Below are positions 1 through 39,471 of a DNA stretch of 39,471 nt, in pieces. The notes under the pieces are model-generated. The model did not search any database. It was not told the origin of the DNA and was given only the letters and a program-made list of their open reading frames with translations. The stretch lies in NCBI GenBank assembly GCA_002779995.1, contig PEWX01000034.1, positions 1 to 39,471 on the forward strand, read 5' to 3'. The position numbers and the translations under genes are program-made. Positions within the stretch are counted from its first letter, which is position 1, and every line of letters starts with the position of its first letter. This DNA comes from Piscirickettsiaceae bacterium CG07_land_8_20_14_0_80_44_28. GTDB taxonomy: Bacteria > Pseudomonadota > Gammaproteobacteria > Thiomicrospirales > Thiomicrospiraceae.

Positions 1-25
1 AGCCCTTTCTTAATGAGTGTCGAGG

Positions 26-41
26 GTCGATGCGTATCGAC
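26..41. repeat. Small palindrome upstream of rpsT
   Basis: GTCGAT and ATCGAC are separated by GCGT, giving a 6-bp hairpin or operator-sized palindrome about 36 nt before the rpsT start. No T-tract follows. It could be a leader structure or part of an upstream gene's 3' end, and the window edge prevents a decision. Confidence 0.3.
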
Positions 42-77
42 GACAAAACTATTGAAATCAAATTTTGGAGTATTTAA

Positions 78-341
78 ATGGCAAATTCAGTACAAGCAAC
101 GAAAAGAGCAAGACAGGCCGAAAAAAGTCGTCAACACAATGCCAGTATGCGTTCAGAAATGCGTACGACGGTCAAAAAAGTGATGGCAGCCATTGATTCG
201 GGTGATCAAGCCGCAGCAAACGCTGCCTTTAAAGTTGCGCAATCTAGCTTAGATGGTATGGCTCGTAAAGGCATTATTGCTAAAAACAAGGCTTCACGCA
301 GCAAAAGTCGCATCAATGCACGCATCAAGGCAATGGCTTAA
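78..341 (+). CDS. rpsT: 30S ribosomal protein S20
   Basis: This is S20, a primary-binding protein of the 30S subunit that contacts 16S rRNA in the small-subunit body. The 87-residue product is the usual length and very basic. It opens [13 protein letters not shown] and ends with the Lys/Arg/Ala-rich helical stretch [15 protein letters not shown] typical of the family. A TTGGAG Shine-Dalgarno lies 7 nt before the ATG. It appears monocistronic, since a strong hairpin terminator follows 30 nt after the stop. In enterobacteria S20 represses its own translation; nothing here tests that. Identification is secure. Confidence 0.97.
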
Positions 342-370
342 TGCTTTAATTCTGTTGTCTAGATCGATTA

Positions 371-392
371 AAAACCAGGCTTGCCTGGTTTT
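371..392 (+). terminator. Rho-independent terminator of rpsT
   Basis: The arms AAAACCAGGC and GCCTGGTTTT are separated by TT and followed by more T residues (393-395). The stem is the window's CCAGG/CCTGG palindrome opened by a small insertion, so it resembles the CCAGGCCTGG repeat family. Confidence 0.85.
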
Positions 393-492
393 TTTATGCC
401 TGCTATTTATGGCTGATCTAGAGAGAAACTCTGACCCGAACAGCATTAGTCGGTAAAATAGCCCTACATTTACTTCAGCAAAGAATTCTCTT

Positions 493-2040
493 TTGAAAAC
501 GATATTAAAAGCAACAGCAACCGTCGGTGGTATGACGCTGATTTCTCGAATCTTAGGGTTTGTGCGAGATATGGTGATCGCGCGTTATTTTGGTGCCTCA
601 GCAGGGGCAGATGCGTTTTTTGTGGCGTTTAAAATCCCTAATTTTTTTCGCCGATTATTTGCTGAAGGGGCTTTTTCTCAGGCTTTTGTTCCTGTTCTAG
701 CAGATGTGCGTGAACAAGGTGGTTTGGCATCGGTTAAGCAATTAGTGGATGCGATCTTAACGCGCCTTGGCGGGATCTTGTTATTGTTAACGGCATTTGG
801 CGTATTTGGTTCAACCCTGTGGATGTGGGTTTTTGCGCCAGGGTTTGTTGATGATCCCGAAAAATTCCAATTGGCAGCGGATATGCTGTCGATTACTTTT
901 CCTTACCTATTGTTGATTTCTTTAGTGGCTTTTTCATCGGCTATTTTGAACACTTACAATCAATTTGCCGTGCCCGCTTTCACACCGGTGCTTTTAAACC
1001 TGGTGTTGATTTCATTTGCGATTTGGGTATCACCTTTGTTGGATATCCCGGTGATGGCACTTGCTTGGGGGGTGTTGGTGGCAGGGGTGATTCAGTTGCT
1101 GTTTCATGTGCCCTTTTTAAAACGGTTAGGTTTGTTGCCCAGACCTTCATTCAAACCCAATGACGGAGTAGATGAGGTCAAGCGGTTGATGTTACCCGCC
1201 CTTTTTGGTGTGTCAGTCGCGCAAATCAATTTGTTGGTGGATACTGTGTTGGCCTCGTTTTTGGTCACGGGTTCTGTGTCTTGGCTATATTATTCCGACC
1301 GATTAATGGAATTTCCGTTGGGGGTGTTTGGGGTGGCTTTGGCGACGGTGGTGCTGCCAGGTTTGTCAAAAAAGGCGGCTTTGAAGGATTGGCAAGGGTT
1401 TGAAGCGGATATTGATTTTGCGCTTCGACTGGTGTTGGTTATTGGGGTGCCCGCTACATTTGGATTGTTGCTGTTGGCCGAGCCATTAATTATCAGTTTG
1501 TTCTTTTATGGCGCCTTTACCGAAATGGATGTGCATATGTCCGGAATGAGTTTAATGGCTTATTCATTTGGTTTATTGGGCTTTATTCTGGTTAAAATTC
1601 TGGCGCCTGCTTTTTATGCGCGCAAGGATATGAAAACGCCTGTAAAAATAGCGGTGGCGGCTTTGGTGACCAATGTGGTGATGAATCTGGCACTGATTGG
1701 GCCTTTTGCCCATGTGGGGCTGGCCGCTGCCACCACTTTGTCTGCTTTTATGAATGCCGGGCTATTGTATTGGTTCTTGGTTAAAAACCAGGTGTTTAAG
1801 CCTTTGCCCGGTTGGCAGCAATTGTTTTTACAAGTGGGCGTTGCAAATGGCGTTTTGATCGCATTTATATTAGGCTTGCGCCCGGAAATATCACAATGGC
1901 TAGCGTTTGGTGCTTGGGTTCGGATTAGTTGGTTATTGGGTTTGGTGTTGGGTGCAATACTGCTTTATGCTTTGGTTTTATGGTTGCTTGGCATTCACCC
2001 GAAAACTGTTTTAAAACCTGTTACCCCCCGCAAAAAATAG
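493..2040 (+). CDS. murJ: Lipid II flippase MurJ
   Basis: MurJ (MviN family, MOP superfamily) moves lipid II across the inner membrane for peptidoglycan synthesis. The 515-residue protein is almost entirely hydrophobic helices (about 14). It carries the family N-terminus MTLISRILGFVRD near residue 14 and the PNFFRRLFAEGAFSQAFVP motif near residues 50-68. The start is TTG: an in-frame stop lies at 454-456 and no ATG or GTG occurs before family-conserved residues begin. No strong Shine-Dalgarno is visible, so translation may be modest. The gene follows rpsT and converges on hslO. Its stop codon is joined directly to a 22-bp perfect palindrome. Confidence 0.95.
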   Translation: MKTILKATATVGGMTLISRILGFVRDMVIARYFGASAGADAFFVAFKIPNFFRRLFAEGAFSQAFVPVLADVREQGGLASVKQLVDAILTRLGGILLLLTAFGVFGSTLWMWVFAPGFVDDPEKFQLAADMLSITFPYLLLISLVAFSSAILNTYNQFAVPAFTPVLLNLVLISFAIWVSPLLDIPVMALAWGVLVAGVIQLLFHVPFLKRLGLLPRPSFKPNDGVDEVKRLMLPALFGVSVAQINLLVDTVLASFLVTGSVSWLYYSDRLMEFPLGVFGVALATVVLPGLSKKAALKDWQGFEADIDFALRLVLVIGVPATFGLLLLAEPLIISLFFYGAFTEMDVHMSGMSLMAYSFGLLGFILVKILAPAFYARKDMKTPVKIAVAALVTNVVMNLALIGPFAHVGLAAATTLSAFMNAGLLYWFLVKNQVFKPLPGWQQLFLQVGVANGVLIAFILGLRPEISQWLAFGAWVRISWLLGLVLGAILLYALVLWLLGIHPKTVLKPVTPRKK

Positions 2041-2056
2041 CCAGGCCTGGCTATTT
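2035..2056. terminator. Palindromic bidirectional terminator between murJ and hslO
   Basis: This is a perfect 22-bp palindrome: AAATAG, then CCAGGCCTGG, then CTATTT. The murJ stop TAG is inside the left arm. A-rich and T-rich flanks on the two sides fit a terminator serving both convergent genes. The central 10 bp is a copy of the window-wide repeat. Confidence 0.65.
2041..2050. repeat. CCAGGCCTGG palindrome, copy 1
   Basis: Exact copy, immediately after the murJ stop codon (gap 0 nt), forming the core of the terminator-like palindrome. Confidence 0.9.
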
Positions 2057-2091
2057 CTGAGGTGTTTTGGCGGGATTTAAGCCTGTTGGGT

Positions 2092-2955
2092 TTAGTGCTG
2101 TTGCTGGGTTTGATTGGGTTCTGCAAAGATGCGATCAACATCGGATTTATTGAAACGGAAGTGCTTTCCGCACATTTCATTATGAATCACCACTTCACCT
2201 TCGTCTGCTAAAATCTGACGAACTTCAGTTTCGCCTAAAGACTTCAGCATGGTTTCAACATTTTCAATATCTTGCGGGCAGTCGTATTGAACCGTTTCAG
2301 CCGCGAAGCATTCGACGGTTTCTTCATGGAATAATCGATGCAATAATGTGGCGGCATCGCAATCAATCAGTTCTGCTGGTTTGACGGTGTGGCTTAAGTG
2401 AGAAATTCTTTCCCAGCCATCTGGATCGTGATGATCGGTGGTGGGCATTTTTTGTATTAAGACACCCCCAATCGCTTGATCTGTCGCGGCGAGCCATAAT
2501 TTTGACGGCAGCTGCTCGGATTGACTTAAAAAATTCTCAAAGGCTTCCGTAATGGTGTTGGCTTCCCGGGGAACATAAGATTGGAAGAAATGCTGAGTTT
2601 GGGTGTTTTCAAGCGTCACTAAAATTTGACCATCCCCTAACAGGGCATCCAAACCGCTCTGCGTTGTTAGGGTGCGGTTGGTTTTGGCAACCCCACGAAT
2701 GCCTAGCGAGTGGGTCACCTGTACCACCATTAAATGAACCGGACCCGAACCTTGTACTTGGATTGAGACTTTTCCTTGATGTTTCATGCCGTTGGCCAGC
2801 ATAATGGCTACTGCGGTCAGCTCTCCTAATATTTGTGTTAAGGCAGGTGGATAATGACGGTCTTCGATCATTTTTTGCCAGGCCTGGTGAATATTGAGGT
2901 GTTGACCTCGGATATCAAGGTCTTTAAATAGAAAGCGTTGGATAGAATCAGTCAT
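2092..2955 (-). CDS. hslO: Hsp33 family chaperone, atypical redox switch
   Basis: Hsp33 is a cytosolic holdase chaperone that is activated when oxidation releases zinc from four C-terminal cysteines (CxC and CxxC). The 287-residue length and overall sequence fit the family: the N-terminal domain opens with FLFKDLDIRGQ, and LGETEVRQILADEGEVVIHNE precedes the last cysteine. Aligned by eye with the E. coli protein, the CxC is CPQ here (only the first Cys kept) and the CxxC is NEMC (only the last Cys kept). A further cysteine lies about ten residues upstream, in VECFAAE. Canonical four-Cys zinc binding therefore looks impossible. It is last in the minus-strand block, 9 nt after lipA. The gene contains one palindrome copy encoding HQAW. 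Confidence 0.9.
   Translation of the reverse strand: MTDSIQRFLFKDLDIRGQHLNIHQAWQKMIEDRHYPPALTQILGELTAVAIMLANGMKHQGKVSIQVQGSGPVHLMVVQVTHSLGIRGVAKTNRTLTTQSGLDALLGDGQILVTLENTQTQHFFQSYVPREANTITEAFENFLSQSEQLPSKLWLAATDQAIGGVLIQKMPTTDHHDPDGWERISHLSHTVKPAELIDCDAATLLHRLFHEETVECFAAETVQYDCPQDIENVETMLKSLGETEVRQILADEGEVVIHNEMCGKHFRFNKSDVDRIFAEPNQTQQQH
2879..2888. repeat. CCAGGCCTGG palindrome, copy 2 (in hslO)
   Basis: Exact copy inside hslO. Read on the coding strand it is CAC CAG GCC TGG CAA, encoding HQAWQ. It has the usual flanks (CA before, C after) on the minus strand. Confidence 0.9.
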
Positions 2956-2964
2956 AAGGTTTGG

Positions 2965-3969
2965 TTACTCCGAAAATTGTCCTTGAGCTTGAAGGTCAGC
3001 ATGATAAGAAGATCGAACCATGGGGCCTGATGCGACGTGTTGAAAGCCCATTTTGATACCGGCTATTTCCAGTTGTTTAAAGGCTTCAGGCGTCCAATAG
3101 TGTTGCACCGGGAGATGGTAATCGGAAGGTTGTAAGTATTGGCCGATGGTCAGCATGTCTACTTGGTGGGCACGAAGGTCTTGCATGACGTCGATAATTT
3201 CATCAAAGCTTTCTCCCAAACCGACCATGAGTCCTGATTTTGTTAAGGTTTCAGGGCGAAGCTGCTTGAAGGTTTTTAATAATGTGAGTGAGGCTTGGTA
3301 GTCCGCACCGGGTCTGGCGTCGGCATAGAGCCTGGGGATGGTTTCCAGATTGTGGTTCATAATATCGGGAGCGGTTTTCGCCAAGGTGTTGAGAGCAACG
3401 GTTAAGCGTCCGCGAAAATCGGGTACAAGCGTTTCAATTTTAACCTTCGGCGTTTGTTGGCGGATGGCGCTGATACAGTCGCTAAAGTGTTGGGCGCCGC
3501 CATCGCGGAGGTCATCTCTGTCAACTGAGGTAATGACGACATAGTTGAGATTCATTGCGGCAATGGTTTTGGCTAGCTGAAGGGGTTCTTCTGCATTGAG
3601 TGGCTTGGGTCGTCCATGGGTGACATCACAAAATGGGCATTTTCGGGTGCAAATATGCCCCATAACCATAAAGGTGGCTGTGCCATGCCCAAAGCATTCC
3701 CCTAAATTCGGACAGGAGGCTTCTTCACAAACCGAATTTAATCCTTGTTGTCTGAGTATGGTTTTCAGTTCTTTTACTCGGCCAATATGCTTTGCGGGTG
3801 GGAGTTTGGCTTTTATCCAAGCCGGTTTTTTGAGCTTGGGTTGACCGGGGTCGGGTTTGTTTTTTAGGGACTTGGTTTTATATTCGCCTTTAGACATATT
3901 GGCCTTGCGGGATTTTAGGCTTTGCGTTAGTTGTTCAACAGCGATTTCTTGATATTGGGGTGCACTCAT
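2965..3969 (-). CDS. lipA: Lipoyl synthase (radical SAM)
   Basis: LipA inserts two sulfurs into protein-bound octanoyl groups to form lipoyl cofactors for 2-oxoacid dehydrogenases and glycine cleavage. Both Fe-S clusters are visible: the auxiliary cluster motif [12 protein letters not shown] and the radical-SAM motif CTRKCPFC. The C-terminal RSSYHAD carries the conserved serine. I choose the ATG at 3969 (334 residues), which has GGAAGG 8 nt upstream; a TTG at 3999 would add ten residues and has no such site. The N-terminus is longer and more basic than minimal homologues. The gene lies 33 nt after lipB, the classic order. Confidence 0.96.
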
Positions 3970-4002
3970 ACCGATGGCCTTCCATTTTAGCGTAACCAAC
4001 TA

Positions 4003-4641
4003 TTATACCTGAGGGGTTGGTGGGTTTGCCTGAAGTTGCTCGATCAGTATTTCTGTGAGTCGGGTTTGAAGTGCGTCAATGTTTGGGGTCGATTGCCAGT
4101 CACGAACCTGAGTCATTTTAATGTTTGCTAGGCCACAAGGGGTGATCCATTGAAAAGGGGTCATATCCATATCAACATTCAGCGACAGGCCGTGATAGGT
4201 TCGATGTTTGCGAACTTTAAGGCCGAGCGAGGCAATTTTTTGGTCATCAACATAGACGCCGGGGGCATCTGCTTTGGCAGTGGCTGGAATATTGATTTCT
4301 GATAAGAGAGTAATGAGCGATTGTTCCATCAGGGTAACGAAGGCTCTAACGCCCAATTTTAAACGATTTAAGTCTAGCAAAAGATAACAAATGAGTTGCC
4401 CCGGGCCATGATAGGTGACCTGGCCGCCACGATCCGTTTGAATAATAGGGATGGCATTTTCAAACGCGGCTGGGTGCAGATGGTGTTGTTGACCATTCAG
4501 CCCTTGAGTGAAGGTGGGCGGATGTTGGCATAGCCAAATTTCATCAGCTGTTTCTGAGGTACGTTGATTGGTAAATGTCTGCATGGCTTGCCAGGTCGTT
4601 TCATAGGGGGTGATCCCCAGTGTTTTGATAAGGATGGTCAT
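4003..4641 (-). CDS. lipB: Octanoyltransferase LipB
   Basis: LipB transfers octanoate from acyl-carrier protein to lipoyl domains, the step before LipA. The 212-residue protein shows the family landmarks RGGQVTYHGPGQL, the lysine motif DQKIASLGLKV and the catalytic cysteine in TPCGLANI. It sits between ybeD (8 nt upstream) and lipA (33 nt downstream), as in E. coli, so the three are probably co-transcribed. Confidence 0.95.
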   Translation of the reverse strand: MTILIKTLGITPYETTWQAMQTFTNQRTSETADEIWLCQHPPTFTQGLNGQQHHLHPAAFENAIPIIQTDRGGQVTYHGPGQLICYLLLDLNRLKLGVRAFVTLMEQSLITLLSEINIPATAKADAPGVYVDDQKIASLGLKVRKHRTYHGLSLNVDMDMTPFQWITPCGLANIKMTQVRDWQSTPNIDALQTRLTEILIEQLQANPPTPQV

Positions 4642-4649
4642 GGAAGGCG

Positions 4650-4928
4650 TTAGAGGGTCATCAGTACTTCTGGATGGGCTTTAAGATCACCATAAATTGC
4701 ATGGAGTTGTTTTAGGCTAGTGGCCTCGAAGTGGATATTGACAGAAATAAATTTTTTGCCTTTGGAGTCTTTGATATGCATTTTATCTCGAGTCGTCTCC
4801 GGTGCATACTTTTGAGTGATTTCAAAAACCGTATTCATAAAGGATTCAGTGTTGTGCCCCATGGCTTTAAGTTGGAAGTCACAGGGGAATTCCATCAGGG
4901 TTTCTTCGGAATGTAAATCAACAGTCAT
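4650..4928 (-). CDS. ybeD: YbeD/DUF493 family protein
   Basis: This small 92-residue protein has an ACT-like fold in characterised relatives. It is recognised by the N-terminal MEFPCDFQLKAMG, the SVNIHFEATSLKQLHAIY segment and its position between the dacA region and lipB. No enzymatic role is established and no catalytic motif is seen. A role in regulating its neighbours has been suggested from synteny only. Confidence 0.88.
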   Translation of the reverse strand: MTVDLHSEETLMEFPCDFQLKAMGHNTESFMNTVFEITQKYAPETTRDKMHIKDSKGKKFISVNIHFEATSLKQLHAIYGDLKAHPEVLMTL

Positions 4929-4936
4929 GACACGCT

Positions 4937-5818
4937 CTAATGGGTTGTTTGTTCAATAAAAGTTTGTATTTCACGATCAAAATAGCATTGAAAACGCTGC
5001 CAAATTTCACCAGGCCTGCCATTGCCAACCGGTTGGTTGTTGAGTTGGGTAACGGGCACCGCATTTTTAGTGGAACTGGTTAACCAAATCTCATCTGCCG
5101 TCTCTAAGTCTTTTTGGCTTAAGGGTTTTTCGATGAATTGGATTTGATGGGATTCTGCCAGTTTTAAAATGACACTACGGGTTATGCCGGGTAAAATCTG
5201 GGTGCCATTGGGTGGCGTGAAAAGTGTTTGGTCTTTAAGGATAAAGACATTGTTTGAGGTGCCTTCGGCAACCTGCCCATCAGGTTTAATGAGAATTGCA
5301 TCTTGGGCGCCTTGTTGTTGAGCGGCCATTTTTAACAGGATATTGGGGAGTAGGGTGATGGCTTTTATATCGCATCGTAACCAGCGAATATCTTCTAAGG
5401 TAATGGCGCTGATGCCATTTTCGACAATCGTACTGGCAAGCGGCTTTAGCTCGTTACTGTAAATGTAGAGGGTTGGCGTTAAATCGGGTTCTGGCAAGTG
5501 ATCTCGTTGTAGTTGAACGCCACGGGTAACTTGAATATAAAGATATTGATTTTGCCAAGGGTGTAAGTGAACGATTTTATATAATAATTTTTGCCAGTCA
5601 TTATCTGTTAAGGGGTTGAGTATGCTGGTTGCCTCTAAACTGTGTTTGAGTCGTTCTATATGGGCATCCAGTGTAAAGATTTGCTTTTGGTATACGGGGA
5701 TCACTTCATAAACCCCGTCACCAAATAGGAAGCCCCTGTCTTGCGTTGAAATTTTAGCCTTTTCGAGGGGCAAATAATCGCCATTTAAATAAGCTATCTG
5801 TACCGTTTTGTCTGACAT
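4937..5818 (-). CDS. dat: Class IV PLP aminotransferase, probable D-alanine transaminase
   Basis: This is a fold-type IV pyridoxal-phosphate aminotransferase (293 residues). The N-terminal DRGFLFGDGVYEV and the Lys motif DIKAITLLPN (likely PLP lysine), followed by EGTSNNVF and a late LTSSTKNAVPV, match D-amino-acid transaminases better than branched-chain ones. It would interconvert D-alanine and D-glutamate with their 2-oxoacids. It lies 5 nt downstream of a DD-carboxypeptidase that releases D-Ala, suggesting D-Ala recycling or disposal. Branched-chain aminotransferase or aminodeoxychorismate lyase are the alternatives. The gene contains a one-mismatch copy of the palindrome at 5010-5019. 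Confidence 0.85.
   Translation of the reverse strand: MSDKTVQIAYLNGDYLPLEKAKISTQDRGFLFGDGVYEVIPVYQKQIFTLDAHIERLKHSLEATSILNPLTDNDWQKLLYKIVHLHPWQNQYLYIQVTRGVQLQRDHLPEPDLTPTLYIYSNELKPLASTIVENGISAITLEDIRWLRCDIKAITLLPNILLKMAAQQQGAQDAILIKPDGQVAEGTSNNVFILKDQTLFTPPNGTQILPGITRSVILKLAESHQIQFIEKPLSQKDLETADEIWLTSSTKNAVPVTQLNNQPVGNGRPGEIWQRFQCYFDREIQTFIEQTTH
5010..5019. repeat. CCAGGCCTGG-like palindrome, one mismatch (in dat)
   Basis: CCAGGCCTGC, with the typical CA flank on its left. It encodes the RPG of GRPGE on the coding strand, a third codon frame relative to the hslO and pheT copies. Confidence 0.6.
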
Positions 5819-5823
5819 AAATT

Positions 5824-7014
5824 TTAAAGTCCTAAAAACCCGAATAAGCGACTGAGAAGCTGTTTGATTTGGTCAATAATTTTTTTAAAGAATGAGCCTT
5901 CTTCGACATCATTGAGTGCGACCAGAGGACGCTCGATGAGGACTTCGTTATTGAAAGAGATATAGAGTTTTCCAAGTGCTTGGCCTTTTTTAACCGGCGC
6001 AGTGATTTGAGCGTCAATAGAAGATTCAATCACCAAGTTTTTGTATTGACCTCTTGGAATGGTGACATGCAGCGAATCGGTTAAGCCCAGTTCAATCATA
6101 TCCTGTTTGCCTTCCCATATCCGTGCCTCATTCAAACGCTGACCCGGGGCATAGAGCTTATGCGTTTCAAAAAAACGAAATCCGTAGTTTAAGAGTTTCT
6201 GACTTTCTTGTACGCGCTGTTTTGCGCTTTCGGCGCCGAGTAAGACGGAAATTAAACGCATATTATCACGCTTTGCGGAGGTCACAAGGCAATAACCGGC
6301 TGACTCTGTATGACCCGTTTTTAGACCATCGACACTGGCATCTTGCCATAACAGTTTATTACGGTTGTATTGGGTGATGCCATTATAGGTGAATTTTTTT
6401 TCTGAATACCATTTGTATTCATCCGGAAAGTTCTTGATCAGTGCTTTCGTTAAGATAGCAAGGTCTTTCGCCGTGGTGTAATGGTCAGGATGCGGGAGTC
6501 CGGTTGCATTGACATAATGGGTGTCTGTCATGTCCAGAGACTGAGCATATCGATTCATGAGTTCAGCAAACACTTCTTCACTACCGGCGACATGTTCTGC
6601 TAAGGCCACGCTGGCATCGTTACCGGATTGAATCACCATGCCTTTAATAAGATCTTGAACGGTTACTTTTTTGCCAACTTCTATAAACATTCTAGAACCC
6701 GGCATTTGCCACGCTTTGGTTGAAATGGTGACTTCATCATTCATTTGGATGGTGCCATTTTTCAATTCACTGATTACCACATAGCCGGTCATGATTTTGG
6801 TTAAGCTGGCTGGCTCAATCCTGCTTTCTGGATCCTTGCTGGCGATGGTTTTGCCACTGTCAAAATCGACAAGCACATAGGCGGTTGCTTGAATATTGGG
6901 CGCCGATGGCGTGACATGCGGCACAATGGGAGTTGGAGAGGGTGTTTCCCGGGCTTCGGCATAGCCGATATTGGCGATTAGAAGTGTCAAAAATAAAGCA
7001 AAAATCTTGGTCAT
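5824..7014 (-). CDS. dacA: D-alanyl-D-alanine carboxypeptidase (PBP5/6 type)
   Basis: This low-molecular-weight penicillin-binding protein trims the terminal D-Ala from pentapeptide stems in the periplasm. There is a signal peptide at residues 1-21 (MTKIFALFLTLLIANIGYAEA). All three active-site motifs are present: SLTK near residue 71, SGN near 133 and KTGH near 233. A C-terminal beta domain follows, and the last approximately 20 residues (FFKKIIDQIKQLLSRLFGF) form the amphipathic membrane anchor typical of PBP5. The 396-residue length is normal. It stands 107 nt downstream of rodA, so it may have its own promoter, and it runs into the aminotransferase, ybeD and lip genes. Confidence 0.95.
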   Translation of the reverse strand: MTKIFALFLTLLIANIGYAEARETPSPTPIVPHVTPSAPNIQATAYVLVDFDSGKTIASKDPESRIEPASLTKIMTGYVVISELKNGTIQMNDEVTISTKAWQMPGSRMFIEVGKKVTVQDLIKGMVIQSGNDASVALAEHVAGSEEVFAELMNRYAQSLDMTDTHYVNATGLPHPDHYTTAKDLAILTKALIKNFPDEYKWYSEKKFTYNGITQYNRNKLLWQDASVDGLKTGHTESAGYCLVTSAKRDNMRLISVLLGAESAKQRVQESQKLLNYGFRFFETHKLYAPGQRLNEARIWEGKQDMIELGLTDSLHVTIPRGQYKNLVIESSIDAQITAPVKKGQALGKLYISFNNEVLIERPLVALNDVEEGSFFKKIIDQIKQLLSRLFGFLGL

Positions 7015-7121
7015 TTGGGTAAGGTCTTTTTAGCTATTAATAGTTTTTATAATTTAACATATCCGCGCTTAAAGCTAAAGCTATCAAGTGCTTTTAGGGG
7101 CATAAGTTTTATTCAGAGGGG

Positions 7122-8252
7122 TTAGGATGTCAGTAGTTTTTTATGGGTATGGATTGACATTAATATGCCAAAACTGATCATTAGCGTGACCATTGAACTC
7201 CCGCCATAGCTTAATAGAGGAAGGGGGAGTCCGACGACAGGAAGGATGCCGCTGACCATACCAATATTGACAAACACATAGACAAATAATGTCATCACAA
7301 GGCTTGCCGCTGTGAGACGCGCAAAATTATCCTGTGCTTGAGAGGCAATATAGAGTCCGCGAGCCATCACTAAAAAATACAGGGTTAATAGTGCGACTAC
7401 GCCAATTAATCCAAATTCCTCGGCAAAAACTGCAAAAATAAAGTCAGTCGTACTTTCGGGTAAAAATTCTAAGTGAGCCTGAGTGCTGCCCATTAATCCT
7501 TTGCCTTCCAGACCGCCTGATCCAATAGCGATTTTCGATTGAATAATGTGATAGCCGGTTCCAAGGGGATCTGACTCAGGATTGAGGAAAGTGAGTACGC
7601 GTTGCTTTTGGTAGTCGTACATATAAAAATTCCAAATAATCGGTAAGCTGGCTGCGACGATGGCAATGCTTGAGGTAATCCAACGCCATGAAAGGCCGGC
7701 AAAGAAAAGAACAAATAATCCACTCATGGCAATCAAAATGGAGGTGCCAAGGTCTGGTTGAATAATAATGAGGCCTGCAATCAGACCAACCAGTGCGATG
7801 CCGATTAACATTTTTTTAGGGGATGGCGGGAAGGTATCATGTGAATAAAGCCAAGCCAACATCATGGGTAATCCCAGTTTCATAATTTCAGCGGGTTGAA
7901 ATTTGATGACACCAAGATCCAGCCATCGTTTTGCGCCCTTGCCGATCTCTCCAAACAAAATAACGCTTATGAGCATGATGGTGCCGACGAGAAAAATCCA
8001 TGGTGTATAAACACGCATAATATTGGGGGGGATCTGGGCAAAGAAAAGCATCAACGCAAAGGCAAAGCCAACACGGGTTAGATGACGAATCAACACGTTT
8101 AGGTCGCTTCCCGAAGCACTGTAAACGATTAAAGATCCGGTAATAATCAGTAGAAAAATACCCAGCAGAAGCCAACTATCCAAGTGCATGGAAAACCAAA
8201 TCCCTTTCTTTTGACGATATACTTTTTCTCGCTGGGGTAAATCAATTCTCAT
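7122..8252 (-). CDS. rodA: Rod-shape SEDS peptidoglycan polymerase RodA
   Basis: RodA is the SEDS-family glycosyltransferase of the elongasome, partnering with PBP2. The 376-residue, roughly ten-helix protein shows the family stretches KGAKRWLDLG, FQPAEIMKLGLPM, QPDLGTS and, near the C-terminus, GLPLPLLSYGGSS. The start overlaps the mrdA 3' end by 11 nt, consistent with translational coupling of the two partners. Confidence 0.96.
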   Translation of the reverse strand: MRIDLPQREKVYRQKKGIWFSMHLDSWLLLGIFLLIITGSLIVYSASGSDLNVLIRHLTRVGFAFALMLFFAQIPPNIMRVYTPWIFLVGTIMLISVILFGEIGKGAKRWLDLGVIKFQPAEIMKLGLPMMLAWLYSHDTFPPSPKKMLIGIALVGLIAGLIIIQPDLGTSILIAMSGLFVLFFAGLSWRWITSSIAIVAASLPIIWNFYMYDYQKQRVLTFLNPESDPLGTGYHIIQSKIAIGSGGLEGKGLMGSTQAHLEFLPESTTDFIFAVFAEEFGLIGVVALLTLYFLVMARGLYIASQAQDNFARLTAASLVMTLFVYVFVNIGMVSGILPVVGLPLPLLSYGGSSMVTLMISFGILMSIHTHKKLLTS

Positions 8253-10059
8253 TGGATAATTCTTTTAAGTAATATTTTGCAATATCGATGGCAATGGGCG
8301 CTGCCTTGGTGCTCGAATTTTCAATAATGACGCTGATGGCAATTTTGGGTTGATCAACGGGTGCAAAGCCTATAAATAATGAGTGATCTCTTAAATTTTT
8401 AGTGATTTCACTTTCATTGTATTCTCCTTCATTTAAGCTGAATACTTGTGCTGTGCCGGTTTTCCCTGCCATTTTAAAGGGTAAGCCTCTTGCATAAGCA
8501 TGGGCAGTGCCATGGATGTTATGCACTGTGTCCTCCATTGCCTGAATAACCTTATCCCAATTGTTGATATTTTCAATGCCGATTTTTTTAATCATGGTGG
8601 TGGGCGTATCTTTGAGCAGTCTTGGTTGGATGATTTCACCTCGGTTAGCCAAAATACTGGTGGCTTTTGCCAACTGCAATGGCGTGGTCAAAAAGAACCC
8701 TTGACCAATACTGGTGATAATCGTCTCTCCATTGTACCAATCATCATTTTTAACTTGTCTTTTCCAGCTACGGGATGGCAAGATTCCGGTGGATTCATTG
8801 TGTAAGTCAATCTGGGTAATCTGCCCAAAACCAAAAGGCGTTAAGGACTTGTGAATCAGGTCAATCCCCATGTCTAAACTCAATTTATAGAAGTAGGTAT
8901 CACAAGACTCTACTATGGCTTTATGCATATCGACCGTACCGTGACCTCTTCTTTTCCAATCACGGTAACGATGGTCTTGGTATTCTAAAAAGCCGGGATC
9001 TTCTATTGTCGTGGTGGGAGAAATGATTTGGTTTTCAATGGCGGCAAGCGCAATAAAGGGTTTGATGGTTGAACCCGGGGGGTATTGACCATTTAAAACC
9101 CGGTTAACAAGTGGTCGTTGCGGGTTGCTGAGTAATGCTTGATAGTTTTTTTGGCTAATGCCATCCACGAATAAATTTGGGTCATAAGCCGGCGAGCTGA
9201 CAAAAGCCAGAATTTCACCTGTATTGGGCTCAATAACAACGACCGCCGCTTTTTTGTTTTTAAGCAGGGTTTCGATAAAGCGTTGCAAGTGAATATCCAA
9301 GGTGAGTTGGATATCTTTTCCGGGTTTGGCAGGGATCGTCTCCAATTTCCGAATGATGCGGCCTCGTGCATTGGATTCGATTTGTTGAATGCCGGGGACA
9401 CCATGAAGTAAATGCTCATAATATTTTTCAATGCCAAGCTTTCCGATGACGTCTGTCCCGGCATATTCAGAGGCGTTTAATTGTTCATATTCATTTTGGT
9501 TGATTTTACCAACATAGCCTAGCACGTGCGCCGCACTTTCGTTAAACGGATAGGTACGCTTAAGTTTTGCAACGAGTGTAATCCCTGGAAACTGATAGCT
9601 ATTTGAGGCAAAACGAGCCGCTTCAGATTCGGATAACGTGTAGGGTAAATAGAGTTGTCGATAGCGGCTTGATGCATTCAAACGTTCATAAAATTTTGAG
9701 AGTTTTTCTTTACTTAAATTGGGTATCAGAAGGTGTAAATCAATAAAGCTTTTATTTAAATTTTCTATTTTGTCTTTGGAAAATTTAAGGGTAAAAATGG
9801 GTTGGTTATCTGCGATTATGACGTGGTTACGGTCATATATCCGGCCTCTGACAGGTGGTAGCGCTTCGACGGAAATGCGATTACCTTCCGCCATAGATTG
9901 GTAGTGGTTATAACCAACCCATTGCAAAAAAGTCATGCGTCCTAATAGGAGCAGAAGTAACAGTATGCAGAAAGCGAGTGCAAAATAAATTCGGTTTCTA
10001 AACAACCTTTTTTGAAAATAAATTTCCCCTTCAGTTTGATAGCGGTGCTTATTTTTCAT
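8242..10059 (-). CDS. mrdA: Penicillin-binding protein 2
   Basis: PBP2 is the class B transpeptidase that cross-links new glycan made by RodA during lateral wall growth. The 605-residue protein has a short cytoplasmic tail, one membrane helix (about residues 25-48), a pedestal domain beginning with LPPVRGRIYDRN, and a transpeptidase domain. The domain motifs are PGSTIKP (SxxK nucleophile), SCDTYFYKLS and KTGTAQVF. It starts 3 nt after mreD and overlaps rodA. Confidence 0.96.
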   Translation of the reverse strand: MKNKHRYQTEGEIYFQKRLFRNRIYFALAFCILLLLLLLGRMTFLQWVGYNHYQSMAEGNRISVEALPPVRGRIYDRNHVIIADNQPIFTLKFSKDKIENLNKSFIDLHLLIPNLSKEKLSKFYERLNASSRYRQLYLPYTLSESEAARFASNSYQFPGITLVAKLKRTYPFNESAAHVLGYVGKINQNEYEQLNASEYAGTDVIGKLGIEKYYEHLLHGVPGIQQIESNARGRIIRKLETIPAKPGKDIQLTLDIHLQRFIETLLKNKKAAVVVIEPNTGEILAFVSSPAYDPNLFVDGISQKNYQALLSNPQRPLVNRVLNGQYPPGSTIKPFIALAAIENQIISPTTTIEDPGFLEYQDHRYRDWKRRGHGTVDMHKAIVESCDTYFYKLSLDMGIDLIHKSLTPFGFGQITQIDLHNESTGILPSRSWKRQVKNDDWYNGETIITSIGQGFFLTTPLQLAKATSILANRGEIIQPRLLKDTPTTMIKKIGIENINNWDKVIQAMEDTVHNIHGTAHAYARGLPFKMAGKTGTAQVFSLNEGEYNESEITKNLRDHSLFIGFAPVDQPKIAISVIIENSSTKAAPIAIDIAKYYLKELSNEN

Positions 10060-10062
10060 GGG

Positions 10063-10566
10063 TTAATTGAAAACGGTTTGGTGGGTTAAACGATTTAAAA
10101 TTAGGGTTAACAATGGCCAAATAAATATGGCTACCAAGGGTTCTAGCCAATAATAATAGTAAGCGTTGCCAAGTAATTGCGGGGTAAAAATAAACCAGCT
10201 CATAATCTGGAAAACCAGCAGATAACTGCCGATAATGACGGATTGTTGCCATAAAGGATACCCTTTGAAGCGAAGGCGAGAGCGTAACATTAAAAATGTC
10301 GTGGTGAGAAAAATGAGACTGTGAGAGCCTAAAGGCGTGTTTAAGGCAGTATCAAACGCCAACCCCAATATAAAAGCCGACAATAAGTGGCTTTTATAGA
10401 GAATTCTTGAGGTCCAAAAAAAGAGAGTCAGCAAGGTTAGGTAGGGCATAAACTGAATATCGAAACTTAATATCATCATATTGTCGATGACAATAGCAAA
10501 GAGGTAACTTAAAAAGAATAGCCACTTAATATCATGAATGTGGAGTGAAAATACTTTTTCAGTCAT
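10063..10566 (-). CDS. mreD: Rod-shape determining protein MreD
   Basis: MreD is an inner-membrane elongasome component of poorly defined activity. The 167-residue product has about five hydrophobic helices and the FILGLAFDTALNTPLGSHSL segment matching the family's G-x-x-x-D motif region. I start it at the ATG at 10566, which overlaps the mreC stop by 8 nt and suggests coupling; a GTG at 10575 would add three residues. Confidence 0.92.
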   Translation of the reverse strand: MTEKVFSLHIHDIKWLFFLSYLFAIVIDNMMILSFDIQFMPYLTLLTLFFWTSRILYKSHLLSAFILGLAFDTALNTPLGSHSLIFLTTTFLMLRSRLRFKGYPLWQQSVIIGSYLLVFQIMSWFIFTPQLLGNAYYYYWLEPLVAIFIWPLLTLILNRLTHQTVFN

Positions 10567-11395
10567 GTTTAACACCCGATTTCCGCGAAAGAATAAGGAC
10601 TTTTTGTGAGCGTGTTAAGTCAGCAATGGGTTCAGCGCTGATTTTATAGTAAGGTTCTCCGCTCATGGTTTCTATTTGAGAAATGGTTGCAGCAGGTCGT
10701 CCTTCTGGGAAAACTTCCCCCAGGCCTGAGGTCTCAAGTGTATCGCCAATTTTGATAGAACTTGAAGAGGGAATAAATAATAAGGAGAGTTGTTCATGTC
10801 CGATACCATTCAAAATACCACGCTGTCCTGTGCGTTGTATTCGAACGGGTACTTGTATTTCGGGGTCGGTAATCAATTGAGCGCGACAGGACGTTGGGGT
10901 AATAGAGGTGATTTGTCCAATTAAGCCTTTTGCATCTATGACGCTTTGATTAATGGAAATGCCATCGAGAGAGCCTTTATTTAAGATAACATATTGGGCA
11001 AAAGGGGTTTGGCTGTAAGCAATGACCGATGCAATTTGCACCTCCGTCGATTTAAATTGGCTTGCCGTTCCTAAAAGCTTGTTTAAACGCTCGACTTCAA
11101 GTTGAAGTTTTTTCATCTGCTGTTGCTGAGCCTTGAGCAATAAATTTTCCGTTTTTAACCGGTGGTTTTCCGCACTGAGCTGGTTGGAGTGGGTGTAATC
11201 CTGTTGGATCCACAGGTAAATATCGAGTGGCAGTGCAGCAATCCTTTCAACAGGTTCAATGGTTGCTGTCAGCAGGTTGCGAAAATTGGAGAGTGCATTG
11301 GTATAGTGATCTGACACCATTAGCGCGATGCTGAGAATAAAAAGCAGCAGAAAATAACTGCCTTCTTTTTGAGGGGATGGTGTCGAGAAGTTAAT
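10559..11395 (-). CDS. mreC: Rod-shape determining protein MreC, probable ATT start
   Basis: MreC is the bitopic elongasome protein whose periplasmic coiled coil and beta domains activate PBP2. The first ATG (11320) gives 253 residues beginning MVSDHYTNAL and lacks the inner-membrane anchor. Extending 25 codons to an ATT at 11393-11395 restores it: a short tail, then FLLLFILSIAL leading into SDHY, the MreC pattern. The frame is closed by a stop just upstream, and no ATG, GTG or TTG lies between. A strong Shine-Dalgarno (GAGAGGT) ends 5 nt before the ATT. The product would have 278 residues: coiled coil about 65-105, then the beta domains. Part of the Shine-Dalgarno is paired in a 7-bp hairpin. 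One near-palindrome copy lies at 10720. Gene identity is certain; the ATT start is inference. Confidence 0.88.
   Translation of the reverse strand: MNFSTPSPQKEGSYFLLLFILSIALMVSDHYTNALSNFRNLLTATIEPVERIAALPLDIYLWIQQDYTHSNQLSAENHRLKTENLLLKAQQQQMKKLQLEVERLNKLLGTASQFKSTEVQIASVIAYSQTPFAQYVILNKGSLDGISINQSVIDAKGLIGQITSITPTSCRAQLITDPEIQVPVRIQRTGQRGILNGIGHEQLSLLFIPSSSSIKIGDTLETSGLGEVFPEGRPAATISQIETMSGEPYYKISAEPIADLTRSQKVLILSRKSGVKHD
10720..10729. repeat. CCAGGCCTGG-like palindrome, one mismatch (in mreC)
   Basis: CCAGGCCTGA. On the coding strand it reads TCAGGCCTGG and encodes the SGLG of TSGLGE. Confidence 0.5.
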
Positions 11396-11401
11396 AACCC
11401 A

Positions 11402-11424
11402 CCTCTCTTGTTAAGTTAGAGAGG
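11402..11424 (-). promoter_or_regulatory. Hairpin sequestering the mreC ribosome-binding site
   Basis: On the minus strand CCTCTCT and AGAGAGG form a 7-bp stem with a 9-nt loop in the mreB-mreC gap. The 3' arm is the mreC Shine-Dalgarno, and the proposed ATT start follows after GGGTT-type spacing. No T-tract follows, so it looks like a translational control structure rather than a terminator. Folding was judged by eye. Confidence 0.55.
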
Positions 11425-11454
11425 ATAGGCTTGAAATATTTCACGACAGTCATT

Positions 11455-12799
<1,345 letters not shown>

Positions 12800-13066
12800 A
12801 TGAAAAAGTTAAGTATTGTATTGTTAAGCTGGATGATACCGTTTTTTGTATGGGCTGCTCCAGTCAATGTTAATCAAGCATCTGCTGAAGAGATTTCGGT
12901 CGCGTTACAGGGTGTTGGTCAGAAAAAAGCAGAAGCGATTGTGGCCTATCGTGAAGCGCACGGCAAGTTTAAAACATTGGAATCTTTGAGTGATGTGAAA
13001 GGGATTGGTGCGAAAACCATTGAAAAAAATAAGGCGGATATTCTACTCGAATCTAAAGGTGAATGA
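12800..13066 (+). CDS. comEA: ComEA-like helix-hairpin-helix DNA-binding protein
   Basis: This small exported DNA-binding protein (88 residues) has a signal peptide (MKKLSIVLLSWMIPFFVWA), after which the mature protein opens APVNVNQAS. It contains two helix-hairpin-helix turns, LQGVGQKKAEAIVAYRE and VKGIGAKTIEKNKADI, as in ComEA. ComEA proteins bind and ratchet incoming DNA in the periplasm during natural transformation. The membrane anchor of Gram-positive ComEA is absent, as usual for Gram-negative versions. The stop codon overlaps the downstream ligase start, indicating one transcript. Involvement in competence here is inferred from family and context. Confidence 0.9.
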   Translation: MKKLSIVLLSWMIPFFVWAAPVNVNQASAEEISVALQGVGQKKAEAIVAYREAHGKFKTLESLSDVKGIGAKTIEKNKADILLESKGE

Positions 13067-13920
13067 TGTTTCGATTGAATCTGTGTAGGAGGCTTTTGAG
13101 CCTCCTTTTTTTATGGTTATTTGGCGGCGTATCGGTTGCTGCATCAACAGAAGCGCCAAAGATGTTGTTGCTAAATTCCTATCAATCGGAGTCGGTGGTT
13201 GGCTGGCTGATGAGTGAAAAATTGGATGGGGTCAGGGCGCAGTGGAATGGTCGACAATTAATTTCTCGTGGCGGTCACGTCATTTCCGCGCCGGCGTGGT
13301 TCTTAAAAGATTTTCCTGAGTTTGCATTAGATGGTGAGTTGTGGACGCAGCGCCAAGACTTTGAAAATATCCTGTCCATTGTGCGAAAAAAACAGCCGGA
13401 TCAAAGGTGGCATGAGGTTACTTATAATATTTTTGAGGTGCCTAATCAAGTTGGCGGTTTACTTGACCGTTTGTCGGTACTCAAGGCTTATCTAAAAAAA
13501 CATCCTGTACCGCATTTGAAAGTGATTCCTCAAATTAAAATTGAAAGTGATATACATTTCCGTTCTGAGTTGAAGCGGTTGGTCGGTTTGGGAGCAGAGG
13601 GGCTGGTTTTAAGAAATCCTGATCAGGGTTATGTGACCGGGCGTCATGCTTCTGCATTAAAGGTTAAGCCCTTCCAAGAGGATGAGTGTCAGTTGTTGGG
13701 GACGACTCCAGGAAAGGGAAAATACCTAGGTCAGGTAGGCGCTTTGGTGTGTTTGTGGCGAGGGGAGAAGATTTTGATTGGCAGTGGGTTGTCGGATCAT
13801 GATCGGGAAATCCCTCCTTCTGAAGGCGCTTGGATTACTTTTAAGTATTATGGGGTGACGGCCACTGGTCGACCACGATTTCCCGTTTATCTAAGAGTGA
13901 AGGCGGATAAAGATTTTTAG
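13063..13920 (+). CDS. ligE: Exported ATP-dependent DNA ligase, LigE type
   Basis: A minimal nick-joining DNA ligase of 285 residues. Nucleotidyltransferase motifs are visible in order: I, EKLDGVRAQW (Lys nucleophile near residue 52); III, ALDGELW; IV, EGLVLRNP; V, ALKVKP. A compact OB-fold follows, ending ITFKYYGVTATGRPRFP. There are no extra domains. The N-terminus is a signal peptide (LLSLLFLWLFGGVSVAAS), so the enzyme should act in the periplasm, as proposed for LigE of Haemophilus and Neisseria. It overlaps comEA by 4 nt (two adjacent ATG codons), which supports a job in repairing incoming DNA. Whether ATP is available there is the known puzzle of this family. Confidence 0.9.
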   Translation: MMFRLNLCRRLLSLLFLWLFGGVSVAASTEAPKMLLLNSYQSESVVGWLMSEKLDGVRAQWNGRQLISRGGHVISAPAWFLKDFPEFALDGELWTQRQDFENILSIVRKKQPDQRWHEVTYNIFEVPNQVGGLLDRLSVLKAYLKKHPVPHLKVIPQIKIESDIHFRSELKRLVGLGAEGLVLRNPDQGYVTGRHASALKVKPFQEDECQLLGTTPGKGKYLGQVGALVCLWRGEKILIGSGLSDHDREIPPSEGAWITFKYYGVTATGRPRFPVYLRVKADKDF

Positions 13921-13940
13921 TGTTTGTTTGGGCAGAGTGA

Positions 13941-13965
13941 TAGCGGCGCTGAAATAGCTCCGCTA
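13941..13965 (+). terminator. Probable terminator after ligE
   Basis: TAGCGG and CCGCTA form an outer stem; inside it, after a 1x1 mismatch, GCT pairs with AGC around a GAAAT loop. T-rich sequence follows from 13969. It is 20 nt downstream of the ligE stop. Confidence 0.5.
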
Positions 13966-13983
13966 CAATTTCGTTTTATTTAT

Positions 13984-14027
13984 AGAGACCCTTCTTATTC
14001 GTGTCGCCATTTCATGCAAAGGTCTCT
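13984..14027. repeat. Short inverted-repeat element A (MITE-like)
   Basis: The element is bounded by AGAGACCCTT on the left and the complement of AAGAGACCTTT on the right. Its right 21 bp (14005-14025) match 34535-34555, in reverse orientation, at 19 of 21 positions. The right end touches the pcm-like stop codon. It has no ORF and looks like a small non-autonomous element or its remnant. Confidence 0.5.
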
Positions 14028-14674
14028 TAAAGTTTAAAGGTCGGCTTGGGTTCGGCATGAATGAGTGCTGGAACGACCGTTTCAAACAATATCTCTGTTT
14101 CCCATTCATTTTCACCTACCCGAGTGGTGATACATGCGCTCATGGCTGGCTTGGTGCCGACAAAAGCAGCAACGCGACCACCGATCGTCAGTTTTTCAAG
14201 ATATTGGGTTGAAATGTTGGTGACGGCGCCTGTTAGGTAAATCACATCATATTGTTTTCCATCTTGCCAGTCTTGACTCGCATCTCCTTGGCAGAATTCA
14301 ATAGGGTTGAATGCCTTCAAGCGAGTTTTTGCTGTCTCTATCAGAGCGGGGAAATACTCAACTGTTGTGACCTGTGCAGCGCTTTTCGATAGAAGTGCGG
14401 TGTTGAATCCTGATCCTGTGCCAATTTCTAACACGGTTTCAGTTTCGTCAATATCCAATGCTTGTAGCATTCTGGCTTCTAGGGTCGGTGGTAGCATAAA
14501 CTGACCTTCACCGATCGGTAAGGCGGTATCTGTATAGGCGAGTGATTGCTGTGCTTCTGAAACAAACTGATGACGAGGAATGCTCATAAAAAGGTCAAGT
14601 ACTTTAGCGTCGAGCACATCCCATGGGCGGATTTGTTGTTCTACCATGTTAAAACGAGCTTGTTCAAGTGTCAT
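14027..14674 (-). CDS. Pcm-family protein-L-isoaspartate O-methyltransferase-like protein
   Basis: A class I SAM-dependent methyltransferase of 215 residues in the protein-L-isoaspartate methyltransferase family. It begins FNMVEQQIRPWDV, has the family substrate-loop region (ALPIGEGQFMLPPTLEARML) and SAM motif I VLEIGTGSGF near residue 81. This branch differs from housekeeping Pcm in its shorter, divergent C-terminus, so repair of isoaspartyl residues is only an inference. It converges on ligE; the stop abuts repeat element A. No partner gene is nearby. Confidence 0.8.
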   Translation of the reverse strand: MTLEQARFNMVEQQIRPWDVLDAKVLDLFMSIPRHQFVSEAQQSLAYTDTALPIGEGQFMLPPTLEARMLQALDIDETETVLEIGTGSGFNTALLSKSAAQVTTVEYFPALIETAKTRLKAFNPIEFCQGDASQDWQDGKQYDVIYLTGAVTNISTQYLEKLTIGGRVAAFVGTKPAMSACITTRVGENEWETEILFETVVPALIHAEPKPTFKL

Positions 14675-14925
14675 AGAGTTATTCCTTTGTCGCTATTATT
14701 ATGGCTTCACCCAAGTCAGGGAAGCTCGGTCAACAGTCCTTAAATAATCAGTTACTTTGAAAAAATGGTGTTTGATTATAGCGGAAAAACTTTTAGAAGA
14801 ATAGAGTAAAATCATCCATTATCAATTTCGCTATGTGGGGGTATTGAAGGCTGCGAGATTTGTTTTAGGTCTACTATTTAGCAAGTTAAATGTAAAAATA
14901 AAGCCAGTTGTTGAGGGGGGTGAAT
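14675..14925. other. Intergenic region between pcm-like gene and HDOD gene
   Basis: About 250 bp of AT-rich sequence between divergent genes. I see no hairpin terminator, repeat or convincing promoter pair. A 37-codon GTG frame (14835-14948) runs through it but overlaps the HDOD start and was not accepted. Confidence 0.4.
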
Positions 14926-15801
14926 GTGACGGCGACAAGACAATTTAAGGTAACGAGTGCAGAGGTTATTGATGCTTTGGTCGATCTAAAGCGCTTACCC
15001 AGTTTTTCCAATACGTTGGCCGAGTTTGATCGGCTAGCCAATCAATCTAATGGAGCGCATGTGGAAGAGGTGACTCGGCTGTTGCAGTCTGATCCACGGA
15101 TGATGGCAGGAGTGATTCGTACTGCGAATACCGCGCGTTATGCTCGAGGAGGGCGCAAAGTCACTCAGTTATCTGAAGCCGTGGGGCTTTTGGGTGTAAA
15201 GGATGTCCGAGCCACGATCATGGCATTAAGTTTTTTGGATGTTTTTAGCGAAGGGGTTGAGATGGAGACGAATGTTTTTTTAAAACATTCGATGGTGTCA
15301 GGTTTTATTGCCAAGCACTTGGCCTCTTATTTTGCTATCCCGGAGTATGAAGCTTTTTTGATGGGGTTGTTTCATGAGATAGGCATTTATATTTTGGCAA
15401 CTTATTCTAAAGAAGGCTTTGCCTTGGTTAAGGAGAAGTCGAACCAGCGGTTAAAATACTACGTCACAGCGGAAAGGGATGTTTTTGGTGTGACGCATTC
15501 GAGTGTTGGGGCTCGAATTATTAGCCATTGGCATATGCCGGAGCGAGTGATTCGAGGGGTTTTAGGGCATCATTCGCCCGCAAGGATAGAGGTTGCTTAT
15601 CAGCCGGCAGCCTATTTAACCTATTTAGCGGAATCCGGAGCGGTTTATTTAGGCTTGTTTAATGGTGTGGCAGAAGCTGCGTCTGACGAAATTAATGCTT
15701 CAACACAGCGAGCTTTACAAAAACAAGGAATAGATGAATCGACTTTTTTGCAGGCAATTGCAAAAGGCTATGAAGAGGCCGAATCGGTTGGTCTGATTTA
15801 A
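14926..15801 (+). CDS. HDOD domain signalling protein
   Basis: This 291-residue protein consists essentially of one HDOD domain, a catalytically degenerate relative of HD phosphohydrolases found in bacterial signalling proteins. Visible landmarks are LLQSDPRMMAGVIRTANTA near residue 55, LSEAVGLLGVKDVRATIM near 85, FLMGLFHEIGIYIL near 145 and RVIRGVLGHHSP near 205. No GGDEF, EAL or receiver domain is attached. I choose the GTG at 14926, which has GAGGGGGG 5 nt upstream; a TTG at 14908 would put coding sequence over that site. Its partner and ligand are unknown. Confidence 0.85.
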   Translation: MTATRQFKVTSAEVIDALVDLKRLPSFSNTLAEFDRLANQSNGAHVEEVTRLLQSDPRMMAGVIRTANTARYARGGRKVTQLSEAVGLLGVKDVRATIMALSFLDVFSEGVEMETNVFLKHSMVSGFIAKHLASYFAIPEYEAFLMGLFHEIGIYILATYSKEGFALVKEKSNQRLKYYVTAERDVFGVTHSSVGARIISHWHMPERVIRGVLGHHSPARIEVAYQPAAYLTYLAESGAVYLGLFNGVAEAASDEINASTQRALQKQGIDESTFLQAIAKGYEEAESVGLI

Positions 15802-15823
15802 CTTTCTAAACTGTAAAATGCTG

Positions 15824-15832
15824 TGTTATAAT
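15824..15832 (+). promoter_or_regulatory. Extended minus-10 promoter for the thrS operon
   Basis: TGTTATAAT is an extended minus-10 element (TG-N-TATAAT). No good minus-35 is seen at the right distance, which extended minus-10 promoters tolerate. It gives a thrS leader of roughly 85 nt. Confidence 0.5.
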
Positions 15833-15923
15833 TCTTCGCTTTGTTGAATTCTTGGTAGTGAGTGGTTATCTGGGTTCAATAAGGTTTGTTAATTTAGTCA
15901 ATACAAAGAGTTATCAAGATATT

Positions 15924-17852
15924 ATGCCGAATATTACTTTGCCAGATGGTTCAATAAAAGAATTTGCAGCCCCCGTTACGGTGATGCAGGTTGCGACAAG
16001 TATCGGCGCCGGACTTGCAAAAGCGACTATCGCAGGGCGAGTGAATGGTGTATTGCGTGATGCTTGCGATTTGATAACTGAAGATGCTGAAGTCGCGTTA
16101 ATGACGCTGAAAGATGAAGAGGGTGTTGATATTATGCGCCATTCTTGTGCGCATTTATTAGGTCATGCACTTAAGCAACTTTATCCGGATGCAAAAATGG
16201 CAATAGGACCGGTGATTGAAAATGGGTTTTATTACGATATAGATTTAGAGGAAAAGATTACCCCGGAAAGTCTGCTGAAGATTGAGCAGCGGATGCAGGA
16301 ATTAGCAAAAACCGGCTATGATGTGGTTAAAAAAATGACGCCACGCTCAGAAGCATTAGAGATTTTTAAATCTCGTGCGGAAGATTACAAGGTTGAGTTG
16401 ATTGATGATATGCCTGACGAAACTGAGTTTGGCCTTTATTATCATCAGGAATATGTCGATATGTGTCGCGGCCCGCATGTCCCTCATATGGGGTTTGTAA
16501 AAGCGTTTAAATTAACGCATGTTGCAGGCGCCTATTGGCGCGGTGATTCAAATAATAAGATGTTACAGCGCTTGTATGGCGTTGCATTCGCAGATAAAAA
16601 AGCACTTAAAGCCTATTTGGTGATGATGGAAGAGGCTGAAAAGCGTGACCATCGTAAATTGGGTAAGCAGTTGGACTTGTTTCATGTTGCTGAGGTGGCT
16701 CCGGGAATGGCTTTTTGGCATCCTAAAGGGGCAACGCTATATCGCATTGTTGAAGATTATATGCGTCAGCAATTGGTAGAAAATGACTATCAAGAAATTC
16801 GTACCCCTTTGATTATGGATCGTAGCTTGTGGGAAAAGTCGGGTCACTGGGATAAGTTTAAAGATAATATGTTCACAACCGAAACTGAAAATCGGGATTA
16901 TGCTGTCAAACCGATGAATTGCCCGGGGCATATCCAAGTGTATAATCGCAACTTGATCAGTTATAGAGAGTTACCGGTTCGATTAGCAGAGTTTGGCTTG
17001 GTGCATCGTAATGAGGCCTCCGGTACTTTGCACGGTTTGATGCGAGTACGTTCCTTTACACAGGATGATGCCCATATTTTCTGTCGTCCGGAACAAATTC
17101 AAGAAGAAGTCAGGGCATGTATCGATTTGGTTTATACCACCTATGCCGATTTTGGCTTTGATCAAATCGAAGTTAAATTTTCAACGCGGCCTGAAAAAAG
17201 AGTTGGATCTGATGGCGTTTGGGATTTGGCAGAGAAGGCGTTGGAAGAAACCTTGCAATCAGCTGATTTGCCTTATGTATTACAGCCTGGTGAAGGAGCC
17301 TTTTATGGGCCTAAAATTGAATTTCAGTTAAAGGATTGTATTGGACGCGTTTGGCAGTGCGGTACTATCCAGTTAGATTTTTCGATGACACAAGCCGATC
17401 GGTTGGATGCGGTTTATATTGGCGCTGATAATGAAAAACATCACCCGGTGATGATTCATAGAGCTATATTAGGCTCCTTAGAGCGTTTTGTCGGGATTTT
17501 GGTTGAACACTATGAAGGTAAGTTTCCAATTTGGTTAGCACCCACTCAAGTGGTAATAGCCCCCATTTCTGAAAATCATGCGGATGCCGTGACCGAATTT
17601 GCTAAAAAATTGAAAAAACATGGGTTTAGAGTTGAAACAGACTTGAGAAATGAGAAGGTTGGGTTTAAAATTCGCGAACACACTTTACAGCGTGTGCCCT
17701 ATATCTTGGTCATTGGTGATCAAGAAGTTGAGAATAACACCGTCAATGTTCGTGCTCGGAGTGGAGAAAACCTAGGGAGTTATACGTTAGGTGCACTGGT
17801 TGATTACTTATCCCAAGAGGTTTCTCTGCTTGGTCGTCATAGTCAATCATAG
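15924..17852 (+). CDS. thrS: Threonyl-tRNA synthetase
   Basis: This class II aminoacyl-tRNA synthetase charges tRNA-Thr. The 642-residue length equals E. coli ThrS when started at the ATG at 15924 ([10 protein letters not shown]). An upstream in-frame GTG at 15852 would add a non-family extension. Domains in order: TGS (1-62), editing domain with [10 protein letters not shown] near residue 73, catalytic core with the zinc cysteine in MNCPGH near residue 333 and [13 protein letters not shown], and an anticodon-binding domain from about 535. It is first in the thrS-infC-rpmI-rplT-pheST cluster, 28 nt ahead of infC. Confidence 0.97.
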
Positions 17853-17880
17853 TTTTTTATATTAATCAGGAGATAACGCT

Positions 17881-18435
17881 ATCGCAGTTAGAAGAGGTCG
17901 TGGAAGACCACAGCAACCAGAAGTTCCAAAGGATAATATCAACGGTAATATTTCTGCCAAAGAAGTTCGTTTAATAGATGCAGAAGGCGAGCAAAGAGGG
18001 GTCGTTCCAATTGATGAAGCCCTTGCAGTAGCTAAGGAAGCTGAGCTGGATTTAGTTGAAATTTCTGCAAAATCAAATCCCCCTGTTTGTCGTGTCATGG
18101 ATTATGGAAAATTTGTTTATCAGCAACAAAAGAAAAAACACGAAGCCAAAAAGAAGCAAAAACAGGTTCAGGTTAAAGAAGTAAAATTCCGTCCCGGTAC
18201 TGAGCAAGGGGATTATGATGTTAAAATGCGGAATTTGATGAAATTTCTTGATAATGGCGATAGGGTTAAAGTCACTATTTGGTTTAGAGGTCGTGAAATT
18301 ACCCATAAAGAATTGGGTATGCGCATGTTAGAGCGCGTTCGTGAAGATATCAAAGAAGTTGCTTCTGTTGAGCAGATGCCAAAAATGGAAGGTCGTCAAT
18401 TGCAAATGATGGTCGCTCCGACAAAAAAACAATAG
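17881..18435 (+). CDS. infC: Translation initiation factor IF-3, ATC start
   Basis: IF-3 monitors start-codon and fMet-tRNA pairing on the 30S subunit and rejects non-canonical starts. The 184-residue frame runs from ATC at 17881, eight nt after AGGAG. The N-domain includes [18 protein letters not shown], then [22 protein letters not shown] and [13 protein letters not shown]; the linker is Lys-rich, and the C-domain carries [16 protein letters not shown]. Only ATC fits: an in-frame stop lies at 17863 and the first ATG (18097) is 72 codons into the conserved protein. Rare starts are characteristic of infC and underlie IF-3 autoregulation (ATT in E. coli). Confidence 0.95.
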
Positions 18436-18487
18436 AGTTTGTTAAGTGATGATTTAGCCGTTTTTAAAGGTCATCATTTGAGAAAAC

Positions 18488-18606
18488 TTGACCCGCAAGT
18501 CAACGGGAAACGCAATAACCGGGGTGGAAATCACTACTGGTGCAGCTCTTCAGTGCTGTTTATTGTTTAGCGTCAGTCTCAGTGAAAATCTGAGATGACT
18601 TTTTTT
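18488..18606 (+). promoter_or_regulatory. Structured rpmI-rplT leader with terminator-like hairpin
   Basis: The 235-nt infC-rpmI gap contains a TTGAC/GTCAA hairpin (18488-18503), GC-richer sequence, then a stem of GTCA plus TCTCAG against CTGAGA plus TGAC (18572-18599, one bulge) followed by seven T residues. This is a good intrinsic terminator inside an operon, so an attenuator is likely. Control of rpmI-rplT by L20 is established in E. coli and Bacillus by different RNA elements; whether L20 acts here is inference. Confidence 0.55.
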
Positions 18607-18670
18607 GAAAACTGAAAATTCTTTTGACTTCTGTTAAGAGTTAAAAGGATTTGCTATTGGAGTTTTAGCA

Positions 18671-18868
18671 ATGCCTAAGATGAAAACAAATAAAAGTGCT
18701 CAAAAGCGCTTTAAAAAAACCGGCTCAGGCCGTTTTAAATGCAAACAATCACATCTTCGTCACATCTTGACCAAGAAGTCAACTAAACGTAAACGTCATT
18801 TGCGTGCTGCAAGCATGATTCATGATAACGATGTGGCAATGGTTCGCCGCATGCTACCCTACGCGTAA
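18671..18868 (+). CDS. rpmI: 50S ribosomal protein L35
   Basis: L35 is a small basic protein of the large subunit. The 65-residue product opens [20 protein letters not shown] and contains [20 protein letters not shown]-type basic residues, which is diagnostic. A GGAG site lies 8 nt upstream. It is 12 nt ahead of rplT, the invariant pair. Confidence 0.97.
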
Positions 18869-18880
18869 GGAGACGGACTA

Positions 18881-19237
18881 ATGGCAAGAGTAAAAAGAGG
18901 CGTCATTGCACGCAGAAGACACAATAAAATATTAAAGCAAGCTAAAGGCTATTATGGAGCACGTAAAAACGTATTCCGTGTCGCTAAGCAAGCTGTCACA
19001 AAATCAGGTCAATATGCTTATCGTGATCGTCGTAATAAAAAGCGTACTTTCCGTCGTTTATGGATTGCACGTATTAATGCGGCAGCACGGTTGAATGGTA
19101 TGACTTATAGTCGTTTTATTTCAGGTTTAAATAAAGCGGGTGTCGCAGTCGATCGGAAAGTGCTTTCTGATATTGCTGTACACGATGCCGCTGCCTTTTC
19201 TACCATTGTGGAGAAAGCAAAAGCCGCTTTAGCTTAA
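18881..19237 (+). CDS. rplT: 50S ribosomal protein L20
   Basis: L20 is needed early in 50S assembly and can repress its own operon. The 118-residue product opens [19 protein letters not shown] with the family [12 protein letters not shown] motif and the globular C-domain [21 protein letters not shown] strong terminator follows 18 nt after the stop. Confidence 0.97.
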
Positions 19238-19255
19238 AGCAGTTCGCATTAGAGA

Positions 19256-19303
19256 GGAGCATCAAGTGATGGATAGACTGAGTTGCTTGATCGCTCCTTT
19301 TTT
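19256..19303 (+). terminator. Rho-independent terminator after rplT
   Basis: GGAGC-ATCAAG pairs with CTTGAT-C-GCTCC (one bulged C) around a 19-nt loop, then six T residues (19298-19303). The 5' arm overlaps a GAGGAG stretch that could be a Shine-Dalgarno for a 34-codon frame starting at 19269, so it may also be a pheST attenuator. Confidence 0.75.
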
Positions 19304-19406
19304 ATTTTTAAGCTCTCTTTTAACGTTGGAAAGAAGTGACCTTAAAAATAAACCGCTTACCCATAAATGTTGAGAACGGGGCTTTGACCGATGATATTAT
19401 TAAGCC

Positions 19407-20470
<1,064 letters not shown>

Positions 20471-20473
20471 TCA

Positions 20474-20483
20474 CCAGGCCTGG
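20474..20483. repeat. CCAGGCCTGG palindrome, copy 3 (pheS-pheT gap)
   Basis: Exact copy with the CA...C flanks, 3 nt after the pheS stop and 11 nt before the pheT ATG. It occupies the region where the pheT ribosome-binding site should be; no clear Shine-Dalgarno is seen there. Confidence 0.9.
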
Positions 20484-20494
20484 CGAGAATAGAT

Positions 20495-22876
20495 ATGAAA
20501 ATAAGTGAAAATTGGTTAAGAGAATGGGTAAATCCTGCCTGGGAAACCAGCCGATTAATCGAAGAATTAAGTTTAGCGGGTTTAGAAGTTGACGGTGCAG
20601 AAAGTGTCGCTCCCGAGTTTACCGGTGTGGTCGTTGGTCGGGTTTTGTCTGTCGAGAAACATCCGGATGCTGATAAGTTGAATGTGACACAAGTCGATAT
20701 CGGGGGCGAAGAGTCTGTTCAAATTGTCTGTGGTGCAAGCAATGTTGTCGCCGGCATGAAAGCCTGTTGTGCCACAGTGGGAGCACAACTGCCGGGTAAT
20801 TTTAAAATTAAAAAGGCAAAATTAAGAGGCGTTCCTTCTAACGGTATGTTGTGTGGTGCAACCGAATTGGGGTTGCCGGATGATGGCGTAGAGGGTTTAT
20901 TTGTTCTTCCCGATGATGCGCCGGTGGGTGTTAATGTTCGTGATTTTTTAGATTTAGACGATCAGGTTATAGATATTGATTTGACCCCTAACAGAGCCGA
21001 TTGCTTAAGCGTAGAAGGCGTGGCTCGTGATATAGCCGCCTTTGCCGATTGCCCTGTCACCCAGCCGTTTTCAATGGAAGCGGTTATAAAACAGGGTGCA
21101 CCGGGTCAATCGATTCAGGTAATTGAAGCAGAAGCTTGTCCAAAGTATCTTGGTGTTATGGTTTCGGAATACGATGTTACAGCCACAACGCCTGATTGGA
21201 TTGTTCGACGCTTAGCCCGTTCAGGTATCGCTGCGAAATCTTTAAGTGTTGATATTACCAACTACGTCATGCTTGAGTTAGGGCAACCCATGCACGCTTT
21301 TGATGCGGATGCTTTGACTGGAACGGTTGCAGTTCGCTTTGCTGAGGAGGGTGAGACCTTAGTGACCTTAGATGAAAAAGAACTCAAGCTTAATTCAGAT
21401 ACGTTAGTGATTGCGGATGATGCCGGTCCAATTGCGTTAGCCGGGATTATGGGGGGGCTAAGCACCCGTGTCAATGACGACACAAAGCGTTTGTTCTTTG
21501 AGTGTGCGCATTTTGCTCCGCTTGCCATCACTGGAAAAGCACGTCAATATGGTCTTCATACCGATTCTTCTCATCGATTTGAACGAGGGGTTGATGTCAA
21601 TTTACCTGAGCGGGCTTTGGAAAGAGCATTGCAATTGTTTACGGCTTGTGCCGGCGGAAAGGTTTCAGAAATTGCCGCTGAGATTGATGCTACGCATTTG
21701 CCCAAGTCCCCGGAAATTCTGCTAAGGCATGACAGAATTAAAAAGTTATTAGGCGTCACGCTTGAGCGTCAAGTGGTTGAGGCCATTTTTGAGCGTCTGA
21801 ACTTTCAGATTCAATTAGAAGCCAATGGATGGTTGTTAACGCCCCCTTCCTATCGTTTTGATATGGCAATCGAAGCCGATCTAATTGAAGAGGTTGGGCG
21901 CGTCTTTGGTTATAATAATCTGCCTAATGAGGTCTTGGTCGCGCCGATGCGCTTGCCGCATTTGCCCGAATCACTTCAAGAGCAGATGTTTATTCGTAAA
22001 GCGCTGGTCAGTCGTGGCTATCATGAAATTATTACCTATTCATTTGTCGATGAGATACGACAAAAAGCACTCTTCCCCGAAGAAGAGGGGATTCTTTTAA
22101 AAAACCCTATTTCCGATGATATGAAAGCCATGCGAACCTCGTTGTTCCCGGGTTTATTACAAACCGTGGCCTATAATCAAAAGCGTCAACAACCTCAATT
22201 AAAGTTTTTTGAAATGGGGTTGGTTTTCAATCGACAAGACACTGAAACCCGACAGACGCCAATGATTGGTGGTGCCATCGTCGGCCCTTTGCATGCTGTC
22301 AATTGGGCAAACGATGATCGCCTGGTCGATTTTTATGATTTAAAGGGCGATGTTGAAACACTGTTGTCTTTAAGTCATGTACAGCAACAGATTCGTTTTG
22401 AACCCACTCAGTTGACACTGTTTCATCCGGGTCAAGCGGCGGCACTGTATCAGGATCAACGTTTGGTTGGTTATATGGGGCAATTACACCCAGGCCTGGC
22501 TAAAGTGTATGGTGTTTCAGGAAAAGTTTATCTGTTTCAGTTAGAACTGGATGTCATTCTGACTCAAAAATTACCGATGGCAGAAGCCATCTCTAAATTT
22601 CCAGAAGTACAGCGAGATTTGGCGTTTGTTGTTGCTGAAAACCTTCCTGTGCAAGCACTAATGGATGCTTTAAATGAAGTGAAATCTGATTGGCTGAAGT
22701 CCATTACGGTGTTTGATGTCTATCGTGGACAAGGTATTGATGAAAATCAGAAAAGTATTGCTTTAACGTTGAAGATGCAACACCCTGAAAGAACCTTGCA
22801 AGATGAAGAAGTGGAATCACTTGTGCAGGCTTACATTGCGAAGGCCGCAGAAAAGGTCAATGCAACCTTAAGATAA
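20495..22876 (+). CDS. pheT: Phenylalanyl-tRNA synthetase beta subunit
   Basis: This is the beta subunit of PheRS, with tRNA binding and editing of mischarged Tyr-tRNA. Length is 793 residues. Domains in order: a tRNA-binding OB fold (about 40-150, with [15 protein letters not shown]), a B3/B4 editing domain (about 210-390), B5 (about 400-475), the class II-like core and a C-terminal ferredoxin-like anticodon-binding domain (about 700-793, with [13 protein letters not shown]). It contains an exact palindrome copy encoding HPGLA. Confidence 0.97.
22490..22499. repeat. CCAGGCCTGG palindrome, copy 4 (in pheT)
   Basis: Exact copy inside pheT. It reads CAC CCA GGC CTG GCT, encoding HPGLA, a different codon frame from the hslO and amgK copies. 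Confidence 0.9.
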
Positions 22877-22915
22877 CCCTATTACCGATTAAGAGACAGT
22901 TGAGAGGATAGAACG

Positions 22916-23209
22916 ATGGCACTGACAAAAGCAGAAATTGCTGAAAATTTATCAGATACGTTTGGTTTTAATAAACGTGAATCCAAAGAACTGGTTGAAC
23001 AGTTTTATAATGAAATGGCCGATGTATTGGTAAAAGGCGAGCAAATTAAACTTTCAGGTTTTGGCAATTTTGAATTAAAAGACAAAAATGCCAGACCGGG
23101 TCGTAATCCAAGAACGGGTGAAGATGTTCCCATTTCTGCAAGAAGAGTGGTAACATTTAAACCCGGTCAAAAATTACGAGCTCAAATCGACAACCATGGT
23201 AAAGGCTAA
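22916..23209 (+). CDS. ihfA: Integration host factor subunit alpha
   Basis: IHF-alpha is a DNA-bending nucleoid protein that works as a heterodimer with IHF-beta. The 97-residue product opens [10 protein letters not shown] and carries the beta-arm [23 protein letters not shown] with the intercalating proline. Its position after pheT is the standard gammaproteobacterial one. Its stop lies inside the downstream merR-like gene (14-nt overlap). Confidence 0.96.
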
Positions 23210-23576
23210 TTCGTTAGATCAACAGTTAGAAATCGATTTACCTGACAAGAAGTATTTCACTATTGGTGAAGTCAGTGAATATTGTCAGTTAAAGTCGCAT
23301 GTGTTGCGCTATTGGGAGCAAGTTTTTCCGCAATTACAACCCAATAAGCGCCGGGGACGTCGTTATTACCAAAAACGTGATGTGGCGTTGGTGGTTGAAA
23401 TCAAATCTTTATTGCATGACCAGGGGTTTACCATTTCGGGCGCCAAAGTCCGTTTAGCCAAGGGCGATTCTGTGGTTGAGAAGGGTGAAGGCGAAGCTGA
23501 TTCCATTGAGTATCAAATCCAAACGATACGTAAAGAACTTAAAGCCTTTCAGCAATATCTAGCAAACAGCTATTAA
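23196..23576 (+). CDS. MerR-family transcriptional regulator
   Basis: This short regulator (126 residues) has an N-terminal MerR winged helix-turn-helix, [22 protein letters not shown] near residues 14-35, then the wing [12 protein letters not shown]. Only a short helix follows, with no cysteine or drug-binding sensor domain. Such MerR-like genes directly after ihfA are common in gammaproteobacteria and remain functionally undefined. The 14-nt overlap with ihfA suggests translational coupling. It converges on the next gene with a 1-nt gap. Confidence 0.85.
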
Positions 23577-23577
23577 T

Positions 23578-24177
23578 CTATTCCGCACTATCCTCATCCT
23601 CGTAGTCATCTTGTTCTGGAGCTGTTTCCGGATATTTTAGATGCCAAATTCGAATAAACTTATCGTGATCTAAGTGTTGTTGAAGCAGGGTGAGTGCGGC
23701 AACATATTGTTCAATATACCGATAATTTTGTTTTTTGAGACTTTGCCAAAGGTGGCGATATTTAGTGGGTAAAAAGTCTTTAAAATGGGGAATCAGCCCC
23801 GTTTCCCCTTCAGCCTGCTTGATGCGTTGCATGATATCGATGCGAGCTTGCCGTGTAAAGTTTTTTTCATAACCATTTAACATTTGTCCAATCAAGAATA
23901 ATAGGCCGGCAACCACCAGAAAACTCAAGATAAACTGATCAGAAAGAAAGGTGCCAACCAGCGTGAGGATCACTAGCAATAAAGCGGTTACAGGCATGGT
24001 AAGCGCAAATAACCAGGCCTGTTTTCCCTTGAGCGCTTCGGCTCTTTTGCTAATATCAAACTGGGTGACATCGATGGCATGAAGACGTTCGAGCATGTCT
24101 TCAGCATAGGGCATGTTAGGCGTAAAAGGAATGTCGGTTTGTGGGTCTATTTCCAATTGATTTTCAGTCATTGCCAT
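23578..24177 (-). CDS. Two-helix membrane protein of unknown function
   Basis: I do not recognise this 199-residue protein. It has an acidic N-terminus, a basic run SKRAEALKGKQAW, two hydrophobic helices at about residues 53-73 and 80-101, then a soluble C-terminal half rich in Gln, Lys and Tyr and a very acidic tail (EQDDYEDEDSAE). This suggests a helical hairpin in the inner membrane with a cytoplasmic C-terminal region. It lies 12 nt downstream of apaH on the same strand. No enzymatic motif is seen. It contains a one-mismatch palindrome at 24013. Confidence 0.75.
   Translation of the reverse strand: MAMTENQLEIDPQTDIPFTPNMPYAEDMLERLHAIDVTQFDISKRAEALKGKQAWLFALTMPVTALLLVILTLVGTFLSDQFILSFLVVAGLLFLIGQMLNGYEKNFTRQARIDIMQRIKQAEGETGLIPHFKDFLPTKYRHLWQSLKKQNYRYIEQYVAALTLLQQHLDHDKFIRIWHLKYPETAPEQDDYEDEDSAE
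24013..24022. repeat. CCAGGCCTGG-like palindrome, one mismatch
   Basis: CCAGGCCTGT. On the coding strand it reads ACAGGCCTGG and encodes QAW, the same frame as the hslO and amgK copies. Confidence 0.55.
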
Positions 24178-24189
24178 AAGGTTCGGTGC

Positions 24190-25044
24190 TTAACATTTTG
24201 TTTTGGGTTGACAGATTATATTACATGATAGGGTATGGCGTTTATGTGTTTCAAGGCAATAGGCCGTCAAATAGCCACCCCATAAGCAGCCTGTATCGAT
24301 AGAGTGAACGTGATAGGCATCCATCACCCCGAGTGTTGACCAATGGCCAAAAAATATGTCACTGGTTTTATTTCTTCGATTTGCATGAGCAAACCAAGGT
24401 AAATAATCGGTTCGAGTGGAAGCGCCGGGTTTGGGTTTGTTTTTTTGTTTAAATTCAAGTTTGCCTTCTGCATTGCAATAGCGCATTCGCGTAAAGGCAT
24501 TGGCAATGTAACGCAACCGAGCCCAGCCCTGTAATCCATCATGCCATTGTTTTGGCTTGGCACCAAAGAGGTGGTTTCGAATGAAGTCCTGCCATTGGTC
24601 TCCCCGCAGGATGGATTCGACCTCTTTGGCATGGCTCAGAGCTTCGTCAATGCACCACTGTGGCGGCACACCGGCATGAACTAAGGCGACAGGATGTAAT
24701 GGATGGTGAATCATCAGCGGTTGTTGTCGTAACCAATCAATGAGTTTGTCAACCTCTGAGTGCGACAAGATGTCGCCCAAAGTATCGGATTTGCTGGCAT
24801 AGTCATGCAAACCACAGTAGGCGGCTAGAAGTTGAAAATCATGGTTTCCTAATACCATCTTGGCCTTACCCTGTGCATTTAAGTTCTTTACAAATTGCAA
24901 GCATTCGAGTGATTTTGGGCCACGGTTGACAATATCTCCCGCAAACCAAAGTTCGTCTTGGGCAGGGTCATAATCAATTTGCTTCAGCAATTGCATCAAC
25001 TCATCAAAACACCCTTGTAAATCGCCAATAATATAGGTTGCCAT
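24190..25044 (-). CDS. apaH: Diadenosine tetraphosphatase, symmetrical
   Basis: ApaH hydrolyses Ap4A to two ADP and, in E. coli, also decaps NpnN-capped RNA. The 284-residue metallophosphatase shows the motifs GDLQGCFDEL, GDIVNRGP and GNHD, with later histidines in HHPLHPVALVHAGVPPQW. The position after rsmA (3-nt gap) is the conserved lptD-surA-pdxA-rsmA-apaH order; apaG, often between them, is absent here. Confidence 0.96.
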   Translation of the reverse strand: MATYIIGDLQGCFDELMQLLKQIDYDPAQDELWFAGDIVNRGPKSLECLQFVKNLNAQGKAKMVLGNHDFQLLAAYCGLHDYASKSDTLGDILSHSEVDKLIDWLRQQPLMIHHPLHPVALVHAGVPPQWCIDEALSHAKEVESILRGDQWQDFIRNHLFGAKPKQWHDGLQGWARLRYIANAFTRMRYCNAEGKLEFKQKNKPKPGASTRTDYLPWFAHANRRNKTSDIFFGHWSTLGVMDAYHVHSIDTGCLWGGYLTAYCLETHKRHTLSCNIICQPKTKC

Positions 25045-25047
25045 ATT

Positions 25048-25845
25048 TTATTGCCCTAAATGCGTATATGCATTGGCTAAGGTCACAAAGTCTTTGACAG
25101 ACAGCGTTTCTGCACGAGCAGAAGGGTTGAGCTGGCACTGTTCAATTTGAGAGAGGGTTAGCCAACCTTTTAGGTTGTTGCGTAGGGTTTTGCGTTTTTG
25201 TGAAAAGGCTTGACGCACCAGATCCCCAAAAGCGGCTTCATCGTCAGCTTGAAAGGGTTTTTGTTTGTAGGGTCGTAATCGAATAATCGCTGAATCCACT
25301 TTGGGGGGTGGGTCAAAATTTTCAGGCCCGACCATAAAGAGGTTTTCAACTTCGCAGGCATATTGCAGCATCACACTGAGTCGGCCATAGGTTTTGAAAC
25401 CCGGTTGAGACGTGATGCGCTTAACGACCTCTTTTTGGAGCATAAAATGCATATCTTCAATAGCCTCTGCATAGTCAATTAAATGAAACAAAAGCGGACT
25501 AGAGATATTGTAAGGTAGATTACCGACGATACGCAAAAGGGGTGAATGATTATTCGCTCTTAAGCCGGCATAATCAAAACTTAAAGCATCTGTGTGGTGA
25601 AGATGAAAGGCGGGGAAATGTGATAATTTTTGAGTGAGTGGCGCGATTAGATCATTATCAATTTCGATAATGTCTAGCTTGGCGACGCTTTCAAGGAGCG
25701 GGCGTGTTAAAGCCGCTTCACCCGGGCCAATTTCCACCAAATGCTGATCGGGTTTGGGGGCGATTGCAGCAACAATTTGATGAATGATTCGGTCATTGTT
25801 TAGAAAGTTTTGACCAAATCGTTTTTTATGCTGATGACTTGCCAT
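25048..25845 (-). CDS. rsmA: 16S rRNA adenine N6,N6-dimethyltransferase
   Basis: RsmA (KsgA) dimethylates A1518 and A1519 near the 3' end of 16S rRNA late in 30S assembly. It has the family N-terminus KKRFGQNFLNN, SAM motif VEIGPGEAALTRPL and catalytic NLPYN. I start at the ATG at 25845 (264 residues), which has an AAAGGA site about 7 nt upstream; the upstream ATG at 25863 would include that site. The start overlaps the end of pdxA by 20 nt, suggesting coupling. Confidence 0.96.
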   Translation of the reverse strand: MASHQHKKRFGQNFLNNDRIIHQIVAAIAPKPDQHLVEIGPGEAALTRPLLESVAKLDIIEIDNDLIAPLTQKLSHFPAFHLHHTDALSFDYAGLRANNHSPLLRIVGNLPYNISSPLLFHLIDYAEAIEDMHFMLQKEVVKRITSQPGFKTYGRLSVMLQYACEVENLFMVGPENFDPPPKVDSAIIRLRPYKQKPFQADDEAAFGDLVRQAFSQKRKTLRNNLKGWLTLSQIEQCQLNPSARAETLSVKDFVTLANAYTHLGQ

Positions 25846-26848
25846 GCAATTTCCTTTCCACAATCATTTCATTAGCGACGGTCAGTGCATATTCAAAACT
25901 TTGGATGTCCGCTTTGCCTTGTCCGGCAATGTTGAGTGCTGTGCCATGATCCACGGAAGTGCGGATAAAGGGTAGGCCAAGTGTGATATTAACAGCATGA
26001 CCAAATCCCAATGTTTTTAAGACCGGGAGTCCTTGGTCATGGTACATGGCAAGAAACGCATCAGCCTGCTTGCGATTGTCGGGGCTGAAAATGGTATCAG
26101 CCGGCAAGGGACCCATTAAATCCATGCCTTCTTCAATTAAGTGGTTGATGACGGGGATAATGGTGGTGATTTCTTCAGTGCCCAAATGGCCATCCTCGCC
26201 GGCATGGGGGTTTAATCCCATGATAAATATCTTGGGCGATGTGATCTTAAACTGTGACTTTAAAGATTGATGTAGAATCCTCAGAACACTTTCTAACAGT
26301 GTTGGGGTAATGGCACCGGGCACGGCTGATAGGGGTAAGTGGGTTGTTACCAGGGGAACCCTCAAACCAGGCGTCGCCAACATCATTACTACCTGGTCGG
26401 TATTTGATTTTTCAGCAAGCAGTTCAGTATGCCCGGTGAAGGGAATGCCTGCTTGGTTAATAATGCCTTTATGAATGGGGCCTGTGACGAAGGCATCAAA
26501 GGTGTTATCTAAACAGCGTTGGACGGCTAGGTGAAGCATATCCAAAACATAATGGGCATTGGCTTCTTGTAAAATTCCTGCTTTCACAGGCGCTCTAAGC
26601 GGGATATCGATCACTTTTAATTGGTGTGGCAAATTCGGTTTCGGCGTTTGCCGGCGATCAAACTCGATGAGCTCCAGTGGCAGTTTCAGTTGCTGAGCGG
26701 TTTGCTTGAACAACTCTGCACTGCCCATTGCAACCCATTCATATGGCCATGATTGTTGAGCCAGTTTGATAACTTGTTCAGGACCAATGCCGGCCGGTTC
26801 GCCGGAGCTGATTAATAAACGATGATTATAATATTTTGTTGTATTCAT
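25826..26848 (-). CDS. pdxA: 4-hydroxythreonine-4-phosphate dehydrogenase
   Basis: PdxA is an NAD-dependent enzyme of the DXP-dependent pyridoxal phosphate pathway. The 340-residue protein opens with SSGEPAGIGPEQ and carries the metal-ligand regions TGHTELLAE, GLNPHAGEDGHLG and AMYHDQGL. Its ATG abuts the surA stop codon directly, and its 3' end overlaps rsmA. Confidence 0.95.
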   Translation of the reverse strand: MNTTKYYNHRLLISSGEPAGIGPEQVIKLAQQSWPYEWVAMGSAELFKQTAQQLKLPLELIEFDRRQTPKPNLPHQLKVIDIPLRAPVKAGILQEANAHYVLDMLHLAVQRCLDNTFDAFVTGPIHKGIINQAGIPFTGHTELLAEKSNTDQVVMMLATPGLRVPLVTTHLPLSAVPGAITPTLLESVLRILHQSLKSQFKITSPKIFIMGLNPHAGEDGHLGTEEITTIIPVINHLIEEGMDLMGPLPADTIFSPDNRKQADAFLAMYHDQGLPVLKTLGFGHAVNITLGLPFIRTSVDHGTALNIAGQGKADIQSFEYALTVANEMIVERKLHGKSSA

Positions 26849-28180
26849 TTAAAAAGCTTTTTGGGGAGAGAGAATGTCAGCATCTTTGAGACGAATGTCA
26901 ATAATGGCTTCATCTTTCATGCGTCTGAGCCAAGAGCCATAAGATTCAGTTGCTTTTTTCATGCGCAGGGATTGCATGGCTTCTTGGCGTTTATTGATAA
27001 TGCTTAAATCTTTATCACGAATGCCATCAAGGTATAAAATCACCCATCCTTGATCATTTGCAAACGGCATTGCGGCTTGTTTGGGGGATAAGTCTTTAAT
27101 GGCTTTGATATAGTCTTGAGGCATTTCGGCCAGGGTTTGCCAACCTAAATGGCTATTGGCATTAACAGAAGTGGGCATGTCTTTATATTTGTCATTGAGT
27201 GCTTTAAAGTCTTCTAAACTGTTAATGCCTTTGGCGAGTTTGATTAAGGTCGCATTGGGAGTTTGGGTTTGCTGAGCATTGTCAGACAAAAGAATAAAAC
27301 GGTAGAGATGATATTGTTTGACAATTTTGGCATCTTTATCGCGTTTATCTTGCAGTTGAATAATGTGGAAACCAACAGCGCTTCGAATCACCCGGCTGAT
27401 ATCTCCGACGGCCATCTTGTCAATTTCATCCATAAAAAAGCTGGGCAGTTGGTCAGCCTTTAACCAGCCAAGATCGCCTCCTTGTAAGGCATTTTGTCCA
27501 TCAGAATGGCGGACAGCCAACTGACTAAACGCTTCACCCTGCTTTAATCGGGTTAATAGTTTTTGTGCTTTTTCACGACTGGCTTCTCTTTCCGCCGGAG
27601 TGGCTGATTTGGGTAAGCTAATCATAATATGGTTCAGCTTGAATTCCGAATAATTCTGCATTAAGGCTTGCCGCTGAATAAAGTTAGTGACTTCACTTTC
27701 TGTGACTTGCGTTTTTGATAGCACCTCGCTGTCGCGCAGTTTTTTGAAAAGCAATTCTTGGCGAATGCCCTCACGGAAGGTTTCAAAGCCATTGGGTTTA
27801 GATTTGTTTAGCTGATCTCGAAGTTCAGCTGCGGATAGGTTATTTTGCTTGGCGATAGCCAGTACTTGTTGAAAAAGCTCATCGTCACTCACTTTTAGAC
27901 CGAGCTGTTGGCTACGTTGTAATTGAATGCGTTCCAAAATAAGGCCATCAAGTACTTTTTCGGCAAGATCCTCTTTATCCGTGAGTTGAATATTTCGAGA
28001 GCGCAATTCTTGCATGGCTTTAACGAGACCTTTTTCTAGGTCACTTTTTAAAATAATATCATCGTTAACAACAGCGACCACACGATCAAGTAATTGTGGT
28101 TTTGTGTCAGCCAAAGACGTTTGACTGAGCAAACCTATTAAAAATAGGGTGATCCAGATTTTGGAAAAGCGATTTTTCAT
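26849..28180 (-). CDS. surA: Periplasmic chaperone and peptidyl-prolyl isomerase SurA
   Basis: SurA escorts outer-membrane beta-barrel proteins, including LptD, across the periplasm. The 443-residue protein has a signal peptide (about 1-24, WITLFLIGLLSQTSLA), an N-terminal chaperone domain (DRVVAVVNDDIILKSDLE), a well-formed parvulin domain (about 175-275, with FKLNHIMISLP and GGDLGWL) and a second, more divergent parvulin-like domain (about 290-400). A C-terminal helix completes the chaperone core. It lies between lptD and pdxA, the usual order. Confidence 0.95.
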   Translation of the reverse strand: MKNRFSKIWITLFLIGLLSQTSLADTKPQLLDRVVAVVNDDIILKSDLEKGLVKAMQELRSRNIQLTDKEDLAEKVLDGLILERIQLQRSQQLGLKVSDDELFQQVLAIAKQNNLSAAELRDQLNKSKPNGFETFREGIRQELLFKKLRDSEVLSKTQVTESEVTNFIQRQALMQNYSEFKLNHIMISLPKSATPAEREASREKAQKLLTRLKQGEAFSQLAVRHSDGQNALQGGDLGWLKADQLPSFFMDEIDKMAVGDISRVIRSAVGFHIIQLQDKRDKDAKIVKQYHLYRFILLSDNAQQTQTPNATLIKLAKGINSLEDFKALNDKYKDMPTSVNANSHLGWQTLAEMPQDYIKAIKDLSPKQAAMPFANDQGWVILYLDGIRDKDLSIINKRQEAMQSLRMKKATESYGSWLRRMKDEAIIDIRLKDADILSPQKAF

Positions 28181-28200
28181 ATTAGCTTAAGAACTCAATT

Positions 28201-30585
28201 CTAAAAGTTTAATTTTTGGTTTAAGAATTCTTTAAAGGGTGTTCCCACAGAACTGAGGCCTTTGAATTCGATTGTATATTGGAGGTTGTAATTATACAGA
28301 CCCTCTAAAAGTTTTGTTTCTTTTAGCGATATTTCCGATGCCCAGCAACAATCGTCGTATCTTAAGGCGGTCTGAGTTTCTTTTTTGATGTTTTGGGTAA
28401 AGTTGTAATTGATATAGCTGCCAACCGACCAATGAGGGGTCATTTGCCAGTGTAATCCTGCGGTCAAATCTTCGTTTTCACCGGGTTGGTTGCGAAGGGA
28501 TAAGGTATGTGTCGATAAAAAAGTAACTTGACGATTAATGTTGAGCTTTAAACGGCTGTTTGATTGAGTAATGCCAAAATTGCTTTCATTGAGCTGTGCA
28601 GTGGATGCAATTTGTATCGGACCCGTTTGAACGCCCAGTTTAACAAAGAAGTCAGAGCGTTTATGCGTATTGTGATCCAGTTCAGTCGGGCTACCAAACA
28701 AGCTCACTTTTCGATCGGCTAAATAGTGGATTTGTCCGGCGCCTGCTTCTGCAAAAGGCCGGCCGTCGGCCAATAAAAATCGTGTGGTTAAGGCCGCTGC
28801 GATTTGGTTGCTGTCCCCAAATCGATCTTGGCCGCTATAGCGGTTAAGGGCAAAAAGGTTGCTAAAATCTAAACTGCTGGCAGCCGTATCGAATAAAGGC
28901 TGTTGATCTTGTGCTTGATAAGGCACATAAAGATACTGAATATCCGGTTCCAGCGTTTGAATCATTTCGGTGTCGCCGAACGAAAATTCCCGTTCAAAAA
29001 CCAAGCCGCCGTGCATCACAAATTGCGGGATTTGCAACGGCGGAATCGATTCCGGATCGGGTAAGGCATCGTTGGCTTGGAGGGTGTAATTGACTTGGTT
29101 TGCAATCAATTCGGTCTTAAATTGACCAAAAGGCCTTTGAACTTGATAGCGTACACTGGGGGAAATGACGGTTCTTTGCCCTTCCGGTTTATGATGTCCG
29201 GCAGCGGTAATTTGAAATTCAGTCGCCTCCGTTGCAAGGTTAAACGAGACGTTTTGCCAGTTTTCAGCTTCTATGGGGTGAAAGTAATTTACCGCTAAGT
29301 GGGGGCGTTTTTCATAGTTATAGGGCGCATCCTCACGCAGTCGTAAATAATCAAACAGCTCCATGCTGGCCTGAAGGTTTTGCTGTTGGTATTCGAGGAG
29401 GGCGGTTCTTTGGGTAAAACTCACGGTATCCAAGGCGGGTTCGACCGGAATATCGGCAAAAAAGAATTTGTCTGAGACCTGGTGCCAATTGATTTGGCTA
29501 CTCAGTCCCGGTGCCCAGCGTTGTTGTGCAACGAGTTTTGCTCGCCAACGTTGTGAAACCGGCGCTTGATAAACTATTTCTTTTTGACTATTTACATAGC
29601 TCAAGCCATCTTGTTGCGTGACTTTATCTTCGAGTCCGGTCAGTGTTAGCTCGGCAGAATGCTTCGGTTGTAGATAGCGGAACTCGTTTTCGATAACCCA
29701 ACCGCGATCTTGCATTTTCAGTATGCTGAGGGTGTCATCCATATTCTCTGCAATATTAAAATAATAAGGAATATTGACATAGACTTCGCCCGATCTATCC
29801 GGGTGAAGAATGGATTTGTAACTGCCAAACGTTGGGAAAAGTAAGCCGCTGGCACGTTTTTCCATAGAAAAATTAATGTAGGGGGTGTAAAACACCGGCA
29901 GTTGATGGAAATAGAGAAGGGTGTGATAGCCATAAATGCGTTTTTCTTGGTTGTTGATTTTCAGTTGGTTGAAGCGCAATTCCCAGTCGAGCGTTTGTGC
30001 CGATTTTGTGGTTTTTTCGCGGGTTTGCCAGAGCGTTGTAACGAGTGGGCAAGTGGTGTAAGACGCCTGGTCAAGGGTGCTGATTTGTTGAGCTTGATTG
30101 ATATCAATGGTATTTGCTGTTCCATGCGCCCGAGTGTCGGCAAATTGATAGCGCGCATTTTGCAGTTTGGCGGTATGTTGGCGTTCGTCTAACCAAATAT
30201 GATCGCTCGTCATCAATATCGAAGCACGGTGAAGTTGGACAGAACCAAAGGCCTCTGCTGTTTGGGTTTCACGGTTTAAGGTTGCTTGATCGGCAAAAAC
30301 CACCAGGCCTGGCTGTTTTATGGCCACATTGCCGGTGAGATGATATTGTAATGGATCCGGCTGTTGCAACTGATTAGCACTGACATGGGATTGGCTAGTC
30401 TCTGCCGGAATACCGGTGCGAGGGACGATCCAGTCAGGCTGGCAAGCTGGGCTGCTGCTAAGCCGGAAGGATAAACTGTCGATGGCTTCAGACGCAAAGG
30501 TGTTGCTAGCCACTATTCCGATTAACGAAACAGTCAAAGCCAACGAATAAATGGTGCGCTTGAGCCGCTTGAACAGTCTTATCAT
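28201..30585 (-). CDS. lptD: LPS-assembly outer membrane protein LptD
   Basis: LptD is the outer-membrane barrel that, with LptE, inserts lipopolysaccharide into the outer leaflet. The 794-residue protein has a signal peptide (about 1-31), a periplasmic OstA/LptA-like domain (about 60-200, with AFGSVQLHRASILMTSDHIWL) and a long C-terminal beta-barrel ending in an aromatic-containing strand. Exactly four cysteines are present, in PACQPDW, TTCPLV and DDCCW. This matches the four-cysteine arrangement that forms two disulfides in E. coli. One exact palindrome copy lies in the gene, encoding QPGL. It diverges from amgK. Confidence 0.95.
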   Translation of the reverse strand: MIRLFKRLKRTIYSLALTVSLIGIVASNTFASEAIDSLSFRLSSSPACQPDWIVPRTGIPAETSQSHVSANQLQQPDPLQYHLTGNVAIKQPGLVVFADQATLNRETQTAEAFGSVQLHRASILMTSDHIWLDERQHTAKLQNARYQFADTRAHGTANTIDINQAQQISTLDQASYTTCPLVTTLWQTREKTTKSAQTLDWELRFNQLKINNQEKRIYGYHTLLYFHQLPVFYTPYINFSMEKRASGLLFPTFGSYKSILHPDRSGEVYVNIPYYFNIAENMDDTLSILKMQDRGWVIENEFRYLQPKHSAELTLTGLEDKVTQQDGLSYVNSQKEIVYQAPVSQRWRAKLVAQQRWAPGLSSQINWHQVSDKFFFADIPVEPALDTVSFTQRTALLEYQQQNLQASMELFDYLRLREDAPYNYEKRPHLAVNYFHPIEAENWQNVSFNLATEATEFQITAAGHHKPEGQRTVISPSVRYQVQRPFGQFKTELIANQVNYTLQANDALPDPESIPPLQIPQFVMHGGLVFEREFSFGDTEMIQTLEPDIQYLYVPYQAQDQQPLFDTAASSLDFSNLFALNRYSGQDRFGDSNQIAAALTTRFLLADGRPFAEAGAGQIHYLADRKVSLFGSPTELDHNTHKRSDFFVKLGVQTGPIQIASTAQLNESNFGITQSNSRLKLNINRQVTFLSTHTLSLRNQPGENEDLTAGLHWQMTPHWSVGSYINYNFTQNIKKETQTALRYDDCCWASEISLKETKLLEGLYNYNLQYTIEFKGLSSVGTPFKEFLNQKLNF
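30304..30313. repeat. CCAGGCCTGG palindrome, copy 5 (in lptD)
   Basis: Exact copy with CA...C flanks on the plus strand. On the lptD coding strand it reads CAG CCA GGC CTG GTG, encoding QPGLV. Confidence 0.9.
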
Positions 30586-30668
30586 TTTGCCTGTTGGTCA
30601 GTTAGATTTCTAAATCGGCCATTTTAACCGAAACGATTCTGGCAAGCAGGTTAGAATCGAAAAAAACC

Positions 30669-30697
30669 TTAAGACGATTGAATTCCTAAAGTAAAAT
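30669..30697 (+). promoter_or_regulatory. Possible promoter for amgK-murU
   Basis: TTAAGA (30669-30674), a 17-bp spacer and TAAAAT (30692-30697) lie about 32 nt before the amgK start, in the 144-bp divergent lptD/amgK region. On the minus strand I saw no clear sigma-E pair for lptD. Confidence 0.4.
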
Positions 30698-30729
30698 AGC
30701 CGCCATGACTTTACAGATCGGACATTAGC

Positions 30730-32432
<1,703 letters not shown>

Positions 32433-32455
32433 TTGTTTTAGTGAAAGGAAAAAAT

Positions 32456-32722
32456 ATGAGTCATAAGCATAAAGTGTTATTAGAAAAAGTCTTTGCACAC
32501 CCGATGGTCAGCAATATTGATTGGAAGAAGTTGGTCGCAGCCCTTGAACATTATGGCGCAACCATTGATGTGTCGAATGCCAACCGTGCGCATATTCTGA
32601 TAAAGGATCAAGCGTTAACACTTGGATTGCCCCATCACGGCCATGAGTTGGCCAATAAGGAAGAAGTGACCAAGTTACGTCACTTTTTGGAGTCGGTTCA
32701 ACTAACCCCCGACAGTTTGTGA
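32456..32722 (+). CDS. HicA-like small protein, orphan
   Basis: An 88-residue protein resembling the HicA/YcfA mRNA-interferase family: short, basic, with IDWKKLVAALEHYGATID (dsRBD-like helix) then NRAHILIKDQ, which aligns with the GSH-type histidine region of HicA, and a C-terminal histidine-rich LPHHGHE. No HicB antitoxin ORF lies beside it; the neighbours are murU and yaaA. AAAGGA lies about 6 nt before the chosen ATG (an upstream GTG at 32441 would swallow it). Related orphan proteins occur in many proteobacterial genomes, so toxicity should not be assumed. Confidence 0.7.
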   Translation: MSHKHKVLLEKVFAHPMVSNIDWKKLVAALEHYGATIDVSNANRAHILIKDQALTLGLPHHGHELANKEEVTKLRHFLESVQLTPDSL

Positions 32723-32728
32723 GTTATT

Positions 32729-33502
32729 ATGTTGTTATTGATTTCTCCTGCCAAAGCACTGGATGAAACACCGGCTCCATCAACCGTCCCCGTTTCACAA
32801 GCGGCGTTTTTAACGCAATCCAAACAATTAATTTCTGTGTTACAGCAGTTTGGCCCGGTTGATATTAAAATGCTGATGGGGTTGAGTGATAAATTGGCAG
32901 AGCTCAATTATGAGCGGTTTCAACAATGGCAACTTCCCTTTGACCCTATGCATGCCAAACAAGCCCTGTTTTTGTTTAAAGGGGATGTTTATCAAGGGAT
33001 TGATGCGCCCAGCTTAGCGGGCGATGCATTGGATTATTGTCAAAACCATTTGCGGATTTTATCGGGGCTGTATGGGCTTCTAAAACCTCTGGATGCGATT
33101 TTGCCTTATCGCTTGGAGATGGGCACCGCTTTAAAGACGCCTAAAGGCAAAAACCTTTATACCTTTTGGGGGTCGCAACTAACAGATGCGCTGAATCAAC
33201 AGCTGGCTGAAGCATCCGGCCGTTGGGTGGTGAACCTTGCCTCAAATGAATATTTTAAAGCCATTCAACCTAAGTTGTTGCAAGCAAAAGTGGTGACGCC
33301 GCAATTTAAAGAATGGAAAAATGGACGCTATAAAATCATTAGTTTTTATGCCAAACGCGCGCGTGGGTTGATGGCTCGCTATGCTGCGGTTAATCAGTTG
33401 ACAGATCCTGAAGCATTAAAATATTTTGATTGGGAAGGCTATCAGTTTGCCGCTGATTTATCGTCTGAACAAAACTGGGTGTTTACCCGCAAGCAAGCTT
33501 GA
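32729..33502 (+). CDS. yaaA: Peroxide stress protein YaaA (DUF328/UPF0246)
   Basis: In E. coli YaaA lowers free iron and protects DNA during hydrogen peroxide stress; its chemistry is unclear, although it binds DNA through a helix-hairpin-helix. The 257-residue protein opens [13 protein letters not shown] and has the family [31 protein letters not shown] and [10 protein letters not shown] blocks. It is 6 nt after the HicA-like gene. A palindrome copy begins 6 nt after its stop. Confidence 0.94.
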
Positions 33503-33508
33503 AAACCA

Positions 33509-33518
33509 CCAGGCCTGG
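33509..33518. repeat. CCAGGCCTGG palindrome, copy 7 (yaaA-ribF gap)
   Basis: Exact copy with CA...C flanks, 6 nt after the yaaA stop. AAAA-type sequence on the left and ATTTTA on the right make a weak terminator-like fold. It occupies the minus-35 position relative to a TATAAT at 33531. Confidence 0.9.
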
Positions 33519-33530
33519 CTGATTTTAGGC

Positions 33531-33536
33531 TATAAT
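33531..33536 (+). promoter_or_regulatory. Possible minus-10 element for ribF
   Basis: A perfect TATAAT lies 28 nt before the ribF ATG. The expected minus-35 window (33508-33513) is the palindrome, not a TTGACA-like hexamer, so promoter activity is uncertain. Confidence 0.35.
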
Positions 33537-33563
33537 TCAGCATTTAATTGATTCTTAGAAACC

Positions 33564-34505
33564 ATGAAACTCATTCGCGGCTTACATAATTTAGCCTCTC
33601 ACCAATCCGATTTTACACAAGGTTGTGTTTTAACCATCGGTAATTTTGATGGCGTCCATTTGGGACATAGAGCAATCCTAAACCAAGTACATCAATTAGC
33701 AAAGGACAAGCAGCTGCCTTCCGTGGTTATGGTATTTGAGCCCTTGCCGATAGAGTATTTCTCGCCACAGAAGGCTCCGGTGCGGTTGATGAACTTGCGG
33801 GAAAAACTGGCCGCTTTTCAGGCTACATTGATTGACTATGTGCTGGTCTGTCGATTTAACGCGGCTTTTGCTAATCTAACGGCCGAACAATTTGTGCAAA
33901 CGGTGCTGCACCGAGGTTTGAATATCAAGCAGATTGTGGTTGGAGATGACTTTCGTTTTGGTAAAAACCGTCAAGGTAACTTTAGATTTTTGCAGCAGCA
34001 AGGCCTGCAACTGGGGTTTGAAACTGAGGATTTGACAACTTTTCAAATGGATGATGACAGAGTCAGTAGTACTCGAATTCGTCAGGCGCTGAGTCAACAA
34101 GATTTGTTAACGGCCAGCCGGTTGCTGGGGGCGCCTTTTGCCTTTCAAGGGCGAGTGATTCATGGAAAAAAGCTGGGGCGCCAAATTGGTTTTCGCACTT
34201 TAAATCTCAACCCAAAACGCATTCAAATGCCCTTGACAGGCGTTTATAGTGTTTGTGTCTCCGGTTTGGCGGAAACCGATTGGCCGGGGATTGCCAATAT
34301 TGGTATTCGTCCAACCGTAGATGGCCATCGTCCTTCCGTTGAGGTGCATTTGTTTAACTGGCAAAAGGATGTGTATGGTGCTCATATTGGCGTTAAAATA
34401 TTAGAATTTATTCGTCCGGAAATGAAGTTTGATGGGCTTGATGCTTTAAAAGCCCAAATCGAAAAAGATGTGTTGGTGGCTCAGCGCCATCATGGTTTGC
34501 GATAG
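33564..34505 (+). CDS. ribF: Bifunctional riboflavin kinase / FAD synthetase
   Basis: RibF makes FMN and then FAD from riboflavin. In the 313-residue protein the N-terminal adenylyltransferase has LTIGNFDGVHLGHRAIL and the later VSSTRIR. The C-terminal kinase has GRVIHGKKLGRQIGF followed by RTLN, where most homologues have PTAN; the Thr and Asn are kept but Pro and Ala are changed. Then come GVYSV, NIGIRPTV and VEVHLF. It is upstream of ileS-lspA, the conserved order, but separated from ileS by a repeat element. Confidence 0.95.
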   Translation: MKLIRGLHNLASHQSDFTQGCVLTIGNFDGVHLGHRAILNQVHQLAKDKQLPSVVMVFEPLPIEYFSPQKAPVRLMNLREKLAAFQATLIDYVLVCRFNAAFANLTAEQFVQTVLHRGLNIKQIVVGDDFRFGKNRQGNFRFLQQQGLQLGFETEDLTTFQMDDDRVSSTRIRQALSQQDLLTASRLLGAPFAFQGRVIHGKKLGRQIGFRTLNLNPKRIQMPLTGVYSVCVSGLAETDWPGIANIGIRPTVDGHRPSVEVHLFNWQKDVYGAHIGVKILEFIRPEMKFDGLDALKAQIEKDVLVAQRHHGLR

Positions 34506-34530
34506 CGCCTAGCCGAAAAAAGATTGTATT

Positions 34531-34613
34531 AGAAAGACCTTTGCACGAGATGGCGTCACCCATGAAAATGGTAAAAGTTTTTTATCGCGCCCACTGATAA
34601 AAAGGTCTCTTAG
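34531..34613. repeat. Short inverted-repeat element B (MITE-like)
   Basis: An element of about 83 bp fills most of the ribF-ileS gap. The left end reads AGAAAGACCTTTGC and the right end is the complement of CTAAGAGACCTTT. The left 21 bp (34535-34555) match 14005-14025 of element A, in reverse, at 19 of 21 positions. It has no ORF. It may be a miniature transposable element or a solo-end remnant. Confidence 0.55.
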
Positions 34614-34646
34614 AATTTAACCTGACTTGATGAAAAAGTGAATGAT

Positions 34647-37475
34647 ATGACCACAGATTATAAAAAAACGCTAAACCTCCCAAACACAGACTTTCCGATG
34701 CGTGGTAATTTGCCCAATCGGGAACCCAAGCAAGTCGCTGCTTGGCAGCAGCAAAAATTGTATCAATCCGTCCGTAAAGCCATGAAAGGGCGTCCAAAGT
34801 TTATTTTGCACGATGGCCCGCCTTATGCGAATGGCAATATTCATATTGGCCATGCGGTCAATAAAGTCTTAAAAGATATGATTGTCAAATCCAAAGGGTT
34901 GAGTGGTTATGATGCGCCTTTTGTGCCGGGTTGGGATTGTCATGGATTACCCATCGAGCTCAATGTCGAAAAGAAAAAAGGCAAGGTGGGGCAAAAAATT
35001 GATGCGACAGCCTTCCGTCAAGCCTGTCGTGATTACGCGCAAACTCAGGTCGATCAGCAGATGGCTGATTTTCAACGCTTGGGGGTGATGGCTGACTGGG
35101 AGCAACCTTATCTTACTAAAGATTACCAATATGAAGCCAATGAAATACGCGCCTTGGCAAAATTGATTGAACAAGGCCATTTGGTCAAAGGGACTAAGCC
35201 GGTTTATTGGAGTGTGGGCGGGCATTCTGCTTTAGCAGAAGCCGAAGTGGAATATGAAAATAAACGTTCCCATGCTATAGCCGTGCGATTTAATGTCATG
35301 GATGAAAAGGCCTTTTTTGAACGGTGTCATCATCTGGAATCTCATTTGGGAGAAGGTCCCTTGTCGGTGGTGATTTGGACCACCACGCCTTGGACCTTGC
35401 CGGCTAACCAGGCTGTGGCCATTCATCCGGATTTAGAATATTCAGTGGTACAGGTTCAAGGTGAACAGGGGCCGGAAAGACTGTTCGTCGCCGAAGCCTT
35501 GTTAAAAGATACCATGGATAAGTGGGGCTTTGAGAGCTATCAAGTGATCGCTTATGGTCGAGGCGATCAGTTTGAATTAATTCGGTTAAATCATCCTTTT
35601 TATGAGAGGATTGTGCCGATTGTTTTAGGCGATCATGTCACCACGGATGCCGGTACGGGCTGTGTTCATACCGCGCCGGGTCATGGTCAAGAAGATTATG
35701 TGGTGGGTTTGAAATATGATTTAGAAGTCGATTGTCCGGTTGATGGTTATGGCAATTTTGTTGAAGGAACCCCCATTTTTGAAGGTGAAAATGTACTGAA
35801 AGCGGATGAGCATGTGATAGCGGTGCTGATGGAGCATCAGGCTTTAGTCCATCATGAAGCCATCGTTCACAGTTATCCGCATTGTTGGCGTACCAAAACG
35901 CCGTTGATTTTCCGTGCCACACCACAGTGGTTTATTAGTATGACCGAATCGGGTTTAAGAGATAAGGCGATGGCGGCAATCCAACAAGTGCGTTGGGTGC
36001 CGGAATGGGGACAGTCCCGAATTGAAAGTATGATTGAAGGCCGTCCGGATTGGTGTATCTCTCGGCAAAGATTTTGGGGGGTGCCGATTCCGATTTTTGT
36101 GCATAAAGCCACGGGGACGATGCACCCAAATACTGTCGATATGATGGAGCAGGTGGCCGGTTTGGTTGAAAAAGATTCCATTGACGCTTGGTATGACCTC
36201 GATCCGAAAAGCTTTTTGGGGGGGGATGCCGATGACTATGAAAAGGTCACCGATATTTTGGATGTGTGGTTTGATTCGGGCATTTCCCACTTTGCGGTGT
36301 TGGATCAACGTGCGGAATTAGCTTGCCCTGCCGATTTGTATCTGGAAGGGTCTGATCAGCATCGCGGTTGGTTCCAGTCTTCACTATTGACCCGGTTAGC
36401 GATTCAGGGTCAAGCGCCCTATAAACAAGTTTTAACGCATGGGTTTACCGTTGATAAAGACGGTAAAAAAATGTCGAAATCACTCGGCAATGTGGTTGCG
36501 CCCCAAGATATTGCCAATAAGTATGGAGCCGATATTTTGCGGTTATGGATTGCAGCGGCGGATTACCGATATGAAATGACGGTATCGGATGAAATTATCA
36601 GTCGTACCGCAGATGCGTATCGACGTATTCGCAATACATCACGCTTCTTACTGGCGAACCTGAATGGTTTTGACCCAAAAGTCGATGCGGTGTCGTATGA
36701 CAAGATGTTGCCACTGGATCAGTGGGCGGTCGGTCAAGCGGCAAAAATCCAGCAAGAAGTGGAGGCTGGCTATGAGTCCTATCATTTCAATACCATCTAT
36801 CAAGTGGTGACACACTTCTGTTCAGTCGAACTGGGCGCTTTTTATCTGGATGTCATTAAGGATCGCCAGTACACCTGTAAAGCGGACAGTTTGCCGAGAC
36901 GTTCGGCGCAAACCGCCTTGTATCACATTGTGGAAGCTTTGACACGATGGATTGCCCCCATTCTGAGTTTTACCGCCGAAGAAATTTGGCAAAGCTTACC
37001 GGGAGAACATGACGCATCAGTGTTTACTGCGCAATGGTATCCGGGTTTGACTCGATTAGACGAAGACAAGCCTATGAATTCGGCTTTTTGGCAAGATATT
37101 ATGACAGTCCGTTCTGCTGTATTGAAGCAATTGGAAGCCTGCCGGAATGAAGGGATGGTAAAAGGTTCTCTGACAGCAAAAGTGACCTTGTTTGCCGAGT
37201 CACCTTGGTTAGAAAAGCTAGAAGCCTTAAAACAAGAACTGCGTTTTGTTTTGATTACTTCGTTTGCGGAGGTCAAACCGCTCAGTGAAAAATCCTCAGC
37301 CGCATTGGCTTCCGAGTTGGATGGCTTGTGGTTGGCGGTAGAAGCGGTCACTGAGCCAAAATGTGGTCGGTGTTGGCATCATCATCAAGAAGTCGGTCAC
37401 TTGAATGATGAAGGCTTGTGTCAGCGTTGCATGGATAACGTTTATGGTGACGGTGAAACCCGAAATTTTGCTTAA
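34647..37475 (+). CDS. ileS: Isoleucyl-tRNA synthetase
   Basis: This class I synthetase charges tRNA-Ile. The 942-residue protein opens [19 protein letters not shown], then HIGH-type [12 protein letters not shown] near residue 56. The CP1 editing domain (about 190-400) includes [26 protein letters not shown] lies near residue 605, and the C-terminal zinc finger has CGRC and CQRC pairs. I prefer the ATG at 34647 over the GTG at 34638 by alignment with E. coli; neither has a strong Shine-Dalgarno. It is followed by a palindromic terminator and lspA. Confidence 0.97.
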
Positions 37476-37476
37476 A

Positions 37477-37497
37477 ATCACCAGGCCTGGTGGTTTT
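37477..37497 (+). terminator. Palindromic terminator after ileS
   Basis: CACCAGG pairs with CCTGGTG, extended by A/T pairs and one G-U to about 12 bp and ending in a T-run (TGGTTTTT). The central CCAGGCCTGG is a copy of the window-wide palindrome. It lies 5 nt after the ileS stop. Confidence 0.6.
37481..37490. repeat. CCAGGCCTGG palindrome, copy 8 (ileS-lspA gap)
   Basis: Exact copy, 5 nt after the ileS stop, symmetrically flanked by CA and TG. Confidence 0.9.
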
Positions 37498-37529
37498 TAA
37501 GCATTTTTATTGGTGTATCCCCCTTTTAC

Positions 37530-37539
37530 AAAGGTCTCG
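37530..37539. repeat. Solo GAGACCTTTG-type end upstream of lspA
   Basis: AAAGGTCTCG, the complement of CGAGACCTTT, matches the ends of elements A and B and is followed inward by GTAAAAGGGGG on the minus strand. No partner end is visible, so it is at most a remnant. Confidence 0.3.
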
Positions 37540-37553
37540 AATAAAGGACGCTT

Positions 37554-38054
37554 ATGAACGTTTTTTCACAAACATCGCTTAAAACGGTGTGGTTAGCGAT
37601 TATATTATTGGTCGTTGATCAGTTGACCAAATATTGGGTTAATCAAACTTTGATTTTGGGTGAGCCCATTGCGATTATGCCATTTTTAAATTTTACCTTG
37701 GCGTATAACGATGGCGCAGCATTCAGTTTTTTAGCGGATATGGGAGGCTGGCAACGGTGGTTTTTTAGTGGTTTGGCTTTCGTTGTGGGGGCCGGCTTAC
37801 TGATTTGGTTGACTAAGCTTCCTAAGGCTTGGACGGTTGAAGTGGTGGGGATTAATTTGATTTTAAGTGGTGCCGTAGGAAATTTGATGGATCGTGTTCT
37901 TGCCGGGCGGGTAACGGACTTTATCGATTTCTATATTGGCAATTGGCATTATGCCACCTTTAATATTGCAGATATTGCCATTACGTTAGGGGCTGCGATG
38001 TTGCTATATGCTGAGTTTTGGTTAAAATCCCGTCAATCAAAAATCGCATCATAA
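37554..38054 (+). CDS. lspA: Lipoprotein signal peptidase (signal peptidase II)
   Basis: LspA cleaves signal peptides of diacylglyceryl-modified prolipoproteins in the inner membrane. The 166-residue protein has four membrane helices and both catalytic aspartate blocks: VGNLMDRVLAGRVTDFID and NWHYATFNIADIAI. A good AAAGGA site precedes the ATG. It ends the ribF-ileS-lspA run; ispH and fkpB, often next, are absent. Confidence 0.96.
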   Translation: MNVFSQTSLKTVWLAIILLVVDQLTKYWVNQTLILGEPIAIMPFLNFTLAYNDGAAFSFLADMGGWQRWFFSGLAFVVGAGLLIWLTKLPKAWTVEVVGINLILSGAVGNLMDRVLAGRVTDFIDFYIGNWHYATFNIADIAITLGAAMLLYAEFWLKSRQSKIAS

Positions 38055-38077
38055 AATAACAAGCCGGCAGGGTGTTG

Positions 38078-38187
38078 GCCCCCTATTTAGCTTGCAGCAG
38101 GGTTGTTGGATGCGATTGTTTTAATCGTCTTAATTGGTGGTTTAATTTCAATAAACGGCAATGCATTTTCCAAAATAGATAGGGGGC
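38078..38187. repeat. Inverted repeat GCCCCCTAT after lspA
   Basis: GCCCCCTAT (38078-38086) and ATAGGGGGC (38179-38187) are a perfect 9-bp inverted pair 92 bp apart, each next to A/T-rich sequence that continues the similarity imperfectly (TATTTAG versus TATCTATTTT). It could be a long-range hairpin or the ends of a tiny element. Confidence 0.4.
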
Positions 38188-38264
38188 AGAAAATTGGACA
38201 GGCTTTGTTTTGTGCTCTTGCCGCTTTGGATTTGTTAACATTAGGGTTTGGTCTGCTGTCTTAA
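38103..38264 (+). CDS. Possible small two-helix membrane protein
   Basis: This is an unrecognised 53-codon frame between lspA and mltB. The translation has two hydrophobic segments, LDAIVLIVLIGGLISI and ALFCALAALDLLTLGFGLLS, joined by a polar loop rich in Lys, Arg and Gln, so it would be a helical hairpin. The start would be TTG (38103 or 38106), with AGGG immediately in front, which is too close for good initiation. It overlaps the 3' end of mltB (opposite strand) by 24 nt and spans one arm of the inverted repeat. Amino-acid make-up is persuasive; initiation and length are not. Confidence 0.3.
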   Translation: MLDAIVLIVLIGGLISINGNAFSKIDRGQKIGQALFCALAALDLLTLGFGLLS

Positions 38265-39464
38265 TAGATTGAGCATTCGTAAAGACGGATAGCCATCTGC
38301 CGGCAAGCCTTTTGAGGTTTGAAATGCGCGCAAGGCGCTTTTGGTATTGTCCCCTGCGATACCGTCAATACTGCTAATGGGTATCCCGGCGCGACGCAAT
38401 CTTTGTTGCATTTCTAAAATTTCATTACGGGTTAGGGCATGATCATTTTTAGGTTCGGTTGCTTGTAAAGCATCACGACCGACGATGCGATCTGCTAAAT
38501 GACCAACTGCCAAAGCATAGTTGTCCGATCGGTTCCAGCGTTTAATGACCTCGAAGTTTTGAAACACCAAAAAGGCCGGACCCCGGTAATCGTAGGGTAA
38601 GATTAGCGCTGCGTCCATTGCTTCGTCAGGCAGTGGGCGACCATCAGCGAGTTTTAACCCCAGTTTCCGCCACTCTGTTAAAGATTGTCGCAATTCACCA
38701 TCAGCGAGTGAATAGTCAAACTTGGCAGGGAGTTGGACTTCGCGTCCCCAGTTTTCAGCAGTTTGCCAGCCCATTTTTTTAAGGAAATTTCCCATTGAAT
38801 GAAAAACATCCGGAAGGCTATTCCATAAATCGCGTTTGCCGGATTGATCGGCATCGACAGCATATTGTAGATAGTTGCTGGGCATAAATTGGCATTGCCC
38901 CATTGCACCTGCCCATGAACCACGCATTTGTTCGACAGGAATATGTTCTTGGTCGAGAATGGTTAAAGCCGCTATCAGCTCTTTTTGAAAATAGTCAGAA
39001 CGTCTAAGATCATAAGAAAGGGTAGCGAGCGATTCAATAATAGGGGTGTTCCCTGTATAGTCGCCATAATTGGTTTCCATTCCCAAAAAAGCAATTAAAA
39101 ATCGTCCCGGAACCCCGTATTTTTGGGTGACAGTTTGCAATTGTTGTTTATGTTGTTGGTAAAGTTCTGAGCCTTTTTTTATTCGCCAGTCGGTAACCGC
39201 ACTGTTCATATACTGCCAAAATGTGCGGGTAAATTCGGGTTGCTGACGATCCAGTTCTAATACGCGATGATTCAGGTGGATATTTTGAAATGCTTTATTG
39301 AGTGTTTGAGCCGAGATATTTTTTTGGCGCGCTTGTTGTTTAAAGTTTTGGAGCCATTGTTGAAAATCTTGTTCTGTTTGTTGGGGGGGCGTATAGGCCA
39401 AAACGGTTCCGCTGAGCAGCGAAAAGAAAAGTGATAAGATCAAAAGGTGAGCATGGATTAACAT
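38241..39464 (-). CDS. mltB: MltB-family lytic murein transglycosylase
   Basis: This enzyme cleaves glycan strands to 1,6-anhydro-muropeptides in the periplasm. The 407-residue protein has a signal peptide (about 1-23, LLILSLFFSLLSGTVLA) with no lipobox cysteine, so it is the soluble branch. The catalytic domain has LGMETNYGDYTG (catalytic Glu), WAGAMGQCQFMPSNY and NYALAVGHLADRI. A C-terminal peptidoglycan-binding domain (about 340-405) includes LRRAGIPISSIDGIAG and ALRAFQTSKGLPADG. It starts 7 nt from the window end, so its upstream context is unseen. It converges on lspA. Confidence 0.93.
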   Translation of the reverse strand: MLIHAHLLILSLFFSLLSGTVLAYTPPQQTEQDFQQWLQNFKQQARQKNISAQTLNKAFQNIHLNHRVLELDRQQPEFTRTFWQYMNSAVTDWRIKKGSELYQQHKQQLQTVTQKYGVPGRFLIAFLGMETNYGDYTGNTPIIESLATLSYDLRRSDYFQKELIAALTILDQEHIPVEQMRGSWAGAMGQCQFMPSNYLQYAVDADQSGKRDLWNSLPDVFHSMGNFLKKMGWQTAENWGREVQLPAKFDYSLADGELRQSLTEWRKLGLKLADGRPLPDEAMDAALILPYDYRGPAFLVFQNFEVIKRWNRSDNYALAVGHLADRIVGRDALQATEPKNDHALTRNEILEMQQRLRRAGIPISSIDGIAGDNTKSALRAFQTSKGLPADGYPSLRMLNLLRQQTKP

Positions 39465-39471
39465 AGTTTTA

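Follow-up and report, generated by a model that had tools for sequence, protein, structure and literature searches.

To our knowledge, translation starts at AUU, AUC, or AUA, which we call AUH starts, are documented in only a handful of bacterial genes; infC, which encodes initiation factor IF3, is the textbook example, and Binns and Masters reportedly found in 2002 that an AUU start limits the translation of pcnB in E. coli (as cited in PMC13009471 and PMC1780047). In Streptomyces, sigR starts at GTC with an extensive ribosome-binding site (RBS) and is repressed by IF3; the GTC or GTT start and the RBS are conserved in 34 species, they keep one operon product below its partner, and the control of initiation is of the same kind as that of E. 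coli infC (PMC5472188). In S. aureus, ccpN (AUA) and cvfC1 (AUU), whose starts were mapped by Ribo-Ret, carry extended Shine-Dalgarno (SD) sequences and in poor medium reach ~10% of the yield from AUG (PMC13009471).

A search of the open-access literature, which omits most subscription papers, returned no report of a non-canonical mreC start; relative to that literature mreC is new as an AUH-start gene, and infC, pcnB, sigR, and ccpN are its closest known counterparts. As far as sequence can tell, mreC carries every mark of this kind of gene: no in-frame canonical codon, a conserved near-cognate start, a boundary of coding constraint at that start, and a strong SD. Like mreC, infC has an obligate, widely conserved AUH start with a strong SD and no canonical alternative, and it uses ATC in the same window (the whole 39,471-nucleotide stretch analyzed here); unlike mreC, it encodes the discriminating factor itself and so forms a feedback, whereas mreC would be a downstream target without feedback, encoding a cell-shape membrane protein as the second cistron after mreB. 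The likeness to pcnB lies in the AUU start, but pcnB is a single gene described in E. coli. The sigR gene shares a non-canonical start and an extensive RBS with mreC but differs in using GTC rather than an AUH codon, in being confined to Streptomyces, and in that its IF3 effect is experimental. The ccpN and cvfC1 genes resemble mreC in their AUH starts and extended SD sequences; they are genes of Firmicutes, ccpN encodes a transcriptional repressor, and their starts were mapped by Ribo-Ret, in contrast to the mreC start, which was located by sequence alone.

The mreC frame lies on the minus strand of the window, open from 11410 and closed at its upstream end by a TAA stop (11413-11411), and the first canonical start codon (ATG, GTG, or TTG) that it contains is codon 26, an ATG at 11320-11318. 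Within the frame, an ATT at 11395-11393 is preceded by GAGAGG; the motif GAGAGGT (11407-11401) leaves a gap of 5 nt to this codon. A sequence-only reading had proposed this ATT as the probable start, with GAGAGGT 5 nt ahead of it and with an extension of 25 codons that is free of canonical starts, closed by a stop, and able to supply a membrane helix absent from the form beginning at 11320. Both the extension and the position of the motif stand as described, and hydropathy bears out the helix: the strongest hydrophobic segment, GSYFLLLFILSIALMVSDH (mean hydropathy, 1.62), lies in the extension and is the sole strong one, and the ATG-start form has no segment above 0.98. The product matches PF04085 (MreC) with an E value of 1.1e-40, position 14 of the TIGR00219 profile aligns with MreC residue 16, which puts profile position 1 near the ATT, and in the class-wide alignment the conserved first residue of MreC corresponds to the ATT codon. 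The barrel domain, the N-terminal membrane helix, and the location of the gene between mreB and mreD identify it as mreC. With no canonical codon before codon 26 and with ATT or ATC at the aligned position in relatives, the proposed start is strongly supported, and the mreC of the window is predicted to be translated from AUU. The features of the locus are collected in Table 1.

Table 1. Positions of the mreC locus and its control genes in the window
Feature	Positions	Strand	Basis
mreC coding sequence, ATT to stop, 278 aa	10559..11395	-	PF04085, TIGR00219, class-wide alignment
mreC ATT start codon	11393..11395	-	aligned ATT/ATC in relatives; coding constraint begins there
mreC codons 2-26 (tail in the cytoplasm and membrane-spanning helix), ending at the first canonical ATG	11318..11392	-	substitution pattern, hydropathy
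mreC Shine-Dalgarno AGAGAGGT	11401..11408	-	start region/16S tail duplex, -12.3 kcal/mol
hairpin enclosing the mreC Shine-Dalgarno	11396..11431	-	7-bp and 6-bp helices; leader fold
leader frame, 20 codons, ATG 1 nt past the mreB stop, TAA overlapping ATT (ATTAA)	11453-11391	-	
mreB, preceding mreC in the operon, ATG start	11455..12501	-	PF06723, E 1.3e-142
mreD, ATG start; GTG 3 codons upstream	10063..10566	-	PF04093, E 5.5e-13
infC (IF-3), ATC start at 17881 behind AGGAG	17881..18435	+	TIGR00168, E 3.3e-76

Substitution patterns place the onset of protein-coding constraint on mreC exactly at the near-cognate codon. Across 20 close pairs, 57 of 66 changes in the six codons upstream of AUH are non-synonymous (86%), against 19/67 in codons 2-10 (28%), 27/113 in the helix (24%), and 88/422 beyond it (21%). 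Between the window and its sister species, all five codons before the ATT differ non-synonymously, and the stretch from the ATT to the first ATG holds 11 synonymous differences and 1 non-synonymous difference. The median position of the next canonical codon after AUH is codon 16, within the helix. In 11 of 109 obligate cases, meaning AUH starts whose frame lacks a canonical codon from the upstream stop down to codon 7, the AUH follows that stop either directly or after a single codon. These data bear directly on the choice that standard gene callers would make, namely, translation from the first canonical codon (11320) to give an MreC without a membrane anchor. That start would forfeit the transmembrane helix, the 25 codons upstream of it are under protein-level constraint, and the ATG itself is not conserved, being ATT in L021 and L022 and TTG in L024; we reject it and consider it hardly credible. 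Equally implausible is a frameshifted or misread gene, an idea that draws on a GTG in AGAGAGGTGGGTT that is out of frame by one base and would come into frame, in this species only, if GGG lost a G. The AUH codons of relatives have unrelated upstream bases, often with a stop one codon before (L010, L012, L016, L021, and L047), and these upstream sequences refute a frameshift for the class. Sequencing error, a concern of the earlier reading, is excluded because the same arrangement recurs in the 90%-identical sister and in dozens of independently sequenced relatives.

The genome of the window belongs to Hydrogenovibrio, and among its named relatives Hydrogenovibrio sp. SC-1 is the closest, with 90% identity in MreC. 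Throughout Hydrogenovibrio the aligned codon of mreC is ATT or ATC; relatives with ATG at that position, which the sequence-only reading had named as evidence that would speak against it, are absent from the genus. In the family as a whole, 49 of 60 mreC loci have obligate AUH starts (the aligned codon is ATT or ATC and has no canonical alternative), and ATG starts are confined to another genus (L057 and L059-L061). In one draft genome (L062; G066:C1), mreC is interrupted by stops and distributed between two frames, through either a faulty assembly or a broken gene.

The pattern extends well beyond the family. Each species in our class sample was represented by a single genome and most families by one or two, and among 122 mreC loci from other families of Gammaproteobacteria, 60 have obligate AUH starts (31 ATC, 17 ATT, and 12 ATA) and 38 have canonical ones (27 ATG, 8 GTG, and 3 TTG). 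In four further loci the AUH is closely followed by a canonical codon, 19 (about a sixth) are ambiguous in that a canonical codon occurs only further upstream, and in 1 no mreC start was found. Family and class together give 109 obligate AUH starts in 182 loci; the clearly classified loci, including the family and 20 extra loci, comprise 125 AUH, 35 AUG, and 14 GUG/UUG starts. Three loci from 6-Mb genomes with a Pseudomonas-like MreC (L244-L246) have AUH starts, with a stop three codons before the ATC, and ATG occurs in the enteric-like sequences L257-L259 and L262 and in E. coli (L113); the labels Pseudomonas-like and enteric-like were assigned from sequence, E. coli alone being named. Outside the class (L226-L243), canonical codons are available near the mreC start in all loci. 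In L154, mreC has neither a canonical start nor an AUH at the usual codon, and an ATC stands three codons further upstream, directly after a stop. It is nearly certain that an AUH start of mreC has been kept in most of the gammaproteobacterial lineages sampled. The AUH codon is nonetheless dispensable for mreC, as enteric-type lineages live with AUG, and the ATG of E. coli mreC may be the reason why the trait went unnoticed. The statement of the sequence-only reading that very few genes use ATT needs widening: mreC has such starts across much of a class.

The neighbors of mreC supply controls. Starts are canonical in 92 of 92 mreB loci and in 58 of 58 mreD loci, and infC serves as a positive control in the same window because it is the textbook AUH gene; its AUH start is present in most of the relatives read. 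The window and its sister have ~36 genes in common over 40 kb, and of these only mreC and infC show conserved coding before the first canonical codon; a third case listed in the comparison is an antisense shadow of mreB. The first canonical codon of infC in the window lies 77 codons into the frame, and ordinary gene callers would truncate its IF-3.

The AUH starts go together with strong SD sequences. The median SD duplex energy is -8.5 kcal/mol for AUH starts versus -3.0 kcal/mol for ATG starts (P = 4e-5, a raw comparison that ignores kinship; a phylogenetically corrected comparison on the MreB tree had too few supported independent pairs), and an SD weaker than -4 kcal/mol accompanies 7% of AUH starts versus 56% of ATG starts. 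Such a strong SD may merely rescue a bad codon that arose by drift, in which case the AUH start would be real yet regulate nothing, its inefficient codon having become fixed early in the history of the class. The third base indeed changes freely between T, C, and A, with 66 codon changes on the tree against 22 changes between AUH and canonical starts, and enteric-type lineages have ATG. Yet a single third-base mutation restores ATG, and AUH has persisted for a very long time in the majority of families and throughout Hydrogenovibrio; mreB and mreD of the same operon never use AUH. We consider a start without a role unlikely. GUG and UUG are in general far commoner starts than AUH, and their much lower frequency in mreC suggests a property that AUH codons alone possess; an excess of AUH over GUG and UUG would be unexpected if any weak start sufficed.

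The SD of the window is enclosed by a hairpin, which the sequence-only reading had described as a perfect 7-bp helix with the SD as its 3' arm. That helix is real (CCTCTCT, 11424-11418, with AGAGAGG, 11408-11402), and an outer helix adds 6 more pairs (11431-11426 with 11401-11396) past one bulged base, reaching the base before the ATT. The mreC leader has a folding energy of -23.8 kcal/mol (z = -4.55 versus shuffles), and the 7-bp helix on its own is not unusual (P = 0.16). Helices of 7 to 11 bp over the SD occur in L001, L003, L004, L005, and L008-L010 (combined P = 7.6e-6 for species that are related and not independent), that is, in about half of the genus and in at least two arrangements. 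In L008-L010 the helix is a long-range one of 10 bp with a loop of ~50 nt, and its arms differ between species yet still match (GGTTCGGCTC/GAGTCGAACC in L008 and L009; GGTCTGACTC/GAGTTAGACC in L010). No helix over the SD was seen in L002, the closest relative, or in L006, L007, and L025, and SD occlusion as a class-wide trait is rejected, pairing being equal to that of shuffled leaders. The hairpin claim holds for about half of the genus but not for the closest relative or for the class, and because of both we read the hairpin as a local addition rather than as the core of the system. Two loci from another genus of the family, L037 and L014, have GC-rich hairpins in the mreB-mreC gap (ACGCCC..GGGCGT and GGCGGCG..CGCCGCC), which may be attenuators and as such also reduce the expression of mreC.

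A leader frame runs through the same hairpin, and mreC in this genus might instead be coupled mainly to mreB, by reinitiation at an ATG 1 to 2 nt past the mreB stop and translation of 20 to 25 codons through the hairpin to a stop on the mreC start. Such a frame is found in all five related species, L001-L005, and its TAA overlaps the ATT (ATTAA) in L001-L003. Its peptide is not conserved, however, other Hydrogenovibrio lack it, and class-wide such frames are as frequent as in shuffled leaders (11 seen versus 10.9 expected); we regard coupling of this sort as improbable in the genus and reject it as a general trait, since the class-wide count is that of chance. The leader frames of L002-L005 are of the same kind as that of the window, with unrelated peptides.

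We favor instead an AUH start, kept through most of the Gammaproteobacteria sampled, that goes with low, IF3-sensitive synthesis of MreC relative to MreB, a statement to which, taken whole, we assign a probability of roughly 80%. The initiator tRNA would pair with two of the three AUH bases, leaving a 30S complex that IF3 would destabilize, and the strong SD would offset the weak codon in part; the net effect would be that MreC is made below MreB from a shared mRNA and that its synthesis responds to the activity of IF3. Where a lineage has moved to AUG, as E. coli has, comparable restraint would tend to come from a weak SD, and in several Hydrogenovibrio species the hairpin over the SD would act as a further brake. 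The lower yield of MreC, its dependence on IF3, and its stoichiometry as a selected trait we infer from infC, pcnB, sigR, and ccpN. A coupling of MreC to the level of IF3, which the sequence-only reading had suggested, is plausible by analogy, and we hold a dosage role of the AUH start linked to IF3 to be an even bet. Somewhat more doubtful is the wider proposal that mreC and infC form a gammaproteobacterial AUH set under IF3 control, in which the capacity for wall elongation would follow the state of the initiation machinery and, through it, growth, and from which lineages leaving AUH would have taken AUG with a weak SD or other restraints.

For genome annotation, callers restricted to ATG, GTG, and TTG truncate mreC in many genomes and lose the membrane anchor of its product. 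For the biology of the class, a core cell-shape gene keeps an AUH start in most of the sampled lineages of a major bacterial group, E. coli, the usual model, sits in the ATG minority for mreC, and the dosage of MreC and its link to IF3 and growth become directly testable.
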